Positions 1-64,000 of a stretch of 64,000 nt of DNA are shown here, piece after piece. The stretch covers positions 62,001 through 126,000 of the forward strand of contig JACQAL010000076.1 of NCBI GenBank assembly GCA_016195025.1, given 5' to 3'. The stretch comes from Bacteroidota bacterium. GTDB lineage: Bacteria; Bacteroidota; Bacteroidia; Palsa-948. The translations under genes were made by a program, and so were the position numbers. Below the pieces are notes generated by a model, which worked only from the letters and a program-made list of their open reading frames with translations, was not told the DNA's origin and made no database searches. How positions within the stretch are numbered: the stretch's first letter is position 1; the number at the start of each line of letters is the position of its first letter.

Positions 1-905
1 TCTATAATTGCATTTCTTAGTCCTGAATTTGCAGCAACTCCTCCTGCAATTGCAATTTCTTTTATTCCTGTTTGTTTGGAAGCAGAAATTAATTTATCAA
101 TTAAAATTTTTATAATCGTAGATTGAATAGAAGCGCAGAGGTTGTTCAGGTTTTTCTCTATGAAACTTTTATCTTTTTTTAATTCATCTCTTACAAAATA
201 AAGAATGGAAGTTTTCAATCCGCTGAACGAAAAATTCAAATCAGGAATATTTGGCTCAGGAAATTTGAAGATAGGTTTTCCATGCTGCGCATATTTATCA
301 ATCAGCGGCCCGCCAGGGTAGGGAAGCCCCAAAATTTTTGCTGCCTTATCGAATGCTTCTCCTGCTGCATCATCCACCGTTTCCCCTATGATTTTCATAT
401 CTAAAAAATCTTTTGCCAAAATAATTTGTGTATGTCCTCCGCTTACGGTTAAACATAAGAATGGAAACTTGGGATTTGAGATTTGGGACTTGGAATTTGA
501 GCCCACGAAGTGAGCAAGCACGTGCGCCTGCATGTGATTGACTTCAATGAGCGGAATATTTAATGAAAGCGCCATTGCTTTTGCAAAGGAGGAACCGACA
601 AGAAGAGAGCCAATCAATCCCGGTCCTCGCGTGAAAGCAATTGCATTGAGTTCTTCTTTTTTTATTCCGGCTTGCTTCAGTGCTTCGTCAACAACCGGAA
701 CAATATTTTTCTGATGTGCGCGCGATGCAAGTTCAGGAACAACTCCACCGTAGAGTTCATGAATTTTCTGATTCGCTATGAGATTGGCAAGAATAGTGCA
801 GTTGCTCGTTACCGCTGCGGAAGTTTCATCACAGGAAGATTCAATTCCAAGAATGATTACTGGTTTTTTCTTCTCCAACCTTCCAATCTTCCAATCTTCC
901 ATCAT
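1..905 (-). CDS. tsaD: tRNA N6-adenosine threonylcarbamoyltransferase TsaD (3' end cut by window edge)
   Basis: TsaD transfers the threonylcarbamoyl group to A37 of ANN-decoding tRNAs, working with TsaB and TsaE. Reading the reverse strand gives the family hallmark ILGIESSCDETSAA near residue 17 and the conserved GGVAANSGLR close to the window edge. About 301 codons are present and the usual length is about 335-345, so only the C-terminus is missing. Two tandem ATGs (903-905, 900-902) are possible starts; the first dozen codons come from an octamer repeat (cttccaat), so the true start could be an internal TTG nearer the ILGIESS motif. An insertion at about residues 133-145 (SNSKSQISNP) lies between the HMQAHVLAH and LTVSGGHTQ motifs and comes from heptamer repeat DNA. 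The gene is divergent from tamB, as in many Bacteroidota. Confidence 0.95.
   Translation of the reverse strand, partial: MMEDWKIGRLEKKKPVIILGIESSCDETSAAVTSNCTILANLIANQKIHELYGGVVPELASRAHQKNIVPVVDEALKQAGIKKEELNAIAFTRGPGLIGSLLVGSSFAKAMALSLNIPLIEVNHMQAHVLAHFVGSNSKSQISNPKFPFLCLTVSGGHTQIILAKDFLDMKIIGETVDDAAGEAFDKAAKILGLPYPGGPLIDKYAQHGKPIFKFPEPNIPDLNFSFSGLKTSILYFVRDELKKDKSFIEKNLNNLCASIQSTIIKILIDKLISASKQTGIKEIAIAGGVAANSGLRNAII
471..505. repeat. Heptamer short tandem array inside tsaD
   Basis: Degenerate copies of gatttga/gatttgg with a 7-base period. Read on the minus strand they code in frame for an SNSKSQISNP-like loop in TsaD. Nearly the same peptide is made by the array in ribD at 13371-13408. 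Confidence 0.7.
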
Positions 906-990
906 TTTGATTTTATTTTCAACTGTTAATGTTTGTTAATCACCGAAATCATAATTTTCATAGCGGCTATATTCGTAAATTCGTAGTGAA

Positions 991-3900
991 ATGAAAAGTA
1001 AAGTTATCAAAAAAATATTCCGGTTTTTTCTTTGGTTCATTGGAATTCTCCTTCTTGTGTTTGTAAGTTTTTATTTTGCTTTGCGAAGCCCTGAATTTCA
1101 AACATGGGCAACGAACAGGATTGGCGGATATTTTTCCGGAAAATGGAAAACAACCGTGCGCGTGGAAGGCGTAAGCGTTGAACTCTGGAAAAAAATTGTG
1201 CTCGAAGGAGTTTATGTAGAAGACCAGCACCGCGATACGCTTCTGTATGCGGAAAAACTGAAACTTGATATTGGGAATTTCAACAGCGACAGCAATACCA
1301 TTTTTGTGAACAATGTGATTTTTAAAAATGCAACCGTTAAACTGAAAAAATATATTGGCGACTCCGCTCTTAATCTTCAATTTATCATAGATGAATTTAC
1401 ATCGAAGGATACAACTAAAAAAGAAAAACAAAAATGGAATATCGGAATTGGCGGCATTGCGCTTGACAATATTCATTTTGCATATAAAACCGAAGAAGAT
1501 ACTTCTTACGCGAAGGGAATTAATTTTTCTGATTTGCGTGCGAATTCTATTTACGGAAAAATTTCAGATATAAAATTTGATGCAGATACTATTCGATGCA
1601 ATATCCGGGAGTTTTCTTTAGAGGAAAAAAGCGGTTTCGTGCTTAAAGATTTATATACCGAAGCAAGCATCAGTTCTGTTAAATTAAATCTTGAGCACAC
1701 AAAAATTTTTACCAACAACAGCCAGGTTACTGCAAATGTTTTTTTCAGTTACAATCATTATGATGACTTCAATCATTTTATTGACAGTATAAAAATAAAA
1801 TCTCAATTCAATAGTTCAAATATTGAAATGGCAGACATAGCATATTTCGCGCATGACTTATTTGGAATGAAAAAAAGAATTTTCTTCAATGGAAAGGTTA
1901 GCGGAAGAGTGAGCGATTTGAAAGGAAAAAATATTTTACTTGCCATCGGAGACGAAACCAGTTTCATGGGAAATTTTACGATGACCGGACTGCCTGACAT
2001 CAATCAAACGTTTATGAGTTTTGACGCAAAAGAATTGCGCACATCAAAAGAAGGCATAGAAAAAATTCCGCTGCCCCCGTTCAATGAAAATCATTCCATC
2101 GGACTTCCTTCTAATGTTTCACTTTTCGGAACGATAAAATTCAAAGGCAACTTCAGCGGCTTTTACAATGACTTTGTAACGTATGGAACTTTTAACACTG
2201 CCCTCGGTCAAATTTCCACAGACCTTTCCATGAAGAATGATTCTGCAAGCGGTTTGCCCATTTATCACGGGAAATTTTCATGCTATAACTTTAATCTTGG
2301 AAAATTTTTTGAAAGTGAAAAATATATCGGCATTGTTTCGATGAATGTAAATCTTAATGGCAAGGGTTTGCAAAAAGAAAATACAAATTTAACTATGGAT
2401 GGAAAAGTGAGCAGCATTGGATTGAACGGATACGATTATAAAAACATTGATGTGAAAGGAAAATTTGCAAAAAGAAATTTTGATGGGATGCTTTCGGTTA
2501 TGGATGAAAATCTGATTCTTGATTTTAACGGGAATATGGATTTCAGTAAAAGTCCCACGCGCATAAATTTTATTTCGGAAATTAAAAGAGCAAATCTTAA
2601 TAAGATTAATATTTTAAAACAGGAAGAATATGCCGGCATCACTGCAAAAATTAATGTGGAGGCAGTTGGAAATAATATTGATGATGTTACCGCGAAAATG
2701 AAATTGAATGATGTGAAATATTATAAAGGAAAAGAAATTTTTGATTTTCAAAATTCAGAATTGAATATTGTGGAAACTAAAGGAGAAAAAGATCTTGTGC
2801 TGAATTCAATAATTGCCGATGCGCATTTGAATGGAAAATTCAAGCCGGCAGAAGTTGCCCTGTGTTTAAATGATTTGGTAGCAAATTATCTTCCATCGTA
2901 TGTGCCTCGCCTTGAAGAACCACTTGAAATAAATAAACTGCATTCAAAAAAATATGTTGAGCATTTGCAGAATTTTTCTTTCGATGTCAAATTTAAAAAT
3001 ACAAATGTTGCCACACGCGCTTTTCTTCCTTCGCTTTCTGTTTCCTCGCCTGCTTTTATAAATGGAAATTACGATGAAGAAAAAAATAATTTTTCTTTTT
3101 CATCTTCCTTTCCACAAGTAGATGTTACGGGATATAAATTCGAGAAATGTAATATAGAAGCAAAAACAAAAAATGATATGCTGTCATTTAATACTTCCAT
3201 TCATCGCATTGCATTGGCAGACAGCGTTTGGATTGACAGCGTTAAGATTACTTCTGAAATAAAAAACGATTCATTGAATTTTCTTTTGAATTGGAAAAAT
3301 AATACTGCAGTTAAATACGAAGGAAATATTCCCGGTTATGTTTCTTTTGCTGAAAAACCAAAAATAAAATTAAAAATTCTTCCCGCCATTATTGTTCTTG
3401 CTGATTCTGTTTGGAAAATTAATTCAGACAATGAAATTGTAAAAGACTCTTCTTTTATAAGTATTAAAAACTTGGAATTTATTTCCGGCAAGCAAAGAAT
3501 AAAAGTAGAAGGCAATATTTCGCATGTAAAAGAAGACCAGTTGTATTTTATTCTTTCCTCATTTGCACTCAGCAATTTAAATCCTGCGCTTAAAGGTTCG
3601 GGTTTTTCAATTTATGGAACCATATCCGGAAACACTTCTCTTTCCAATTTATACGAGCAGCCGGTTTTCGGAAGCAGTATTGAAATTCAGAAATTGAAAA
3701 TGAATAATGAACTTATAGGAGATGGAAATTTATCGAGCATTTATGACGGTAAAAAACGTGCGGTGAATTTCAATGGAAACTTTCAGCGCGATGATGCGGG
3801 AAGCGTAAAACTTTCGGGAAATTATTTTCCGTTTAAAAAAGACAGCAGCATTGAAGCAGAAGCCGATGTGAGAGATTTCCATCTTGAATTTTTCGAGCCC

Positions 3901-5499
3901 TTCTTGAAAGAAAATTTCGAAAACATAAAAGGCAATGCATCGGCTGAATTAAAAATCAGCGGCACTCCTGCCCAACCGAAATTAAATGGAATTGTCAGGA
4001 CAAATGTTAAAAATATTCATGTGAATTATCTTGGAACAGATTATCATTTCGAAGGTGAAATTCCTGTGGAGCCAAACTCATTTGATTTTTCAAATATTAC
4101 TTTTTACGATGTAAATAATAATTCTGCGGATGTCATCAATGGAAAAATTTATCATGACAATTTTAAAAAACTTCAACTGGACATTGACCTGAGCACCGAT
4201 AAATTTCTGGTGCTGAACACAACCGAAAAAGATAATTCCACTTACTACGGAAAATTTTTTGCTACCGGAATTGCAAACGTGTTCGGCTATCTTGACAATA
4301 TTAATTTATCAGCAACTGTAAAAACTGACAAAGCAAAAAATGTTTTCGGAAAAAATGAATACACCCAATTATTCATTCCTCTTTCAAGTGCGGGTGAAAT
4401 AAAAGAAACCGGATTTATTTCTTTTGTAAAGAATGACACCTCAAAAATAAAACAACCGAAATATAAAATAAATACTACCGGGTTCACTATGGATTTAAAA
4501 CTTGACGCAACGCCCGATGCGCAGGCGCAATTAATTTTTGATGAAAAAGTAGGCGACATAATCAAAGCAAAAGGAAAAGGAAATATTGAAATGCTCATCA
4601 ATGAATTTGGCGATTTCAAAATGTTTGGAGATTACACCGTGGAAGAAGGAGATTATCTTTTCACGTTGAAAAATGTTGTGAACAAAAAATTTCGAATTGA
4701 AAACGGAGGAGTGATTCGCTGGGCAGGCGACCCTTCACAAGCAGAAATAAACATGAATGCAATTTATCAGGTGCGCTCTTCGCTGTCTCCCTTGTTTCAT
4801 GACTACGAACAAACCGAAGCCACAAAAAAAAGATATCCCGTTGACCTGGTGATGAATCTCAGCGGAAAACTTTTATCACCCGATATTAATTTTGATGTTC
4901 GCCTGCCCACCGTTGATGATTTCACCCGCCAGCAGGCATTCGATAGGTTTAAGAACAGCGACCTTGAAGTAAACCGCCAGGTTTTTTCTCTCTTATTCAC
5001 AAATAGTTTTTCACCACCTCCTGATATGAAAAGCGATGAAAGCACTGCTGGCGGACCAGGTGCAGGAACTGTAACTTCAACTGAAATGCTTTCGAATCAG
5101 TTGAGCAACTGGCTTTCACAAATCAGTAATAAGTTTGATGTGGGCGTGCATTATCGCCCGGGCGATGTGGTGAATAAAGATGAAGTGCAGGTTGCTCTTT
5201 CCACGCAATTGTTTAACGATAAGCTAAGCATTGATGGAAGCGTTGCAAACAATCCGAATACAAATTCTCAAAATACTTCAAACATAGTAGGAGATATAAA
5301 TATTGATTATAAACTCACTGAAGATGGAAAACTAAGAGCAAAAGCATTTAACAAAGCGAACGAAGGAAATATTCTCGATTTACAAAAAGGACCCTATACG
5401 CAGGGAGTCGGAATTTTTTACAGGCATGAATTTGAAACCATAGGAGAATTGTATAAAAAATTTATAAGCAAACTAAAAAAGAAAAAAGAAAAATCCTGA
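991..5499 (+). CDS. Translocation/assembly module TamB-like protein (DUF490 C-terminus)
   Basis: A 1502-residue envelope protein. One N-terminal membrane anchor (about residues 5-30) is followed by a very long repetitive beta-rich region of AsmA/TamB type and a C-terminal DUF490-like part (about 1030-1490) containing the GDYTVEEGDYLFTLKNVVNKKF segment typical of TamB. Family knowledge: TamB bridges the inner and outer membrane and helps insert outer-membrane proteins or move phospholipids outward. No TamA-type barrel is next to it. The gene starts 85 bases from the divergent tsaD start, and its upstream region carries a small attcgta heptamer array (about 968-987). The following ABC exporter begins only 3 bases after the stop, suggesting one operon. 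The family call is firm; the exact substrate is unknown. Confidence 0.9.
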   Translation: MKSKVIKKIFRFFLWFIGILLLVFVSFYFALRSPEFQTWATNRIGGYFSGKWKTTVRVEGVSVELWKKIVLEGVYVEDQHRDTLLYAEKLKLDIGNFNSDSNTIFVNNVIFKNATVKLKKYIGDSALNLQFIIDEFTSKDTTKKEKQKWNIGIGGIALDNIHFAYKTEEDTSYAKGINFSDLRANSIYGKISDIKFDADTIRCNIREFSLEEKSGFVLKDLYTEASISSVKLNLEHTKIFTNNSQVTANVFFSYNHYDDFNHFIDSIKIKSQFNSSNIEMADIAYFAHDLFGMKKRIFFNGKVSGRVSDLKGKNILLAIGDETSFMGNFTMTGLPDINQTFMSFDAKELRTSKEGIEKIPLPPFNENHSIGLPSNVSLFGTIKFKGNFSGFYNDFVTYGTFNTALGQISTDLSMKNDSASGLPIYHGKFSCYNFNLGKFFESEKYIGIVSMNVNLNGKGLQKENTNLTMDGKVSSIGLNGYDYKNIDVKGKFAKRNFDGMLSVMDENLILDFNGNMDFSKSPTRINFISEIKRANLNKINILKQEEYAGITAKINVEAVGNNIDDVTAKMKLNDVKYYKGKEIFDFQNSELNIVETKGEKDLVLNSIIADAHLNGKFKPAEVALCLNDLVANYLPSYVPRLEEPLEINKLHSKKYVEHLQNFSFDVKFKNTNVATRAFLPSLSVSSPAFINGNYDEEKNNFSFSSSFPQVDVTGYKFEKCNIEAKTKNDMLSFNTSIHRIALADSVWIDSVKITSEIKNDSLNFLLNWKNNTAVKYEGNIPGYVSFAEKPKIKLKILPAIIVLADSVWKINSDNEIVKDSSFISIKNLEFISGKQRIKVEGNISHVKEDQLYFILSSFALSNLNPALKGSGFSIYGTISGNTSLSNLYEQPVFGSSIEIQKLKMNNELIGDGNLSSIYDGKKRAVNFNGNFQRDDAGSVKLSGNYFPFKKDSSIEAEADVRDFHLEFFEPFLKENFENIKGNASAELKISGTPAQPKLNGIVRTNVKNIHVNYLGTDYHFEGEIPVEPNSFDFSNITFYDVNNNSADVINGKIYHDNFKKLQLDIDLSTDKFLVLNTTEKDNSTYYGKFFATGIANVFGYLDNINLSATVKTDKAKNVFGKNEYTQLFIPLSSAGEIKETGFISFVKNDTSKIKQPKYKINTTGFTMDLKLDATPDAQAQLIFDEKVGDIIKAKGKGNIEMLINEFGDFKMFGDYTVEEGDYLFTLKNVVNKKFRIENGGVIRWAGDPSQAEINMNAIYQVRSSLSPLFHDYEQTEATKKRYPVDLVMNLSGKLLSPDINFDVRLPTVDDFTRQQAFDRFKNSDLEVNRQVFSLLFTNSFSPPPDMKSDESTAGGPGAGTVTSTEMLSNQLSNWLSQISNKFDVGVHYRPGDVVNKDEVQVALSTQLFNDKLSIDGSVANNPNTNSQNTSNIVGDINIDYKLTEDGKLRAKAFNKANEGNILDLQKGPYTQGVGIFYRHEFETIGELYKKFISKLKKKKEKS

Positions 5500-5502
5500 C
5501 TT

Positions 5503-7293
5503 GTGAAATCACTAAAGCATTTAAATAAATATTTCTGGAAGTATAAGTGGAGATTGATTTTGGGAATTGTCTTTGCAGTTCTTTCTACTTTTTTTGGAAT
5601 TTATGTTGCAGTGCTCGTTCGAAAAGCAACTGACTTTATGATCAAAGCAGCAGCAGAAAATTTTTCATTTGAAATAACTACGGAAGAACTTTTGAAATAT
5701 GGTTTGCTTATTTTGGGAACAACCATCATCAGCGGATTTCTCATGTTTCTCATGCGACAAATGATTATCGTCATGTCGCGCCACATTGAATATGATTTGA
5801 AGAATGAAATTTTTTCTCATTACCAAACGCTCGACACAGGTTTCTACCGCAGAAATAATACCGGTGATTTAATGAATCGCATAAGCGAAGATGTCAGCCG
5901 GGTGAGAATGTATATTGGTCCGGCAATTATGTATTTTGCAAATACAATTGCCACTCTGATTTTGGTTTCTGCAACTATGACCAGTGTAAATTTGAAATTA
6001 ACTTTTTATGTTCTTTTTCCACTTCCAATTCTTGTTGTAGTAATTTATTTTGTAAGTGATTTGATAAATAAGATGAGCAACAGCGTGCAGGCGCAACTTT
6101 CAAAATTATCAACCATTGCTCAGGAAACTTTTTCAGGCATTCGCATATTGAAAGCATATGTGCAGGAAGAAGCAATCGGAAATTATTTTGCAAAGGAAAG
6201 CCACGCATACAGAAAAAAATATCTTGGATTGATTTTTACCGAAGCGTTGTTCAGCCCGTTTATGCTTTTGCTTATGGGACTCAGCACACTCTTGACAATT
6301 TATATAGGAGGAAAACAATCTATCGAAGGACAAATCACCTACGGAAATATTGCTGAGTTTATTATTTATGTGGGCAAACTCACCTGGCCGGTTGCTTCAT
6401 TAGGATGGGTAACATCACTTGTTCAGCGTGCTGCTGCATCACAAGAAAGAATAAATGAATTTCTTACTACAAAATCTGATATTCAAAATTTAGATTCACA
6501 GATTTCGAATGTCAAAATAAATGGCGAGATTGAATTCAGAAATGTCTCATTTGTTTATCCTGATTCGGGAATAAAAGCACTTGATACTATTTCTTTTAAG
6601 GTAAAACCGGGAGATTCCATAGCAATTATTGGAAAAACCGGAAGTGGAAAATCTTCAGTTGCAAATTTGTTATGCAGGTTATACGATGTTTCTGCCGGGG
6701 AAATTTTGGTTGATGGAAAAAATATTATGCAGTGGAATTTATTTTTTCTTAGAAAGCAAATCGGATATGTTTCGCAGGATGTATTTTTATTTTCCGATAC
6801 CGTGGAAAATAATATTGCATTTGGTTTTTCTCATTCGAACAACGATTCACAAAAAGTAATAGAAAAAGCCGCGAAAGATTCCGGTATTTACAATGAGATA
6901 ATACATTTTCCCAATCAATTTAAAACAATAATAGGCGAACGAGGCATTACTCTTTCCGGAGGACAAAAACAACGCATCGCAATTGCGCGCGCAATCATCG
7001 GTTCTCCGCAGGTTTTAATTTTTGATGATTGTCTTTCCGCAGTTGATACAGAAACAGAGGCAGAAATTCTTGGAAACCTCAGAGGGATTATGCAACGCAA
7101 AACCACTTTGCTTATCAGCCATCGTGTTTCAACGGTGAAAGATGCATCGCATATTATTGCTCTTGATAACGGAAAAATTGTTGAAGAAGGAACCCATAGG
7201 CAGTTGCTGGAAAAGAAAGGATTTTATTTTGATTTATATAAGAAGCAATTGATAGAGGAAGAATTAAAATTAAATTCTGAAAATATAATTTAA
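5503..7293 (+). CDS. ABC exporter, fused membrane and ATPase domains (MsbA/YheI type)
   Basis: A 596-residue half-transporter: six-helix exporter membrane domain (about 1-325), then a nucleotide-binding domain with Walker A GKTGSGKSS near residue 378, signature LSGGQKQRIAIARA near 484 and Walker B/D-loop region IFDDCLSAVD near 505-514. The residue after the Walker B aspartate is Asp instead of the usual catalytic Glu, as in degenerate subunits of heterodimeric exporters; no partner gene is visible here. The start is GTG at 5503, 3 bases after tamB, so the two are probably cotranscribed. Substrate (lipid, drug or peptide) cannot be read from sequence. Confidence 0.93.
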   Translation: MKSLKHLNKYFWKYKWRLILGIVFAVLSTFFGIYVAVLVRKATDFMIKAAAENFSFEITTEELLKYGLLILGTTIISGFLMFLMRQMIIVMSRHIEYDLKNEIFSHYQTLDTGFYRRNNTGDLMNRISEDVSRVRMYIGPAIMYFANTIATLILVSATMTSVNLKLTFYVLFPLPILVVVIYFVSDLINKMSNSVQAQLSKLSTIAQETFSGIRILKAYVQEEAIGNYFAKESHAYRKKYLGLIFTEALFSPFMLLLMGLSTLLTIYIGGKQSIEGQITYGNIAEFIIYVGKLTWPVASLGWVTSLVQRAAASQERINEFLTTKSDIQNLDSQISNVKINGEIEFRNVSFVYPDSGIKALDTISFKVKPGDSIAIIGKTGSGKSSVANLLCRLYDVSAGEILVDGKNIMQWNLFFLRKQIGYVSQDVFLFSDTVENNIAFGFSHSNNDSQKVIEKAAKDSGIYNEIIHFPNQFKTIIGERGITLSGGQKQRIAIARAIIGSPQVLIFDDCLSAVDTETEAEILGNLRGIMQRKTTLLISHRVSTVKDASHIIALDNGKIVEEGTHRQLLEKKGFYFDLYKKQLIEEELKLNSENII

Positions 7294-7339
7294 TGGATAT
7301 TAAAAAAAGTAAATAACATTAACCCTTAAAACTATTTTT

Positions 7340-7687
7340 ATGAAAACAGATTTCTACACAAAAACCGTTCTTACAGTTATTGCGGGAGCATTAACCATCA
7401 TCGCATTTCAGAATGAGGAAATTTTTACAAGTGCAAATGCAGGCAAGGCAGCAGGATTTATTTCTGTTCCTGTAAATCCGGATGGCTCTATCAATGTAAA
7501 ATTTTCAGAAACAATGAAAGTAAATATTTCTGAAGTTGGAGGAAATTATATTTATAATTCTATTCCCATTAATGTGAAAGAACTTGACGGAAGCAGCATC
7601 AGCGGAAGTTACGGATTGCCTGTGAACATTAAAGCGCTTAGCGGTTCAAGCATTTATGACGCTTTGCCGGTGAAGATGAAAAATTGA
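7340..7687 (+). CDS. Small exported protein with internal tandem repeat, unknown function
   Basis: 115 residues. An N-terminal hydrophobic segment (about residues 8-24) looks like a signal anchor or signal peptide. The mature part contains two diverged copies of a roughly 19-residue unit: INVKELDGSSISGSYGLPV and VNIKALSGSSIYDALPV, preceded by a weaker VNVKFSETMKVNISEVG unit, so it looks like a short solenoid. It lies 46 bases after the ABC exporter on the same strand and ends 3 bases before the convergent methylase gene. I do not recognise a named family. Coding is supported by the signal-like start and the repeat conservation. Confidence 0.7.
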   Translation: MKTDFYTKTVLTVIAGALTIIAFQNEEIFTSANAGKAAGFISVPVNPDGSINVKFSETMKVNISEVGGNYIYNSIPINVKELDGSSISGSYGLPVNIKALSGSSIYDALPVKMKN

Positions 7688-7690
7688 TTT

Positions 7691-8422
7691 TTACTTTCCT
7701 AATAAAAATACAGTTGGTCTTTTATTTATATCAGGAAATTTTTCTTTTCTCCATTCTGAAATTGATTTTGTAATTATCATTTCATCTTTTCCGGAAATAT
7801 CTGAAGCAATACAAAGTAAAATTTCAGAAGAGCATATTGAAAGAATATCTTCCAGCAAATGATTGTTTCTATAAGGAGTCTCAATGAAAATTTGAGTTTG
7901 GTTGTTGTGAGAAATATTTCTTTCCAACTCTTTTAGTTTTCTCTTTCTTTCGTTTTGTGATTTCGGAAGATAACCATGAAAGCAAAAATTCTGTCCGTTC
8001 AATCCGGAAGAAGCAAGCGCAAGAAAGATGGAGGATTGCCCGTAAAGCGGAACAACTTTTATATTTTTTTTATGCGCGAGTTTTACAATTTCACTTCCCG
8101 GATCGGCAATCGCAGGCATTCCTGCCTCACTCATCAATCCAATATTCTTTCCTTTCTCTGCCGAAGAGAGAAATTTTTCTATTCCCTGCCCGTCCGGCAG
8201 GCGGGCTTTTAAATTGGCATGTTCATTTAGCAAATGAAAAGTTGTTTTGTCAAAATCTCTTTTGTAGCCGATTTTTCTAAGAGAATGTCTTGCGGTTTTT
8301 AAATCTTCCACAATAAATTCATCGAGCGCATTTACAGTTTTTTCAAGTGAAGGATAAACATATTCTGAAAATTCATTTTCGGAAATTGGAACAGGTATGA
8401 GATATAAAACTCCTTTTATCAT
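7691..8422 (-). CDS. SAM-dependent methyltransferase, RsmI/tetrapyrrole-methylase superfamily
   Basis: The GLMSEAGMPAIADPGSEIV motif (about residues 90-108) and the C-terminal NKRPTVFLLGK mark a member of the superfamily that includes RsmI, which 2'-O-methylates 16S rRNA C1402. The sequence is more diverged than a standard RsmI, so the substrate is uncertain. I start at ATG 8422 (MIKGVLYLIPVPI); an upstream in-frame ATG at 8476 would add 18 residues encoded only by heptamer repeat DNA. Residues about 72-79 (ARLPDGQG) come from a short palindromic element inserted in frame. The gene follows the phosphatase and dnaA on the same strand, an order common in Bacteroidota. Confidence 0.88.
   Translation of the reverse strand: MIKGVLYLIPVPISENEFSEYVYPSLEKTVNALDEFIVEDLKTARHSLRKIGYKRDFDKTTFHLLNEHANLKARLPDGQGIEKFLSSAEKGKNIGLMSEAGMPAIADPGSEIVKLAHKKNIKVVPLYGQSSIFLALASSGLNGQNFCFHGYLPKSQNERKRKLKELERNISHNNQTQIFIETPYRNNHLLEDILSICSSEILLCIASDISGKDEMIITKSISEWRKEKFPDINKRPTVFLLGK
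8185..8206. repeat. Short palindromic element inserted in frame in the methylase gene
   Basis: Stem CCTGCC/GGCAGG (8185-8190 with 8196-8201) overlaps a second stem GCCCG/CGGGC (8188-8192 with 8202-8206). It adds the peptide ARLPDGQG. A related CCTGCCGGCAGG core sits in glmM at 63522-63537. Confidence 0.75.
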
Positions 8423-8431
8423 AAGCACAAA

Positions 8432-8500
8432 ATGCCAAATGCCAAATATCAAATAAATTCGAAACCCAAAATTCAAAATCTCAAACTAAAATACTATTTA
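8432..8500. repeat. Heptamer arrays between methylase and phosphatase genes
   Basis: Runs such as aaatgccaaatgcc and caaaattcaaaatctcaaac with roughly 7-base spacing. They form the optional N-terminal extension of the methylase; a related run beyond this span (about 8505-8560) encodes the last about 20 residues of the phosphatase (LQNINSNNQIQNPKL). Confidence 0.55.
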
Positions 8501-9010
8501 TAGTTTTGGGTTTTGTATTTGATTGTTGGAATTTATATTTTGAAGTTTGGAATTTTTCGCATTAACGATTATTGCTTCACAGGCTTTATCCAGCATATCA
8601 AAAACTTTTTCAAAACCTTCCGCTTCTCCGTAATATGGATCGGGGACAGGCATATTCAAATCCGGATGAACAAGATTCATAATATAATCAACTTTTAATT
8701 TATGTTCACTGTTGAGAGTAAGTTCAACCACTCCATCATACACTTCTGCATCAGCAACAAAAATTTTATCAAAGTTTTCAAAATCATTTTCGCAAATCTG
8801 GCGTGCAACCAATTTTGAAATATCAATTCCTCTTTCTCTCGCAATTTTTGTTGCCCGTTTGTCGGGATTTTCTCCTGCATGCCAGTTTCCTGTTCCTGCA
8901 GAATCAATTTTCAAATCCAACTTGTGTTGATTGGCTTTGTGTCGGAGAATTCCTTCCGCCAAAGGTGAACGGCAAATATTTCCGAGGCAAACAAATAAAA
9001 TTCGATTCAT
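8498..9010 (-). CDS. Low-molecular-weight protein-tyrosine-phosphatase
   Basis: About 170 residues. The N-terminus MNRILFVCLGNICRSP holds the catalytic P-loop C-x5-R-S, and PVPDPYYG near residue 124 supplies the general-acid Asp. Family knowledge: these enzymes dephosphorylate tyrosine-phosphorylated proteins or act on arsenate; the substrate here is unknown. I start at ATG 9010 because the P-loop must lie at the extreme N-terminus; an upstream in-frame ATG at 9094 would only translate REP-like repeat DNA (VIPNLFRNLF, LKQVQHDK). The last about 20 residues, beyond the family's usual end, are also repeat-encoded. It sits between dnaA and the RsmI-like gene, probably in one minus-strand cluster. 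Confidence 0.92.
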   Translation of the reverse strand: MNRILFVCLGNICRSPLAEGILRHKANQHKLDLKIDSAGTGNWHAGENPDKRATKIARERGIDISKLVARQICENDFENFDKIFVADAEVYDGVVELTLNSEHKLKVDYIMNLVHPDLNMPVPDPYYGEAEGFEKVFDMLDKACEAIIVNAKNSKLQNINSNNQIQNPKL

Positions 9011-9022
9011 AATTTTGATTTT

Positions 9023-9079
9023 GTCATGCTGAACTTGTTTCAGCATCTTAAATAGATTCCGAAACAAGTTCGGAATGAC
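9023..9079. repeat. REP-like pair of hairpins in inverted orientation
   Basis: Two 25-base units face each other. Unit 1 (9023-9047) folds as ATGCTGA-ACTTGTT-TCAGCAT; unit 2 (9055-9079) folds as ATTCCGA-AACAAGT-TCGGAAT. The loops are reverse complements and the stems differ by paired changes that preserve pairing. Related GTCATTCCGA units occur at 49742-49920. Confidence 0.75.
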
Positions 9080-9095
9080 GCAGCCATAAAACAAA

Positions 9096-9125
9096 AATAG
9101 GAATTAGTTTTCACTAATTCCTATT
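9096..9125 (-). terminator. Rho-independent-type terminator after dnaA
   Basis: Perfect 12-bp stem AATAGGAATTAG / CTAATTCCTATT with a 6-base loop (9108-9113). Read on the minus strand it is followed by a T-rich run. It lies 24 bases after the dnaA stop. Confidence 0.65.
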
Positions 9126-9148
9126 GGACTTTCCCCGCTACCTTTGTT

Positions 9149-10579
9149 TTATGACAGATTTATTTTTTTATCCAGTTCCTGAATATAATGTCTGAATTTT
9201 TTGTCAGTGTCCATTAAGTTGTTCACCGTTCTGCAGGCGTGTAGAACAGTTGCGTGGTCTTTGCCCCCGCAATGTGCGCCAATAGTAGCGAGTGAAGATT
9301 TTGTCATTTGCTTGGCGAAGTACATTGCAATCTGGCGTGCCTGCACTACTTCCCGTTTGCGTGTTTTGGATTTCAACGCTTCAATGGAAAGATTGAAGTA
9401 ATCGCAAACTACTTTCTGAATATAATCAATGGATACTTCCTTGGCAGTGTTGCGTACAAATTTGTCAATCATCTGGCGCGCGAGTTCAATCGTAATCATT
9501 TTTTTATTCAGCGATGCCTGCGCGAGCAGAGAAATCAGCGCCCCTTCCAATTCGCGAACGTTCGAAGTAATGCTGTAGCTGATATATTCCAGCACGTCTC
9601 TCGGCAAATCAATTCCATCCGAGTATGCTTTCTTTTCGAGAATCGCAATGCGTGTTTCCAAATCGGGCGCTTGCAAATCTGCGGCAAGTCCCCACTTGAA
9701 ACGAGAAAGCAAACGTTGTTCGATTCCAACTAAATCAACCGGTGCTCTGTCGGAAGTCATCACAATCTGTTTTTTGTTTTGCTGAAGATGATTAAACACG
9801 TGGAAGAAAACATCCTGCGTTTTTTCTTTACCGGTGAAAAAATGCACATCGTCAATGATGAGCACATCAATCATCTGGTAAAAATTCACAAAGTCGTTTG
9901 TGTTGTTATTCTGAATTGCGTCAATGAACTGATTGGTGAATCGCTCGGAGGGAACATATAAAACCGTTTTGCCAGGATTCTTTTTCTTGATTTCAATTCC
10001 GATGGCATGGGCGAGATGAGTTTTTCCCAAACCAACTCCTCCATATATAAGGAGTGGATTGAAAGAAGTTTCACCGGGTTTATTCGCTACCGCGAAAGCA
10101 GCCGAACGCGCAAGGCGGTTGCAATCTCCTTCCACAAAATGTTCAAACGAATAATCGGGATTGAGATTTGATTCAACAGTTACGCGCTTGAGCCCGGGAA
10201 TAATAAATGGATTTCTGATTCCGCCATTGTTGCTCATGTCAAGCGGCATATTCACCGAAGGATTTTTTACTTCCTTCTTGTTTGTGGCAGGAACTCGGAC
10301 GGTATAAGGTTTTACACCGTAAATATTTTCCATCACGATGCTGTATTCCAATCTTCCGTCAGCACCAAGTTCTTTACGTATTACTTTTTTAAGAAGAGCC
10401 ACGTAATGTTCTTCAAGCCATTCATAAAAAAACTGGCTTGGCACCTGGATGGTGAGAATGCTGTTTTGCAGTTTGATTGGTTTTATCGGCTCGAACCATG
10501 TTTTGTAGCTTTGCGTATTAACATTGTCTTTTATTATGTCAAGACATTTTTCCCAAGTTTTATCGTACTCTTTTTTCAT
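9149..10579 (-). CDS. dnaA: Chromosomal replication initiator protein DnaA
   Basis: 476 residues, normal length. Domain I occupies about 1-80 (KTWFEPI motif), followed by a short linker; the AAA+ domain carries Walker A GGVGLGKTH near residue 180 and Walker B VLIIDDVHF; the C-terminal helix-turn-helix carries GGKDHATVLHACRTV near 445, which reads DnaA boxes. It melts oriC and loads the helicase. The gene is read away from the 5'-nucleotidase pair that lies upstream on the same strand, and is followed by the phosphatase and methylase genes. I found no DnaA-box cluster in the 151 bases before the start, so the origin is probably elsewhere. Confidence 0.98.
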   Translation of the reverse strand: MKKEYDKTWEKCLDIIKDNVNTQSYKTWFEPIKPIKLQNSILTIQVPSQFFYEWLEEHYVALLKKVIRKELGADGRLEYSIVMENIYGVKPYTVRVPATNKKEVKNPSVNMPLDMSNNGGIRNPFIIPGLKRVTVESNLNPDYSFEHFVEGDCNRLARSAAFAVANKPGETSFNPLLIYGGVGLGKTHLAHAIGIEIKKKNPGKTVLYVPSERFTNQFIDAIQNNNTNDFVNFYQMIDVLIIDDVHFFTGKEKTQDVFFHVFNHLQQNKKQIVMTSDRAPVDLVGIEQRLLSRFKWGLAADLQAPDLETRIAILEKKAYSDGIDLPRDVLEYISYSITSNVRELEGALISLLAQASLNKKMITIELARQMIDKFVRNTAKEVSIDYIQKVVCDYFNLSIEALKSKTRKREVVQARQIAMYFAKQMTKSSLATIGAHCGGKDHATVLHACRTVNNLMDTDKKFRHYIQELDKKINLS

Positions 10580-10730
10580 TTACCCGTTAAAATTTTTTGG
10601 AGTTGTATTTTTTTTTCATAGTAAAAATTAATGTATCAACGAACACGCATCAAAAGTAAAAAAGTATTTCAATTGCCAACGCTACATAAAAAATATTTTT
10701 TCTGAAAAATATTTTTTACGAAAGTCATTG
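10580..10730. other. AT-rich intergenic region upstream of dnaA
   Basis: 151 bases with two AT palindromes (aaaaaatatttttt and aaaaatattttt, about 10687-10718) that could end transcription of the upstream nucleotidase pair or ease unwinding. No TTATCCACA-like boxes are seen, so I do not call an origin. Confidence 0.4.
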
Positions 10731-11678
10731 TCAGTTGGAAGAAATTTTTACCATTGAACCAATCGCATACTTTTTATTTTTCTTGCGGGAGAAAAAATAA
10801 TCTATCTTACCCAGCTTGATTCCCGCAAATCCTGCCTGCACAATTAAAACTTCTTCTCCATCGCTGTTTTTAATCGAAGTTGGTTTTTCATAGAAGCGGT
10901 GCGTGTGTCCTCCTATGAAAATATCTATGTTCTTCGATTGTTTTGCAATCATGGCGTCACTCACTTTTTTGTCTTCGTATCTATCGCCAAGATGCGAAAG
11001 CGCAATTACCAAATCGCACTTCAAATCTTTTTTCAGAAGATGAGAGTACTCCGCTGATTTCTGAATCGGGTCAAGATATTTTATGTTGCCATAATTTTTT
11101 TTATCCACCAATCCCTGCAATTCAATTCCCAAGCCGAACACGCCAATTTTCAAACCTTCTTTCTCAAAAACTTTATACGGAATAGTTTTCCCATTCATCG
11201 CAGTATCCGAAAAATCATAATTGCAGTTGATGAAAGGAAATTGCGCGTGCGGAAGTTGCTTCACCAGTCCTTCAATGCCGTTATCCAAATCATGATTTCC
11301 AATCGTGGCGGCATCGTATTTCATTTCACTCATCAATTTAAATTCAAGTTCGCCTCCGAACATATTGAAGTAAGGCGTGCCCTGCCAGATGTCGCCCGCG
11401 TCAAAGAGCAAAACATTTTTTTCCTGCGCGCGGATTTTTTTTATCAGCGAAGCCCTTCGCGCAACCCCCCCCATGTTCGGATACTTGGGATCGTTGGCAG
11501 GAAAAGGATCGATGTGGCTGTGCTGATCGTTGGTGTGAAGAATAGTGAGTTTAATAAAATCGTCTGCAAGCGCAGCAAAAATATTTTCCGGAAGCGCGCT
11601 AAATGCAACGAGCGCTCCTCCGCTTAGAAAAGTTCTTTTCAGAAACTCTCTTCTATTCCACTTTTTCAATTCTCCCAT
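10731..11678 (-). CDS. 5'-nucleotidase family metallophosphatase domain protein, Tat-exported
   Basis: 315 residues. The N-terminus NRREFLKR followed by a hydrophobic stretch is a twin-arginine signal. The metallophosphoesterase motifs follow: LHTNDQHSH (about 47), FDAGDIWQG (about 96), GNHDLDNG (about 126) and GGHTH (about 253). Family knowledge: UshA-type enzymes bind two metal ions here and hydrolyse nucleotides, but normally carry the substrate-binding C-terminal domain in the same chain. Here that domain is a separate gene just upstream, overlapping by 26 bases, so the pair looks like a split 5'-nucleotidase whose halves presumably meet in the periplasm. Confidence 0.92.
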   Translation of the reverse strand: MGELKKWNRREFLKRTFLSGGALVAFSALPENIFAALADDFIKLTILHTNDQHSHIDPFPANDPKYPNMGGVARRASLIKKIRAQEKNVLLFDAGDIWQGTPYFNMFGGELEFKLMSEMKYDAATIGNHDLDNGIEGLVKQLPHAQFPFINCNYDFSDTAMNGKTIPYKVFEKEGLKIGVFGLGIELQGLVDKKNYGNIKYLDPIQKSAEYSHLLKKDLKCDLVIALSHLGDRYEDKKVSDAMIAKQSKNIDIFIGGHTHRFYEKPTSIKNSDGEEVLIVQAGFAGIKLGKIDYFFSRKKNKKYAIGSMVKISSN

Positions 11679-12423
11679 CTTTTTTTACTTTGATTGAATT
11701 TCCTTTTTTATTTTCTTCCTGCAAATATTCTATGATTGCATCGCGAAGTTTTTTTCCGATAACAGTTTTCCTGGAAGCATTTGCGAAGAAAGACATATTG
11801 TCTCCGCCATTTGCCAAATAATCGGAAGTTACAATCGTATATGATTTCGAAATATCAAACGGTTTATCTCCAATTAGTACATCGCTTGCCATATTGTTTT
11901 TAATTTTCATCCGCATTCCTGCAACCGGCATTCCGCCTTTGTTGGCGATGAAGTCGAGAAGTTCTTTTACATCTCCTCCATTCATCTTCAAAATCACAAT
12001 TTCATTTTCGAAAGGCATCAACTGAAAAATATTTCCGCGCGTTATGTTTCCTTTCGGAAGAGGATTTCGCAAACCACCATTATTCAGAATGCAAATATCC
12101 ACCGAGCAGGAATCTTTGCAATATTCTTTTGCTTTTTTTAAAGTTGCATCCGCAGTAAAATTTCCTAGTAAACCTTCGGGATTTTCTTTGAATAAATTTT
12201 GCTCTGAAACCGCAAGCACTTCATCCATTATTTTTGAGAACTGAATTTTGTAAGGAGCAATCTCAGCGGTAATCAAACTATCGGGTGCAAGTGTGCTGTC
12301 AATAGAAACGAATTTATCTTCATACCTTATTATATGGTGATTTGTAGAGCAGGAAGAAAGAAATGCAAAGTAGACAGTTGGCAGTAGGCAGTAGACAAGT
12401 AATCGATGTAATCTTCTTTTCAT
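11653..12423 (-). CDS. 5'-nucleotidase C-terminal domain lipoprotein
   Basis: 256 residues. A lipoprotein signal with lipobox LSSC (Cys near residue 25) precedes a 5_nucleotid_C domain, shown by LGNFTADATL (the usual GNLIADA), ILNNGGLRNPLPKG, GGDVKELLDFI and YTIVTSDYLANGGDNMSFF. This domain normally binds the nucleotide base and sugar in UshA enzymes. It overlaps the metallophosphatase gene by 26 bases, so translation is probably coupled. The hydrophobic core of its signal peptide (LVYCLLPTVYFAF) is encoded by a gcagtag heptamer array. Confidence 0.88.
   Translation of the reverse strand: MKRRLHRLLVYCLLPTVYFAFLSSCSTNHHIIRYEDKFVSIDSTLAPDSLITAEIAPYKIQFSKIMDEVLAVSEQNLFKENPEGLLGNFTADATLKKAKEYCKDSCSVDICILNNGGLRNPLPKGNITRGNIFQLMPFENEIVILKMNGGDVKELLDFIANKGGMPVAGMRMKIKNNMASDVLIGDKPFDISKSYTIVTSDYLANGGDNMSFFANASRKTVIGKKLRDAIIEYLQEENKKGNSIKVKKDGRIEKVE
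12370..12400. repeat. Heptamer array coding a signal-peptide core
   Basis: Tandem gcagtag-type heptamers (cagttggcagtaggcagtag) within the start of the lipoprotein gene. Related ggcagtcggcag and ggcagtaggca runs occur in ligA and just before ligA. Confidence 0.65.
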
Positions 12424-12443
12424 CGGTGTAATCGTAAATAAAA

Positions 12444-12451
12444 TATCTTTG
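12444..12451 (+). promoter_or_regulatory. Bacteroidota-type -7 promoter element TATCTTTG
   Basis: TAnnTTTG match 31 bases before the thioesterase start, between divergent genes. No clear -33 TTG element is visible. Confidence 0.4.
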
Positions 12452-12482
12452 ACTAATTTACAATAATTCTCATAGGGAAAAT

Positions 12483-12887
12483 ATGTTTTCTTCAGAAGTA
12501 AAATTACGGGTGCGCTACGGAGAAACCGATAGAATGGGTTACGCTTACTACGGGAATTACGCTGAGTATTTTGAAGTCGCGCGCGTGGAAGCGCTTCGCG
12601 AACTGGGAATGAATTACAAAGAGATTGAAGACAGCGGAATTATTCTGCCCGTTTATACTTTCTCTGTGAAATATTTCAAGCCCGCATTTTATGATGACTT
12701 GCTGACAATCAAAACAACTATTCCAAAACTTCCGGAAGCAAGATTGATTTTCGAATATGAAACTTACAATGAAAAAAAAGAATTGTTGAATAAGGCAGAA
12801 GTTGTACTTGTATTTATAGATAAGAAATCGAACAAACCAATTGCTGCTCCTGGAGAATTTATTGAGAAGATTAAGAAATATTTCTAA
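12483..12887 (+). CDS. Acyl-CoA thioesterase, 4HBT/YbgC family hotdog protein
   Basis: 134 residues, the usual single-hotdog length. The active-site region RYGETDRMGYAYYGNYAEYFEVAR has the catalytic Asp of the 4-hydroxybenzoyl-CoA thioesterase family (Y-x-x-T/D-D/x-M-G motif). Such enzymes hydrolyse acyl-CoA or acyl-ACP thioesters; YbgC homologues associate with the Tol-Pal system or phospholipid synthesis, but no tol genes are nearby. It is divergent from the nucleotidase pair and its 3' end overlaps the convergent ribD by 17 bases. Confidence 0.9.
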   Translation: MFSSEVKLRVRYGETDRMGYAYYGNYAEYFEVARVEALRELGMNYKEIEDSGIILPVYTFSVKYFKPAFYDDLLTIKTTIPKLPEARLIFEYETYNEKKELLNKAEVVLVFIDKKSNKPIAAPGEFIEKIKKYF

Positions 12888-13905
12888 GCACTTTCAGCGA
12901 GTCGCTTCCAATTTGTTTTTCCAAAATAATTTTTCCTGAGATTTCCGGAGAAGCAATTCCATCTTTCTGATTCAATTTTTTATTACTTGTAAATACTCTG
13001 GCTTCATCCCAAATCCCTTCCTTAATAAATGAATTCAAAAGTTTTGCTCCGCCTTCTACTATGAGAGATTGAATATTTCTTTGATGAAGAACAATGAGGA
13101 TTTGATTCAAAACGTTTTTCTTAAAATCAATCTCCACGTATTCAAGATTTTTGCTTGAGGATTTCTGTTTAGCTGTAAAAACAATTGTCGAAATTTTTTT
13201 ATCGAGCAAATGAAACTTAGAAGGAATTTTTAAATCCTTATCAATCACAATCCGCAGAGGATTTTTTCCTTTCACCAGTCGCGTAGTAAGTTTCGGATTA
13301 TCTGTCAAAGCAGTATTCGTTCCAATCATTATTGCTTGCTCCTCGCTTCTCCATTGATGAACCAACTTCTGAGATTTGAGATTTGAGATTTGAGATTTGA
13401 GATTTAAAATTCCCATGTAATTATCTTTTGTCACCGCCCATTTAAGAATAATGAATGGTCTTTTCTTTTCATGAAAAATAAAAAACCTTTTATTTAATTC
13501 TCGGCATTGATCTTCAAGAATTCCAACCTTCACATCACAACCTGCAGAAATTAATTTTTGAATTCCTTTTCCTGCCACAAGAGGATTTGGGTCAAGAGTT
13601 CCGATGACAACATATTTTAATTTATACCTTATTATATGTTCAGCGCAAGGCGGAGTTTTGCCGAAATGAGAACAGGGCTCAAGGTTAACATATAAAGTAG
13701 AATTTTTCAGAAGAGATTTATCTTTTACAGAATCAATTGCATTCACTTCAGCATGAGCTTCTCCGAATTTTTTGTGATAACCTTCACCAATAATTTTTTC
13801 ATCGCAAACAATCACGCAACCGACCATTGGATTGGGCGCAACTTTTACAAAACCCTTTTGCGCCAGTTCAATGCAACGCTTTATGTATTTTTCATGCGCA
13901 ATCAT
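12871..13905 (-). CDS. ribD: Bifunctional riboflavin deaminase/reductase RibD
   Basis: 344 residues. The N-terminal deaminase has the zinc motifs HAEVNAI (about 51) and PCSHFGKTPPC (about 76-86) and the GTLDPNPLVAGKGI signature. The C-terminal reductase begins near residue 145 (RPFIILKWAVTKDNYMG) and carries TNTALTDNPKLTTR and LIVEGGAKLLNSFI. The protein catalyses two steps of riboflavin synthesis: deamination and NADPH-dependent sugar reduction. Residues about 166-178 (NLKSQISNLKSQ) are an insertion encoded by five gatttga heptamers, placed in a loop between conserved segments. It is convergent with the thioesterase and divergent from prmC. Confidence 0.96.
   Translation of the reverse strand: MIAHEKYIKRCIELAQKGFVKVAPNPMVGCVIVCDEKIIGEGYHKKFGEAHAEVNAIDSVKDKSLLKNSTLYVNLEPCSHFGKTPPCAEHIIRYKLKYVVIGTLDPNPLVAGKGIQKLISAGCDVKVGILEDQCRELNKRFFIFHEKKRPFIILKWAVTKDNYMGILNLKSQISNLKSQKLVHQWRSEEQAIMIGTNTALTDNPKLTTRLVKGKNPLRIVIDKDLKIPSKFHLLDKKISTIVFTAKQKSSSKNLEYVEIDFKKNVLNQILIVLHQRNIQSLIVEGGAKLLNSFIKEGIWDEARVFTSNKKLNQKDGIASPEISGKIILEKQIGSDSLKVLRNIS
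13371..13408. repeat. Five-unit gatttga heptamer array inside ribD
   Basis: Five nearly perfect gatttga units in a row. On the coding strand they read as NLKSQISNLKSQ. The same unit, more degenerate, lies inside tsaD. Confidence 0.85.
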
Positions 13906-13931
13906 CCAAACAAATATACTTACTTTGTAAA

Positions 13932-14795
13932 GTGAAAATTAAAGATGTCATACAACTCTTTCGCGATGAGTTGAAGAATATTTATTCTGCAGAAGAAATA
14001 GAAAACTTTATTTTTTTTTCAATGAATGAATTTCTCGGCTATACGCGCAGGCATTTGCAGTTGAAAGCGAATCAATCGCTTGGAGAAAAAGAAACAGAAC
14101 GGTTCAAAATAATTCTTTCGGATTTAAAAAAACACAAACCGATTCAATACATTTTAGGTTACACAGAGTTTTACGGATTAAAAATACGAGTAAACGAACA
14201 CGTTCTGATTCCTCGTCTTGAAACGGAAGAATTGGTTGAAGAAATTTTGCAAGGGACAACGGGCAGGGGACAAGGGATGAATATTCTTGACATTGGAACC
14301 GGAAGCGGCTGCATTGCCATTGCGCTGAAAAAAAATCTTCCTGAAGCGACTGTTTCCGCTTTTGATATTTCTGACGAAGCGCTACTGGTGGCAAAACAAA
14401 ATTCTATTTTGAATCATACATTAATTAATTTCCTGCAAGGCGACATTTTAAAACTCAACAACTCATTCACTCATCAACTCAACAACTTTGATATAATCGT
14501 TTCGAATCCTCCTTATGTTCAACAATCTGAAAAATCGTCTATGAGCAAAAATGTTCTGAACTATGAACCTCATCTAGCTTTATTTGTAGATGATACTAAT
14601 CCTTTACTCTTTTATAATTCCATAGCGGATTTTGCTTTACAGAATCTTTCCCAGAGCGGAAAACTTTATTTTGAAATCAATGAAGCAATGGGAAATGAAA
14701 TAAAAAAACTTCTGGAGAACAAAGGATTTAAGAACGTAGAAATAAAAAAAGACATGAGCGGGAAAGACCGCATAGCACTAAGCAAAAGGCAGTAG
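13932..14795 (+). CDS. prmC: Release-factor glutamine methyltransferase PrmC (HemK)
   Basis: 287 residues from GTG 13932. SAM motif ILDIGTGSGCIAIAL (about 117-131) and the catalytic NPPY (in IVSNPPYVQ, about 190) identify PrmC, which methylates the GGQ glutamine of peptide-chain release factors. The frame is open 105 bases further upstream into ribD, but the family N-terminus fits GTG 13932 (VKIKDVIQLFRDEL), which stands 26 bases from the divergent ribD start. Two loops are repeat-coded: about 106-115 (QGTTGRGQG) and about 174-185 (LNNSFTHQLNN). Confidence 0.93.
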   Translation: MKIKDVIQLFRDELKNIYSAEEIENFIFFSMNEFLGYTRRHLQLKANQSLGEKETERFKIILSDLKKHKPIQYILGYTEFYGLKIRVNEHVLIPRLETEELVEEILQGTTGRGQGMNILDIGTGSGCIAIALKKNLPEATVSAFDISDEALLVAKQNSILNHTLINFLQGDILKLNNSFTHQLNNFDIIVSNPPYVQQSEKSSMSKNVLNYEPHLALFVDDTNPLLFYNSIADFALQNLSQSGKLYFEINEAMGNEIKKLLENKGFKNVEIKKDMSGKDRIALSKRQ

Positions 14796-14857
14796 GCAAT
14801 CAACAGCCAAAAACAATGGCAGTTCATTAGTATATTAGTAGCGATTAGTAAATTAGT
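14787..14857. repeat. Short tandem repeats between prmC and ligA
   Basis: ggcagtaggcaatc followed by attagtatattagtag and attagtaaattagtaga, ending 2 bases before the ligA ATG. Almost the same attagta-type run precedes the GWxTD gene at 24100-24137. Confidence 0.6.
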
Positions 14858-14859
14858 AG

Positions 14860-16890
<2,031 letters not shown>

Positions 16891-16893
16891 ATT

Positions 16894-19800
16894 TTATATC
16901 CTTATTCCAACCACCAGCACATCGTCAATCTGCTGGTTTTCGCCCAGCCACTCATCCATAGTGTTTTCAAGAAGAACTTTCTGGCGGCTCATGGGGGTAT
17001 GCTCGAGCGAGCGCAGCGTATCTTTAAATCTTTTCTTCGTAAATTTTTTTCCATCCTTTCCGCCAAACTGGTCGGCATAGCCATCGGAGAACATGTAAAA
17101 TGTATCGCCTGCTTCCAATGTAATTTCTTTATCCACAAATGGCCTGTCTTGTCCGAGATAAATTCCAATGGGCATTTTATCGGCATTGAGTTCAATTAAT
17201 TCTCCTTTGCGAACGAGGTACAACGGATTGTTCGCGCCTGCATAAACAAGTTTCTGCTTCATTTTATTTTCTTCGAGCGAAACTTCCAAGGATACGAGTG
17301 ACATATCCATTCCATCTTTCTGCTCGCCTTCCTGCCCGGTTTGCCCGAGCGATTTAATAATGCCGCGCTTCATGGCATCGAGCGCATTTGCGGGAGAAGC
17401 AAAATGCTTTTCGAGCAGCACTTCGTTCAGCAAGGAATAACCGATGAGCGACATGAATGCGCCCGGCACACCATGACCGGTGCAATCGCAGGCAGCCACA
17501 ATAAATTTTCCTTCCTTCTCGGCAAACCAATAAAAATCTCCGGCAACAATATCTTTGGGGCGGTAAAGAATAAAACTTTCGGGAAATTTGCTGCGCATGA
17601 GTTCGTAATGAGGAAGAATGGCATCCTGAATTCTTTTTGCGTAGTTAATGCTGTCGGTAATGTTTCGGTTTTTATATTCGATTTCTTCTTTTTGTTTTAC
17701 AATTTCCGCAGTGCGCTCCCGGATAATCGCTTTCAGCCCGCGCGAAGTGTAGGTAACAATTCCCCATACAAATCCAATGGAAGCGAGCACATATAATATG
17801 TATGCCCACCACGTTCGGTACCATGGCGGAGCAATTGAAAATTCATATGCGGCTTCGGTGCTTTCCTGATTGAAAATATTTTTTGCTTTCACATGAAAAA
17901 TATATTTTCCTTCGGGCAGGTTGGTGTAAACCGCTTTTGTTTCGCGCTTCCAGTTGCTCCAGTCATTGTCGAAACCTTCGAGATAATATTGAAAGCGTTC
18001 TGCGTTTTCATTGATGAAGTCGAGCGCGGAAAATTCTATGTTCATTGAATTGCTGGAAAACGGAAGGCGTGGAACAAGAAGAGAGTTTTGCTTCAGCGCG
18101 CTGATGTGCGTTGAATCAAACGAAGTGCCGTTGAAAATAGTGGAGTCCTTTCCGATGGTAATTTTGCGAATGATGGAAGCAAAAGTTTTTGTTTCGTTCT
18201 TATCTTCATTCGCATCGTAGCGGAAAAGCCCTGCAGCTCCGCCAAACCAGGTAATTCCGTTTCCATCGTGATAAATGGAGTGAATAATTTCTTCTGTGTA
18301 AGGCATGAACGGAGTTGCATTCCATGAATAAGTTCCGTTTTTTTCTTTGGAGAGAAAACCGAACTCGTATTTATTTTTTTCGGTGTAGTAAGTTTCCATC
18401 CATATTTTTCCCGATTGCTTGTCAGGCGAAACGCGGTACACCTGGTGAGTGCCGTCTGCAAACACGGAGCCGAATTTAGTTTCTGGAGAAAATTTTTCGC
18501 CTTCGAGTTTATAAATTCCTTTCACGGTAAAAAATAAAACGTTTCCATCTATGCTTTGGAGTTCAACCGTTCCATCGGGAAGACCTGCCGAAGAATTATA
18601 TTTTGTATAACTGTATGACTGCGTTTCGGAATTTTTTCTTGCGCCAGGCGAATTGTTTCTGAATTTTATTTTGATTACACCGTTGTCGTGCCCGAGCCAA
18701 ACATTTCCTTCTTTATCTTCTTCCACCGAGCGAACGCTTTCTTTTATTTCGAGAATGCTTCCTTCATCCATCCATTTTGTTCCGTTCCAATAAATGGAAG
18801 CAAAGCCGTTGTTAAGTCCAAGAAAAATTCTGGAAGAATCATATTTAGAGCGGTAAAGAATCCATGGACCATAGGGAAAAAGCGAAGAAACTTTTTTGTT
18901 GTCATCAATCGTATAAATGTTTCCGCTCGATGCAACGAGCAGCGTGGAATAGTTTCCATTTTTGAATGAAAGAATATCCCAGCACTCTTCGTTGATGGAA
19001 GGAATTTTATCAAACGATGCGGAAGAAAGAATGTTTCCGTTCGTTACATTTCCGGGATTCAGAAAATAAACTCCCTGCACTGTTGTGGTGTAAAGCGTGT
19101 TATTGTGGCGCGTGATGTATTGCACGGTTCCACCCGGACCATTTTTATCGGAGAAATAAGTGACAGGAGATTTTATGGACACGCGCGAAATTCCGTTGCT
19201 GAGCGCAAGCCAGAGGTTGCCCGAATTATCTATGAACTGCGAATAAATAGTTTCATCCTGCAAGCCGATGTCTTTGTTCAGAAAGTTCACCAGATTTCCT
19301 TCCGCATCAATGAGCACTGCGCCTTTCGTAACCGTTGCAATAGAATATCCCACCGGAGTTTTCAGCAAATGATAACTCAGGTTCTCGAAAAGAAAAGGGT
19401 CAATCTGCGTTGGAAACTGTTCGAGTTTGAATTCTGAACTGCGGGGGGTGGATTTCAGAAGAAACAATCCTTTCTTTTTTGTGCAGAGAAGAATGTCTTC
19501 CGAGTTGGCGGAAGGAAAAGGAATCATGGCGTAAATGGTTTCATCGGCAAAGGCATCGCCTCCTTTCACCAGTTCAATGTTATCGCCTTTGATTTCGAGC
19601 AAGCCCACTTCGCGCTCGCGAACAAAAATGCGGTTGTTGATTTTGAAAATGCGGTGAAAAGTTTTTGACGCGTGCCACACTTTTATTTCTGTTCCGTTCC
19701 AGCGGAAAATTTTATCATCGCTCTGAAAAAAAATTCCGTTCTTAGTTGCCTGCGTGCACCAGATGTCAGAAAAATCACGGTCATCCTTGCTCACGTATTT

Positions 19801-20184
19801 CAGCAGCGAGCGGTAATGAATGCTTCCCGAAGAATCGGGAGCAAGAAAACCAAAATCTCCGGCAGCGCCTGAAAAAATTTTTCCGCTCTCATCCATGGCA
19901 AACGAACGGATGTTGGTTTCGTTGAAGACCTTCATCATGCGCCACGAAACGCCATCGTATTCTAAAATTCCCTGGTTGTTTCCAAAATACATTACGCCCC
20001 GCTTGTCCTGCATGATTGCCCAGTTTTGCGGAAGCGCGCGGTATTCTTTGGTGGAATAATTATACAGCGGGTAAAGCCCTTTTTCCCCTATGAGAACTTT
20101 GGTTTCCTTTTTGGATTGGCTGAAGGCAAGGGAAGGTAGAAGGAAAAGTGACAATAAAAAATATTTCTTCAGGGGGAAAAACAT
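16894..20184 (-). CDS. Sensor protein: beta-propeller, Y_Y_Y domain, membrane helix, SpoIIE phosphatase
   Basis: About 1096 residues from ATG 20184, which gives a clean signal peptide (MFFPLKKYFLLSLFLLPSLAFSQ); an in-frame ATG at 20241 would add 19 unlikely residues. A periplasmic Reg_prop-type propeller (about 40-690) and a Y_Y_Y domain (YYLEGFDNDWSNW ... NLPEGKYIFHVKAKN, about 750-800) lead to one membrane helix (WAYILYVLASIGFVWGIV) and a short coiled coil (SINYAKRIQDAILP). The cytoplasmic C-terminus is a PP2C-type SpoIIE domain with GDFYWF, ACDCTGHGVPGAFMS and MFSDGYADQFGG. It likely turns an extracellular signal into Ser/Thr dephosphorylation of a partner such as a SiaC- or anti-anti-sigma-like protein. 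It ends 4 bases from the convergent ligA stop. Confidence 0.92.
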   Translation of the reverse strand: MFFPLKKYFLLSLFLLPSLAFSQSKKETKVLIGEKGLYPLYNYSTKEYRALPQNWAIMQDKRGVMYFGNNQGILEYDGVSWRMMKVFNETNIRSFAMDESGKIFSGAAGDFGFLAPDSSGSIHYRSLLKYVSKDDRDFSDIWCTQATKNGIFFQSDDKIFRWNGTEIKVWHASKTFHRIFKINNRIFVREREVGLLEIKGDNIELVKGGDAFADETIYAMIPFPSANSEDILLCTKKKGLFLLKSTPRSSEFKLEQFPTQIDPFLFENLSYHLLKTPVGYSIATVTKGAVLIDAEGNLVNFLNKDIGLQDETIYSQFIDNSGNLWLALSNGISRVSIKSPVTYFSDKNGPGGTVQYITRHNNTLYTTTVQGVYFLNPGNVTNGNILSSASFDKIPSINEECWDILSFKNGNYSTLLVASSGNIYTIDDNKKVSSLFPYGPWILYRSKYDSSRIFLGLNNGFASIYWNGTKWMDEGSILEIKESVRSVEEDKEGNVWLGHDNGVIKIKFRNNSPGARKNSETQSYSYTKYNSSAGLPDGTVELQSIDGNVLFFTVKGIYKLEGEKFSPETKFGSVFADGTHQVYRVSPDKQSGKIWMETYYTEKNKYEFGFLSKEKNGTYSWNATPFMPYTEEIIHSIYHDGNGITWFGGAAGLFRYDANEDKNETKTFASIIRKITIGKDSTIFNGTSFDSTHISALKQNSLLVPRLPFSSNSMNIEFSALDFINENAERFQYYLEGFDNDWSNWKRETKAVYTNLPEGKYIFHVKAKNIFNQESTEAAYEFSIAPPWYRTWWAYILYVLASIGFVWGIVTYTSRGLKAIIRERTAEIVKQKEEIEYKNRNITDSINYAKRIQDAILPHYELMRSKFPESFILYRPKDIVAGDFYWFAEKEGKFIVAACDCTGHGVPGAFMSLIGYSLLNEVLLEKHFASPANALDAMKRGIIKSLGQTGQEGEQKDGMDMSLVSLEVSLEENKMKQKLVYAGANNPLYLVRKGELIELNADKMPIGIYLGQDRPFVDKEITLEAGDTFYMFSDGYADQFGGKDGKKFTKKRFKDTLRSLEHTPMSRQKVLLENTMDEWLGENQQIDDVLVVGIRI

Positions 20185-20282
20185 AGCGGCAAACCTACAT
20201 AAATTTTTCGTTTCGCAATGGGAAGATTTTTCTTCCGGCATGTTTTTGAACGCATATCCGCATAACTAAAAAATATTTTACA

Positions 20283-20919
20283 ATGAAAACAAACAATGTG
20301 AAAACAACTTTTCAAAAAAAGAATCTGAGAAATAATATTTTTTTCTCTGTTCTCTTAGTATGCTCAGTGGTGGCGGGGTTTTATTTATTTTCCGGCAGCA
20401 AACAAACCACCAGCGAAGGCAACACTACTATTCTTTCTGCCGGTGATTTGCCCGCTGCCAGCGACAATGATTTTGTAAAAGCCGCTTACGATGGCGGTTT
20501 TGTTTGAGGAAAAAATGGGTACGTATGTGGAATCGCATGCCCTCACGCAGCAGGGAAAGGACTTAGGCAAAATGATGCACGATGACCACGCAAAAATAAA
20601 TGAAGAGATAGAAAGTTTGGCAGACAGAAAACAAATTACGCTGACCAACGGCTTGAGTTCAAAAAAGCAGGAAGTGTATGATAAGTTAGCGGAGAAAAGC
20701 GGAATTGATTTGGATAAGGATTATGCTTCGCAAAAGATTAAAGACCACAAGAAAGATATTGATGAATTCAGAAGCGAAGCCGAGAAAGGCAGCGATGAAG
20801 ATGTGAAACAATTTGCCACCGGAAAAATTGCCACGCTTCAGCGGCATTTGACCATGAGTGAAAATGCACTGGAAGCCATAAAGAAAATTAAGGAAGGCAA
20901 ACCCACTACGAGCCGGTAA
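20283..20919 (+). pseudogene. DUF4142 envelope protein, frameshifted near codon 75
   Basis: The first frame (20283-20507) encodes a signal anchor and the start of the DUF4142 domain (DNDFVKAAYDGGFV), then TGA. The next frame continues the same domain without loss: EEKMGTYVESHALTQQGKDLGKMMHDDHAKINEE, ending at 20919 after LQRHLTMSENALEAIKK. The join is GTT TGA GG: one extra T, or a +1 step, rebuilds an approximately 211-residue DUF4142 protein. The family consists of ferritin-like helical envelope proteins of unclear role. Possible causes are an indel or assembly error at the T run, or recoding. Divergent from the SpoIIE sensor. Confidence 0.8.
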
Positions 20920-21016
20920 ACTTTTTTTCGCGTTCTTTTTTTCAATTGTTGGTTTGTGAAGCCGTTTCAAAAGTAATATTGAGGCAGCTTCTTTTTATGC
21001 TTTCGTACTTCGATGT

Positions 21017-21964
21017 TTAAAAGTGCAGCGTAATTTTCAGTGAGCCGGTGCCGGATCCAAGCCCTCCGTTAATATCGGTGTCGAAACCGAAACTGCTTGC
21101 TTTTCCTCCGGTAATTGTTTGAGTGCCCACGCTGGGAGGAGAGCCGCCCACGCTTTCCATGCTCCTTGTGCTTTTTCCGATGGAAGCAACTCCGACTCCC
21201 CATCCGTATTCAGCGCCAATAGAAATTTTAGAGAACAAAAAATATTCTGCGCCCACAAACCCGCGCGCGCCAATTCCAAACACAGTTCCCAGCCGCTCAT
21301 TGGTAATGCGCGCTGCGTTTCCATAGGTATCGGTGGTAATGTTGGAGCCGGTGGAAGTTGCAGTAGTTCCGAAATCGGTAGTAGTTGTTGTGCTCACGCT
21401 CACGGGAGTTCCGGTGGCGGCAAGCACGTTGCCGTATTCAAATTTATTTTTCCTGCCGCTGCGCCATAAAATAAATTCATAGCCGTAATAGCCCTGCAGG
21501 CGGGTTTTGCCTCTGCGTTTTTCCTTGCCGATTCCTATACCTATATAATATCCGGAGTTCGTCATCACATCTTCGCGCATGGGCGGAACGGCAGGGTAGG
21601 TGGAAGGATTGGTAACCGATGCATCCTGAATCATGGCGCTCTGGCTGGCGGAATTAAAACCAATGCGCACATCTGCGCGCAAAGCGGTGTGAGCATCTTT
21701 GAACATTTTTCCGGTAACGGTCATGAGCGTGGGGTTGAGCCATGCTGCTCCGGGAGAAGTGTTTTGAGTGGTGGAGCCGCTGAAAAGATTTCCCATGTAA
21801 TTCATAAACGGCACGGCATCAAAACTGATTGCCCAATCGCCTGAATCGGGAAGAAAGGGTTCGCCTTTGCGCGTTACGAGTTGCGGCTGCGGTGGAAAAG
21901 CATCTTGGGCAAACAATGCCGCTGTCATCACTACAAATAATGCTGAAAGAAATATTTTTTTCAT
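21017..21964 (-). CDS. Outer-membrane beta-barrel protein, unknown function
   Basis: About 315 residues from ATG 21964 (MKKIFLSALFVVMTAALFAQ, a clean signal peptide ending in Gln, as is usual in this phylum). Alternating aromatic/glycine strands and a terminal aromatic residue (LKITLHF) suggest an outer-membrane barrel of about 10-14 strands. Features are a Thr/Ser-rich stretch (STTTTTDFGTTATSTGSN) that is probably a surface loop, and GYYIGIGIGKEKRRGKTRLQGYYGYEF strands. No named family is recognised. The upstream in-frame ATG (21994) would place 10 charged residues before the signal and is less likely. Confidence 0.8.
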   Translation of the reverse strand: MKKIFLSALFVVMTAALFAQDAFPPQPQLVTRKGEPFLPDSGDWAISFDAVPFMNYMGNLFSGSTTQNTSPGAAWLNPTLMTVTGKMFKDAHTALRADVRIGFNSASQSAMIQDASVTNPSTYPAVPPMREDVMTNSGYYIGIGIGKEKRRGKTRLQGYYGYEFILWRSGRKNKFEYGNVLAATGTPVSVSTTTTTDFGTTATSTGSNITTDTYGNAARITNERLGTVFGIGARGFVGAEYFLFSKISIGAEYGWGVGVASIGKSTRSMESVGGSPPSVGTQTITGGKASSFGFDTDINGGLGSGTGSLKITLHF

Positions 21965-22046
21965 AAGGGAATTTTTAATTGAACGCCTGCTCAACGAAAC
22001 GTTTGCAAATATATTGTATTATGCTAACATCGAATGAGCGCGAACA

Positions 22047-23732
22047 TTACAAGCGAGAAATTTTTTTCCGAAAAGAAATTTTCTGAAACCGGTAAATGAG
22101 AGAAATATCGGTGAAGAAACTATCCTTCATTGACATAAATTCATTGACCGATTGAGAATACGCAGTTCCATTGTCATCAATAAATTTTATTTTTCCTAAA
22201 AGCCAATACGATTCAACACCTGTTTGAATGCTCATGGAGAAATGATGCGTGAAATCATAGCGCATTCCCCAAAATGGCGCGATAGAAATTTTTTTAAGAT
22301 AAGATTTTTGTTCTTCTAATGCGGTATACTCGTAGGAATATCTGAGTTTTACAACATAAGGTGGAAATGAAAGAGTATCATTACGAAATTTTTCTTTAAC
22401 CCTGTCTGTTGTTTCGGAAATAGGATAAACAGCGCCAAGCACATCAAATCCAAAAATGAATTTTAATTTTTTCTTTCCCATTTTATATTCATAGCCCGCG
22501 CTCAATCCTTTGCTTGGCTGCCCCGAAAGAGTATAATCTAAATAGGAACTGGTGCTGTCGGTAGAAGAGGCGGTAGAAAAGGCGGTAGAAGGAGGAAAAG
22601 AAAAATAGGAATAGGAAATACTGCGAGATATAGAAAAAAAATCTTGGTTATCTCCTCTAAAAACATTTTCATAAAAAAATCCGAATCGTATTGCTGATTT
22701 ATTAAAAAAATGTTTATAAATAATACGGTAAGTGCTTCTTACCTCATTAATCAAAGAATATCTTTCTTCTTTTTGATAAAGATTATTGGGTGGATTAGGT
22801 TGTAGTCCTCTGTATAAAATAGGCGCAATGCCCACGGCAATTTCGTTTTTAATAATAGTGTCGGGTTTCACAGCAGAGCGTGGGCGGTGTTTATAAATTT
22901 CCACAGGCATTAATGAAACTCTTGCTCCGAAAAGATTTTGCCAACTCATACTCACCGTTGTTCTGTTCAATTCGGGAATGGAAGAAACATTGGCTCCCAC
23001 TCTGACTTCATAAAACAAATGCGAGTGTTTCCAGAAGTTTCTTTTGTTTCCCATTCGCCAGTCAACACCCATTGGAATAAAAAACGAACCGCCAAAACTA
23101 TTTTTGTTGCGCCATATTTCTTGTTTTTCAGAAACACTATCATAAGAAGTGTCGTCATATATGATTTGCTTATCAATAACCGTTTTATTAATACTTATTC
23201 CTGCTGTAATTCCAGCGCCTGTATAAAAAGAAAAGTGCCTTGCAGGATTTGTTCTGTAAATAAGCGAACCATTCAACCTGATATTGCGTGAAAAATAAGC
23301 CATCGAATACGATGTGTCGTTATGATTAATATTTTTAGTGGTATCATGCGGAGTGGATAGTTCATGAAAAAGAGGAAATGTTGTAAAACAATCAAGCCCT
23401 ATTCTTAATTCAGTATTTTTTTTATACGCTGTTTTGTCTTTATTCCTAAACTTTATTCCGCTTGAAAGAGATAAGTATGTTCCGGAATATATTGTATTCG
23501 CGTATTCATACGAATTATAGTTAGAAAAATTATTTTGTAATAAAACAGAATTAGATGAGAGCGTTTTGAAATCTCCAAGCCCTCCATTATCATTTCTGTA
23601 ATTATTATCTCCTATTTGAAAATAAAAACCTTCGAGTTTGAATTTATGAATGGTCTTTATAGCAGCAGAATCGCTTTCTGCAAACACAAACTGAACATAA
23701 GCAAGAGAAATAAACAAAGCAATTACTTTCAT
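22047..23732 (-). CDS. Probable outer-membrane barrel protein, 561 residues
   Basis: Signal peptide MKVIALFISLAYVQFVFA, then a long series of amphipathic beta strands rich in Tyr and Phe. Two halves look alike in general layout: a barrel-like region to about 290, and a second opening at NEIAVGIAPILYRGLQPNP. A Ser/Thr-rich loop (STASSTDSTSSY, about 385) is encoded by small ggcggtagaa repeats. It lies 82 bases upstream of the other barrel gene on the same strand, so the two may be coexpressed. I do not recognise a family; function unknown. Confidence 0.72.
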   Translation of the reverse strand: MKVIALFISLAYVQFVFAESDSAAIKTIHKFKLEGFYFQIGDNNYRNDNGGLGDFKTLSSNSVLLQNNFSNYNSYEYANTIYSGTYLSLSSGIKFRNKDKTAYKKNTELRIGLDCFTTFPLFHELSTPHDTTKNINHNDTSYSMAYFSRNIRLNGSLIYRTNPARHFSFYTGAGITAGISINKTVIDKQIIYDDTSYDSVSEKQEIWRNKNSFGGSFFIPMGVDWRMGNKRNFWKHSHLFYEVRVGANVSSIPELNRTTVSMSWQNLFGARVSLMPVEIYKHRPRSAVKPDTIIKNEIAVGIAPILYRGLQPNPPNNLYQKEERYSLINEVRSTYRIIYKHFFNKSAIRFGFFYENVFRGDNQDFFSISRSISYSYFSFPPSTAFSTASSTDSTSSYLDYTLSGQPSKGLSAGYEYKMGKKKLKFIFGFDVLGAVYPISETTDRVKEKFRNDTLSFPPYVVKLRYSYEYTALEEQKSYLKKISIAPFWGMRYDFTHHFSMSIQTGVESYWLLGKIKFIDDNGTAYSQSVNEFMSMKDSFFTDISLIYRFQKISFRKKISRL

Positions 23733-24169
23733 CGGAAGAAAATTATACCAACGAAAGTAAGAAGAAAATATTGCAGCGGCTAAAACAAACTCTCCCCGCT
23801 CCGTCAGATGACGGATGCGCCCCTCTCTTTCAGAAAGAGAGGGATGTCCGAAGGATAAACAGCATACATGTAATGCAGATACTTAAACATCTTGTCAGTG
23901 CTCTCATAAAAAATAATTAGTGCAGAAAGGAAAAATGAAATTCGGATATTCGCATTCATTCGCGATTCGAACAACAGGTTTTCCAGTTTACAGCGATTCG
24001 TATTAGGTTTTCGGCTATCTTTTTTGCCGTTTCGGCTAAAGATAATCAAAAAAGGATTGCGGACAAAATATTTTTCTCTTTATAAAAGTGAATGGCTGTT
24101 ATTAGTACATTAGTACAGATTGGTAAATTAGTAGATAATGCTAAATTTGTTCAACAGAAAATTCTTCAA
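23733..24169. other. Gene-free region with palindromes and attcg/attagta repeats
   Basis: 437 bases between divergent genes. It holds two hairpins (23800-23843), a cattcattcgcgattcg repeat stretch (about 23945-23980), an inverted pair around cggctatctttt and cggctaaagata (about 24008-24045) and an attagta array (24100-24137). A small minus-strand ORF (23804-24049) covers the hairpins and is judged non-coding. An in-frame ATG at 24092 could extend the next gene but would translate only the array. Confidence 0.55.
23800..23843. repeat. Two adjacent perfect hairpins, REP-like
   Basis: TCCGTCA-GA-TGACGGA at 23800-23815 and CCCTCTCTTT-CAG-AAAGAGAGGG at 23821-23843, 5 bases apart. Confidence 0.7.
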
Positions 24170-25645
24170 GTGAAAAAAACAGTTGCCATCATTTTTTTAT
24201 GCGCCTTTATCAGCGCGCAGGCGCAGCGGGCTGTGTTCACGCATTGCGCTTTCAGCACGCCCGATAATAAACCATATATAGAAACCTATCTTTCCATAGA
24301 CGGGAAATCGGTTTCATTCAGAAAAAATAAAAACGGAAAGTACCAGGGCGATGTGGAAGTGGGAATTATTTTTTCGAAGAATGGAAACATTGCCGCCTCT
24401 AAAAAATATAATCTTCTCAGCCCCGAACAGAACGATACGCTCACGCGTCCTGCTTTTGTAGATGAGCAGCGCTTTCCGCTCGATACGGGCGAATACGAAG
24501 TGGAACTCATGCTCAAAGACAAAAACAAGAATGGAAAAACCGTTTCCATGAAAGAGAAAACAAAAATTGATTTCCCGCAGGATAAAGTAACTGTTTCCGG
24601 CATCGAAATGCTTTCTTCATTCGCTAAAGCCGAAAAAACCGGAACGCTTACCAAAAACGGTTTCGACCTTGTTCCTTATACTAATATTGATTTCTACCCG
24701 GGAAACATAAATGAAATTTCTTTTTATGCGGAAATTTACAACACAAAGAAAATTCTTGGCGAGAATGAAAAGTTTTTGCTGACCTATTATATTGAAACCA
24801 ACGAAACGAAAATGAAACTGGAAAAATATGCCGTTGCAAAAAAAGAAATCGCCTCTCCTGTAAATGTTCTTCTTTCAAAATTCAATATTGAAAATCTTCA
24901 GAGCGGAAATTACAACATGGTGATTGAAGTGCGAAGCAAAAACAACGAGCCGGTTGCGCAGAAAAAAGTTTTCTTCCAGCGGCAGAATGCAAAAGCGAAA
25001 GAAGACCTTGCGAAAGATTTATCGGGCGTGATGGTTGAAAACACCTTCGCTTCTAAATTTACCAAGCGCGATTCGCTTTCGGAATTTATCCGTACTGTCC
25101 GCCCCATTTCCACTGAAGCAGAAAAAAGTTTTATTGATAACCAACTTAAACTTGCCGAACTGAAACTCCTGCAGCAGTTTTTCTATAACTTCTGGCAAAC
25201 ACGCAATCCGCTTTCGCCCGAGCAGGCATGGAATACATATTACCAGGATGTGAAAACCGTAAATAAAAAGTTTGGCAACTTTATTTATAAAGGATATGAA
25301 ACCGATATGGGGCGCGTGTATTTGCAGTATGGTCCTCCTGATACGCGCGATGAATCTCCCAGTGAGCCGAACGCTTATCCGTATGAAATCTGGACATACT
25401 ATACGCTGGAAGACCGCAGCAAATTAAATCCCAACCAGACCAAACGCAAATTTGTTTTTTACAATCCTGAACTGGTTGCCAACAATTATCAGTTGCTGCA
25501 TTCCGATGCGCTCAGCGAACTTCACGATGCCAACTGGGACATGAAACTGCACAAGCGCATGACTCAATCAAATGACATGGAGCAGTTAAATGCGCCTGAC
25601 CATTTTGGAGGAAACGCGCACGATGAATTCAACAATCCCCGGTAA
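24170..25645 (+). CDS. GWxTD domain protein, exported
   Basis: About 491 residues from GTG 24170, which gives a proper signal peptide (VKKTVAIIFLCAFISAQAQ). An upstream ATG at 24092 would add 26 residues from repeat DNA. The C-terminal third carries GWxTD-domain features: LQQFFYNFWQTRNP, a linker, then DMGRVYLQYGPPD, PYEIWTYY and KFVFYNP (about 350-450). The N-terminal two thirds are beta-rich and Ig-like. GWxTD proteins are widespread in Bacteroidota and related phyla with no settled function. The next gene, a glycosyltransferase, begins 43 bases downstream. Confidence 0.85.
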   Translation: MKKTVAIIFLCAFISAQAQRAVFTHCAFSTPDNKPYIETYLSIDGKSVSFRKNKNGKYQGDVEVGIIFSKNGNIAASKKYNLLSPEQNDTLTRPAFVDEQRFPLDTGEYEVELMLKDKNKNGKTVSMKEKTKIDFPQDKVTVSGIEMLSSFAKAEKTGTLTKNGFDLVPYTNIDFYPGNINEISFYAEIYNTKKILGENEKFLLTYYIETNETKMKLEKYAVAKKEIASPVNVLLSKFNIENLQSGNYNMVIEVRSKNNEPVAQKKVFFQRQNAKAKEDLAKDLSGVMVENTFASKFTKRDSLSEFIRTVRPISTEAEKSFIDNQLKLAELKLLQQFFYNFWQTRNPLSPEQAWNTYYQDVKTVNKKFGNFIYKGYETDMGRVYLQYGPPDTRDESPSEPNAYPYEIWTYYTLEDRSKLNPNQTKRKFVFYNPELVANNYQLLHSDALSELHDANWDMKLHKRMTQSNDMEQLNAPDHFGGNAHDEFNNPR

Positions 25646-25688
25646 AAAATTTTCTTGCTGAACAAAAACTTAGGAGTATTTTCGCTTT

Positions 25689-26714
25689 ATGCGGCTCGCC
25701 ATCGCCATTCTTAACTGGAACGGAAAAACGCTTCTTGAAAAATTTCTTCCGGATATAATAAAATATTCTGAACCGCTTGCCGGAGTGTTTGTGATTGACA
25801 ATGCTTCTTCTGATGATTCCATAAAATTTCTTTCGGAAAAATTTCCATCTGTAAAAATCATCCGCAATGAAAAGAATCACGGCTTCGCGAAAGGATACAA
25901 TGAAGGGTTAAAGAAAATTGATGCTGATTTCTTCCTCCTGCTGAATTCAGATGTTCAGGTTACTGAAAACTGGCTGGAGCCGCTTGTGGCTCTCATGCAG
26001 AATGAACAAATTGCCGCTTGCCAGCCCAAACTTTTAAACTACCATGTGCGCGATGAATTTGAATATGCCGGTGGAGCAGGAGGGTTCATTGACAAATACG
26101 GCTACCCGTTTTGCCGCGGAAGAATTTTTAATTCGTTTGAAAAAGATGAAGGGCAATACAATGATACGCGGGAAGTTTTTTGGGCGAGCGGTGCGTGCTT
26201 GTTCATTCGCTCAAAAGTTTTTTACGAAGCAGGCGAATTAGACGAAGATTTTTTCGCGCACATGGAAGAAATTGATTTATGCTGGAGAATACGCAATCTC
26301 GGCTATAAAATATTTTATTGCTCCGAGTCGGTAGTGTATCATGTAGGCGCTGGCACGCTTGCAAAAGAAAATCCGAAAAAAACTTTTTACAACTTCCGCA
26401 ACAATTTGCTGATGCTGGTGAAAAATCATGCGTCAGAATATTTTTTTATTAAATTGAAATTCCGCTGCGTGCTGGACGGTATTGCAGCACTTCGTTTTTT
26501 TTTGCTGCAGGGTGAGTTCATTCATTTCTGGGCGGTGCTGAAAGCGCATTTGAGTTATTACTCTTTGTTTTTTAAAATGCTTCGCAAGCGAAACGCCATC
26601 AAGAAAAATATTAAGCAATATGCAACCGGATGCGTTTACAGAAGAAGTATTGTCTGGGATTATTTTATAAAGAAGAAAAATAAGTTTTCGGAATTGGAAA
26701 AAGAAAGATTTTAG
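25689..26714 (+). CDS. Family 2 glycosyltransferase
   Basis: 341 residues with a GT-A fold at the N-terminus: AIAILNWNG start, VIDNASSDDS (nucleotide-binding), the metal-binding LLNSDVQV (DxD-like SD) near 82, and the acceptor-site region FFAHMEEIDLCWRIRNLG near 190. Family members move a sugar from a nucleotide-sugar (often rhamnose or galactose) to a cell-surface polysaccharide. The C-terminus has hydrophobic patches (FFLLQGEFIHFW) that may touch the membrane. No polysaccharide operon surrounds it, so the acceptor is unknown. It may be cotranscribed with the GWxTD gene. Confidence 0.92.
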   Translation: MRLAIAILNWNGKTLLEKFLPDIIKYSEPLAGVFVIDNASSDDSIKFLSEKFPSVKIIRNEKNHGFAKGYNEGLKKIDADFFLLLNSDVQVTENWLEPLVALMQNEQIAACQPKLLNYHVRDEFEYAGGAGGFIDKYGYPFCRGRIFNSFEKDEGQYNDTREVFWASGACLFIRSKVFYEAGELDEDFFAHMEEIDLCWRIRNLGYKIFYCSESVVYHVGAGTLAKENPKKTFYNFRNNLLMLVKNHASEYFFIKLKFRCVLDGIAALRFFLLQGEFIHFWAVLKAHLSYYSLFFKMLRKRNAIKKNIKQYATGCVYRRSIVWDYFIKKKNKFSELEKERF

Positions 26715-26823
26715 GATGTGTCTTCCTTCGAAGGAGTCCGTTCTGGACATTCATCCAACCTTCCAACTTTCCACCCTTCCTTTTCTTTTAGATATTTGTT
26801 CATAAAAAGTTTCCATTCTTTTT

Positions 26824-26831
26824 TATCTTTG
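26824..26831 (+). promoter_or_regulatory. -7 promoter element TATCTTTG
   Basis: TAnnTTTG match 40 bases before the ATG at 26871, with a TTTG at 26795-26798 as a possible -33 element (spacing slightly long). Confidence 0.45.
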
Positions 26832-26870
26832 TCCATTCTCCGCAGCGCTCTGTGGATTAACACCAACAAC

Positions 26871-28961
26871 ATGAAAAAAAATTTTACTGCCGCAGTTAAA
26901 TCTTTGCAAAACGAATTGACTCGAAATAGTGTATTGCTTTTCGTATTTTTCGTATTGTTTCGCTTTTCGGGGATTTCACAAAACGTGGGAATCAACGCAA
27001 CGGGCGCAACTCCTAATTCTTCTGCAGGATTGGATGTTGACTTCACGGGTAAAGGCGTGCTTGTTCCGCGCGTGACGCTTACGATAACCACTTCTAATTC
27101 TCCGGTCACATCTCCTGCAACGAGTTTGATTGTGTACAACACCGCCACGGTGAATGATGTTACGCCCGGTTACTATTACTGGGACGGAGCAAAATGGCTT
27201 CGCCTGATTAATACCGGAAACAATGCCGGAACGGAATGGCTGCTTGCCGGAAATGCCGGAACAAATCCTCCAACGGATTTTATCGGCACTACTGATGCAA
27301 AAGATTTTGTTATGAAAACTAACGGTGTCGAGCGAATGAGAATTTCTTCGGCAGGGCTGGCGGGCATCAATACTTCTCCTGCGGGAGCATATCTGAAAAT
27401 TTCTTCGAGCAATGCTTCGTACGATGGAATGGATGCATTTCACACTTCGGGTTCCACCACTTCTGCATTTAATGCGGTGGAAGGAAATGTAACTAACGGG
27501 GCATACACTACTGCAACAGGTTATCTTGGTTATCACAATACAAACAACAAAACTTTTTCTGTCTATGGAAACGGAGGAGATCTTGCCGGAATGTTTAACG
27601 GGAAAGTGGGAGTGAATTCTGTTTCTACTGCGTTAACAAGTTCCGATATTGAAGTGAGAAATAATGTGGCGGGAGCAAACCCTGTGGATGTATTTCTCCG
27701 CCAGACAACTTCGAACACGCTTCTCAATTCCATATTGGGAAATTTGGATTTCGGAGATGATTACAACACTTCCTCGCAGGCACGAATACAAGTTTTAAGA
27801 GATGCGGCTTCGTCTTCATCTACTGATTTGCCCACTGCATTTGCTTTTTCAAACATGGCAGATGGAGGAAATACGCTTACCGAGCGAATGAGAATTGCAA
27901 ACAACGGAAATGTGGGAATCAATACTACAAATCCGACTATGATGCTGGATGTTGCGGGAAGTTCAACCACTGCAGGCGATGCAGTAATAAGAGGCGTTTC
28001 AACGGGAAATGGGGCCGTGTATGGAATTAAAGGAAGCATTACTTCCACCACCAACACAGCAGCCGGAGTTTTTGGATTGGCAAGCGGAACAAGCGGGCAA
28101 ATTCACGGAGTGCTCGGGCAAACCTATTCCACCACCGGCAATTCAAGCGGTGTGCGCGGCTATGCCGGAGGAGCAACAGGCACAACATTTGGAGTATGGG
28201 GAGAAAATAATTCAACTTCAAGCGGTGCAACAGGTGTATATGGAATTTCTACGCAGTCAACCGGAAATGTAAATGGAGTGTGGGGAGATGTATCAAGTAC
28301 TACTGCCGGTGCTTCCGGAGTATATGCCACTTCTTCGGGCGGCAGCGGAACGTACGGCATGTATGCAGCGAATACAGGAAATAATGGAAATGGATTATAT
28401 GGAGAATGCAGCGTTGGCGCGGGCGCTTATGGAATTTGGGGAAAGAGTACAACAGGTTATGCAGGATACTTCAATGGAAATGTGCATGTGGCAGGTACGC
28501 TTTCTAAATCTGCCGGAGCATTTAAAATAGACCATCCGCTTGACCCCGCAAACAAATATCTTATTCATAGTTTTGTTGAAAGTCCCGACATGATGAATGT
28601 ATATAATGGAAATGTTATTACTGATGAAAATGGAGAAGCGATAATAAATCTTCCGTCTTATTTTCAAGCGGAAAATATAGATTATAAATATCAATTAACT
28701 GTTATTGGTCAGTTTGCGCAGGCAATTGTACTCAAAGAAATTTCGGACAATCACTTCACAATTAAAACCGATAAGTCAAATGTAAAAGTAAGTTGGCAGG
28801 TAACAGGAGTGCGAAATGATTTGTACGCTCAAAAAAACCGCATAGTGAATGAAGTGGAAAAAACCGGTGAAGAAAGAGGAAAATATATCCACCCTGAGTT
28901 ATATGGATTAGGCTACAATATGTCAATAGAAAGTTTGCGCGGAAAGAAAGAACAAAAATAA
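26871..28961 (+). CDS. Exported surface protein with GV-G repeats, tail-fibre-like
   Basis: About 696 residues from ATG 26871; the frame is open another 153 bases upstream but that part is repeat DNA. After a signal peptide ending near SGISQ come GVNINATGATPNSSAGLDVDF-type motifs (short consensus VGIN..NP) common in Bacteroidota surface proteins, a long stretch (about 380-550) of GVFG/GVWG/GVYG repeats each about 20 residues, and a conserved C-terminal domain beginning GYFNGNVHVAGTLSK, with AFKIDHPLDPANKYL, QLTVIGQFAQAIV and SWQVTGVRNDLYA. The repeats resemble phage tail-fibre or collar stalks, suggesting a trimeric adhesive fibre, but no T9SS sorting tail is seen. Confidence 0.8.
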   Translation: MKKNFTAAVKSLQNELTRNSVLLFVFFVLFRFSGISQNVGINATGATPNSSAGLDVDFTGKGVLVPRVTLTITTSNSPVTSPATSLIVYNTATVNDVTPGYYYWDGAKWLRLINTGNNAGTEWLLAGNAGTNPPTDFIGTTDAKDFVMKTNGVERMRISSAGLAGINTSPAGAYLKISSSNASYDGMDAFHTSGSTTSAFNAVEGNVTNGAYTTATGYLGYHNTNNKTFSVYGNGGDLAGMFNGKVGVNSVSTALTSSDIEVRNNVAGANPVDVFLRQTTSNTLLNSILGNLDFGDDYNTSSQARIQVLRDAASSSSTDLPTAFAFSNMADGGNTLTERMRIANNGNVGINTTNPTMMLDVAGSSTTAGDAVIRGVSTGNGAVYGIKGSITSTTNTAAGVFGLASGTSGQIHGVLGQTYSTTGNSSGVRGYAGGATGTTFGVWGENNSTSSGATGVYGISTQSTGNVNGVWGDVSSTTAGASGVYATSSGGSGTYGMYAANTGNNGNGLYGECSVGAGAYGIWGKSTTGYAGYFNGNVHVAGTLSKSAGAFKIDHPLDPANKYLIHSFVESPDMMNVYNGNVITDENGEAIINLPSYFQAENIDYKYQLTVIGQFAQAIVLKEISDNHFTIKTDKSNVKVSWQVTGVRNDLYAQKNRIVNEVEKTGEERGKYIHPELYGLGYNMSIESLRGKKEQK

Positions 28962-29012
28962 ATTTAGGAATCAAAAAATATATTTTACCTTCATCCTCGT
29001 AAAAATTAATAC

Positions 29013-30269
29013 ATGAAAAGAGAATTACTTTTTTTATTTCTGTTTTCAATTTCACTTTTCTCATTTTCCCAAAACAATGCGCTTGTTCTCAATGGCGCAT
29101 TTATGAGATTGAACGGAGGCACCAGTTCCACTCCCATTTATCTGGTGGTGAACCAACCCAACCCTGCCGGCATTCTGGTAAACAGCGGACACATTATTTC
29201 TGAGAGCGATTATAATTTTGTGAAATGGAATGAAGGCGCTTCCACCGGAAGTTATGTCTATCCTTTCGGCTTCAGTACCACCGATTATATTCCATTCACG
29301 TATAACAAAACTTCGGGTGATGCAAATCTTGCTATGTCCACTTACGCAACTTCCAACCCCAACACTCCGCTGGCAAACGGTGTGCTGAATATGAATCCAT
29401 CCGGTCCCGCTTCCGATGCAAGCGATATGGTGGTTGACCGCTGGTGGCGGCTTCAGGTTGAAAACGGAGTGAGCGCTCCTTCGGCTGACTTGACTTTTTC
29501 GTATCGCGGAAATGAAAATACCATTGCCGGAATAAATTGTCCCACCGATTTAATTGAAGCGCAATATTGGAATGGCGCCAACTGGGTGGGTCCTGCATTT
29601 ACTCCCGGCACTGCCTGCACAACGAGCGGAATAGGAACTTCGCTCGCAAACGGAGTTTCTGTTTTCACCACTTCTTCTTCTCAGCCGTTTGTTCTCGTAA
29701 AGAAGAACAGCATTCTTCCTATTGAACTGCTTGCATTTTCAACTTCATGTGAAAATAAAAATGTGATTGTGAAATGGAGTACAGCTTCCGAACAGAACAA
29801 TGATTATTTCACGATTGAAAGAAGCGCTGATGCTGTGAATTATCAACCCATCGGAACAGTGAAAGGCGCAGGCAATTCTTCTATTGTTCTGAATTATTCT
29901 TTTGCCGATTCTGACCCATTAAGCGGAACTTCCTATTATAGATTAAAGCAAACTGATTTTAACGGAATGACAAGTTTGTTTTCATCGGCTTCACTTTCTT
30001 CATGCGCAAGTGCTGGATGGAATGTGGCGATTGGTGAAAATCCAACTGCGGAAGGAAATATTTCTATTATGATTAGCGGTGCCGAAAATAAAAATGTCCG
30101 CGTGTCTATTACTGATATTCTTGGTCAGAATCTTTATACAAAAAATATTACAGGGCTTACCGGCTCGTATTTTTTGAACGCGCAGATTCCGTTTGCTTCC
30201 GGATTATATATAGTAAGCGCTGCAAGTGATGATAAAGTTTTCTCGAAGAAGATTGTGATTGCGCATTAA
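29013..30269 (+). CDS. Secreted protein with T9SS-type C-terminal sorting domain
   Basis: 418 residues. Signal peptide MKRELLFLFLFSISLFSFSQ. The middle carries a fibronectin/Ig-like module with the phylum-typical LPIELLAFSTSCENKNVIVKWSTASEQNNDYFTIERS run (about 230-265; key residues LPIELL and WSTASE). The last about 80 residues (ENPTAEGNISIMI ... ITDILGQNLYTKNI ... FASGLYIVSAASDDKVFSKKIVI) are a type A sorting domain of the type IX secretion system, which anchors proteins on the cell surface. It lies 51 bases after the GV-G protein, and its stop abuts that of the convergent helicase. Confidence 0.88.
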   Translation: MKRELLFLFLFSISLFSFSQNNALVLNGAFMRLNGGTSSTPIYLVVNQPNPAGILVNSGHIISESDYNFVKWNEGASTGSYVYPFGFSTTDYIPFTYNKTSGDANLAMSTYATSNPNTPLANGVLNMNPSGPASDASDMVVDRWWRLQVENGVSAPSADLTFSYRGNENTIAGINCPTDLIEAQYWNGANWVGPAFTPGTACTTSGIGTSLANGVSVFTTSSSQPFVLVKKNSILPIELLAFSTSCENKNVIVKWSTASEQNNDYFTIERSADAVNYQPIGTVKGAGNSSIVLNYSFADSDPLSGTSYYRLKQTDFNGMTSLFSSASLSSCASAGWNVAIGENPTAEGNISIMISGAENKNVRVSITDILGQNLYTKNITGLTGSYFLNAQIPFASGLYIVSAASDDKVFSKKIVIAH

Positions 30270-33200
30270 TTAATTCTCCTGCATTTCTTTTTTCATTTCA
30301 TCTAACGGCAATACTGCAGAGTTGCTTTTCACAAACCTGCACCACATGCAATCTTCCTCTCTGCAACCTTCCGTAAATTCGTGATTCATGATTTTGTTGT
30401 AAACTTCCTTGATTTGATTTTTTACGATAGTAATATCTTCTTTTCCCACAACTACTTTTTTCTTCACAAATATTTTTTCCTTATCGTGCTTCTCAATGAA
30501 ATCAATTTCCCCGGAAACCATTTTCCATTCCTTTCGCCTGAAATTATCGAGCAGAATTTTATAAAAAACAATCTGCCTCCAGTAATCTCCGCCCAACGGC
30601 TCTTTTTCATCGGGAGGATTCAGTTTCTTAATTCCGTTTTCGGGTTTGCCGGTTTTATAGTCAATCACATTTGCTTCGTTGCCGGTAAATTCTATTTTGT
30701 CTAACTTTCCGTTGATGGGAATTCCATCTGCTTCAATATCTTTAATGGAAAATTCCGTGACAGAAATTTTATTCCACGAGTTCACGTAATGGTCGTAATA
30801 ATCTGGAAGAGTATTTTCTCCGAGCGCAAGACGGTTTTTGTACTGCACTTCGGTGAATGAATCACGCTGTTTGTACATTGCTTTTTTAAACGCATCCACG
30901 AAATTTTCTTTTGACGGGAATTTATTTTCTTTCACCATCTCATCGAAAAGCCATTTCATTGCGCTGTGCACTGCAGTTCCGAAAGCCAGGTTGTCATTTT
31001 TAGCAGAAGGAACGCGCAAAATATTTTCATAATAAAAAGCCACCGGACATTCCAGATATTTGTTCAGGTGAGTTATGCTCAGCGAATAATCTTCCAGCAC
31101 CGAATTGATGTATTCTTTTTTGAGCGTGAGAATATTTTCGGTAGTTGGTTTTTCTTTTTCCGTGAGTGATAGAGCGGTGTACTCGGAAATTTTATCTGCA
31201 GAAAGATGTTTGCGCTCAATGGCAATGCCTGTTTCAGAAATTATTTCTTCCATGAATTGCGTGCGTTCAAGCATTTTTCCTTCGTTTGTTTTTTCCGCGA
31301 ATGAAATCTGCAGATGTTCTTTCGCTCGCGTCATTACAACATAAAATAACCTGCGGGCGCTTTCTAATTTATTTTCATCGTCCTTGGTGGTGAAGGTGAG
31401 CGTATCCGGAAGTGAGAACTTATTTGTCATGCCTCTGGATTTCTCCCAGAAGTCGGTGGTGCAGCCAATCATGAATACATGCTGAAACTCCAGCCCTTTT
31501 GCTGAATGCGCGGTGATGAGATGCACGCCATTTTCTTCGTAAACGGTTTTGTTAATTGGAATCGAAATTTTTTCTTCTCTCATCTCCTGAATTGTTTCCA
31601 GAAAATCTTTCACGGAAATAAGCGGGCGTTTGGCAGATTCGTTTTTAATAAAATCAAAAAGCGTGGACACCACTTGCAGAAGCCACGTGCGCTCAGGCGA
31701 ATCAAGAATGTGTTTCAGGATTCCTCCCCAGTTCAATATTTTTTCGAAAAGAAGCTGAAGCGTGGAGTTGGAAACTTCGGTGAGCCAGCGTGTCAAATTT
31801 TCTTCGAAGAAAATAACAGAACCATAATTTTCAAGATCCAGTTTTTTAAGTTCGTCATAATTGGAAAGAAAAACTCTCCACCTCAGGTAATGTTTTCCGC
31901 AATGCGCGGAAATTTTTGCAATGTCTCGCGGGTTTAAGTTGAAAAATTTATAATGCATCATTTCAAACAACAGGTGCTCTCCGCTGTTTGGTCTTTTATT
32001 TTCTTCACTCAGGTAAGTGAGTATGTTCAGTATCTGCTGCGTGATTGTTAAGTCGAGAATATTTATTTTCTTTTTTACGTTATAAGGAATATTTTTCTTT
32101 TCTAAAAGAGAAATTATATTTTCGGCTTGGCGATGCTTGGCATAAATGATTGCAACGTCAGAAAGATTTGAAATTTGTTCGACAATGGAATTTTCTTCGT
32201 GTTGAGTATTGTAATACTGAATTAAAAATGGTTGATGGTTGATGGTTGATGGTTGATGGTTAGCAGCAAGAGTTTTACTAAGCGAAGGAATTTTTTTCAG
32301 AAGCGGAGTTTGATTTACTAATCTCTGTTCGTTGTTATCAATAACTGCTTTTGACGCATCCAGAATTTTTTGCGTGGAGCGATAATTTTCTTTCAGCACG
32401 ATGACCTCCATATCATTTTCGTAGCGCTCGAAGAACTGCGTCATGTTTTTTACGCGCGCACCTTGAAATTCATAAATGCATTGGTCGTCATCGCCAACAA
32501 CAAACACGTTGGGTTTTTCCCAGTAAGAAATGAGCCGTTGCAGTAATTCATTCTGTGCACCGCTTGTGTCCTGGTATTCATCCACCAGAAAATATTGATA
32601 CCACTCCTGATAATTGCGCAAAAAATTTTCATCTTTCTTAAATGTGTTCAGCACCCAGAGAATCATATCCGAATAATCATAGCGGTTGCGCTCGCGCATC
32701 ATCTCGCAATATTTCGGAAAGAGGGCAGAGGCAGCGCGGAGCAGTTCCATTTTCTCTTTCACAGCATCCACATCTTTTTGTTTTACATCGCCTTTTTTAT
32801 ATCCCTGCTTCGCATTATTTACTTTGTAGATGAATTCATCGCGGTTAGGTAAGTCGGAAAGATATTTATCGATTTGTTCCGAAACAAATTCGGGCGTCCA
32901 ATCTTCCTCTTTCATTCTTTGAAATAAATCTTTCAAGCGGGTTACATCATAGTAGATTTCACCTTTCAATCTCTTGAGCGGATGTTTTGCATCAAGAGAA
33001 TCTACCATGTCGCGCAAGAGTTGAACATTCTCCAATTCGGAAATAGGTTCTAACTCTCTCTTGCCGAAATAATCGAGGTTGTGCTGAATGATATCGTTGC
33101 AGAAAGCGTGGAAAGTGTAAATGTTCACGCGGTAAGCCGTGGGGCCGATGAACTGGAGCAAACGATTTCTCATAGCAACAGTTCCGGCATCGGTGTAAGT

Positions 33201-33416
33201 GAGGCAAAGAATATTGTGCGGAGCAACCTGCAAATCCGATTTCAGAATATGCCCGATGCGCCCGGCAATGATTTGCGTTTTGCCCGTGCCCGGACCTGCA
33301 ATCACCATCACAGGCCCTTCAATGTGCTCAACGGCTTTGCGCTGCTCGGCATTGAGGCGCGCGAGTTCCTGCCGGAATTGTTTTTCGTAATGAGTTTTAC
33401 TCTCCGCTGTTTTCAC
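30270..33416 (-). CDS. UvrD/AddA-like helicase with C-terminal PD-(D/E)XK nuclease and Cys cluster
   Basis: 1048 residues from GTG 33416. The superfamily 1 helicase core has Walker A AGPGTGKTQ (about 40), DEYQDT (about 276), VGDDDQCIYEFQGA and THSAKGLEF-type motif VHLITAHSAKGLEF. The C-terminal about 260 residues form a RecB-like nuclease: GKLDKIE and VIDYKTGKP (catalytic D...xK). Four cysteines (LECP near 788; C-x4-C-x2-C near 1015-1023) match the iron-sulfur staple of AddB/AdnA-type nucleases. It therefore probably unwinds and cuts DNA ends in recombination repair. An ATG-free start and the loop at about 385-395 (ANHQPSTINHQP), encoded by ggttgat heptamers, are notable. Confidence 0.92.
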   Translation of the reverse strand: MKTAESKTHYEKQFRQELARLNAEQRKAVEHIEGPVMVIAGPGTGKTQIIAGRIGHILKSDLQVAPHNILCLTYTDAGTVAMRNRLLQFIGPTAYRVNIYTFHAFCNDIIQHNLDYFGKRELEPISELENVQLLRDMVDSLDAKHPLKRLKGEIYYDVTRLKDLFQRMKEEDWTPEFVSEQIDKYLSDLPNRDEFIYKVNNAKQGYKKGDVKQKDVDAVKEKMELLRAASALFPKYCEMMRERNRYDYSDMILWVLNTFKKDENFLRNYQEWYQYFLVDEYQDTSGAQNELLQRLISYWEKPNVFVVGDDDQCIYEFQGARVKNMTQFFERYENDMEVIVLKENYRSTQKILDASKAVIDNNEQRLVNQTPLLKKIPSLSKTLAANHQPSTINHQPFLIQYYNTQHEENSIVEQISNLSDVAIIYAKHRQAENIISLLEKKNIPYNVKKKINILDLTITQQILNILTYLSEENKRPNSGEHLLFEMMHYKFFNLNPRDIAKISAHCGKHYLRWRVFLSNYDELKKLDLENYGSVIFFEENLTRWLTEVSNSTLQLLFEKILNWGGILKHILDSPERTWLLQVVSTLFDFIKNESAKRPLISVKDFLETIQEMREEKISIPINKTVYEENGVHLITAHSAKGLEFQHVFMIGCTTDFWEKSRGMTNKFSLPDTLTFTTKDDENKLESARRLFYVVMTRAKEHLQISFAEKTNEGKMLERTQFMEEIISETGIAIERKHLSADKISEYTALSLTEKEKPTTENILTLKKEYINSVLEDYSLSITHLNKYLECPVAFYYENILRVPSAKNDNLAFGTAVHSAMKWLFDEMVKENKFPSKENFVDAFKKAMYKQRDSFTEVQYKNRLALGENTLPDYYDHYVNSWNKISVTEFSIKDIEADGIPINGKLDKIEFTGNEANVIDYKTGKPENGIKKLNPPDEKEPLGGDYWRQIVFYKILLDNFRRKEWKMVSGEIDFIEKHDKEKIFVKKKVVVGKEDITIVKNQIKEVYNKIMNHEFTEGCREEDCMWCRFVKSNSAVLPLDEMKKEMQEN
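32230..32261. repeat. ggttgat heptamer array inside helicase gene
   Basis: Four perfect ggttgat units plus a partial one. They code NHQPSTINHQP in a linker of the helicase, outside the conserved motifs. Confidence 0.85.
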
Positions 33417-33480
33417 AAAACGAATCTAAGGAAAATCACAGAGAGAAAAATGTTTGTTGATAAAAATAAGAGAGATAAAC

Positions 33481-34815
33481 TTATTTTATTTTCGATTGAA
33501 ACTTTACAGTATCCGTAAGTTTTTCATGCGCGTCATTTTCATCCGCTATGAATTCATAAAAACCTTCGCCTTGTTTTGCAAGGCGCAGAATCATTGCTTT
33601 GCCATACCGGTTTTGTCCGAAAGCAAGAACGGATAATTTAATTTCTTGTTTGGATTTTTCCGAAACCAGTTTCATTAACTCTTCTTCGTTTTCCGATAAA
33701 CCGTTAAATCCTCCGTCAGTCGCAATGATGATTTGATTCATTCCTCCTTTAATAAAATTTTCTTCAGCGTTTTTATAAGCCGTTTGAATTGCTTTTCCGC
33801 CTTCGGTTTTTCCTCCACATTTTAATTGCTGAATCACATTAATTATTTTTTCGTGCTCATTGCCGGAAGTTCCGGGTAAAACAATCTTCGCTTCATTCGC
33901 ATAAGTAATAATTGTGATTCTGTCTTCTGCTCGTGTCATTTTTGCAAGATGTATCATTGCCGATTGAAGCAGCGGCATGCAATCGGACTTGTTCATGCTC
34001 GAAGATTTATCTATGAGAAAAACAATATTGTTCTTTTTATAATCGGCAAGAGAAAAATCTGTTTTGCTGATTGTCGGAAGCGGTGCCAAATCTTTTTTAG
34101 AAATAACAATGGAATCTTTCTTTGGAATTATTATTTTCTTTTCAACAGGCGATAATGCAATTGTGAGTTTATGATTCTTCGGGTTAAAATGTTTTTCTGC
34201 TGTTTTGCTTTTATATCCCGGATGTTCGGCAAGCACAATATAAAATCCTATGTCAGATTTCTTTTTGAAGTTTCCGTTCTCATCGGTTTGGTGCTGTGTG
34301 AAAAATTCTCCTTTAGTAATTTCAAGAAAAGAATTTGCAACCGGTTTTTCTGTTGCAGAATCAATCACAGAAATTTCCAAATCAAACTCAACTGGTTTCA
34401 AATTGGGTTTTGAAAAAGATGGACAAGCCACATCGGCAAACTCATCAAAACTCAGAACTTCACCCTTGTAAATTATATTCACCGGAGTTTGTGATGCGCT
34501 GTGATAAATCGGAATGGATGCATTAAACTTTCCTTTTTGTGACGGATTGTAAACAACTTCAATAATTCCGGTTTTGCTCGGCTCAATTGCGCTTGCAGGA
34601 AATCTTACCTCAAACTCACGAGAATATTTTTGTTTGAGAAGAAAAATTTTTTGATTCGTTGTGTTTGTTGCTTCAATCGTATCCACATGACTCACCCAGT
34701 TTTCTGTTTTTGGAAAATTAAATTCGGTGACACTGAAAGAAAGTCCATCGTGAATTTCCTGCGCGAATAAATTAACGGAAATGAAAAAAGAAAGTAAGCA
34801 AAGAAAATTTTTCAT
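33481..34815 (-). CDS. Exported von Willebrand factor A domain protein
   Basis: 444 residues. Signal peptide MKNFLCLLSFFISVNLFAQ; an N-terminal Ig-like (DUF1573-like, about 25-125) module; a carboxypeptidase-regulatory-like beta sandwich (SATEKPVANSFLEITKGEF ... DENGNFKKKSDIGFYIVLAEHPGYKS, about 150-210); and a C-terminal vWA domain (about 265-435) with the MIDAS DKSSSM and downstream T (GGKTEGG) and IATDGG. vWA domains bind metal and ligands in protein assembly. It lies between the helicase and SAM-hydrolase genes on the same strand; function unknown. Confidence 0.85.
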   Translation of the reverse strand: MKNFLCLLSFFISVNLFAQEIHDGLSFSVTEFNFPKTENWVSHVDTIEATNTTNQKIFLLKQKYSREFEVRFPASAIEPSKTGIIEVVYNPSQKGKFNASIPIYHSASQTPVNIIYKGEVLSFDEFADVACPSFSKPNLKPVEFDLEISVIDSATEKPVANSFLEITKGEFFTQHQTDENGNFKKKSDIGFYIVLAEHPGYKSKTAEKHFNPKNHKLTIALSPVEKKIIIPKKDSIVISKKDLAPLPTISKTDFSLADYKKNNIVFLIDKSSSMNKSDCMPLLQSAMIHLAKMTRAEDRITIITYANEAKIVLPGTSGNEHEKIINVIQQLKCGGKTEGGKAIQTAYKNAEENFIKGGMNQIIIATDGGFNGLSENEEELMKLVSEKSKQEIKLSVLAFGQNRYGKAMILRLAKQGEGFYEFIADENDAHEKLTDTVKFQSKIK

Positions 34816-34833
34816 GAAACGAATCTAAGGAAT

Positions 34834-35613
34834 TTATTCGGTAATCCTGATTGTAATCGGGCTTCCCACAGTAAGATTATACAATCCGGAAATTCCTCCG
34901 CGTGATTGCGCGATTTCAAGATAGCCCGCTGAATTGAACAGCGCAAGAATTCCTCCTGAGGAAACTTCATTGTAGCGCTGTGAAATTTCTGCAATCTCTT
35001 CTCCCTGGAATTCGAGCGTAAATTTTTTTCCGCGGATGGTATCGTTGAAAAATTGTTTGGTGATGTTCGCCACCGCATTGCCGTACGAATCCACATACAT
35101 CACCGTTCCGTGCAAAACATTATCTGTAAACACGGGACGAATAGTATTTACCTTTTTGAAATTTTCCTGCGCAATTCCCAAAACTTCAGGCGTTCCTCCG
35201 CGTGCAAGATGGCAGGCGGCTTTCACAAAAATATCTTTCAGCGGAAAAATCATTATATCAGTTTCCTGGCGAATGTTGCTCAGGTCATAAATTTTATCCG
35301 GCACTTTTTCAAACAGCAAAGAAAAAATTCCGTTATCCGTTCCGATGAAATAATGTCCGTCACATAAAATTGCCAAATGATTTTGATTTGCGCTTGCTTC
35401 GGCATTTATACCTATTATATGTACAGTTCCCGCAGGAAAATTCGGATACGCCTGTTTCAAAACATACGCGCCATGACGAATATCAAACGCGGGAACATTA
35501 TGCGTAATATCCACAATCGCCACTTCGGGCATTTGCGAAAGAATTGCACCCTTCAGCGCGCCCACATAATAATCGGTGAGTCCTAAATCGGTGGTGAGGG
35601 TGATGATAGGCAT
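34834..35613 (-). CDS. SAM hydroxide adenosyltransferase (DUF62 family)
   Basis: 259 residues, normal length. The N-terminal ITLTTDLGLTDYYVGALKG motif and the middle DNGIFSLLF region are the DUF62 signature; characterised members hydrolyse S-adenosylmethionine to adenosine and methionine and are relatives of fluorinase and chlorinase. Cytoplasmic. It is divergent from phoH (92 bases between starts) and 18 bases upstream of the vWA gene on the same strand, so it may lead that transcript. Confidence 0.9.
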   Translation of the reverse strand: MPIITLTTDLGLTDYYVGALKGAILSQMPEVAIVDITHNVPAFDIRHGAYVLKQAYPNFPAGTVHIIGINAEASANQNHLAILCDGHYFIGTDNGIFSLLFEKVPDKIYDLSNIRQETDIMIFPLKDIFVKAACHLARGGTPEVLGIAQENFKKVNTIRPVFTDNVLHGTVMYVDSYGNAVANITKQFFNDTIRGKKFTLEFQGEEIAEISQRYNEVSSGGILALFNSAGYLEIAQSRGGISGLYNLTVGSPITIRITE

Positions 35614-35705
35614 TGTTAAAATGTCAATAACTTATATCTGAAAAAGTAAACACTTTTTTTATTTTCGCTTTGCAAAAGTAAAAACAATAAACGAAACCAA
35701 CTTTC

Positions 35706-36668
35706 TTGAACGAACTTCTTATCCGAATTGATTCCGAAAATCCTGTTGAGTTTTATGGAATCAACGACCGCAATCTCTTCTTAATCAAAAAACGTTTTCC
35801 GAAACTTAAAATTGTTGCGCGTGGCGACACGCTGAAAGTTTTAGGCGAACAGGAAGAACTGGACTTGTTTGAAAAAAGAATCCAGGCGCTGCAGAATTAT
35901 TATTCCACAGGCGGAAAATTGTCGGAAGATGTAATTGACCAGATTATGAGCGGAAACGAATCGCAGGTAAATGTTCCGGCAGATTCGGGCGATGTAATTG
36001 TTTTCGGCAACAATGGAATAATTGTAAAAGCACGAACAGCAAATCAAAGAAAGATGGTGGAGAGTGCGAAGAGAAACGATATCATTTTTGCAATTGGTCC
36101 CGCGGGAACAGGAAAAACGTATACGGCAGTTGCGATGGCAGTGCGCGCGTTGAAAAATAAAGAAGTCAGAAAAATTGTTTTATGCCGTCCTGCCGTGGAA
36201 GCGGGAGAAAGTTTAGGATTTCTTCCGGGTGATTTGAAAGAAAAACTCGATCCGTATCTTCAGCCGCTATATGATGCGCTCTACGATATGATTCCTCCCG
36301 AAAAAATGATGAACTATATTGAGAACCGCACGGTGGAAATTGCTCCGCTTGCTTTCATGCGCGGGCGCACGCTCGACCATGCGTATGTGATTTTGGACGA
36401 AGCGCAAAACGCAACCGAAGGACAATTGAAAATGTTTTTAACCCGCATGGGTTCCACTGCGAAATTTGTTATCACCGGTGATGTAACGCAAATTGATTTG
36501 CCGCGAAACCAGCCATCGGGTTTGGCAAATGCTTTTCAGATTCTCGGAGGAATTAACGGAATAGATTTCATTCATCTTGATGGAAGCGATGTGGTGCGCC
36601 ATCGTTTAGTGAAGAGTGTGATTGACGCGTATGCAAAAACAAAAGGCCCGATTCAACCAAACGTATAA
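35706..36668 (+). CDS. PhoH-family ATPase (PhoH-like protein)
   Basis: 320 residues. A KH-like N-terminal region (about 1-100) precedes a P-loop ATPase with GPAGTGKTYTAVAMAVRAL (about 133), VLCRPAVEAGESLGFLPGD, DEAQNATEGQLKMFLTRMG (Walker B region, about 235) and ITGDVTQIDLP. Bacterial PhoH proteins are RNA-linked ATPases; exact role unsettled. Start is TTG 35706 (reads LNELLIRIDS), which matches the usual N-terminus of this family in Bacteroidota; no ATG lies nearby. purC starts 6 bases later, so they form an operon. Confidence 0.93.
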   Translation: MNELLIRIDSENPVEFYGINDRNLFLIKKRFPKLKIVARGDTLKVLGEQEELDLFEKRIQALQNYYSTGGKLSEDVIDQIMSGNESQVNVPADSGDVIVFGNNGIIVKARTANQRKMVESAKRNDIIFAIGPAGTGKTYTAVAMAVRALKNKEVRKIVLCRPAVEAGESLGFLPGDLKEKLDPYLQPLYDALYDMIPPEKMMNYIENRTVEIAPLAFMRGRTLDHAYVILDEAQNATEGQLKMFLTRMGSTAKFVITGDVTQIDLPRNQPSGLANAFQILGGINGIDFIHLDGSDVVRHRLVKSVIDAYAKTKGPIQPNV

Positions 36669-36674
36669 TTTTTT

Positions 36675-37646
36675 ATGGAAGCAATTACAGCAACCAATTT
36701 CAAATTTCCCGGGCAAAAAAGTTTTTACAAGGGAAAAGTGCGCGATGTATATAACATCAACGATGAAATTCTTGTAATGATTGTGTCGGATAGAATTTCT
36801 GCGTTTGATGTAGTTCTTCCGAGAGGAATTCCTTATAAAGGGCAAGTGCTGAATCAAATCGCTTCGAAGTTTTTGAAAGCGACTTCTGATATTGTTCCCA
36901 ACTGGGTGATTGATGTTCCCGACCCGATGGTTACCGTTGGAAAAATGTGCGAGCCGTTTAAAGTGGAGATGGTGATTCGCGGATACGCGAGCGGTCACGC
37001 ATGGAGAACTTACAAAAGTGGAAAAAGAGAATTATGCGGAGTGAAACTTCCCGAAGGAATTAAAGAGAATGATAAATTTCCGGAACCGATAATTACTCCG
37101 AGTACAAAAGCAAGCATTGGGCATGATGAAGATATTTCACGCGAAGAAATTCTGAAGCAGGAAATTGTTTCGAAAGAAGATTACGAGCAATTGGAAAAAT
37201 ATACGCGTGCAGTTTTCAAACGCGGAACTGAGTTGGCAGATAAAATGGGATTGATTCTCGTAGATACAAAATATGAATTCGGAAAGAAGGATGGGAAAAT
37301 TTATTTGATTGACGAAATTCACACGCCTGATTCTTCCAGATATTTTTACAAAGAAGGTTATGCCGAGCGCCAGAAAAAAGGTGAACCGCAGAAGCAACTT
37401 TCAAAAGAGTTTGTACGCGAGTGGCTCATCGCAAATAATTTTATGGGCAAAGAAGGTCAAACAGTTCCTGAAATGACCGATGCAATTGTAAAACAAATTT
37501 CTGACCGTTACATTGAACTCTACGAAAATATTACAGGAGAAAAATTTCAGCGTGCGGATGCTTCGAATGTACTTGGCAGGGTGGAAGCAAATATAAATTC
37601 ATTCCTGAAAAAATATTTTTCTTCAAAGCAAGCAGTTCATTCCTGA
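36675..37646 (+). CDS. purC: SAICAR synthetase PurC
   Basis: 323 residues. The hallmarks of the enzyme are [11 protein letters not shown] (nucleotide-binding), [37 protein letters not shown]-like segment (here [20 protein letters not shown]), and [13 protein letters not shown] (about 218-230). It joins aspartate to CAIR using ATP in purine synthesis. Slightly longer than the minimal bacterial enzyme, as in other Bacteroidota. Directly downstream of phoH (6-base gap). Confidence 0.97.
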
Positions 37647-37680
37647 TTCATTCTTCAGAATCTATCCAGAATTTCTCTCT

Positions 37681-37688
37681 TATATTTG
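37681..37688 (+). promoter_or_regulatory. -7 promoter element TATATTTG
   Basis: TAnnTTTG match ending 8 bases before the ATG at 37697, so the transcript would have a very short leader. Confidence 0.45.
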
Positions 37689-37696
37689 CGCCACCT

Positions 37697-40141
37697 ATGA
37701 GAGGAATAATTTTCTTTCTTCTGTTTTCTGCTTTTGCAAGTAGTGTATTTTCCAATTCTAAAAATTCTGATTCCACACAAACTTCAAAGAAAGAATATAC
37801 TGCTGTTCGCATTTCTCATCCGCCAAAAATTGATGCGGACTTAAACGATTCCTGCTGGATGAATATTCCTGTGGCAACAGATTTTATTCAATCGCAGCCC
37901 AACCCGCTTCTTCCTTCCAGAAAAAAAACGGATGTTAAACTTGCGTATGATAATAATGCAATTTATGTTCTTGCTATAATGTATGATTCTTCTCCTGATA
38001 GTATTTTACACGAACTGTCAACAAGAGACAATGCTTTTTTCGGACCCAATGCCGATGCATTCGGAGTTTTGTTCGATACCTATCACGATAAACAAAATGC
38101 TTTTTTATTTTCTGTGACCGCTGCAGGTGTGCAGGCTGATACAAGATTATCGGGAGATAATTTTGACGACTCATGGAATGCAGTGTGGGAAAGTAAAGTG
38201 AAGATTACAAATTACGGATGGGTTGCTGAATACAGAATCCCTTATTCTGCACTTCGTTTTCCAAAAAAAGAAATTCAGGAATGGGGAATAAATTTTTCCC
38301 GCCAGATTAGAAGATGCCGCGAGTTCAGTAACTGGAATCCGATTGATCCGAAGGTGAATGGAATGGTTGTGCAGGCAGGAATTCTTCATGGCATTTCAAA
38401 TATTAAATCTCCGCTACGGCTTTCTGTTTCACCTTATATTTCTACGTATGCCTATAATTTTGCCGGTCAAAATTCTTATGCCTTCAACGGAGGAGCAGAT
38501 GTAAAATACGGCATCAATGAAAGTTTTACAATGGATATGATGCTGATTCCTGATTTCGGGCAGGTGAGAAGTGATGACAAGATTTTAAATCTTTCTCCAT
38601 TTGAAGTCCGCTATGATGAAAGGCGTTCTTTCTTTACCGAAGGAACGGAACTTTTCAACCGTGCGAATATTTTTTATTCTCGAAGAGTGGGAGGAATTCC
38701 TTTACGATACAATTCCGTGTACGATTCAACAAGGACAAATGAAATCGTTGATAAGAATCCGCAAAATGCACAACTGTATAACGCAACAAAAATTTCAGGA
38801 AGAACAAAAGACAAACTCGGCATTGGCTTTTTTAATGCAGTTACCGCTCCTGCTTATGCAACCCTGCGCGATACTCTGACTAGAATAACAAGAAATATTC
38901 AAACCCAACCGCTCGCTAATTATAATGTTCTTGTTCTGGACCAGGAATTAAAAAATAATTCTCATGTGAGTTTGATTAATACCAATGTTTCCCGGCAAGG
39001 AAAATTTGAGCAAGCAAATGTTACTGGTACGGAGATTTGGCTGGTTGATAAAAGCAACACTTATGCTATACGTGCGTTTGGCAACTTAAGCCAATTACAT
39101 TTTCCAGATTCAGCAAAAACGGATTTAGGATATAGATACCTAATTAATGTAGGTAAGATAAGCGGTAATTATACTGTATCGCTTGTTGAACGCGCGACCA
39201 CACAAAATTTTAATCCGAATGATTTTGGTTATATCGCACGCACGAATGAGTTTGCACATTTTTTGAATCAGAGTTACAATATTTACAAGCCATTTTGGAA
39301 AATAGTTAAGATGACAAATGATTTGGGAATTGATTATTTCATGCACTACAATAATCCCCGCGCTTATTCATTACTTAACATTGATTGGAACACCGATATT
39401 GATTTTAAAAATTATTTTACGTGGGGATTTTTTGGTCATGCTCAGCCCATTAAAAATAATTATGATTTCTACCAGCCGCGCACTATCGGAAGATATTATG
39501 TGTACTCGAGCAATTACGGATATGGAACATATTTTTCTACTGACTCAAGAAAAGCATTTCATCTGAGTGGCTCTGTTGGTAAAGTCATTTTTAATGAGCG
39601 GAATAGAAACAGCGTTGAGTTTTCTTTGTCCCCGCGTTATCGTTTCAATGATAAGTTTAATATGACTTATTCTTATTGGCAGGGAAATGATGCAGATGAT
39701 GTAGGATTTGTAGATAATGTTAATGACACAATTATTTTTGGAGTGAGAAACGTGTTTACAAAGACAAACACTATAGAGGGAAATTATCTTTTCACACCTC
39801 GCATGTCGCTTTCCTTGCGCGTGAGGCATTACTGGTCGCAGGTGAAGTACAGTTCTTATTTTGCGCTGAATGATATAGGAAAAGATTCTCCTACATCTTA
39901 TAATACGAGCAATGATATAAACTTTAACGCCTTCAATATTGATTTGGCTTTCACCTGGCAGTTTCATCCCGGCAGCGAAATAAGTATTGTTTGGAAAAAC
40001 GCCATCCTCACAGAGAAATCAGATCTTGTAAAAAATTACTATGAAAATCTAAATAGAACTATTGGCTCTCCTCAATCAAATAGTTTCTCCATTAAAATTC
40101 TTTATTACCTGGATTACCAGATGCTGAAAAGAAAAAAATAA
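37697..40141 (+). CDS. DUF5916/CBM9-like exported protein with barrel domain
   Basis: 814 residues. Signal peptide MRGIIFFLLFSAFASSVFS, then a carbohydrate-binding family 9/DOMON-like domain (AVRISHPPKIDADLNDSCWM ... IPYSALRFPK, about 35-215), then a long DUF5916 region (MMLIPDFGQVRSDDKILNLSPFEVRYDERRSFFTEG, key residues NPDFSQ-like IPDFGQ and RRxFF) with barrel-like aromatic strands to the C-terminus. The family is common in Bacteroidota outer membranes with unknown function. It stands alone between purC and the interrupted gene, with its own promoter. Confidence 0.88.
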   Translation: MRGIIFFLLFSAFASSVFSNSKNSDSTQTSKKEYTAVRISHPPKIDADLNDSCWMNIPVATDFIQSQPNPLLPSRKKTDVKLAYDNNAIYVLAIMYDSSPDSILHELSTRDNAFFGPNADAFGVLFDTYHDKQNAFLFSVTAAGVQADTRLSGDNFDDSWNAVWESKVKITNYGWVAEYRIPYSALRFPKKEIQEWGINFSRQIRRCREFSNWNPIDPKVNGMVVQAGILHGISNIKSPLRLSVSPYISTYAYNFAGQNSYAFNGGADVKYGINESFTMDMMLIPDFGQVRSDDKILNLSPFEVRYDERRSFFTEGTELFNRANIFYSRRVGGIPLRYNSVYDSTRTNEIVDKNPQNAQLYNATKISGRTKDKLGIGFFNAVTAPAYATLRDTLTRITRNIQTQPLANYNVLVLDQELKNNSHVSLINTNVSRQGKFEQANVTGTEIWLVDKSNTYAIRAFGNLSQLHFPDSAKTDLGYRYLINVGKISGNYTVSLVERATTQNFNPNDFGYIARTNEFAHFLNQSYNIYKPFWKIVKMTNDLGIDYFMHYNNPRAYSLLNIDWNTDIDFKNYFTWGFFGHAQPIKNNYDFYQPRTIGRYYVYSSNYGYGTYFSTDSRKAFHLSGSVGKVIFNERNRNSVEFSLSPRYRFNDKFNMTYSYWQGNDADDVGFVDNVNDTIIFGVRNVFTKTNTIEGNYLFTPRMSLSLRVRHYWSQVKYSSYFALNDIGKDSPTSYNTSNDINFNAFNIDLAFTWQFHPGSEISIVWKNAILTEKSDLVKNYYENLNRTIGSPQSNSFSIKILYYLDYQMLKRKK

Positions 40142-40201
40142 CTTCCACACAATATTTTTTTCCTTCCTTCGTTGTCTGCGTAACTTCTTAAACTTATTGT
40201 C

Positions 40202-41050
40202 ATGAGAACATCATTCATCCTCCCCATGATGTTCATTTCAACTCTCATCTTTGCGGAAACTAATTTCATTTCTGTCGAGGAAGCAGTCAAAAAGAAATTA
40301 GTGAAGGTTCACATTTACGGAAAAGGCGGGCATTGCGGAGAAGTAATCCGTATGAAAATTCTGAACATGTAGAATTTTCCTGTCGCTTATTCGGTGGAAG
40401 CGGGGAGAAGATTGGATTCGAAAGATTCCTTGCAGCAGGATATTCTGATTACAAAATCTGCCACCGTTCAATTGCTCGCGCACGAAACAAAAACGTATGA
40501 CATTTTCGGAATGTGCTGCCAGGCGCATAATCATTCGCCTGACAGCGGAAGTGTTTTCAGAGTTGGAAAAATGGCAGACAGCAATTTAGTTACGATGGCA
40601 AGGTTCATTGATAAAAATAATTTGCAGAAAAGTTCGGTTGCGCAAAATGCGGTGTGGGTTCTTTCCGATGGAAATCCGATGGAAAGCATCGGAGGCGATG
40701 ACCCGCTCAGCAAAAAAATTCAGCAGTTGATTGCAAAACTTACAGGGAAATCTCTTCCGAAATATAAAACAGAATACAAGCAGAGCGATAATGGAATTGC
40801 ATTCTACAGTCATCCCGCAAAAATCAGCGGCACTTTTGAATATGACATGTTCACGAACGGACTGGCAACGTTTGGAATTTACGATTCGCAAGGTCACGCG
40901 GTGGAAATGTTTTTCACCGATGTTCCGCGCGATAAAGGATTTTACATTTTCAATTATGAATTCAAGACGAGCAATCTTCCCGCAGGAGAATATTATGCGC
41001 GGTTACGATTGGATGGGCAGGTGAAGAAGGAGCAGAAGTTTACGTTTTAA
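40202..41050 (+). pseudogene. Exported protein gene interrupted by an in-frame amber codon
   Basis: From ATG 40202 the frame gives a signal peptide (MRTSFILPMMFISTLIFAE) and 56 codons, then TAG at 40370-40372; the same frame continues to 41050 with no other stop, coding ARFIDKNNLQKSSVAQNAVW, WVLSDGNPMESIG, IFNYEFKTSNLPAGEYYARL and KKEQKFTF. The N-terminal part continues sensibly across the stop (KILNM-stop-NFPVAYSVEAGRRLDSKD), so AAG or CAG to TAG is the likely change. A shortened protein could start at GTG 40394, but without a signal peptide. The mature protein is beta-rich, ends in a domain of the gliding/Por-tail kind and is otherwise unknown. Confidence 0.8.
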
Positions 41051-41052
41051 TT

Positions 41053-41703
41053 TCAGGAAATCAAACCGTCCTTCATAATTAATTTTCTGTCTGCCATGTT
41101 GGCGAGTTCTTCGTTGTGCGTAACAATGATAAATGTCTGCTGAAATTTTTCGCGCAGCGTGAAAAATAAATTATGAAGTTCTCTTGCGTGAATGGAATCC
41201 AAATTTCCCGATGGCTCATCGGCAAGAATTACCGAAGGAGAATTTATTAATGCACGCGCCACTGCAACTCTTTGCTGTTCTCCTCCTGAAAGTTCAGATG
41301 GTTTATGATTTTCTCTTTCACTCAATCCTAAAAAGGAAAGAAGTTCTTTTGCTTTTGTTTCCGCTTCTGATTTTGATTTTCCTGCTATGAAAGCGGGCAG
41401 GCAAATATTTTCCAGCGCTGTAAATTCGGGAAGCAAGTGATGAAACTGAAATACAAATCCTATTTGTTTATTCCTGAACCCGGAAAGTTTTCGCTCGCTG
41501 AGCATTTTAATATTTGTTTCGCTGATGTAAACAGTTCCTCCATCGGCTTTATCAAGCGTTCCTAAAATTTGCAGCAGTGTTGTTTTCCCAGCGCCCGATG
41601 CGCCTACAATGGAAACTATTTCCCCTTTTTTTATTTCGAGTGAAACTCCTTTCAGCACGTGAAGGTTGCCATAGGATTTATGTATGTCTTTTGCTGAAAT
41701 CAT
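41053..41703 (-). CDS. lolD: Lipoprotein-releasing ABC ATPase LolD-type
   Basis: About 216 residues from ATG 41703; an upstream in-frame TTG (41709) is less likely. Walker [14 protein letters not shown] (about 34), the LolD-typical [20 protein letters not shown] near Q-loop, signature [15 protein letters not shown] and Walker [13 protein letters not shown] are all intact. LolD powers LolC/E extraction of lipoproteins from the inner membrane. No LolC/E permease is adjacent, so the partner is elsewhere and MacB/FtsE-like roles are not excluded. The gene ends 3 bases from the convergent interrupted gene. Confidence 0.82.
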
Positions 41704-41710
41704 TTTCAAC

Positions 41711-41760
41711 GAATAACGAATCGGGCACGAATATACGAATACGAATAGTTGTTATATTCG
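41711..41760. repeat. cgaata repeat array before sucC
   Basis: cgaataacgaatcggg, cgaatatacgaatacgaat and tatattcg: degenerate about 7-base units between lolD and sucC. TATATTCG (41753-41760) may serve as the -7 element of sucC. Confidence 0.5.
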
Positions 41761-41804
41761 CTTCTCTGTTTTTAATTTATAATCTATAATTCATAATTTC
41801 CACT

Positions 41805-42995
41805 ATGAACTTACATGAATACCAGGGAAAACAAATTTTAAAATCTTTCGGAGTAAATGTGCAGGAAGGAATTGTTGCGGAAACCGTTGAACAGGCGGTG
41901 AGCGCAGCAAAACAATTACAGCAGGAAACCAAAACTCCTATTTGGATTGTGAAAGCGCAAGTGCATGCGGGCGGAAGAGGAAAAGCGGGGGGAGTGAAAG
42001 TTGCAAAAACACTGGATGAAGTGAAAGAAAAAGCCACTGCCATTCTTGGAATGAAATTAATTTCGCGCCAAACCGGACCGCAGGGAAAAATTGTTCATAA
42101 AATTTTAATTGCGCAGGATGTTTATTATCCCGGAGAATCTCAAACGAAAGAATATTACATCAGCGTTCTGCTCAACCGCGCGCACGGAAGAAACATGATT
42201 ATTTATTCACAGGAAGGTGGAATGGAAATTGAGGAAGTGGCGGCAAAAACTCCGGAGAAAATTTTCAAAGAAGAAATTGACCCGAAGGTCGGGCTCAAAG
42301 ATTTTCAGTGCAGAAAAATTGCTTTCAATCTTGGTTTAAGTGGGGAAGCATTTAAGAACATGACAAAGTTTACGGCTTCGCTTTACAAAGCATACGAAAC
42401 CATTGACGCTTCTCTCTTCGAAATAAATCCGCTGCTGAAAACTTCCGATAATAAAATAGTTGCCGTTGATTCAAAAGTTGTGCTGGATGAGAACGCGCTT
42501 TTCCGCCATCCTGATTATGCCGCCATGCGTGATAAAATGGAAGAAGACCCCACCGAAGTGGAAGCGGGCGAGCACGATTTGAATTATGTGAAGTTGGATG
42601 GTAATGTGGGCTGCATGGTGAACGGTGCGGGACTTGCAATGGCAACGATGGACATCATTAAACTTTCAGGAGGCGAACCCGCAAACTTTTTAGATGTGGG
42701 CGGCACTGCAAATGCCGAGCGCGTGGAACATGCATTCAGAATTATTCTCAAAGATGCGCACGTGAAAGCAATCCTTGTAAATATTTTCGGAGGCATTGTG
42801 CGCTGCGACCGTGTGGCGCACGGAATTGTGGATGCGTATAAAAATCTTGGCAACATAAAAGTGCCGATTATTGTTCGCCTGCAGGGAACGAATGCGATGG
42901 AAGCAAAAAAAATTATTGATGAATCGGGATTGAAAGTTTTTCCTGCCATTGAGTTGCAGGAAGCAGCCGACTTGGTACAAAAATGTCTTTCTTAA
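41805..42995 (+). CDS. sucC: Succinyl-CoA synthetase beta subunit
   Basis: 396 residues, full length. Hallmarks: MNLHEYQGKQILK start, ATP-grasp region WIVKAQVHAGGRGKAGGVK (about 45-63), the CoA-binding NGAGLAMATMDIIKLSGGEPANFLDVGG (about 260-290; key GAGLAMATMD) and VNIFGGIVRCDRVA. It works with SucD in the TCA cycle, making ATP or GTP from succinyl-CoA. sucD is not next to it. The spacing to fabI is 27 bases, but a separate fabI promoter is visible. Confidence 0.98.
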   Translation: MNLHEYQGKQILKSFGVNVQEGIVAETVEQAVSAAKQLQQETKTPIWIVKAQVHAGGRGKAGGVKVAKTLDEVKEKATAILGMKLISRQTGPQGKIVHKILIAQDVYYPGESQTKEYYISVLLNRAHGRNMIIYSQEGGMEIEEVAAKTPEKIFKEEIDPKVGLKDFQCRKIAFNLGLSGEAFKNMTKFTASLYKAYETIDASLFEINPLLKTSDNKIVAVDSKVVLDENALFRHPDYAAMRDKMEEDPTEVEAGEHDLNYVKLDGNVGCMVNGAGLAMATMDIIKLSGGEPANFLDVGGTANAERVEHAFRIILKDAHVKAILVNIFGGIVRCDRVAHGIVDAYKNLGNIKVPIIVRLQGTNAMEAKKIIDESGLKVFPAIELQEAADLVQKCLS

Positions 42996-43001
42996 ATTCT
43001 C

Positions 43002-43009
43002 TATCTTTG
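43002..43009 (+). promoter_or_regulatory. -7 promoter element TATCTTTG of fabI
   Basis: TAnnTTTG 13 bases before the fabI ATG, in the 27-base gap after sucC. Confidence 0.5.
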
Positions 43010-43022
43010 CCAAAATTATTTT

Positions 43023-43835
43023 ATGCCGGATAATTTACTGAAAGGAAAACGGGGAATCATCACAGGCGCGCTTGATGCAAATTCTATTGCGTGGAAGGTT
43101 GCCGGCAGAGCATACCAGCAAGGCGCAACATTCACTCTTACCAATGCACCGGTTGCCATGCGCATGGGGGAAATAAAAAAATTAGCAGACGAAACCAAAT
43201 CCGAAATTATTCCTGCTGATGCAACTTCTGTGGAAGATTTAACAACGCTGTTTCAAAAATCACAGGAAGTTCTCGGAGGGAAAATTGATTTTGTTCTTCA
43301 TTCAATAGGAATGTCGCCCAATGTGAGAAAAAATATTCCGTATACGGAACTCAACTATGAATTTTATCATAAGTCCATAGATATTTCTGCGATGTCACTT
43401 CATAAAATGCTGAGCGTAGCCATGAAACTGGATGCATTGAATGAGAACGCAAGCATTGTTGCTCTTTCTTACATTGCAGCGCAGCGCACCTATCCTTTTT
43501 ACAATGATATGGCAGAAGCAAAAGCCATGCTCGAAAGCATTGCGCGGAGTTTCGGCTATCACTATGGAAAGAAAAAGAAAGTTCGCGTGAACACTGTTTC
43601 GCAGTCGCCAACCAAAACCACTGCCGGTTCGGGCATCAAGGGCTTTGAAGATTTTTACAACTATGCGGAAGCAATTTCTCCGCTGGGAAATGCCAGTGCG
43701 GAATCCTGTGCAGATGTTTGCATCGCGCTGTTTTCTGATTTAACACGAATGATTACTATGCAGAATATTTATAATGACGGTGGCTATTCAACTACCGGAG
43801 TGAGCATGGAAGCAATGGAAAAATTTAAATCCTGA
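43023..43835 (+). CDS. fabI: Enoyl-ACP reductase FabI
   Basis: 270 residues. Rossmann start GKRGIITGALDANSIAWKVA, HSIGMSPNVRKN, and catalytic Tyr-x6-Lys (FYNDMAEAKAMLESIARSF, about 160-178), then VNTVSQSPTKTTAGSGI. It reduces enoyl-ACP with NAD(P)H in the last step of fatty-acid elongation and is the classic triclosan target. The dinucleotide loop reads GALDANSIA rather than the more usual GVANERSIA. The next gene starts 3 bases after the stop. Confidence 0.95.
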   Translation: MPDNLLKGKRGIITGALDANSIAWKVAGRAYQQGATFTLTNAPVAMRMGEIKKLADETKSEIIPADATSVEDLTTLFQKSQEVLGGKIDFVLHSIGMSPNVRKNIPYTELNYEFYHKSIDISAMSLHKMLSVAMKLDALNENASIVALSYIAAQRTYPFYNDMAEAKAMLESIARSFGYHYGKKKKVRVNTVSQSPTKTTAGSGIKGFEDFYNYAEAISPLGNASAESCADVCIALFSDLTRMITMQNIYNDGGYSTTGVSMEAMEKFKS

Positions 43836-43838
43836 TAT

Positions 43839-44513
43839 ATGAAAAAAAAATTTACAATAACACTTCTTCTTCTTTCTTTCTGCCTTCTGAATAATTTTCT
43901 CTATGCGCAGAAATCAAAATTTAAAAAAACCATCCGCGGGGAATTTCAACTGCCGCGCGCAACGTGGAACAAAGCATTCACCAAAACTTTTTCAGGCGTA
44001 TTCAATTCAGGCATCTCTCTGAATTTCGGAACAAAACATTTCAGCGTGGGTCCGTTTTATAGTTTAACGCAGTACCAGGTTTTTCCCCGTTTGTTTGACG
44101 ACCCGCATGTGATTCAGACAAATCATACCGGTGGATTAGTTTTTCATTTAGATAAACTTACTGAAACCGGAAACGGAATGTGGTCGGCTTTCATTATGCC
44201 CGGTTATAGTTGGATTAAATACTCGCGCATTCTTTGCAAGGATAACGGACATCCGCCTTATCAGCCGCAATCTTCCGCCAAAAGCATAAACATTGGCGGC
44301 TCTTACACCATGATGCTCGATGAATGGGTGGGAGTGGGTTTTATTGTCGGCTTCAACATGGTTGACCATGTTTTCTATCCCGAAAATGTTTGCCTTGACC
44401 AATGGCAATCATACGATACGGATGATTACAAAGGTGATTTGAAAAATATTTTCTTCGGATTTAATTTTTACTTCGACCTTGCTTACAAGGCGCCAACTGC
44501 TTCGGAAGAGTAA
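43839..44513 (+). CDS. Exported porin-like barrel protein, unknown
   Basis: 224 residues with signal peptide ending FLYAQ. Alternating strands (GVFNSGISLNFGTKHFSVGPFYSLTQYQVF, key GxSxNFGxxxFxVGPxY) and a Phe-rich last strand (NIFFGFNFYFDLAY) suggest a small 8-10 stranded outer-membrane barrel. Two central cysteines (LCKDNGHPP, VCLDQW) may form a disulfide. It starts 3 bases after fabI, so it is likely cotranscribed. I recognise no named family. Confidence 0.75.
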   Translation: MKKKFTITLLLLSFCLLNNFLYAQKSKFKKTIRGEFQLPRATWNKAFTKTFSGVFNSGISLNFGTKHFSVGPFYSLTQYQVFPRLFDDPHVIQTNHTGGLVFHLDKLTETGNGMWSAFIMPGYSWIKYSRILCKDNGHPPYQPQSSAKSINIGGSYTMMLDEWVGVGFIVGFNMVDHVFYPENVCLDQWQSYDTDDYKGDLKNIFFGFNFYFDLAYKAPTASEE

Positions 44514-44527
44514 TTTTTATTTAGTAG

Positions 44528-44599
44528 AGCGGGAAACGGGATTTGAACCCGCGACCTTCAGTTTGGGAAACTGACATTCTACCCCTGAACTATTCCCGC
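44528..44599 (-). tRNA. tRNA-Gly (anticodon CCC)
   Basis: Minus-strand cloverleaf: acceptor GCGGGAA/TTCCCGC, anticodon stem TCAGT/ACTGA with loop TTCCCAA (anticodon CCC), T-loop GGTTCAAATCC and discriminator U. 3' CCA is not encoded. Confidence 0.95.
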
Positions 44600-44607
44600 A
44601 TGAAGAG

Positions 44608-44681
44608 TCGGGGTGAGAGGATTTGAACCTCCGATCTCCACGTCCCGAACGTGGCGCGATACCGGGCTTCGCTACACCCCG
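44608..44681 (-). tRNA. tRNA-Pro (anticodon CGG)
   Basis: Acceptor CGGGGTG/CACCCCG with discriminator A, anticodon stem CCACG/CGTGG with loop TTCGGGA (anticodon CGG). Transcribed just upstream of the Gly tRNA on the same strand, 8 bases apart, so the two form one transcript. CCA not encoded. Confidence 0.95.
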
Positions 44682-44719
44682 ATGAAAAAGAGCACAAATG
44701 TAAATTAAAAAGCAGTGTG

Positions 44720-46621
44720 TTAATTCAAACTTTTCAGAAACTCCACGCGCTGCTGCACCTGCTCGTTTTTTCTTTCCGATAAATATTTTTCATAGCAGAA
44801 CAACGAACGGTTTTTATCTTTCAACTGGAAATAAACGGAGCCGAGATTCTGATACATTTCGGGATAAGCGGAAGCGGCATGAAGAAATGCATTGGCGGAA
44901 AATTGTTTGGCAGCATTCATCCATCCGTAATAAAAACAAAACGCAATGAGATTATGCTCTTCGTCCGGAAAATATTGCCGGTGGAAAAGCAACGATGCAA
45001 CAGAAGCATTTTTCTTTTCATGCATGAGAGAATCAATTTCTTCATTGGAAAAATTTTTGACAGAAGATAAAAGCGATTGCTCGCTGAGAGGCGGAACGAT
45101 GTTTGCAAAATCATTTTTCAGATACACGGCTGCATTTCCATCCACATAGGCGAGCCGCCAGTTGAATTGCTTCTGAAGAAAAACAATCCATTCGGGCGTG
45201 ACGAAATAAGAAAAAATAATTATGTCGGGATTATATTTATCGAGAAGATTTTGTTTTTGCGCATCGCCCTCTGCATTCACCTGTTCGTTAAAATTTTTTT
45301 CTCCCATGAAATCCACCCGCCCGTCAATGGAAACTTTTTGGTTGGTGAAGAATTCAAGATAGCCACCATAATCCATCTGGTTCAGAATTTTTCCGCGGAC
45401 ATTATTTTTCAGCAGCCATTCCGTTGCTTTTACGGGAAGATTGTGATTGCTCCAGCCAAAACCAAACCGGTACGAAGCGCGGTAATGAATGTACAATGCA
45501 TTGCTTCGAATAAAAAAAATCAGGAGAAGGCAAAGCAAGATGAACGCAACTGAAAATTGTTTGAAATAGTTGCCTGCAAAAGAAAGTTTTGCCTGCTTCA
45601 GTTTAGTAGTTACTTTTTTTTCTCTGATAAATCCTAAAATAACAATGGGAGTAACAGCAAAAATAAAGTAGCCGGTATTTTTCACAGCGGAAAAAGCAAA
45701 ATAGAAAAAGACAAGAAAGAGCAGCCACTCGTGCAGTTTTCTTTTTTTATATCCCACAATCAGAGAGAGAAAAGCAATTACGGTGAACAGGTCAAAGAAA
45801 ATCCATTGGTGAAAGAGCGCGTGAAAAAATCCTCCTTCATATAAATGCGCGCTGAACGGGCTTTGAAGTTCGCGGATGCTTTCTTTAAAAACATTTCCGC
45901 TTTTAAGCGCCACCGCCTGTTCGAACGGGAAAATAAATCCGTTCAGCCCATAGGGATTCAGAAAGCAAACAAGCAGCGATGCGCTTCCGTAAATGAGAAA
46001 TGTTTTAGAAAGTTTTTTTTCTTTCCAATAAACAGAAACAGCGTAACAACCCAGCGCAACTAATCCGAGAATGAAAAGCGAATGCATGTTCACCCATAAA
46101 AGCATGACCAGCGGAAGCCAGCGGATTATTTTTTCATTTCCTTCATAGTGCTTTTGGAGGATATATAATGTAACACAAAGCAGCAGCCACGAAACTGAAT
46201 GCGGGCGGATTTCAAACAGGGGAGAAACAGCAAAGACAGCGAGGAGGAAAATACACGAAGAAAAATACGAGTCGGCAGAAGCAGCCGGCAGCCGGCAGGA
46301 AATTCTTTTATATAGAAAAAATAATGCTCCTGAAATAAAAAGTGAATTGATAAGAATTAATCCCGCGCTTCCGGCAAGGGAATAAATTCCATAGAGGAGA
46401 AGTTGATATATCCAGTTGAGGTCAATGTATTTTATTCCTTCGGTGGTGTAAGTGAAAATATCATTGGGAGGAAGAGAAAAATTTTCCATCATCCATCTTC
46501 CTGCGTGAAGATGAAAGCCGATGTCTTCTCCGTAAATATTTCTGAAAGAAAAAAAGAGCGCGACAATTCCTGTAAACAGAAAACAACTGTTTCTCAGATT
46601 GATTTTATCTGAAGCGTACAT
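44720..46621 (-). CDS. Multi-pass membrane protein, GT-C-like, with C-terminal soluble region
   Basis: 633 residues from ATG 46621. About ten membrane helices cover residues 12-370. Charged signatures in the first periplasmic loop (GEDIGFHLHAGRWMMENFSLPPNDIFTY, key D and H residues) resemble GT-C glycosyltransferases or oligosaccharide-moving enzymes. The C-terminal 250 residues hold a predicted soluble beta region (QMDYGGYLEFFTNQKVSIDGRVDF) and a TPR-like end (MYQNLGSVYFQLKDKNRSLFCYEKYL). The sugar substrate is unknown. A loop near 110-117 (RLPAASAD) is encoded by ccggcag repeats. Confidence 0.78.
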   Translation of the reverse strand: MYASDKINLRNSCFLFTGIVALFFSFRNIYGEDIGFHLHAGRWMMENFSLPPNDIFTYTTEGIKYIDLNWIYQLLLYGIYSLAGSAGLILINSLFISGALFFLYKRISCRLPAASADSYFSSCIFLLAVFAVSPLFEIRPHSVSWLLLCVTLYILQKHYEGNEKIIRWLPLVMLLWVNMHSLFILGLVALGCYAVSVYWKEKKLSKTFLIYGSASLLVCFLNPYGLNGFIFPFEQAVALKSGNVFKESIRELQSPFSAHLYEGGFFHALFHQWIFFDLFTVIAFLSLIVGYKKRKLHEWLLFLVFFYFAFSAVKNTGYFIFAVTPIVILGFIREKKVTTKLKQAKLSFAGNYFKQFSVAFILLCLLLIFFIRSNALYIHYRASYRFGFGWSNHNLPVKATEWLLKNNVRGKILNQMDYGGYLEFFTNQKVSIDGRVDFMGEKNFNEQVNAEGDAQKQNLLDKYNPDIIIFSYFVTPEWIVFLQKQFNWRLAYVDGNAAVYLKNDFANIVPPLSEQSLLSSVKNFSNEEIDSLMHEKKNASVASLLFHRQYFPDEEHNLIAFCFYYGWMNAAKQFSANAFLHAASAYPEMYQNLGSVYFQLKDKNRSLFCYEKYLSERKNEQVQQRVEFLKSLN

Positions 46622-46650
46622 ATATAGAAATCCTTATTTTTGCCTCCCTT

Positions 46651-46658
46651 TATTTTTG
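46651..46658 (+). promoter_or_regulatory. -7 promoter element TATTTTTG of tRNA-Leu
   Basis: TAnnTTTG 15 bases before the mature tRNA-Leu 5' end; a second copy lies at 46635-46642. Confidence 0.45.
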
Positions 46659-46673
46659 TTATTGTTCTTTAAT

Positions 46674-46755
46674 GCCCGGGTGGTGGAATTGGTAGACACG
46701 TACGTTTGAGGTGCGTAAGCCGAAAGGTGTGCAGGTTCAAATCCTGTCCCGGGTA
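46674..46755 (+). tRNA. tRNA-Leu (anticodon GAG)
   Basis: 82-nt class II tRNA: acceptor GCCCGGG/CCCGGGT with discriminator A, anticodon stem TACGT/GCGTA with loop TTGAGGT (anticodon GAG), a long variable arm and T-loop GGTTCAAATCC. CCA not encoded. Confidence 0.95.
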
Positions 46756-46774
46756 CAAATCATTCATAGATTCT

Positions 46775-48394
46775 TTATCTGAAAATATCGGCAAACGAAA
46801 GCGGGCGTTCTTTTTCCCGCCACACAAAGTCCTTCAGTTTGAAATCTTCGGGAGTAAATTCTTTCATAGGGAAAAGCGTGGCATCGGGTTTTTTGAGGAA
46901 GGTAATTTTTTTCACTTCCTCGTCCTTCACATAAATCATGAGGTTGCTGCACATCGCTTTGTTCACGCCAATTAATTTTTCTTTGTCTTTGGCGAAATAA
47001 ATTGTTTCTCCGTTTCCTTCCACGTGAATCTTCGAAAGTTTGTTGTCTTTGAAATAGCCCGTCATTTTCTTTCCTTTGATTTGATTGTACTTCAGAGAAT
47101 CCTCTTTTGAAATGATGAACGCAAGTTTATCGAGATACATGTTTTTAATTTCTCCTTCCACAATTTTGATTTCAATCTTCTCGGCAGTGAGTTGGTTTTT
47201 TTCGCTCCAGAGAACGGGATGGCGGAACATGCGCATGAGCGAATCCTTCGAAGAATAAACCAGCGAATCGCAATTGCCCTGCATATCGCTCTTGTAGAAT
47301 TTCACTTTATGCCAGGCAAATAATTTCCGCCAGGTAATGGAAGTGTCTTTTTCATTTTTGGTGTTAAGCGGATGCGTGTCCACCGAGCGAAGCGTATCGC
47401 CATGCAGGAAGAGCGTGTCGTTGTCAAAATATTCTTTCAGCACCGCGCTGCCGGTAACGGTAGATGTTTCCAGTTTTCCCTGGTGAAGCGCCCAATCGCC
47501 CGAAACGACAATATGTTCTGCCGTGTCAATGATGGAAACATTTCCCATAGCGCGCCCAAGGTTTTTTTGCTTGTCAAGGAAAATGCTGTCGCCCTGCATT
47601 TTCTGCCCTTGCGAAACGATGTAGGCATTTTTGCGGAATAGGGCTAAATCGTTATCGGTGTTGTACCAGCCGCTTTCGCAATACACGTAGGTGTCGGTGC
47701 CTTTGATGTGCGTGGGACCGAGGAAATACGCGGTGTTGTTTGCGCCATTGTAATTGAGCGTGTCGCAGTTGATTTTATATTCGGGATTGATGAGTACCAC
47801 ATTTTTCTTGAAGGAGTAAAAACTTTTCTTCGGATTGAAGTAACCGAGTTCGCTGGTGAGTGTGTTTTGTTTGCTCACAATGGTTCCGCCATTGGGATAA
47901 TTCGCCTGCCCGGCTTTCATGTCGTAATAAAGAAGTTCGGTGGTGAGCGTGGTGTTTCCCTGCACGTAGCGCACATTTTTGTGGAGTTCCGCCATGCGGG
48001 CATTGCCGTTGTACTTCAGCATGTCGCCATAAATGTTTACCGAATCGCCCTGCTGAATGCGCACGTGGCTGAAAGCATCCATGGAATTATTGGGATAGAG
48101 ATAGGCGCTGTCGCAGAAGAGAAGGGCATCTTCGTGTTTGAAAGAAACATTTCCGAGAAGGCGCTTCACCTCTTTGCCGAGCGATTCGTCAAACTCAAGC
48201 GAGTTGGCATGGAGGAGTTCTATTTTTTTTGCGCTTTGCTGCGCAAAGGAGGAATAAGGAATAAGGTATAAAGGTATAAGGGAAAGGCAGAGCAACCGTT
48301 TGAAGTTAGAGGTTAGAGGTTTGAAGTTTGAAGTTGAACATCTAACATCTAACATCAAACTTCTGACTTTCATATTTCGTATGGTTCGTATCAT
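46775..48394 (-). CDS. OstA-like/LptA-like LPS-transport protein
   Basis: 539 residues at most. After the signal region come repeated beta-jellyroll turns of OstA/LptA type: KIELLHANSLEFDESLGKEVKRLLGNVSFKHED (key residues LHANSLEF, LLGNV), GDMLKYNGNARMAELHKNV and similar motifs about every 60 residues to about 410. Family knowledge: OstA/LptA proteins bridge LPS from the inner to the outer membrane. ATGs at 48394 and 48373 are both possible; the region between start and FAQQ (LCLSLIPLYLIPYSSFAQ) is signal peptide, largely encoded by heptamer repeats (48246-48362). Confidence 0.87.
   Translation of the reverse strand: MIRTIRNMKVRSLMLDVRCSTSNFKPLTSNFKRLLCLSLIPLYLIPYSSFAQQSAKKIELLHANSLEFDESLGKEVKRLLGNVSFKHEDALLFCDSAYLYPNNSMDAFSHVRIQQGDSVNIYGDMLKYNGNARMAELHKNVRYVQGNTTLTTELLYYDMKAGQANYPNGGTIVSKQNTLTSELGYFNPKKSFYSFKKNVVLINPEYKINCDTLNYNGANNTAYFLGPTHIKGTDTYVYCESGWYNTDNDLALFRKNAYIVSQGQKMQGDSIFLDKQKNLGRAMGNVSIIDTAEHIVVSGDWALHQGKLETSTVTGSAVLKEYFDNDTLFLHGDTLRSVDTHPLNTKNEKDTSITWRKLFAWHKVKFYKSDMQGNCDSLVYSSKDSLMRMFRHPVLWSEKNQLTAEKIEIKIVEGEIKNMYLDKLAFIISKEDSLKYNQIKGKKMTGYFKDNKLSKIHVEGNGETIYFAKDKEKLIGVNKAMCSNLMIYVKDEEVKKITFLKKPDATLFPMKEFTPEDFKLKDFVWREKERPLSFADIFR
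48298..48362. repeat. Heptamer arrays in the start of the OstA-like gene
   Basis: gttagaggttagagg, gtttgaagtttgaag, catctaacatctaac: three heptamer types in a row. With the neighbouring aaggtataaaggtataa (about 48252-48272) they code the whole N-terminal signal region. Confidence 0.75.
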
Positions 48395-48418
48395 TTCGCT
48401 TACGCTGTTTTTCTAAGA

Positions 48419-49717
48419 TTATTTTTGCCCTTTGAGTCGTCTTATTGTTTTCTCAATCCACTTCTCATTCGGCATCATGCACTTTTGAATGCGGGCTGCG
48501 TAGCGAATGCTGGCTAAAATTTCTTTTTGTTTTTCTTCAATAATTTTTTTCTGCTTCTTCGTTATCCTCCATCGGTTAAACATAAAAACAGCAAACACAA
48601 TAACCAGCAATAAACCGCAAATCGCAGACCAGATAACGATTTTTTGTTTTCTGCTTTCTGCCGCTGCCACTGCCGCTTGCTTTTCATTCTCCGCTTTTGT
48701 TACGGCTTCCTTTTTCTCAAACTCAAATTCCATTGAGCTCCTCGCAATATTTTTTATGTTCTGCTCATTGAATATGCTGTCACGAAACAGGATGAACTGC
48801 TCGTAATATTGAAGTGCTTTTTTGTAATCGCCATTTTGCTTGTGTATCTCGCTCAGTGATTGATACGCATCCTTGCTTCCCTCAATATACCCTATTTCAT
48901 TCGAAAGAGATACGCTTTTATTATATTCTTCTATTGCCTTTGAATATTTTTTTTGCCTGCTAAATACTGCCCCGATATTATTCATTGAATAAATAATTCC
49001 GCGCTTGTCATTTATTTCGTCAAATAATTTTATCGCCCTGAAATAATTTTCCAATGATTTCTGGTATTCCTCTTTTTCTTTATAAATAATTCCAATATCG
49101 TTAAGCGAATAGGCAACACCCTGTTTGTCATCAAGCGCTTCATACATGCCTAATGCTTTTGAAAAATACTCCTGCGCTCTATCGTAATCCTTTTTATAGT
49201 AGTAATAAATGATTCCTATATTTCTGGAAGAAGAAGCAATGCCTTTTTTGTTTCCTATTTCCTCGCGTATCTTTAATGCCTGCAGGTAATAATCAAGCGC
49301 TTTGAAATAATTCTTTTCAGCATAATAAACTGTGCCAAGATTATTTATTGTAGAAGCGATATCTTTTTTATTGCCCGCTTGTTCGCGAATTTTTAATGAC
49401 CTTAAAAAATAATCTAATGCCTTGGGATAATTTCCCTGCTGGTTATAAATAAGCCCGATGTAATTCAGCGCTGTGCCCGTTCCTTTCTGAAAATTATTTT
49501 TTTCAGCCAACTGATATGCTTTCAACCCGTACTCCATTGCATTTGCATAGTCGCCCGTGTTTTGCAATTGGAAACAAAGGGTGTTTAAGGTATTCACCTT
49601 ATCGGTGTCTTGTTTTGCAGTTTTGAATATGAGTAAAAGAGAATCGGTTTTGGAGTGCTGAGCGGAGGAGTAGAGAGCAGAGAGTAGAAAGCAGAGAGAA
49701 AGGAAATATGTTTTCAT
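48419..49717 (-). CDS. Exported TPR protein with membrane helix and signalling-helix tail
   Basis: 432 residues. Signal peptide MKTYFLSLCFLLSALYSSAQ, seven or eight TPR repeats of about 40 residues (ALNYIGLIYNQQGNYPKALDYF type, about 70-290), a coiled coil, one membrane helix (VIWSAICGLLLVIVFAVFMF, about 365) and a cytoplasmic tail ILASIRYAARIQKCMMPNEKW. In the two SpoIIE proteins of this window the same SI-YA-RIQ helix leads into the phosphatase; here the protein ends 13 residues later, so it is a sensor without an output domain. The signal peptide core is encoded by gcagagagtag repeats. Confidence 0.9.
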   Translation of the reverse strand: MKTYFLSLCFLLSALYSSAQHSKTDSLLLIFKTAKQDTDKVNTLNTLCFQLQNTGDYANAMEYGLKAYQLAEKNNFQKGTGTALNYIGLIYNQQGNYPKALDYFLRSLKIREQAGNKKDIASTINNLGTVYYAEKNYFKALDYYLQALKIREEIGNKKGIASSSRNIGIIYYYYKKDYDRAQEYFSKALGMYEALDDKQGVAYSLNDIGIIYKEKEEYQKSLENYFRAIKLFDEINDKRGIIYSMNNIGAVFSRQKKYSKAIEEYNKSVSLSNEIGYIEGSKDAYQSLSEIHKQNGDYKKALQYYEQFILFRDSIFNEQNIKNIARSSMEFEFEKKEAVTKAENEKQAAVAAAESRKQKIVIWSAICGLLLVIVFAVFMFNRWRITKKQKKIIEEKQKEILASIRYAARIQKCMMPNEKWIEKTIRRLKGQK

Positions 49718-49741
49718 TTTGTTGTTATTGCAAACATAAGG

Positions 49742-49920
49742 AGATTCCTCACTTCGTTCGGAATGACAGCGCTGTTTTATAGGATTGGGCGGTCGGGCTT
49801 AAGCCCGACCGCCTCCATTACCCGAATGCCCGTTGTCATTCCGAGTGAAACGAGGAATCTCTTTATTGATTCCACCCCCGTTGTCATTCCGAGTTCCTCA
49901 CTTCGCGGGACGAGGAATCT
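49742..49920. repeat. Cluster of REP-like GTCATTCCGA units
   Basis: Unit A (49742-49767) reads agattcctcacttcg...cggaatgac. Unit B (49835-49860) is its reverse complement with small changes. Unit C (49883-49920) is B with an inserted copy of the ttcctcacttcgcgggacg segment. A and B flank a perfect palindrome. The GIY-YIG gene ends inside unit C's last base. Confidence 0.8.
49788..49813. repeat. Perfect 26-bp palindrome
   Basis: GGCGGTCGGGCTT followed directly by its reverse complement AAGCCCGACCGCC, no loop. It sits midway between REP-like units A and B. Long loopless palindromes are unstable in bacterial chromosomes, so its survival suggests selection or recent insertion. Confidence 0.85.
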
Positions 49921-50264
49921 CATTTATTATTTCCAAACGAGGAACCTCTTTTTTCAGAAACAGGAATCTCTATCTTTCCATTTTCATACAAGTCCTTCCA
50001 TTCAGGATTCTGCTTATTGATGAGCGCAATCTTTTTCGCTCCCGAATATCCTTTGATTTGTTTCTCTCTGGCAATTGCCAAATCAATGAAATCAAATTTC
50101 TCAAAGTAAAGCAATTTATCTACATTATATTTTTCTGTAAATCCCTTAATCAATTTCTTTTTGTGTTCGAATGTTCTTCTTACTAAATCATTAATTACAC
50201 CGGTATAAAGAACAGTATGATTCTTATTGGTTAGAATGTAAACATAATATAAATGGATTTTCAT
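49920..50264 (-). CDS. Small GIY-YIG nuclease
   Basis: 114 residues. The single GIY-YIG domain begins YYVYILTNKNHTVLYTGVINDL (about residues 6-27; catalytic YVYI...YTGV) with the downstream Arg (LVRR) and Glu (AREKQIKGY). The family cuts DNA; stand-alone copies abound in Bacteroidota. Its last about 20 residues (EIPVSEKRGSSFGNNK) are encoded by the flanking REP-like DNA, so the gene appears to end inside a repeat. ATG overlaps the upstream stop by 4 bases (ATGA), suggesting coupled translation. Confidence 0.9.
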   Translation of the reverse strand: MKIHLYYVYILTNKNHTVLYTGVINDLVRRTFEHKKKLIKGFTEKYNVDKLLYFEKFDFIDLAIAREKQIKGYSGAKKIALINKQNPEWKDLYENGKIEIPVSEKRGSSFGNNK

Positions 50265-50713
50265 CGGGTAAAATTATTCGTATCCTCTTTGTCTTTCTTT
50301 ACGAGGGAGAGGAGGGAATCGGTTTTGGAAATTGCGGATTGCGGAGTGGCGATTGCGGATTGAGCAAAAGAGCAAAAGAGAAATATCCCGATAGTCATCG
50401 GGACAAAAGTCAAAAGGATAGTATCTTTTGATTTTCCTTTAAGTTTCCGTGTCTTGACCAACAGAGAATAATTTTCATGAAAAGCATCTAACTGCTCTTT
50501 TGTCCACTTAGGATTATCCTTTACCCAGTCCGCATAGAGAGCGAATTTGCTTCCTTCATCCCAATCCTTTAATGCTAAAGTGAAACTTATAAATTCTGCA
50601 TGGCAACTGGAAACACTGGTATGTTCGTTAACAAGAACCGATGCCCACAGCAGGCGCAGGTTTTCCTTTATGTGCGTCCGCCCGTTTGTTTTATCAATAA
50701 TGCAAATTTCCAT
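50261..50713 (-). CDS. Chimeric ORF: unknown small protein fused to TPR-protein remnant
   Basis: 150 residues from ATG 50713 (MEICIIDKTNGRTHIKENLR); an ORF start at 50743 is also open. A TATTTTTG promoter-like element lies just upstream on this strand (about 50719-50726). The first about 100 residues (LYADWVKDNPKWTKEQLDAFHENY) are of unknown function. Then come a palindromic element (VPMTIGI), a heptamer run (SAIATPQSAI) and SKTDSLLSLVKKDKEDTNNFTR, which matches the mature N-terminus of the TPR protein at 48419-49717 (SKTDSLLLIFKTAKQDTDKV). I read it as DNA rearrangement leaving a fusion; whether it is expressed is unknown. Confidence 0.6.
   Translation of the reverse strand: MEICIIDKTNGRTHIKENLRLLWASVLVNEHTSVSSCHAEFISFTLALKDWDEGSKFALYADWVKDNPKWTKEQLDAFHENYSLLVKTRKLKGKSKDTILLTFVPMTIGIFLFCSFAQSAIATPQSAISKTDSLLSLVKKDKEDTNNFTR
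50386..50403. repeat. Palindromic element TCCCGAT-AGTC-ATCGGGA
   Basis: 7-bp perfect inverted repeat. The same TCCCGAT...ATCGGGA arms occur in glmM at 62780-62797. Confidence 0.8.
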
Positions 50714-50785
50714 TTGGCAAAAATAAACAACGCATGAGAACAAATATATTTCAAAGTAAATAAAATTTTGTTTGCGGTAACTTTT

Positions 50786-50793
50786 TATCTTTG
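50786..50793 (+). promoter_or_regulatory. -7 promoter element TATCTTTG of the surface-structure cluster
   Basis: TAnnTTTG with a TTTTG at 50766-50770 as possible -33 element (15-base spacing). It is 25 bases before the first ATG of the cluster. Confidence 0.55.
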
Positions 50794-50818
50794 CGCTTTA
50801 AACTAATTCTTCTTTGAT

Positions 50819-51738
50819 ATGAAAAAAATAATTTCTGCCTGCGGTTTACTGTTTTCGGTTTACGGTGGTTTTTCCCAAACCGATTCAACAAAAAAGCCCG
50901 CTGCGTTAACTGAACCTACAGATACCGGTCATGCCGGTTATGTTGTTCCGGGTTTGGACACCACGCATAAAGGCATTACCGATATGGGAGTGGCGGTGGC
51001 TCCTGCCATGTTGTTTTACCGCGTGAAGCCGGGAAACACCACCGTGCAGTATGTTACCATTACCAACGATACGTACAAGAAAAATAAATTCAAACTCACT
51101 TTTTCTGATTTCACCATGAGCGATGCAGGCGCCATTGAGCAAATTCCTATAGGGCAGAACGGGGAATACGGATTGACAAAGTGGATAAACGTTGCGCCCA
51201 ATTACATTGAATTGCAGCCGGGCGAAAAAAAAAAGTTGCCGTTACCGTTTCGCTGCCCGATAACGATGCCGCCTACCGCTCGCTTTGCGCGCTGCTGATG
51301 ATTGATAAAGTGATTGACCGCGATTATATCGCTCCGCCCGCCAACGATGATAAGAAGGTTGTGCTCGGAGTTATTCCCACTTATGGCTTCGGCATTTACA
51401 TTTATCAGAACCCGCCCAACGTGAAAATAAACAAAGTGGAAATCACCAATTTTAATTTTACTTACGATACGGCAAGCAAATATGTATCGCTGCATGTAAA
51501 AAACAGTGGCGATGGAACCGGCTTCTGCAAAGCATACGTTGAACTCACTAACACAAGCACCGGAAAAAATGAGCGCATTCCTTTACGCTCGTTCACTGTT
51601 TTTCCAAAAAAGGAACGCGGCTTTGAGTTTACCGTTCCCGGTAAAATTGCCAAAGGAAAATACTCTGCCATTGCGGTGCTTGATTTTGGCAGCAAGGAAG
51701 AATTAGAAGCCGCAACGCTTGAATTTTCAGTGCCCTGA
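50819..51738 (+). CDS. Periplasmic two-domain Ig-like (chaperone-like) protein, needs -1 frameshift
   Basis: Two overlapping frames: 50819-51298 (signal peptide, first Ig-like domain) and a second frame read from 51235 to 51738. The join is a run of ten A (51225-51234) followed by G; the codons GAA AAA AAA AAG end in A AAA AAG, the dnaX slippery heptamer, and a -1 step there yields GEKKKVAVTVSLPDNDAAY..., a 306-residue protein with no stop. Domain 1 (GVAVAPAMLFYRVKPGNTTVQYVTITND ... IELQPGEKKKVAVTV) has the PapD-like pattern 'polypeptide chain with conserved TITN strand, then LxPGE'. Domain 2 covers the second frame. First gene of the cluster; chaperone role is inference. Confidence 0.75.
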
Positions 51739-51755
51739 GGGCTGTTATTTTTTTT
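51732..51755 (+). terminator. Weak terminator after the chaperone-like gene
   Basis: GCCC-TGA-GGGC stem (51732-51742, covering the stop codon) followed by eight T (51748-51755). Short stem, so it may only lower read-through. Confidence 0.4.
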
Positions 51756-51919
51756 GTAACCTTTTTTCCGCATTGCCGTATTAAAGAGATATTTCTTCCT
51801 TATTATATACGTTATGCTGCGAAGCCCGCCCACCTAAAAATTTATGCCGTGTGAATTAAATATTCTTTTATCTTCGCTTTCCATTTCAACTAAGTAAAAA
51901 CAAATAAACAAAAACATCT

Positions 51920-52831
51920 ATGAAAAAAACAATTTTCCTACACGCAGCGTGCGCATTGTTCTTCGGAATAAATGCAAACGCACAATTGCAGGATGAAAAA
52001 AATGTAACCATCACAATGGATTTACAACCCATTCTGCAATTAAACATGCAAGGTCCTGACCAGATTGATTTCACCTTCGACCAGATTTATCAGTATTACG
52101 GAGGCATTACAAAGTATGGCGCAACTACGTTGAAAGTGAGCGCAAGCGTATCGTTCGACTTGTGGGCTGCAGGGCTCTCACAAGCGCAACTCGGTACCAA
52201 CTTTATGTGGGATAACCCCGTGAACTACGGTGGCGCTGCCGGTGGTAACGTTCTTAATGGCGCTAATAACTTCATTCCGGTTTCTGCGCTTGAACTGCGC
52301 CAGTTTCCCGCCAACCCGGCTGTGGCTGCTACCTGCGCTACAACGGGCGCTCAAAACAGCGATTACAGCAAGGCGTTTCAGGCGGCAACTGCCGCTGGCG
52401 TGGCTGCTTCAAACAACGATGTGTTTGCCGCAAACCCAACCACTCCTTACACTTCGCCTACTTCGGTAGCGGGTGTTACCTCTGATAAATACATTGCAGG
52501 AGGAACAGGTGTGGGAACATTTGCTGCTCCCTGCGGAATTGCGGGCGGAAGTTATTTAACGCAAGCCGCTTTGGGTACAAGTAATTACTATTATATTATG
52601 GATTACCGTTTGGTGCCAGGGCTTCCGGCAACTTTTCCTTTCCACAATAATGCTGCTACTGACAGAGCATTTGGTGGTACGGGCGCAACCATCAATTTCG
52701 GTTCTCCAGGCAATGTTGCCGTTGCTGCCGCACAAGGTGCTACCGGCTTAGGAAAAACCGGTGGAAACAACTTTGCTCAGCCCGGTGTGTATACCATGTA
52801 TGTAAAATATATTCTGGCAGAAGACCAGTAA
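51920..52831 (+). CDS. Secreted subunit-like protein 1 of surface cluster
   Basis: 303 residues. Signal peptide MKKTIFLHAACALFFGINANAQ. The first mature part (NVTITMDLQPILQLNMQGPDQIDFTFDQIYQYYGGITKYGATTLKVS; key residues DFTF, YYGGITKYGATTL) is shared with protein 2 (NLTFDNFGEYLAGITKYGASTLRL). It ends in an Ala/Gly/Asn-rich region and a last strand QPGVYTMYVKYILAEDQ, matching GEYTFIIDYQ/YQLTVKYCL of protein 2. Two Cys (AATCAT, APCGIAG). Two similar secreted proteins beside a chaperone-like gene suggest fimbrial or coat subunits; the family is not recognised by me. Confidence 0.75.
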   Translation: MKKTIFLHAACALFFGINANAQLQDEKNVTITMDLQPILQLNMQGPDQIDFTFDQIYQYYGGITKYGATTLKVSASVSFDLWAAGLSQAQLGTNFMWDNPVNYGGAAGGNVLNGANNFIPVSALELRQFPANPAVAATCATTGAQNSDYSKAFQAATAAGVAASNNDVFAANPTTPYTSPTSVAGVTSDKYIAGGTGVGTFAAPCGIAGGSYLTQAALGTSNYYYIMDYRLVPGLPATFPFHNNAATDRAFGGTGATINFGSPGNVAVAAAQGATGLGKTGGNNFAQPGVYTMYVKYILAEDQ

Positions 52832-52928
52832 TAAAAAAAGGAGAGAGAGAAACCCGTCTCTGCTATCAATAGTATTAACTAAAGATGGAGGGCAGTTGAG
52901 AAGTAAAAAGTCATCATAAATCAGTGAG

Positions 52929-52966
52929 ATGGGGGAAGCACGAAAAGTTTCCCCCATTCTTTTTAT
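52929..52966 (+). terminator. Rho-independent terminator between the two subunit genes
   Basis: Stem ATGGGGGAA/TTCCCCCAT (52929-52937 with 52949-52957), 11-base loop, then tctttttat. It would make subunit 1 transcripts more abundant than those of subunit 2 and the barrel protein. Confidence 0.75.
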
Positions 52967-53001
52967 AGGTTTTCTTCTATTGCTCTTCGCTCGTTTTTAC
53001 C

Positions 53002-53793
53002 ATGGAAAAATATAGGTTATTACTAAGGAATAAATCTATTCTTAGATTTAATGTCCTGTTTTTTGTTTTCTATTTGTTATCTACTCCTATGTTATCGGGT
53101 TTTCTTACCTGCTGCGCGCAAGCCCCCACCGTTTGCGATGCCGCCCCCGCAAACAACTGCTGCGCAGCCATAGGCAGCGGAAGCACCTTCACCCTGGCGC
53201 CCAATAACCCTTCCGATAACATTAACCTCACCTTCGATAACTTTGGAGAATACCTGGCAGGTATCACAAAATATGGCGCCAGCACTCTGCGCCTCACCAT
53301 TGCCGATGGCTCAGGAATACCAGGACCTTGCCCCGCCACACCCAGCATTTGCCGTTGGATATTGCATATAATGGAAGATAATTCAACCAACGTGGTGCTG
53401 CCCGCTGCCGCTGCAACCGAATGGGCGAAACTTGCCGTGTACGGAGGCGTGGGACCCATTTCAACCATACCCACACTTCCTCTGCTTCAAGTGCGCGTGC
53501 GCAACGCCTGCGGCACTTCCGAAACCAGCACCGGCTTTGTAACCCTTGCCAGCACCGCCAACTTCAGGTGCATCATTGATAACAGCTGCACCTCCGGCAC
53601 CGCCCCCGACACAGGTCCCCATGCCGACCAGCCGGCAGGTATGTGCACCATTAATGTAGATGAAGCGGGAGGTTATCTCACCAACCCCGGAGAATATACT
53701 TTTATTATTGATTACCAAATCAAGCCCACGCTCACCTTTGTGGCGGGCGTATATCAACTCACCGTAAAATATTGCCTGCGCAACGGACCATAG
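53002..53793 (+). CDS. Secreted Cys-rich subunit-like protein 2 of surface cluster
   Basis: 263 residues. N-terminal hydrophobic segment (about 14-40) then a mature protein rich in Cys (about a dozen: CCAQAPTVC, NNCCAAIG, GPCPATPSICRW, NACGTS, RCIIDNSC, MCTIN, KYCLRNGP), suggesting disulfide bonds. It shares the motif FTFD/NLTFD ... ITKYGASTLRL and the final strand with protein 1. Codons here are richer in C and G than in neighbours (many gcc, acc), which may mean transfer or strong expression. The ORF is followed after 23 bases of heptamers by the barrel gene. Minor or tip subunit is inference. Confidence 0.72.
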   Translation: MEKYRLLLRNKSILRFNVLFFVFYLLSTPMLSGFLTCCAQAPTVCDAAPANNCCAAIGSGSTFTLAPNNPSDNINLTFDNFGEYLAGITKYGASTLRLTIADGSGIPGPCPATPSICRWILHIMEDNSTNVVLPAAAATEWAKLAVYGGVGPISTIPTLPLLQVRVRNACGTSETSTGFVTLASTANFRCIIDNSCTSGTAPDTGPHADQPAGMCTINVDEAGGYLTNPGEYTFIIDYQIKPTLTFVAGVYQLTVKYCLRNGP

Positions 53794-53795
53794 AA

Positions 53796-53819
53796 TGACT
53801 AATGACTAATGACTAATGA
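53796..53819. repeat. taatgac heptamer array at the barrel-gene start
   Basis: Four taatgac-type units directly before and into the ATG (53816-53818). A second array of ttattca heptamers lies in the signal-peptide codons (about 53855-53884); the two contain mutually complementary cattag/ctaatg pieces. Confidence 0.75.
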
Positions 53820-56800
53820 AAAGAAAAATTACAAAAATAAGTATCCTTATTTGTTATTCATTATTCATTAGCCATTATTCATTTTCACAAGACACCGCTG
53901 CTGTAAAAAAAGACACACTTCCAAAAATTAAACCCGACACTGCCGCTGCTGCTGCCAAAGACACCACTCCAAAACCTCTATTCACTGCTTTTTTCGATAC
54001 CACAGAGTTCACATTAATAGAAGGAGAAATTGTTTCCAAAATACTGCGCCTGCAAAACAACAGCGGCAAAGAACAAAGCGTGCGCACCGCCATCAACTAC
54101 CCGGGCGGATGGAAACTACTCACCGATGTTTCAAAATATTACACTCTCGCCCCCAATGACAGCATTTTTATTCCCGTGCGCATTATCCCCTTGGGAAAAA
54201 TAAGAGGCAACACCAAATACCTCATCAACGCTTTTGTAATAAACAAAGATCAGGTGCCCATGGCAACTGCCTATTTTTATGCCGCCCGCCCCAAATCGGT
54301 TAACTGGGATATTACCATCTCCCCCTTCGATAAAGTGTACCTCATGAATGATTCCACCGGGGCAAAGTTTGATATCAACGTGCTCAACATCGGAAACGAA
54401 GAGCAGGCGCTGTTCATGCACATCAGCAATTACCGCAAAGATGTTTTACTCTACGACAGCACAGGGCGCATCCTCAAAAACACCTACCGCGAATTTAACC
54501 TCAAAGAACAGCATGACACTTCTTTTCATTACCGCGCAAGCATACTGCAAGGCAAGCGCAATTTCCGCACCGTAGATGAAATGGGTTATACCATCGGCTT
54601 TCTGAACGAGGCAAAACGCTATACTTTATTTGTTAACACCAGCCAAAGCCGCATACTCGGCACACAAGGCGTTCAGAAGATGAAAAAGGTTGACTTCGTG
54701 CGCCTGCCAAATGAAATGAAGGTAAACCCCAATAGTACTTTCTCCCTCCCCCTCATTGCCGAAGCCAATGTGGGCAACCTCGTTACCGGCCAGCCCGTAA
54801 TGAATCTTATGTTCTCCGGCTACACCACCCTTGATAATGGTGCAAGCATAAATTATTTCTCCCAGTTTTTCCTCTCGCTCTATTATGCCGATTTCAGTTT
54901 CCTGCGAAACAGCACCCAATACTTCGGCTACTATGACAAGAAATGGCAAATACAATTGGGAAGCGTGGGTGGCATTGGCGGAGCCATTGCAGCAGGGGGC
55001 AGAGGCGCCAACGCCATGTACCAGATTAATCAGCATCACTCCGTAGGTGCATTTTACACACGCGCACCCTATTTCTTTTCCAAACCCGACCGCGAATCGG
55101 TGGGCGCAGTATATGCTTTCAATGCATTGCGCTTCCGGCTCATGACTTCCTATTCTCACTTAAGCAATTCAGGAAACGTAAACTATACGTCCGATTACCT
55201 TGGCGCCAACAGCAATTACAGTTTCAGGGAAGGGCATTCCGTTACCTTTGGAGGATACGCTGTAAGAAATGCCTCCAGCGCCCCTGCAAACCCTTTTGTA
55301 AAATGGGGCTTCCTTGCCTACGGAAGTTATTCGGGAATGTTTTTAAAAGGGAAACTGCAATCATCGCTTTCCGGAAATTATATTTCTCCCTACTTCACCC
55401 CCTTCGACAAAGGCGATAAAATCACAGCCGCTCATAGCAGTCATTATATGCTCAACAAGCAATGGAACCTCCACCTGAACAACAATTACAATCGCAACAT
55501 TTACGAGCCGGTTCTCATCACTTCCAATCAGCAAAAACTCCGAAGCATCAACAACACACTTACTGCAAACACCAAAGTGGGAGAAAATTTTTTAGGCGGT
55601 GGTGTATTTTATAATTTCATCCGCAACAACGATACCATTAATATGCACTCACGCGGGCTCACCCTCAATTACAGCCAGGCAAAATATGAGAACAATACGT
55701 TCTTCTCTATGGGCATGCAGGGCGGATACAGCCGCCTTATAAACGCTCCCAATACGCGCGATTATTTTTTCTTCCAGTATTTCTCCCTCTTCCGGTATCA
55801 CACTTTTTCGGGAACCATTCGTTACAATTACGGGACCGTGTCAGTGCTTGACAAATATTATTCTGATAACGGAGTGTATTACCAATTCTTGGGAGCCAGT
55901 GTAAATTATCAATATCAATTCCGCAATCCGCACTGGGTGCTGAACGATTATTTAAGTTATGCCTATTACAACCAGTTTAAAAGGCATAGTATAGGTTGGA
56001 CGCCTGAAGTGCTTTACTTCAGCAAAACCGGATGGAGAGTGCGTGTAACAGGGGGGGTGTATTATTCTTCCAGCCTGGCAAACAGGGGAACAATTGCCAT
56101 TCCCGGTCAAACCGAAGAAGTGCCCGCACCTACAAGAACTCATTCTTACACTACCATGCTTCAGGTGGGCGTTCGCAAAGAATTTAACATTCCGTTTCCC
56201 TGGGGTAGCAAGAAAAGATTTTTCTCCCACACCTATATCGCATTCATTGACCTGAATGGAAATAATAAACGAGATAAAAATGAATTGCTGCTCGATAATG
56301 TCGTAGTCCGCACAGACGAATGGGAAGTTCTTACGGATGAAAACGGAAAAGCAAAATTGCTCAATATGGCTCCGGGCAGATATAATTTCTCTGCCTTCTC
56401 CCTCATTGATTTGAAAGGATATTTTCCGAATATTGAAGACAGCATTTCGGTTATTAAAAACGATACCATTCCAGTGCCTTTTGTGAAAGGAGTGAAAGTG
56501 TACGGGAATGTTTTTGTGGACAGAGAAAAACTTTCTCCCGATGCGGAAATTCCAGTTGACCTTTCAGGAATTCATATCAGCGCTTCAGGGGTAAGGAATT
56601 ATTCCACGCTCACTTCCAAAGATGGAACTTTTGAATTGTATGTCCCCTTTGGAAAATATACAGTAACAATGGATGAAAAAATTCTTGGCGACCGTTTTAC
56701 CTTGCTTCAAAACAATATTGAAATCACGCTTGATAAAAAAACCGAAAGTTTATTTGTAACATTTCTTATAGTCGAAAAAAGAAGAAAACTGAACATTAAA

Positions 56801-57220
56801 AAATTTGGCGAGCCAACCGGCAGCGCAAAGGATTCTGCTTCTTCAAATCCTGTAGCCCCTGCAGGAATTACATGGACAGGAACCGACACAGTTTCATCTG
56901 CCAAGCCATTGCCGGGCGCCATTAAAGTTCCGGGAAAAAATAATTTATATTACTACATGCTTCCCACAGGCCCGGGCGTAACATACCGCATTCAACTTGC
57001 AAGCACTTCCAAGCGGCTTACTCCTTCGCAGATTGCAACTCAGTTCAAAGGCGTGACGAATGTGAAAGAATATGTGGAAGGCGGGCTTTATAAATATACC
57101 GCTGGCGATGTAAACAGCGTAGGAGAAATTAAAAAGCTGAAAAATGATTTACGGACGAAGGGCTATAAAGATGCATTCATTGTTCCGTTCAAAGATAACC
57201 AGCGCCTGCAGTATAAATAA
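53816..57220 (+). CDS. Large outer-membrane protein: Ig-like, barrel, CNA-B/CarboxypepD-like, SPOR (usher-like)
   Basis: 1134 residues. Signal peptide (MKRKITKISILICYSLFISHYSFSQ), an Ig-like/NEW3-type region (about 45-260), a long barrel-like stretch full of Tyr/Asn/Gly strands (about 290-800), a CNA-B-like unit with FIDLNGNNKRDKNELLLDNV and VLTDENGKAKL (about 808-870), a CarboxypepD-regulatory-like unit (VYGNVFVDREKL ... TLTSKDGTFELYVPFGKYTV, about 893-985) and a SPOR-like C-terminus (YRIQLASTSK ... KGYKDAFIVPF, about 1055-1130). Ushers of fimbrial pathways also combine a barrel with such beta domains. This, next to a chaperone-like gene and two secreted subunits, suggests an usher-like exporter; SPOR would bind peptidoglycan. 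No detectable plug motif; not proven. Confidence 0.72.
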   Translation: MKRKITKISILICYSLFISHYSFSQDTAAVKKDTLPKIKPDTAAAAAKDTTPKPLFTAFFDTTEFTLIEGEIVSKILRLQNNSGKEQSVRTAINYPGGWKLLTDVSKYYTLAPNDSIFIPVRIIPLGKIRGNTKYLINAFVINKDQVPMATAYFYAARPKSVNWDITISPFDKVYLMNDSTGAKFDINVLNIGNEEQALFMHISNYRKDVLLYDSTGRILKNTYREFNLKEQHDTSFHYRASILQGKRNFRTVDEMGYTIGFLNEAKRYTLFVNTSQSRILGTQGVQKMKKVDFVRLPNEMKVNPNSTFSLPLIAEANVGNLVTGQPVMNLMFSGYTTLDNGASINYFSQFFLSLYYADFSFLRNSTQYFGYYDKKWQIQLGSVGGIGGAIAAGGRGANAMYQINQHHSVGAFYTRAPYFFSKPDRESVGAVYAFNALRFRLMTSYSHLSNSGNVNYTSDYLGANSNYSFREGHSVTFGGYAVRNASSAPANPFVKWGFLAYGSYSGMFLKGKLQSSLSGNYISPYFTPFDKGDKITAAHSSHYMLNKQWNLHLNNNYNRNIYEPVLITSNQQKLRSINNTLTANTKVGENFLGGGVFYNFIRNNDTINMHSRGLTLNYSQAKYENNTFFSMGMQGGYSRLINAPNTRDYFFFQYFSLFRYHTFSGTIRYNYGTVSVLDKYYSDNGVYYQFLGASVNYQYQFRNPHWVLNDYLSYAYYNQFKRHSIGWTPEVLYFSKTGWRVRVTGGVYYSSSLANRGTIAIPGQTEEVPAPTRTHSYTTMLQVGVRKEFNIPFPWGSKKRFFSHTYIAFIDLNGNNKRDKNELLLDNVVVRTDEWEVLTDENGKAKLLNMAPGRYNFSAFSLIDLKGYFPNIEDSISVIKNDTIPVPFVKGVKVYGNVFVDREKLSPDAEIPVDLSGIHISASGVRNYSTLTSKDGTFELYVPFGKYTVTMDEKILGDRFTLLQNNIEITLDKKTESLFVTFLIVEKRRKLNIKKFGEPTGSAKDSASSNPVAPAGITWTGTDTVSSAKPLPGAIKVPGKNNLYYYMLPTGPGVTYRIQLASTSKRLTPSQIATQFKGVTNVKEYVEGGLYKYTAGDVNSVGEIKKLKNDLRTKGYKDAFIVPFKDNQRLQYK

Positions 57221-58210
57221 TTATTTGCCGGAAAAATATTCATAGTAATATTTAATTGCGCTGGAGGGCTCATCGTATAAATCATATTGAATTTCTTCAC
57301 TCGGCAAATTTTTTGCATTGTATTTATAAATTGTTTTTGAAAGCACATTGCCGGCACCATCGTATTTGATTTCAGAAATTTTATTTCCCTTCGCATCATA
57401 GTTCCAAACTATGCGCGTGGTGCCTGCTCTTTGATAGGTAATTTCGCTGAGCAGATTTTTTTTAGCATCGTATTCGTAATTGGTTTTATAATTAATGCTG
57501 CCATCTGATTCGTAGCAGATAGTTTTTGTTTTTAGCCCGCCTTCGTTATATTCATAAACATATTTTGCCGTTACGGAATCTTTTTTCATCAGCAGCATCA
57601 GCGTGATATTATTTTTTGAATCATAGTTTATTATTTTCTTCCCCGTTTGAACAGAAGAAGAATCGTATTCGGCTTCTTCGGTTTTATCTCCTTTTTCATC
57701 GTAGGAAAAAGTTTGCCTTGCTTGCATTTTCCCGGTTGAATCAGAAATTATTTTTTCAATCTCCTGATTTTTTGCATTGAACTTACTGGCGGCTTTGAAA
57801 ATTATTTTTTCGCTGGCATCGTATTCGGTTTTTTCCTGCAGGTTGCCGGGCGAATCATACAGATAAATATCTTTTGAATGAAAAGAATTATCTGCATGGT
57901 AAGAAGTTTCCAAACTTAATTTCCCTTTTTCATATACATAACTGATTTTTCCGTAGGGTGAACTGTCTTCAATGAGATTTCCTTTTTCGTTATATTTTTT
58001 TGTATAAAGCAGCGAGGAGTCGCGCTTCTTTTCTCCTAAGGAATATTTAAACTCATACGCATTTTTTGATTGTATGAACCATTGATTTTTTTCGGGCAGT
58101 TTATTTTTTGCCGGAGTTTTTTTGGAAGCGGATTTAGTTTTCGTTTGGGAAAATGATTCTGTTTGAAGAATAAATAGTCCGAAAGAAAAAAGCAGTATAC
58201 GAAAAATCAT
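57221..58210 (-). CDS. Exported YD/RHS-type repeat protein
   Basis: 329 residues. Signal peptide MIFRILLFSFGLFILQTESFSQ, a Lys-rich linker (SASKKTPAKNKLPEKNQ), then about ten YD-like repeats of about 20 residues (YNEKGNLIEDSS, YDSPGNLQEKTEY, YDEKGDKTEEAEY, YDAKGNKISEIKYDGAGN). These repeats form beta-sheet wraps in RHS/teneurin-like shells or simple solenoids. No toxin tip is seen. It ends adjacent to the convergent barrel gene. The following TPR gene lies 6 bases upstream on the same strand, so the two are likely cotranscribed. Confidence 0.85.
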   Translation of the reverse strand: MIFRILLFSFGLFILQTESFSQTKTKSASKKTPAKNKLPEKNQWFIQSKNAYEFKYSLGEKKRDSSLLYTKKYNEKGNLIEDSSPYGKISYVYEKGKLSLETSYHADNSFHSKDIYLYDSPGNLQEKTEYDASEKIIFKAASKFNAKNQEIEKIISDSTGKMQARQTFSYDEKGDKTEEAEYDSSSVQTGKKIINYDSKNNITLMLLMKKDSVTAKYVYEYNEGGLKTKTICYESDGSINYKTNYEYDAKKNLLSEITYQRAGTTRIVWNYDAKGNKISEIKYDGAGNVLSKTIYKYNAKNLPSEEIQYDLYDEPSSAIKYYYEYFSGK

Positions 58211-58216
58211 TTGGTG

Positions 58217-59605
58217 TTATCTTTTTCTATACGATTTTATCATGTCAATCACTGCGCGGTTTTTACGGAGTTCGGGAAGAAATTTAAAAATCTCTTTGTG
58301 CTTTTTATAATCAAGTTGAAGTGCGCTTTGCAAATAGGTAAGCGCTTCCTGTTTTTTTCCAACCCAAAGCAGGCAGGCAGACATGCGATAAAAAATTTCC
58401 GCGTTATCGGGATGATGCTTGATTCCCTGCGCAAGAACTTCTACCGCTTCTTCTTTTTCTCCCTCTTCAAAAAGCAAATTAGAATAATCGAGCCAGATAT
58501 TTTCGAGCGAAGGGTCTAACTCAATAACTTTTTTGTACGCTTCTTTCGCCTCATCGGTAAAACCTAATTTCTGATACGCATCGCCAATCACATACCAGTA
58601 GTCGGCATTTGCTTTTTCAATCTCAACTGCTTTTTTCAAATAGTGAATTCCTTCGGTGAGTTTATCCTGCTGGTCAAGCACGATTCCCATTCCAATCCAT
58701 GCATCAGCAAGATTTGCATCAATGGTAGTAGCGCGGTTGTAATTCAGCAATGCCTGCTCAAGATTTTTCAACTTCTCGTAACACTCGCCTATATAACAGT
58801 ATGTAATTGCTTCGGGTTTTTCATGCTTAAAAGTTTCTTCATAGCAGGAAACTGCTTCTTTCAATTTATTAATGTTCGCCAGCGAGTTTGCTTTATTGAA
58901 ATATGCCGGAGCAAAATCTTCCTTGATGGCAATCACATAATCATACGCTTCAATTGCTTTTTCAAAAAGTCCGAGACGGTTATGCACCACTCCGAGATTG
59001 AACCAGGCGCAATGGCTGTACGGATTTTTGTCGAGGAAGGAATTAAAATAGTCAATCGCTTCGTTATCTTTTGACAAAACTTCATAGCAGAATGCAAGTT
59101 CATAGAGAGCAGCATCATTTTTCGGATTCAGGTGAATGGTTTTTTTCAGGCAGTACATCGCGTCATCGTATTGTTCGAGGTTTTCATATTCAAATGCGAG
59201 ATATAAATTCGCATCCTCTTCAATATCTTTCGCACCTTCCGAATGTTCAATTGCCTTTTTGAAATTTTCAATCGCTTTCTCCGGCAGCCCTGTCAAACTA
59301 TAAATAGAGCCGCGCGTCATAAAAATTTCCGGATGAATCGGGTCAATCACTTCCGCCTGCGTGAGCACTTCAAGCGCTTTGCGGGTTTCTTTATTCGCGC
59401 TGAGCATTTGCGCTTTGCGGATAAGAAATTCTATGGAGAAAGGATATTGTTCAAGCGCGAGTTCCACCGCTTTCATCGCTTTTGGATACTGATTGGAGGT
59501 GAGATAATAATCAATGAGAATGTCAAATTCATCGGCATCAAAAAAACTTCGCGTGTTATTCGAGAGAAGTTCTTCAAATCTTTTTATCAAATCGTCATTT
59601 TTCAT
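58217..59605 (-). CDS. TPR repeat protein
   Basis: 462 residues with no signal peptide, so cytoplasmic. About eleven TPR units of 34 residues from about residue 35 to 420 (ALYELAFCYEVLSKDNEAIDYFNSFLDKNP, AWFNLGVVHNRLGLFEKAIEAYDYVI, AWIGMGIVLDQQDKLTEGIHYLKKAV; key W/L-G-A-P positions intact). TPR scaffolds bind partner proteins; the partner is unknown. ATG 59605 is 97 bases from the divergent GAF-SpoIIE gene. Confidence 0.92.
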   Translation of the reverse strand: MKNDDLIKRFEELLSNNTRSFFDADEFDILIDYYLTSNQYPKAMKAVELALEQYPFSIEFLIRKAQMLSANKETRKALEVLTQAEVIDPIHPEIFMTRGSIYSLTGLPEKAIENFKKAIEHSEGAKDIEEDANLYLAFEYENLEQYDDAMYCLKKTIHLNPKNDAALYELAFCYEVLSKDNEAIDYFNSFLDKNPYSHCAWFNLGVVHNRLGLFEKAIEAYDYVIAIKEDFAPAYFNKANSLANINKLKEAVSCYEETFKHEKPEAITYCYIGECYEKLKNLEQALLNYNRATTIDANLADAWIGMGIVLDQQDKLTEGIHYLKKAVEIEKANADYWYVIGDAYQKLGFTDEAKEAYKKVIELDPSLENIWLDYSNLLFEEGEKEEAVEVLAQGIKHHPDNAEIFYRMSACLLWVGKKQEALTYLQSALQLDYKKHKEIFKFLPELRKNRAVIDMIKSYRKR

Positions 59606-59677
59606 AGTATAACAAACTTACATAAAATTATCATCACATTCACGATTTAATTTTAAACGAAATGAACTTGAAAAAAT

Positions 59678-59685
59678 TATATTTG
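59678..59685 (+). promoter_or_regulatory. -7 promoter element TATATTTG of the GAF-SpoIIE gene
   Basis: TAnnTTTG, 16 bases before the ATG at 59702. Confidence 0.45.
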
Positions 59686-59701
59686 CCTGATAAATATTTT
59701 C

Positions 59702-62182
59702 ATGAGAAAACCCAAACATATTAACAAGGAATTTGAAACGCTGAAAGTGCTTGGCGATATTGGCAGAGATATCACTTCTTCGCTTGACTCTGAAAAAATT
59801 TTATTTACCGTTTATGAAAAAGTGAACAAACTCATGGATGCCACTGTGTTCGGAATCGGGCTGTACGATGCGAAGAAAAAAATAATTGACTACCAGCTTG
59901 CCATTGCCGAAAAGAAAAAATACAAACCCTATTCGCGAAACATGAAAGATAAAAATCAGTTTCCCGTCTGGTGCATTGAAAATAAAAAACCGGTTTTCAT
60001 CAATAATGTTTCACAGGAATATAAAAAGTATATAAAAAAATATTTTGACTCAAACCGCGAACTGGAAGACGGGAGCACCGAGCGCATTATTCATTCCATG
60101 CTTTACCAGCCGATAATAGTAAAGAAAAAAGTGCTCGGAATAATTTCAGTTCAGAGTTACCGGAAAAATGCGTACGATAAATTTCAACTGGAGATTTTGC
60201 AGAACATTGCTTCGTATACCGGCATTGCCATTGAAAATGCCCGCCTGCTTACCGAAGCAAAAACTTTTTCAAGAGAATCGGTTGCGCAGAAAAATAAAAT
60301 AGAAAAAACATTTCAGCATACAAAACTCCTGGCGAAAATTTCGGAAGAGATTGCTTCCTCTTTATCGGTGGAAGAAATTATTTCCCGCGTTTATAAAAGC
60401 GTGAACGATATGATGGATGCTTCGGTGTTCGCCATTGGTCTTCACATGCCCGAAACAAATGAACTTTATTATCCGGGCGATATTGAGAAAGGAGAAAAAC
60501 TTCCGCCCAATTCTACTTCGTTGGAGGAAGAAAAGAAAACCGCTGTAAAATGCTTTAAGAATAAAAAAGAATTTTTCATTAACGACTGGGAAAATTTTTA
60601 TTTCCGGGAGCACGGTGTTCTTCCTCCGAAAGCCGATGTGGGCGATACGCCTTCTTCCATTATTTATTTGCCGTTGTTGATTAAGGAAAAACCGATGGGA
60701 GTTCTCACCGTGCAGAGTTTCCGGAAGAATGCATATACGGAATATCACCTGAATATTCTCCGCGCGCTGGCGGTTTCCACTGCAAAGTCGCTCGAGAACG
60801 CGCGGCTGTATGAAAACATGGAAGGAGAAGTGAAAGCGCGCACGGTGGAAATTAGAAAGCAGAAAGAAGAAATTGAACAAACATATCAGAATGTAAAACT
60901 TCTCAGCGAAATAGGGCAGAAGATTACTTCAAGTTTATCAGTGGAAAAAATTATTGTAACGGTGTATGACCACATCAATCAACTCATGGACGCTTCGAGT
61001 TTCTGGATTGGAATTTACAACGAAGAAAAACAAACGCTCGATTACCCGATGGGAATTGAGCGCGGGCAGCATCTTTCCTTTGCGCATTATAATTTATCAG
61101 ATGATTACTGGATTCCCGTCTGGTCGTTCAAAAATAAGAAAGAAGTTTTTGTGAATGATTACGAGCGCGAGTACAACAAGTACATTCCCAGCCGCCCGCT
61201 GCCGAAAGCCATTGCAGGAGAAGCCCCGCAGTCATCCATCTGGATTCCGCTTTTTACAAAAGATAAAAAGCAACTTGGCATTCTCACCATTCAGAGTTTT
61301 CAGAAAAATGCCTACACGGAATTTCATCTCAATGTGGCGCGGAACCTTGCGCTCTTCACTGCCATTGCCCTTGAAAATGCTTTGCTATACGAAGAGTTAA
61401 TGAATAAAAATAAAGACATTACTGACAGCATTAACTACGCGAAAAAAATTCAGAACACCATTCTCCCTTCCGAAGAAAAAATAAAAGAACTTTTGCCCGA
61501 ATCATTTATTCTCTACAAGCCGAAAGATATTGTGAGCGGAGATTTTTATTTTATTGACCGCGCGCATGGAAACGGAAAAATAATTGCAGCCGCTGTTGAT
61601 TGCACCGGGCATGGAGTTCCCGGAGCATTTCTCACCATTGTTGGAAATGATTTGCTCGATAACATTATCAATGAAAGAGGAATCACAAACCCGAAAGAAA
61701 TTATTTCTGAAATGAACGAAGGAATCATTCACCGCCTTTCGCTCGTGGACGATGTGCAGCATTTGCGCGATGGAATGGATATGGCGGTATGCACCATTGA
61801 CAAATCATCGAATCAACTTTCTTTGCTTTATTCAGGTGCGTACAACCCGCTGTATTTTATCCGTGATGGAAAATTAATTGAGATGGATGCCATTCGTTTC
61901 AACATCGGGAGCATTCCGGAAACTGCGAAAGAAAAAATTTCCTGCCATACGATGGAAATTGAAAAGGGAGATACGGTATATCTTTTTTCCGATGGCTATG
62001 CCGACCAGTTGAATCACGACACGGGAAAAAAATTTATGAAGGGAAGATTCAAGCAACTGCTTCTCGATATTCATCAGAAACCCATGAGCGAGCAAAAACA
62101 AATTCTCGAAGCAACACATATTGAATGGAAACACGGGCTTTTTCAAACCGATGATATTCTGGTAATGGGATTTCGTTTCTGA
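59702..62182 (+). CDS. Triple-GAF SpoIIE protein phosphatase (SiaA-like role)
   Basis: 826 residues, no membrane helix or signal peptide, so cytoplasmic. Three GAF domains (about 15-185, 205-385, 400-570), each opening with a SSLSVEKI/SSLDSEKI-type helix and ending GIAIENARLL / STAKSLENARLY / TAIALENALLY, then the helix SINYAKKIQNTILPSEE and a SpoIIE/PP2C phosphatase domain (GDFYFIDRAHG, DCTGHGVPGAFL, DMAVCTIDKS, LFSDGYADQLN). GAF units sense small molecules and control dephosphorylation. The next gene encodes a SiaC-family protein, the known phosphoprotein substrate class of SiaA phosphatases. Confidence 0.93.
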   Translation: MRKPKHINKEFETLKVLGDIGRDITSSLDSEKILFTVYEKVNKLMDATVFGIGLYDAKKKIIDYQLAIAEKKKYKPYSRNMKDKNQFPVWCIENKKPVFINNVSQEYKKYIKKYFDSNRELEDGSTERIIHSMLYQPIIVKKKVLGIISVQSYRKNAYDKFQLEILQNIASYTGIAIENARLLTEAKTFSRESVAQKNKIEKTFQHTKLLAKISEEIASSLSVEEIISRVYKSVNDMMDASVFAIGLHMPETNELYYPGDIEKGEKLPPNSTSLEEEKKTAVKCFKNKKEFFINDWENFYFREHGVLPPKADVGDTPSSIIYLPLLIKEKPMGVLTVQSFRKNAYTEYHLNILRALAVSTAKSLENARLYENMEGEVKARTVEIRKQKEEIEQTYQNVKLLSEIGQKITSSLSVEKIIVTVYDHINQLMDASSFWIGIYNEEKQTLDYPMGIERGQHLSFAHYNLSDDYWIPVWSFKNKKEVFVNDYEREYNKYIPSRPLPKAIAGEAPQSSIWIPLFTKDKKQLGILTIQSFQKNAYTEFHLNVARNLALFTAIALENALLYEELMNKNKDITDSINYAKKIQNTILPSEEKIKELLPESFILYKPKDIVSGDFYFIDRAHGNGKIIAAAVDCTGHGVPGAFLTIVGNDLLDNIINERGITNPKEIISEMNEGIIHRLSLVDDVQHLRDGMDMAVCTIDKSSNQLSLLYSGAYNPLYFIRDGKLIEMDAIRFNIGSIPETAKEKISCHTMEIEKGDTVYLFSDGYADQLNHDTGKKFMKGRFKQLLLDIHQKPMSEQKQILEATHIEWKHGLFQTDDILVMGFRF

Positions 62183-62189
62183 ACTTTTT

Positions 62190-62197
62190 TACCTTTG
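62190..62197 (+). promoter_or_regulatory. -7 promoter element TACCTTTG of the siaC-like gene
   Basis: TAnnTTTG only 6 bases before the ATG at 62204; if used, the transcript would be nearly leaderless. Confidence 0.45.
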
Positions 62198-62203
62198 TGC
62201 TTA

Positions 62204-62575
62204 ATGAGCAACATTCTTCTGAATTCAACTGCGAAAACTCCCGAAGTGCGTTTTGATTCCGCTTCGGGAATTCTTGAAATTGAAGGACGGCTCATTCCCG
62301 AAAATCCCGATGAGTTTTTTTCCGTGCTTTACAACTCGCTGAATTCTTTCAAGAGGGATAATTCTGAAAATACTATTCTTCTTCGCCTTCATTATTACAA
62401 TACAACGTCTTCGAAACGCCTGCTGCATTTTTTTCAGAAAGCGGAAGAACTTTATCAAAGCGGCTGCAAACTGAAAATCATCTGGGAGTACGAAGATGGC
62501 GATGACGATTCCATGCGCGATGGAGAGGATTACCAGCAGTTGCTCAAGATTCCTTTCGAAGTGAAACTTGAATAA
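62204..62575 (+). CDS. SiaC-family regulatory phosphoprotein (DUF1987)
   Basis: 123 residues from ATG 62204 (an in-frame TTG at 62195 is unlikely). Family marks: TPEVRFDSASGILEIEGRLIPENPDEFF (key TPEV, IEGR.IPEN), the phosphoacceptor region YYNTTSSKRLLHFF with T67/T68, and IIWEYEDGDDDSMRDGEDYQ. In Pseudomonas, SiaC is phosphorylated on Thr68 by SiaB and dephosphorylated by the SiaA phosphatase, controlling a diguanylate cyclase. Here it follows a GAF-SpoIIE phosphatase by 21 bases; no SiaB or cyclase gene is nearby, so the output is unknown. Confidence 0.9.
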   Translation: MSNILLNSTAKTPEVRFDSASGILEIEGRLIPENPDEFFSVLYNSLNSFKRDNSENTILLRLHYYNTTSSKRLLHFFQKAEELYQSGCKLKIIWEYEDGDDDSMRDGEDYQQLLKIPFEVKLE

Positions 62576-62614
62576 ATACTTCCGTTGCTTTCTGATTTTT
62601 CTCGCCTAAAATTT

Positions 62615-62622
62615 TATCTTTG
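62615..62622 (+). promoter_or_regulatory. -7 promoter element TATCTTTG of glmM
   Basis: TAnnTTTG 16 bases before the glmM ATG at 62639. Confidence 0.5.
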
Positions 62623-62638
62623 TTTTCATTTTTGAAAC

Positions 62639-64000
62639 ATGTTAATCAAATCTATTTCGGGAATCCGCGGAACCATTGGAGGAAAATCGGGAGAGAATCT
62701 TACGCCTGCCGATATTGTAAAATTTACTTCTGCTTATGGCGCATGGACGCTGAATCAGCGGGCAAAATCTAAAAAACAATCCCGATATGTATCGGGAGCA
62801 AAAGTTGTGATTGGCAGAGATGCGCGCATGTCGGGCGAAATGGTGAGCAAACTGGTTTCATCCACGCTTCTCGGAATGGGAATTGATGTAATTGATATAG
62901 GACTTTCCACAACTCCCACAGTAGAAATTGCTGTAACCGATGAAAAAGCCGATGGTGGAATCATCATCACCGCAAGCCATAATCCGAAACAATGGAACGC
63001 GCTGAAACTTTTAAATGCTGACGGAGAATTTATTTCTGAAAAAGACGGACAGCAGGTTTTGAAAATTGCAGAAGACGATAAATTTATTTTTGAAGAAGTT
63101 CATTCGCTGGGCGAGCGAACTGAAAAAAATGAGTACATCAAAAAACACATAGATAAAATTCTTGCGCTTGATTTGGTGGATAAAAAAGCAATTAAAGAAA
63201 AAAAGTTTCGCATTGCAGTGGATGCGGTGAATTCCACAGGAGGAATTGCAGTACCCATGCTGCTCGAAGCGCTGGGCGTGGAAGAAATTTTCAAAGTAAA
63301 CTGCGAACCCACCGGTGACTTTGCGCATAATCCCGAACCGCTTCCTGAAAATCTTTATGAACTTTCAAAAGTTGTCATGAAGAAACGCGCGCATCTCGGC
63401 ATTGCCGTTGACCCCGATGTTGACCGGCTCGCTTTAATTTCCGAAGACGGAGAAATGTTCGGGGAAGAATACACGCTCGTTGCAGTGGCAGATTATGTTC
63501 TGAAAAATTCCAAAAAGGCCGTGCCTGCCGGCAGGCAGGGAAATACGGTTTCAAATCTTTCTTCCACGCGCGCGCTGAAAGATGTTACAGAGAAACACGG
63601 AGGAAATTATTTTGCTTCGGCAGTCGGTGAAGTGAACGTGGTGGAGATGATGAAAAAACATAAGGCGGTGATTGGCGGAGAAGGAAATGGCGGAGTGATT
63701 TATCCCGAACTTCACTATGGAAGAGATGCATTGGTGGGAATTGCTTTGTTCCTTACGCATCTCGCTAAATTCGGCAAGTCATGTTCAATGCTTCGCTCCA
63801 CTTATCCGAATTATCACATCTCAAAAAATAAAATTGAAATTATAAATGGAATTGACGTGGGAAAACTTTTAATTGGCGTGAAAGAAAAATATAAAAAGCA
63901 ACCCATGAATGAAGCAGACGGAATAAAAATTGAATTCGGAAAAGAGTGGGTGCATTTGCGCAGAAGCAACACCGAGCCCATCATTCGCATTTATTCCGAA
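62639..64000 (+). CDS. glmM: Phosphoglucosamine mutase GlmM (3' end cut by window edge)
   Basis: 454 codons are present; the frame is open to the window end, where NTEPIIRIYSE, the usual C-terminal motif, shows that only a few residues are missing. FGIRGT-like start is SGIRGTIG; the phosphoserine motif ITASHNPKQWNALK (about 110), the metal loop DPDVDRLAL (about 259) and GGEGNGGVIYPELHYGRDA are present. It converts glucosamine-6-phosphate to glucosamine-1-phosphate for peptidoglycan and LPS. Two in-frame palindromic insertions add QSRYVSGA (about 47-53) and VPAGRQG (about 294-300). The residue pattern fits GlmM/phosphomannomutase; GlmM is the more likely of the two. Confidence 0.93.
   Translation, partial: MLIKSISGIRGTIGGKSGENLTPADIVKFTSAYGAWTLNQRAKSKKQSRYVSGAKVVIGRDARMSGEMVSKLVSSTLLGMGIDVIDIGLSTTPTVEIAVTDEKADGGIIITASHNPKQWNALKLLNADGEFISEKDGQQVLKIAEDDKFIFEEVHSLGERTEKNEYIKKHIDKILALDLVDKKAIKEKKFRIAVDAVNSTGGIAVPMLLEALGVEEIFKVNCEPTGDFAHNPEPLPENLYELSKVVMKKRAHLGIAVDPDVDRLALISEDGEMFGEEYTLVAVADYVLKNSKKAVPAGRQGNTVSNLSSTRALKDVTEKHGGNYFASAVGEVNVVEMMKKHKAVIGGEGNGGVIYPELHYGRDALVGIALFLTHLAKFGKSCSMLRSTYPNYHISKNKIEIINGIDVGKLLIGVKEKYKKQPMNEADGIKIEFGKEWVHLRRSNTEPIIRIYSE
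62780..62797. repeat. Palindromic element inserted in glmM (1)
   Basis: TCCCGATA-TG-TATCGGGA, 8-bp perfect arms, coding SRYVSG. Same arms as 50386-50403. Confidence 0.85.
63522..63537. repeat. Palindromic element inserted in glmM (2)
   Basis: TGCCTGCCGGCAGGCA, perfect 16-bp palindrome, coding PAGRQ. Related to the element in the RsmI-like gene. Confidence 0.85.

Follow-up and report, generated by a model that had tools for sequence, protein, structure and literature searches.

Chaperone-usher pili, of the classical (Fim/Pap), archaic (Csu) and alternative (CFA/I and ECP) types, are among the described systems closest to the locus analysed here. The likeness lies in one operon holding the same parts: a chaperone of PapD type, subunits that have a signal peptide, a beta strand at the C-terminus and a donor-strand-like segment at the N-terminus, and a large barrel flanked by an Ig-like N-domain and a pair of C-terminal beta domains. 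The locus differs in several respects: Pfam gives neither an usher nor a PapD match at cut-off, the sequences of the subunits do not resemble known pilins, the barrel is predicted to have 26 strands, with two N-terminal Ig-like domains and no inserted plug, the SPOR tail is optional and the host is among the Bacteroidia. The Type V pili of Bacteroidia (FimA/Mfa1) are likewise surface fibres and belong to the same phylum. Type V pilins are lipoproteins and are not known to need a chaperone or usher, whereas the signal peptides of the subunits of the locus are ordinary ones, followed by Gln at +1, and there is no lipobox. The Enterococcus WxLIP proteins (9i1y, 9i25) also have two Ig-like domains and gave the best Foldseek match outside TLP-1, but WxLIP belongs to the Gram-positive wall, works with a WxL partner and has neither a barrel nor a fibre operon. 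TLP-1a and TLP-1b are fibrils solved by cryo-EM (PDB 9ikj and 9ikk), imaged in pond water and with no identified maker (CryoSeek; Wang et al., 2024, PNAS). Subunit 1 of the locus is a clear sequence homologue of these and its modelled fold agrees; TLP-1, however, is known in this analysis only as a structure, and no linked operon, chaperone or barrel was found in the literature searched, which did not cover the original CryoSeek paper.

The locus lies on the forward strand of a 64,000-nucleotide stretch of Bacteroidota DNA (the window) and encodes, in order, a chaperone-like protein, subunits 1 and 2 and an usher-like outer-membrane protein. We propose that this four-gene operon is likely to be a Bacteroidota form of the chaperone-usher machinery that is widespread and so far undescribed; its assembly of fibres is unproven, and no description of such a system was found in the literature searched. 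A sequence-only reading had taken it for a chaperone-usher-like fibre locus, and this is supported, with assembly and export of the fibre by the barrel still an inference. The three checks set in advance to refute that reading all turned out in its favour. The gene order, sizes, signal peptides, ITKYGA[T/S]TL motif and similar final strands on which that reading rested all held, as they are present in the sequence.

Conservation of the locus and its fibril-type subunits

All four genes were present at 70 of the 80 independent loci found via subunit 1, in strict order at 57, and because the set recurs in this way it is not a matter of chance. One check set beforehand was whether gene order is conserved in relatives: it is kept across the Bacteroidia. 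The usher-like protein was encoded in 32/32 Bacteroidia genomes that carry subunit 1 compared with 53/395 overall. Both the order and the co-occurrence are shown by sequence. Subunit 2 and the usher-like gene are tightly coupled in homologous loci (median gap 6 nt), and promoter-like sites were no commoner than in shuffles.

Subunit 1 (51920..52831, +), a secreted protein and the putative major fibre subunit, is homologous to solved extracellular fibril proteins. The window protein as a single sequence matched TLP-1b (9ikk) with a phmmer E value of 1.7e-33, and a subunit 1 profile searched against the PDB recovered TLP-1b (E 3e-65) and TLP-1a (9ikj, E 6e-64). Identity to TLP-1b is 39% for the window protein and 35-50% for aligned relatives, and the modelled subunit 1 of a relative superposed on 9ikk with a TM-score of 0.82 of the target at 42% identity. 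This homology is shown by sequence; that subunit 1 itself assembles into helical fibrils is not shown. The subunit sequences differ from those of enterobacterial pilins, and an alignment of subunit 1 with the K-12 pilins covered only 15 columns at a probability of 16 and was not used as evidence.

An Ala-Gln cleavage site is conserved in the subunits, which have ordinary signal peptides, and no lipobox Cys was found in them. The mature N-terminus of subunit 1 contains a candidate donor strand, QLQDEKNVTITMDLQPILQL (51983..52042, +), identified from the homologue alignment and the model of a relative. The distance from the +1 Gln to the anchor Phe is 29 residues in 82/111 homologues, over a segment of alternating hydrophobic residues; this count is alignment-based and replaces an earlier regular-expression count that caught only 36/124.

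Subunit 2 (53002..53793, +) is a secreted relative of subunit 1, matching the subunit 1 profile at E 5e-28 and TLP-1b in a profile comparison at E 1.7e-8. The two proteins share the ITKYGA[T/S]TL motif and similar last strands, PGVYTMYVKYILAEDQ and AGVYQLTVKYCLRNGP, and in 114 of 127 matches the subunit C-terminus lies 6 residues past GxYxMxVxY. Subunit 2 differs from subunit 1 in being Cys-rich and in lacking the N-terminal donor-strand segment, and is therefore probably the tip subunit of the fibre, a role which is inferred. The gap between the two subunit genes holds a terminator-like hairpin, a proposed attenuator, with a 12-bp stem followed by a T run (52928..52958, +); a 58-nt stretch here folds at -20.8 kcal/mol (z -3.6). 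Such hairpins occur in 23/81 homologous gaps compared with 0.0 in shuffles, and the hairpin itself is shown by sequence. Its position before subunit 2 suggests that subunit 1 may be the abundant subunit, a possibility inferred from sequence alone.

The chaperone-like protein

The first gene had been read as encoding one intact Ig-like protein, and this required correction. It consists of two overlapping ORFs, 50819..51298 (+), which in the zero frame encodes the signal peptide and first Ig domain up to the frameshift, and 51298..51738 (+), which in a different frame encodes, by alignment, the G1-type strand GVIPTYGFGIYIYQNPP and second Ig domain; the frame is broken at an A10 run (51225..51234, +) that includes an A AAA AAG heptamer. 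The gene might be truly broken and the locus inactive in the source genome, and in favour of this the frameshift was found in no relative: the gene is unbroken and in a single frame in all 110 relatives examined, in which the longest A run is 9. Against it, every other gene of the locus is intact, sequencing errors are common at A10 runs, and A AAA AAG is a heptamer of the slippery type, so that some full-length chaperone could still be made. On balance we lean away from an inactive locus. The idea of a conserved programmed frameshift was also considered and was rejected, as the break is present in no relative.

Both ORFs matched the chaperone profile (E 8e-20 for the N-terminal and 5e-33 for the C-terminal part). 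In hhalign this profile aligned collinearly over both domains with the PapD-family chaperones of E. coli K-12 (probability 96, E 4.7e-9), and the control gave no match to the subunit profile. Homology to the PapD-type chaperones is thus shown by sequence. Its fold is of the PapD type and includes a long strand of G1 type, and in Foldseek the chaperone matched the WxLIP, Caf1M, YadV, PapD, FimC and CsuC structures. The proline in strand D1 is the sole invariant residue of the chaperone superfamily (PMC4654587), and it is present here as the Pro of a PSF.EL motif in 95% of 97 chaperones, aligned to the proline of FimC TPPLF. The classical pair of carboxylate-anchoring basic residues is not conserved: neither the A1 nor the G1 strand region of the chaperone alignment has a column of conserved basic residues. 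Immediately past strand F1, 88% of the chaperones have a basic residue (Arg in 71%), and its equivalence to CsuC Arg89 is not established.

An alternative is that the Ig-like protein is not a chaperone and binds peptidoglycan or a partner in the manner of WxLIP, the locus building a wall-anchored surface layer. WxLIP_PGBD is the commonest Pfam match of the family (27/37 members, best 1.3e-9) and is matched weakly by the N-terminal ORF, the WxLIP structures (6e-13) rank ahead of those of PapD type (1e-9) in Foldseek, and some usher-like members carry a SPOR tail. PapD_N (PF00345) was matched by 8/37 chaperones with a best value of 0.0013, none at cut-off, and has no match in the source genome. 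Against this alternative, the PapD-family profile match spans both domains, the partners have no WxL domain (no match in the window proteins or the subunit 1 family), and an usher-like barrel and a fibril-type subunit adjoin the gene. We consider the WxLIP reading very improbable and retain that of a PapD-type chaperone.

A further check was whether the Ig-like protein could bind a subunit. Its PapD-type fold and G1-type strand are consistent with this, and a single-chain model of a relative's chaperone joined to its subunit 1 reached a pTM of 0.82 despite approximately 80 disordered residues, with a 17-residue strand at the G1 position and the alternating-hydrophobic N-terminus of subunit 1 free and unstructured. 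Docking of the chaperone with subunit 1 is therefore a prediction from the proteins of a relative, made with no non-partner control and without inspection of coordinates, and an N-terminal donor strand that remains free in the chaperone complex is likewise only predicted.

The barrel protein and the proposed assembly pathway

The 1134-aa usher-like protein (53816..57220, +) weakly matched CarboxypepD_reg, SpaA and SPOR in Pfam, and its AlphaFold2 model (mean pLDDT 82.9) contains, by DSSP, two N-terminal Ig-like domains (residues 56-302; 53981..54721, +) and a barrel of 26 strands rather than the 24 of ushers, with no plug domain inserted between them (residues 310-793; 54743..56194, +). There follow two C-terminal beta domains, SpaA/SdrD_B-like and CarboxypepD_reg-like (residues 803-987; 56222..56776, +), and a SPOR fold (residues 1055-1126; 56978..57193, +). 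The domain list of the sequence-only reading therefore held, but not its choice of the SPOR tail as the distinguishing feature: the tail is present in only 16/113 full-length relatives and was dropped as a defining character. The best matches among solved folds were FimD (5e-14) and PapC (3e-10), at low TM-scores (0.23 of query, 0.31 of target). An usher-like fold is thus predicted by the model with a low TM-score. No usher relationship was detected via Pfam, NCBIfam or hhalign; Pfam Usher (PF00577) was matched by 0/45 members of the usher-like family, is absent from the source genome and was found in 0/395 Bacteroidia genomes. A single-sequence search of genome contigs with the usher-like protein gave no match.

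It had been set beforehand that the barrel be checked against an ordinary porin or receptor. On that alternative it would be a large porin, a receptor or an LptD-like exporter, and the small secreted proteins surface partners that form no polymer. LptD has 26 strands, TonB receptors and LptD both appear in the Foldseek list (approximately 1e-6), and there is no usher sequence match. Ushers nevertheless lead the ranking by several orders of magnitude, helical fibrils of solved structure are homologous to subunit 1, and a PapD-type chaperone is co-conserved; we consider this alternative very unlikely. Another possibility is that the subunits are homologous and polymerise without donor-strand exchange at the barrel, for example by secretion and then polymerisation outside. 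In its favour, the case for usher homology depends on a predicted fold of low TM-score that lacks the inserted plug, and the subunits differ in sequence from enterobacterial pilins. Against it are the PapD-like chaperone with its G1-type strand, which docks with subunit 1 in the model, the free alternating-hydrophobic subunit 1 N-terminus, and the gene order with subunit 2 tightly coupled to the usher-like gene; we regard this possibility as unlikely.

We propose instead that the operon is a fibre-assembly system that probably works like the chaperone-usher pathway, in which donor-strand exchange, the tip role, export through the barrel and SPOR anchoring are all inferred. The PapD-like periplasmic chaperone would complete the unfinished Ig fold of subunits just after their export by lending them its long G1 strand, which would keep them from clumping, and the complexes would be taken up by the periplasmic domains of the usher-like barrel. 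Lacking a donor strand, subunit 2 would form the tip with which the fibre begins. The hairpin downstream of the subunit 1 gene would put subunit 1 in excess, and copy after copy of it would then be added, the N-terminal VTITMDL strand of each replacing the chaperone strand in the preceding copy. The product would be a thin surface fibre of TLP-1 type, and the SPOR tail, where present, may anchor the barrel to peptidoglycan. Evidence against this explanation is the lack of an usher profile match, the low TM-score, the 26 strands of the modelled barrel, the missing plug, the docking model of a relative without a control, the unconserved classical anchors and the frameshifted chaperone of the window, and no fibre has been observed on these bacteria in this work.

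A bolder reading, which we think more likely than not, is that the orphan freshwater TLP-1 fibres are made by a separate Bacteroidota branch of chaperone-usher systems, which has a plugless barrel and a subunit family of its own and is the principal such system of the Bacteroidia, a class that seems to lack canonical ushers. If so, the TLP-1 fibrils of pond water could be assigned to a producer, to a phylum and to a machinery of assembly, and chaperone-usher assembly would extend to the Bacteroidia in a form wholly missed by current profile libraries. Cultured marine strains (Wenyingzhuangia, Flavicella) would allow the system to be studied directly.

Subunits and the TLP-1 fibrils

Subunit 1 of the four-gene locus (51920-52831, + strand) was identified as a fibril protein by profile and single-sequence matches to the PDB. 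Its profile matched entries 9ikk and 9ikj at E 3e-65 and E 6e-64, and the window's own protein, used as a single sequence, matched at E 1.7e-33. These entries, released in November 2024 with 16 chains each, are titled as cryo-EM structures of TLP-1b and TLP-1a respectively, which we take to be the fibrils from the CryoSeek study. That study reportedly found the TLP-1 fibrils in a campus pond, and it is possible that Bacteroidota homologues have already been named there. The locus nearest to TLP-1b was in a MAG labelled Chitinophaga pinensis, with 54% identity across the whole TLP-1b stretch used. Neither subunit belongs to an NCBIfam family or has a meaningful Pfam match.

Subunit 2 (53002-53793, + strand) matched subunit 1 at E 5e-28 and TLP-1b only weakly (E 1.7e-8). 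In 82 of 111 subunit 1 sequences a fixed segment of 29 residues runs from the +1 Gln to the anchor Phe and carries an alternating pattern, VTITMDL. This pattern is absent from subunit 2, in which the segment is shorter (about 20 residues) or rich in Cys, Pro and Asn instead; the N-terminal segment of the window's subunit 2 is long (38 residues), Cys-rich and non-alternating. Subunit 2 has four to six cysteines and subunit 1 mostly none. A subunit lacking a donor strand takes the tip position in known pili, and by this analogy subunit 2 is likely to be a tip or initiating subunit. The gap between the subunit genes contains a terminator-like hairpin (52928-52958). Under strict criteria, such hairpins occurred in 23 of 81 homologous gaps compared with 0.0 in shuffles, and in 1 of 61 gaps between chaperone and subunit 1. 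The hairpin would fit control by read-through, with subunit 1 as the abundant product, an inference from sequence alone.

The chaperone and its predicted pairing with subunit 1

The sequence-only reading had described a motif shared by the two subunits (ITKYGA[T/S]TL), their similar final strands and the domains of the barrel protein, all of which held, with the correction that the chaperone-like gene (50819-51738, + strand) is frameshifted, its two halves lying in different frames. The frame breaks at ten consecutive A (51225-51234), with the heptamer A AAA AAG. Among 110 chaperone genes of relatives the longest A run was nine and all were single-frame; the A10 break was found in the window only. 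An assembly error, a real mutation and a slippage site, which the heptamer might permit, all remain possible.

A chaperone profile (37 sequences) aligned over both domains with eleven K-12 PapD-family chaperones (probability 96, E 4.7e-9), placing GFGIFIFQNPP on the G1 strand (SRIKLYYRP) and LDFG on NDYG; in a control, it did not match the subunit profile. One proline is named as the sole invariant residue of the chaperone superfamily (PMC4654587), and 95% of 97 sequences carry it. Of the two basic anchor residues known from classical chaperones, neither is conserved in the locus chaperones; a basic residue directly after strand F1 in 88% of chaperones (Arg in 71%) is only a tentative counterpart of the archaic arginine. 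Enterococcal WxLIP is a closer fold match than PapD and is commoner among the Pfam matches, and we therefore regard the chaperone as intermediate by fold between the PapD-type and WxLIP groups.

In several relatives the chaperone and subunit 1 genes are by chance in the same frame, and so natural DNA across both, if stop codons are counted as a residue, yields one chain containing both proteins. Such a chain from one relative's locus (L129), modelled with an alignment of 32 joined and 45 unjoined rows, gave a pLDDT of 82.2 and a pTM of 0.82. As we estimate that undocked halves could hardly exceed a pTM of about 0.5, the two proteins are predicted to be placed together with confidence. A 17-residue chaperone strand (157-173) occupies the G1 position, and the first 13 residues of mature subunit 1, QLQDEKNVTITMD, are unstructured, which in the prediction fits a donor strand left free until exchange. 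Insertion of G1 into subunit 1 is inferred; the coordinates were not inspected and the model had no non-partner control.

Distribution and arrangement of the locus

The source genome is of the class Bacteroidia, and its genus is the sole representative of its order and family in the set searched. Of 395 Bacteroidia genomes, 53 matched the barrel-protein profile (34 of 197 genera), among them all 32 genomes with subunit 1. In a phylum-wide sample 13 of 396 genomes matched, and the only one outside Bacteroidia was weak. A separate subunit-side search of named genomes gave 96 relatives. The best 80, which were retained, are nearly all Bacteroidota MAGs from lake, groundwater, pond, marine and sediment samples; they also include one MAG labelled Chlorobiota and a few isolates (Flavicella marina, F. 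sediminum, Wenyingzhuangia aestuarii and W. heitensis). The four genes co-occur repeatedly across the fetched loci: all lie within the fetched stretch in 70/80, and run consecutively as chaperone, subunit 1, subunit 2 and usher in 57/80. Several of the others stop at a contig end, or their chaperone gene lies downstream.

Most genomes of the source genus have a second, diverged locus type with consecutive subunit and usher-like genes; the window's genome has a single system only. In the diverged type (loci L032, L033, L035, L036 and L038, same genus) the chaperone gene is divergently oriented, with one for a repeat-rich MORN-like protein behind it; directly downstream of the usher-like gene, a large hydrolase-like product (about 980 aa, secreted) is encoded. 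Operons L112, L113, L158 and L193 have an additional subunit 1-like gene, in the first two a 440-450 aa form replacing subunit 2; perhaps these reflect fibres built from two or more major components, or a larger tip protein. A local rearrangement in L177 and L178 gives the order subunit 1, chaperone, subunit 2, usher-like gene, with subunit 2 still adjoining the last. In remote members from other Bacteroidia families (L139-L143) a chaperone lies near an usher-like gene and the subunits are unrecognised or very diverged; these may be further branches of the system.

Opposite-strand genes flank the window's + strand set on each side. A small ORF 5' of the operon (49920-50264, - strand) resembles a GIY-YIG endonuclease by eye (YYVYILTNKNHTVLYTGVIND), and the convergent gene abutting the usher-like gene (57221-58210, - strand) encodes a secreted protein that weakly matches RHS repeats. 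Further on, 59702-62182 encodes three GAF domains and a SpoIIE phosphatase domain in one protein, possibly a stress or surface-signalling regulator.

The usher-like barrel protein

The 1134-residue barrel protein (53816-57220, + strand) is modelled as two N-terminal Ig-like domains, a 26-strand barrel with no plug inserted, a pair of C-terminal beta domains and, after a disordered linker, a SPOR fold; the SPOR tail is found in 16 of 113 relatives. FimD (3rfz) was the top Foldseek match at 5e-14, and eight of the first twelve were FimD or PapC entries, with TonB receptors ranking behind ushers at about 1e-6. TM-scores reached only 0.23 and 0.31, and profile comparison with K-12 ushers showed no similarity. 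The protein is therefore usher-like by predicted fold and architecture, and its homology to ushers is unproven. Speculatively, the plug might be replaced by the second Ig-like domain, which lies just N-terminal of the barrel. The Pfam usher family was detected in none of the 395 Bacteroidia genomes, and a control search detected it in E. coli.

The proposal, made in the sequence-only reading, of a chaperone-usher-like surface-fibre locus is supported and is likely to be correct. On this reading the locus would work like a chaperone-usher pathway, yet by the defining sequence families and the inserted plug it lies outside those described.

Follow-up and report, generated by a model that had tools for sequence, protein, structure and literature searches.

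Four genes lie in a row on the plus strand of the window, the whole 64,000-nt stretch of DNA that was analysed and to which all coordinates refer: a chaperone-like gene, CHAP, here frameshifted (50819-51738); two genes for secreted proteins, SUA (51920-52831, 303 aa) and SUB (53002-53793, 263 aa); and a gene for an usher-like outer-membrane barrel, BAR (53816-57220, 1134 aa). We propose SUA, a homologue of the TLP-1a and TLP-1b proteins discussed below, as the major (shaft) subunit of a fibre, and SUB, its Cys-rich paralogue, as the tip subunit; the two families are called A and B. A sequence-only reading of this DNA had picked out a motif near the N-termini of both secreted proteins, a contrast in their composition and a similar final strand, and all three stand, with amendments to the motif. 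Its SUA copy (52058-52138, plus strand, DQIDFTFDQIYQYYGGITKYGATTLKV) and SUB copy (53215-53295, plus strand, DNINLTFDNFGEYLAGITKYGASTLRL) are identical at 15 of 28 aligned residues. The opening D-x-T-F-D does not hold for SUB, which has N-L-T-F-D, and the closing LxL is found in SUB, as LRL, but not in SUA, which has LKV. The best ungapped 28-residue score between the proteins is 84, about 11 sd above 2000 shuffles (mean 28.6, sd 4.9, maximum 52). Gapped Smith-Waterman alignment gives 88, with one of 7000 shuffles above the real pair (the best, at 96) and one equal to it; this score is less decisive because shuffles of such biased sequences have a heavy tail, and we therefore rely on the ungapped test and on profiles. 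Alignment of 21 SUA with 17 SUB sequences by hhalign returns a probability of 99.6% and an E-value of 3.7e-24 over 172 columns, and the last strand (PGVYTMYVKYIL / AGVYQLTVKYCL) falls within it. As judged from these alignments, SUA and SUB are homologous along their length, well beyond the motif. The difference in composition is as described, with 48 Ala, 35 Gly and 3 Cys in SUA and 12 Cys in SUB; four Cys are invariant in the SUB family, which suggests two disulphides. A search of the rest of the genome with SUA gave no match other than SUB, and Pfam, NCBIfam and PHROGs hold no family for the subunits.

The suggestion that the motif defines a new subunit family has to be divided. It fails for A, whose family is already in the PDB as TLP-1, and survives for the operon and for B, which are apparently undescribed: no description of either was found in the literature searched. 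A single-sequence phmmer search with SUA matches 9ikk (E 1.7e-33) and 9ikj (E 4e-33) over the full mature length, and the SUA profile matches them with E-values down to 8.9e-68. By their titles these entries, of 16 chains each and released on 2024-11-13, are cryo-EM structures of TLP-1b (9ikk) and TLP-1a (9ikj). The SUB-family profile matches TLP-1 as well (E 5.2e-8), in the motif half only. The nearest A relatives found are up to 59% identical to TLP-1, and a freshwater MAG with a complete operon (L132) carries an A whose identity to TLP-1b is 54%. We take the names TLP-1a and TLP-1b to be those of the fibres of the CryoSeek pond-water work. TLP-1 was reportedly solved from unfractionated pond water; the study reportedly found that an N-terminal strand of protomer n+4 completes protomer n's Ig-like domain, and its authors are said to have suggested that the fibres are unknown bacterial pili. 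The CryoSeek work is identified here by its citation in PMC12967142 (doi 10.1073/pnas.2417046121). Because A is homologous to the TLP-1 fibre protomers, over the whole mature chain and with the N-terminal strand included, it is very likely a donor-strand fibre subunit. The comparison also works in the other direction: TLP-1 is a solved structure without an operon, a B, a chaperone or a barrel, and its fibres were seen by cryo-EM, whereas the operon described here is known from genes alone. As far as homology carries, this operon would be the first genetic context that can be named for the TLP-1 fibre family, earlier publication being possible. A class of fibres that has been known from pond-water cryo-EM densities and nothing else would thereby gain a genetic locus, with a chaperone, a secretion pore, a likely tip and carriers that can be grown in culture; who makes fibres of the TLP-1 class, and how, is now directly testable.

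The arrangement is not peculiar to this genome. A scan for patterns from the SUA alignment in 84,980 species genomes confirmed 97 loci. We kept 80 of them, which by record title are from Bacteroidota, except for one Chlorobiota MAG. The order CHAP-A-B-BAR is seen in 52 of the 80, the rest being mostly variants or contig ends. Family members had been expected to adjoin a chaperone-like or barrel gene, and they do: among the 58 loci whose flanks are adequate (at least 1.5 kb upstream and at least 5 kb downstream of A), all 58 have B, either by itself or in a B-A fusion, all 58 have a barrel and 57 have a chaperone. The objection that hits might lie scattered without such neighbours therefore fails. 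When the barrel is used as the query instead, 40 genomes out of 295 in the class have a relative, and most of those with enough flank show the same neighbours. An A-profile search of the phylum found 2 of 395 genomes, a figure that is unusable as a prevalence because few first-look candidates were scored per genome. Culturable carriers include Wenyingzhuangia heitensis, W. aestuarii, Flavicella marina and F. sediminum. There is also a second, divergent clade with the same two-subunit plan ahead of a barrel and often a chaperone-like gene nearby, in the other orientation. In profile comparison its A-like and B-like subunits are homologous to each other (99.2%) and also to their core counterparts, A at 97.7% and B at 96.9%.

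The proposed donor strand of SUA (51992-52036, plus strand, DEKNVTITMDLQPIL) is N-terminal, and few stretches of the family are as invariant; the conserved strand reads VTITMDLQPIL. In the family alignments an N-terminal strand of 11-16 residues is invariant in A and missing from SUB, and the hhalign alignment of the two begins only where that strand ends. The divergent clade repeats the pattern, the A-like proteins having the N-terminal strand and the B-like proteins not. Of the two kinds of subunit offered by the sequence-only reading, donor-strand and C-terminal-strand, the alignments favour the first: the donor strand is most likely at the N-terminus rather than the C-terminus, and on A only. 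The rejected kind has a natural model in the type V (FimA/Mfa1) pili of Bacteroidales, which are surface fibres of the same phylum, are built by strand exchange, and would fit the conservation of the last strand in both subunits. That the operon encodes such a system strikes us as very improbable. The invariant extra strand of A is at the other end; fimbrillin gave no Pfam match in the subunit families and no NCBIfam match among the window proteins; chaperone-like and barrel genes, foreign to type V systems, are almost always adjacent; and the two systems differ in secretion and donor strand and have no family in common.

With an N-terminal donor strand on A, B would have to be the distal tip, because a subunit without a donor strand can receive but not donate. 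In at least 7 genomes B is fused ahead of an A-type domain, A's strand forming the linker. Two-domain tip adhesins, FimH and CsuE among them, have their domains arranged in this order. A model of one natural fusion is only moderately confident (pLDDT 63, pTM 0.63); its PDB matches are TLP-1a/b first, followed by the donor-strand-complemented CfaB-CfaB and CfaE-CfaB fusions and CsuE. Integrin and axonemal-protein matches of the fusion and barrel models were discarded as generic beta-sandwich. The fusions take the place of the separate B gene at L105, L106, L107, L108, L109, L110, L111 and L067. At L116 and L137 two tandem A genes stand ahead of B, which suggests variant shaft subunits.

CHAP encodes a two-Ig-domain, periplasmic chaperone-like protein, placed by a 24-member family alignment and found upstream of A in most loci. 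In the window it is read as two overlapping frames, 50819-51298 and 51298-51738, the frame being lost at an A10 run (51225-51234, plus strand) that is the longest homopolymer of the window. The homologues checked are in frame through this site, and the break may stem from an error in the assembly, from slippage or phase variation, or from real breakage of the gene. The family matches WxLIP_PGBD in 20 of its 24 members (best E 1.3e-9), with the window CHAP at 20.2 bits and that of L063 at 24.3 bits, both below the 27.3 cut-off; EfmWxLIP1 matches CHAP weakly over both domains. The match to PapD_N (PF00345) is weak and confined to 2 of the 24 (best 0.0013). Synaptotagmin matches of the CHAP profile in the PDB were set aside as generic beta-sandwich. 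For the WxL systems of Firmicutes, the prediction is that the WxL beta-sandwich has a gap into which its partner WxLIP inserts a strand (PMC10599100). Pilus chaperones donate a strand to their partners in the same way, and by analogy CHAP would act as a chaperone in that sense. The same likeness could be read differently, with CHAP as the permanent surface partner that completes the subunits in a WxL/WxLIP-like complex, and no filament at all. We regard this as improbable. The WxL Pfam match is absent from the 38 subunits searched; A is homologous to filament-forming proteins; the aligned CHAP proteins stop after the Ig domain, with no space for a C-terminal transmembrane helix and so no membrane anchor of that kind; and a barrel is present here. 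A by-eye resemblance of the subunits to WxL-domain proteins was dropped, having no Pfam support.

The AlphaFold2 model of BAR (mean pLDDT 82) has a strand pattern that we read as two N-terminal Ig-like domains (53981-54544, plus strand, residues 56-243), then a beta-barrel of about 26 strands with no inserted plug domain (54743-56194, plus strand, residues 310-793) and C-terminal beta domains. The protein ends in a SPOR-like domain (56978-57193, plus strand; Pfam SPOR E 0.04). Against the PDB, 7 of the 8 best matches of the model are FimD or PapC ushers (best E 3.5e-13), in alignments over several domains with low TM-scores (0.2-0.4) and an rmsd of about 18 A; the first TonB-type receptor follows at E 2.5e-6, and LptD is also matched, more weakly than the ushers. 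The usher family PF00577 gave no match in BAR, its 46 relatives or the genome, with a positive E. coli control. We accordingly call BAR usher-like in its working, transport of the subunits being its probable role, and do not claim membership of the usher family. It could be argued instead that the subunits are fibre proteins that exit by another route and that BAR is a receptor or an anchor. The missing Usher match, the TonB-type receptors and LptD among the fold matches, and the SPOR-like end of the window BAR, a domain of peptidoglycan-binding type, all lend themselves to that argument. It is nevertheless unlikely in our judgement: in E-value the ushers stand six orders of magnitude ahead of the other fold matches, and BAR nearly abuts B (median gap 6 bases) and accompanies A and B at every one of the 58 flanked loci. 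The SPOR-like tail occurs in 3 of 68 barrels, and that of BAR resembles tails of other proteins in the same genomes or genus. Since it is missing from most relatives and similar to tails in the same genus, it was probably gained by domain shuffling.

Between SUA and SUB lies a terminator-like hairpin (52928-52958, plus strand; a 12 bp stem followed by T-rich CTTTTTATAG), which we propose as an attenuator; the gap as a whole has a z of -4.2. With a perfect stem of at least 8 bp as the criterion across loci, the A-B gap carries a hairpin at 56 of 73 loci, against 1.0 expected, the CHAP-A gap at 3 of 62 and the B-BAR gap at 0 of 55. In the divergent clade 8 of 11 A-B pairs have one, and the stem sequences differ among loci. 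Operons of the pap and fim type have a hairpin after the main pilin gene. By comparison with these, the A-B hairpin may attenuate transcription much as happens after a major subunit gene.

Our overall reading, for which we estimate a probability of roughly 0.8, is that the operon encodes a chaperone-usher-like donor-strand fibre pathway, known here from its genes, in which A is the shaft and B the tip. It seems to us just as probable that A and B are paralogues, Ig-like subunits from which an extracellular fibre is built by donor-strand exchange. In the periplasm both subunits would be held by CHAP, which probably lends them a strand, and BAR would give them passage across the outer membrane. 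B would exit first and become the tip; each A would then donate its N-terminal strand to the groove of the subunit already placed, so that the shaft grows. The hairpin 3' of A would lower expression of B and BAR and leave many A for each tip. Chaperone-usher pili (type 1, P, CFA/I and the archaic Csu) have the same set of chaperone, subunit and outer-membrane barrel genes in the same order, chaperone, subunits, usher. They are also alike, as alignment indicates, in that the Ig-like subunits carry a donor strand at the N-terminus and the tip does not, and in the hairpin after the main subunit gene, which on the pap and fim side is general knowledge. Unlike theirs, the operon here lacks PF00577 and has a CHAP nearer in sequence to WxLIP than to PapD; its BAR is modelled without a plug insertion and with extra N-terminal Ig domains, some of its barrels carry a SPOR tail, and its hosts are Bacteroidota. 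The pathway would thus extend donor-strand assembly with a dedicated barrel to that phylum, through protein families that are unnamed in current Pfam and NCBIfam models.

Several points speak against the pathway: BAR has no usher Pfam match and low TM-scores to ushers, with TonB receptors and LptD also among its matches, CHAP is closer to WxLIP than to PapD and is frameshifted in the window, and the fusion model is of moderate confidence. A further point is that the n/n+4 exchange attributed to TLP-1 is not obviously explained by a single usher-like pore. If the exchange is really of this kind, what the barrel assembles must be a four-start tube, with, for instance, several pores each extruding one protofilament, and we know of no usher that builds in this way. 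A broader claim, that this operon family makes the TLP-1 fibres themselves and constitutes a separate branch of donor-strand systems with chaperone and barrel families of its own, is more tentative, and we would give it somewhat less than even odds.

Several further observations concern the neighbours of these operons. In the clade nearest TLP-1, at L133 (13989-15551), L149 (8299-9864) and roughly a dozen more loci, the barrel adjoins a gene that encodes four FKBP-type prolyl isomerase domains; this gene often sits between barrel and chaperone, and its product is possibly a folding helper of the fibre. In the divergent clade the chaperone-like gene is often transcribed divergently from the subunits, and a MORN-repeat protein of about 400 residues is encoded beside it (L084, 4142-5401; L089, 8898-10124). 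At L160 the chaperone-like gene and the barrel are each split in two frames, perhaps by sequencing error. In the window itself, short direct repeats (CCCGTTGTCATTCCGAGT; AAACGAGGAATCTCTTTATT) at 49829-49976, by chance readable as short open reading frames, adjoin a small GIY-YIG gene on the minus strand (49920-50264).
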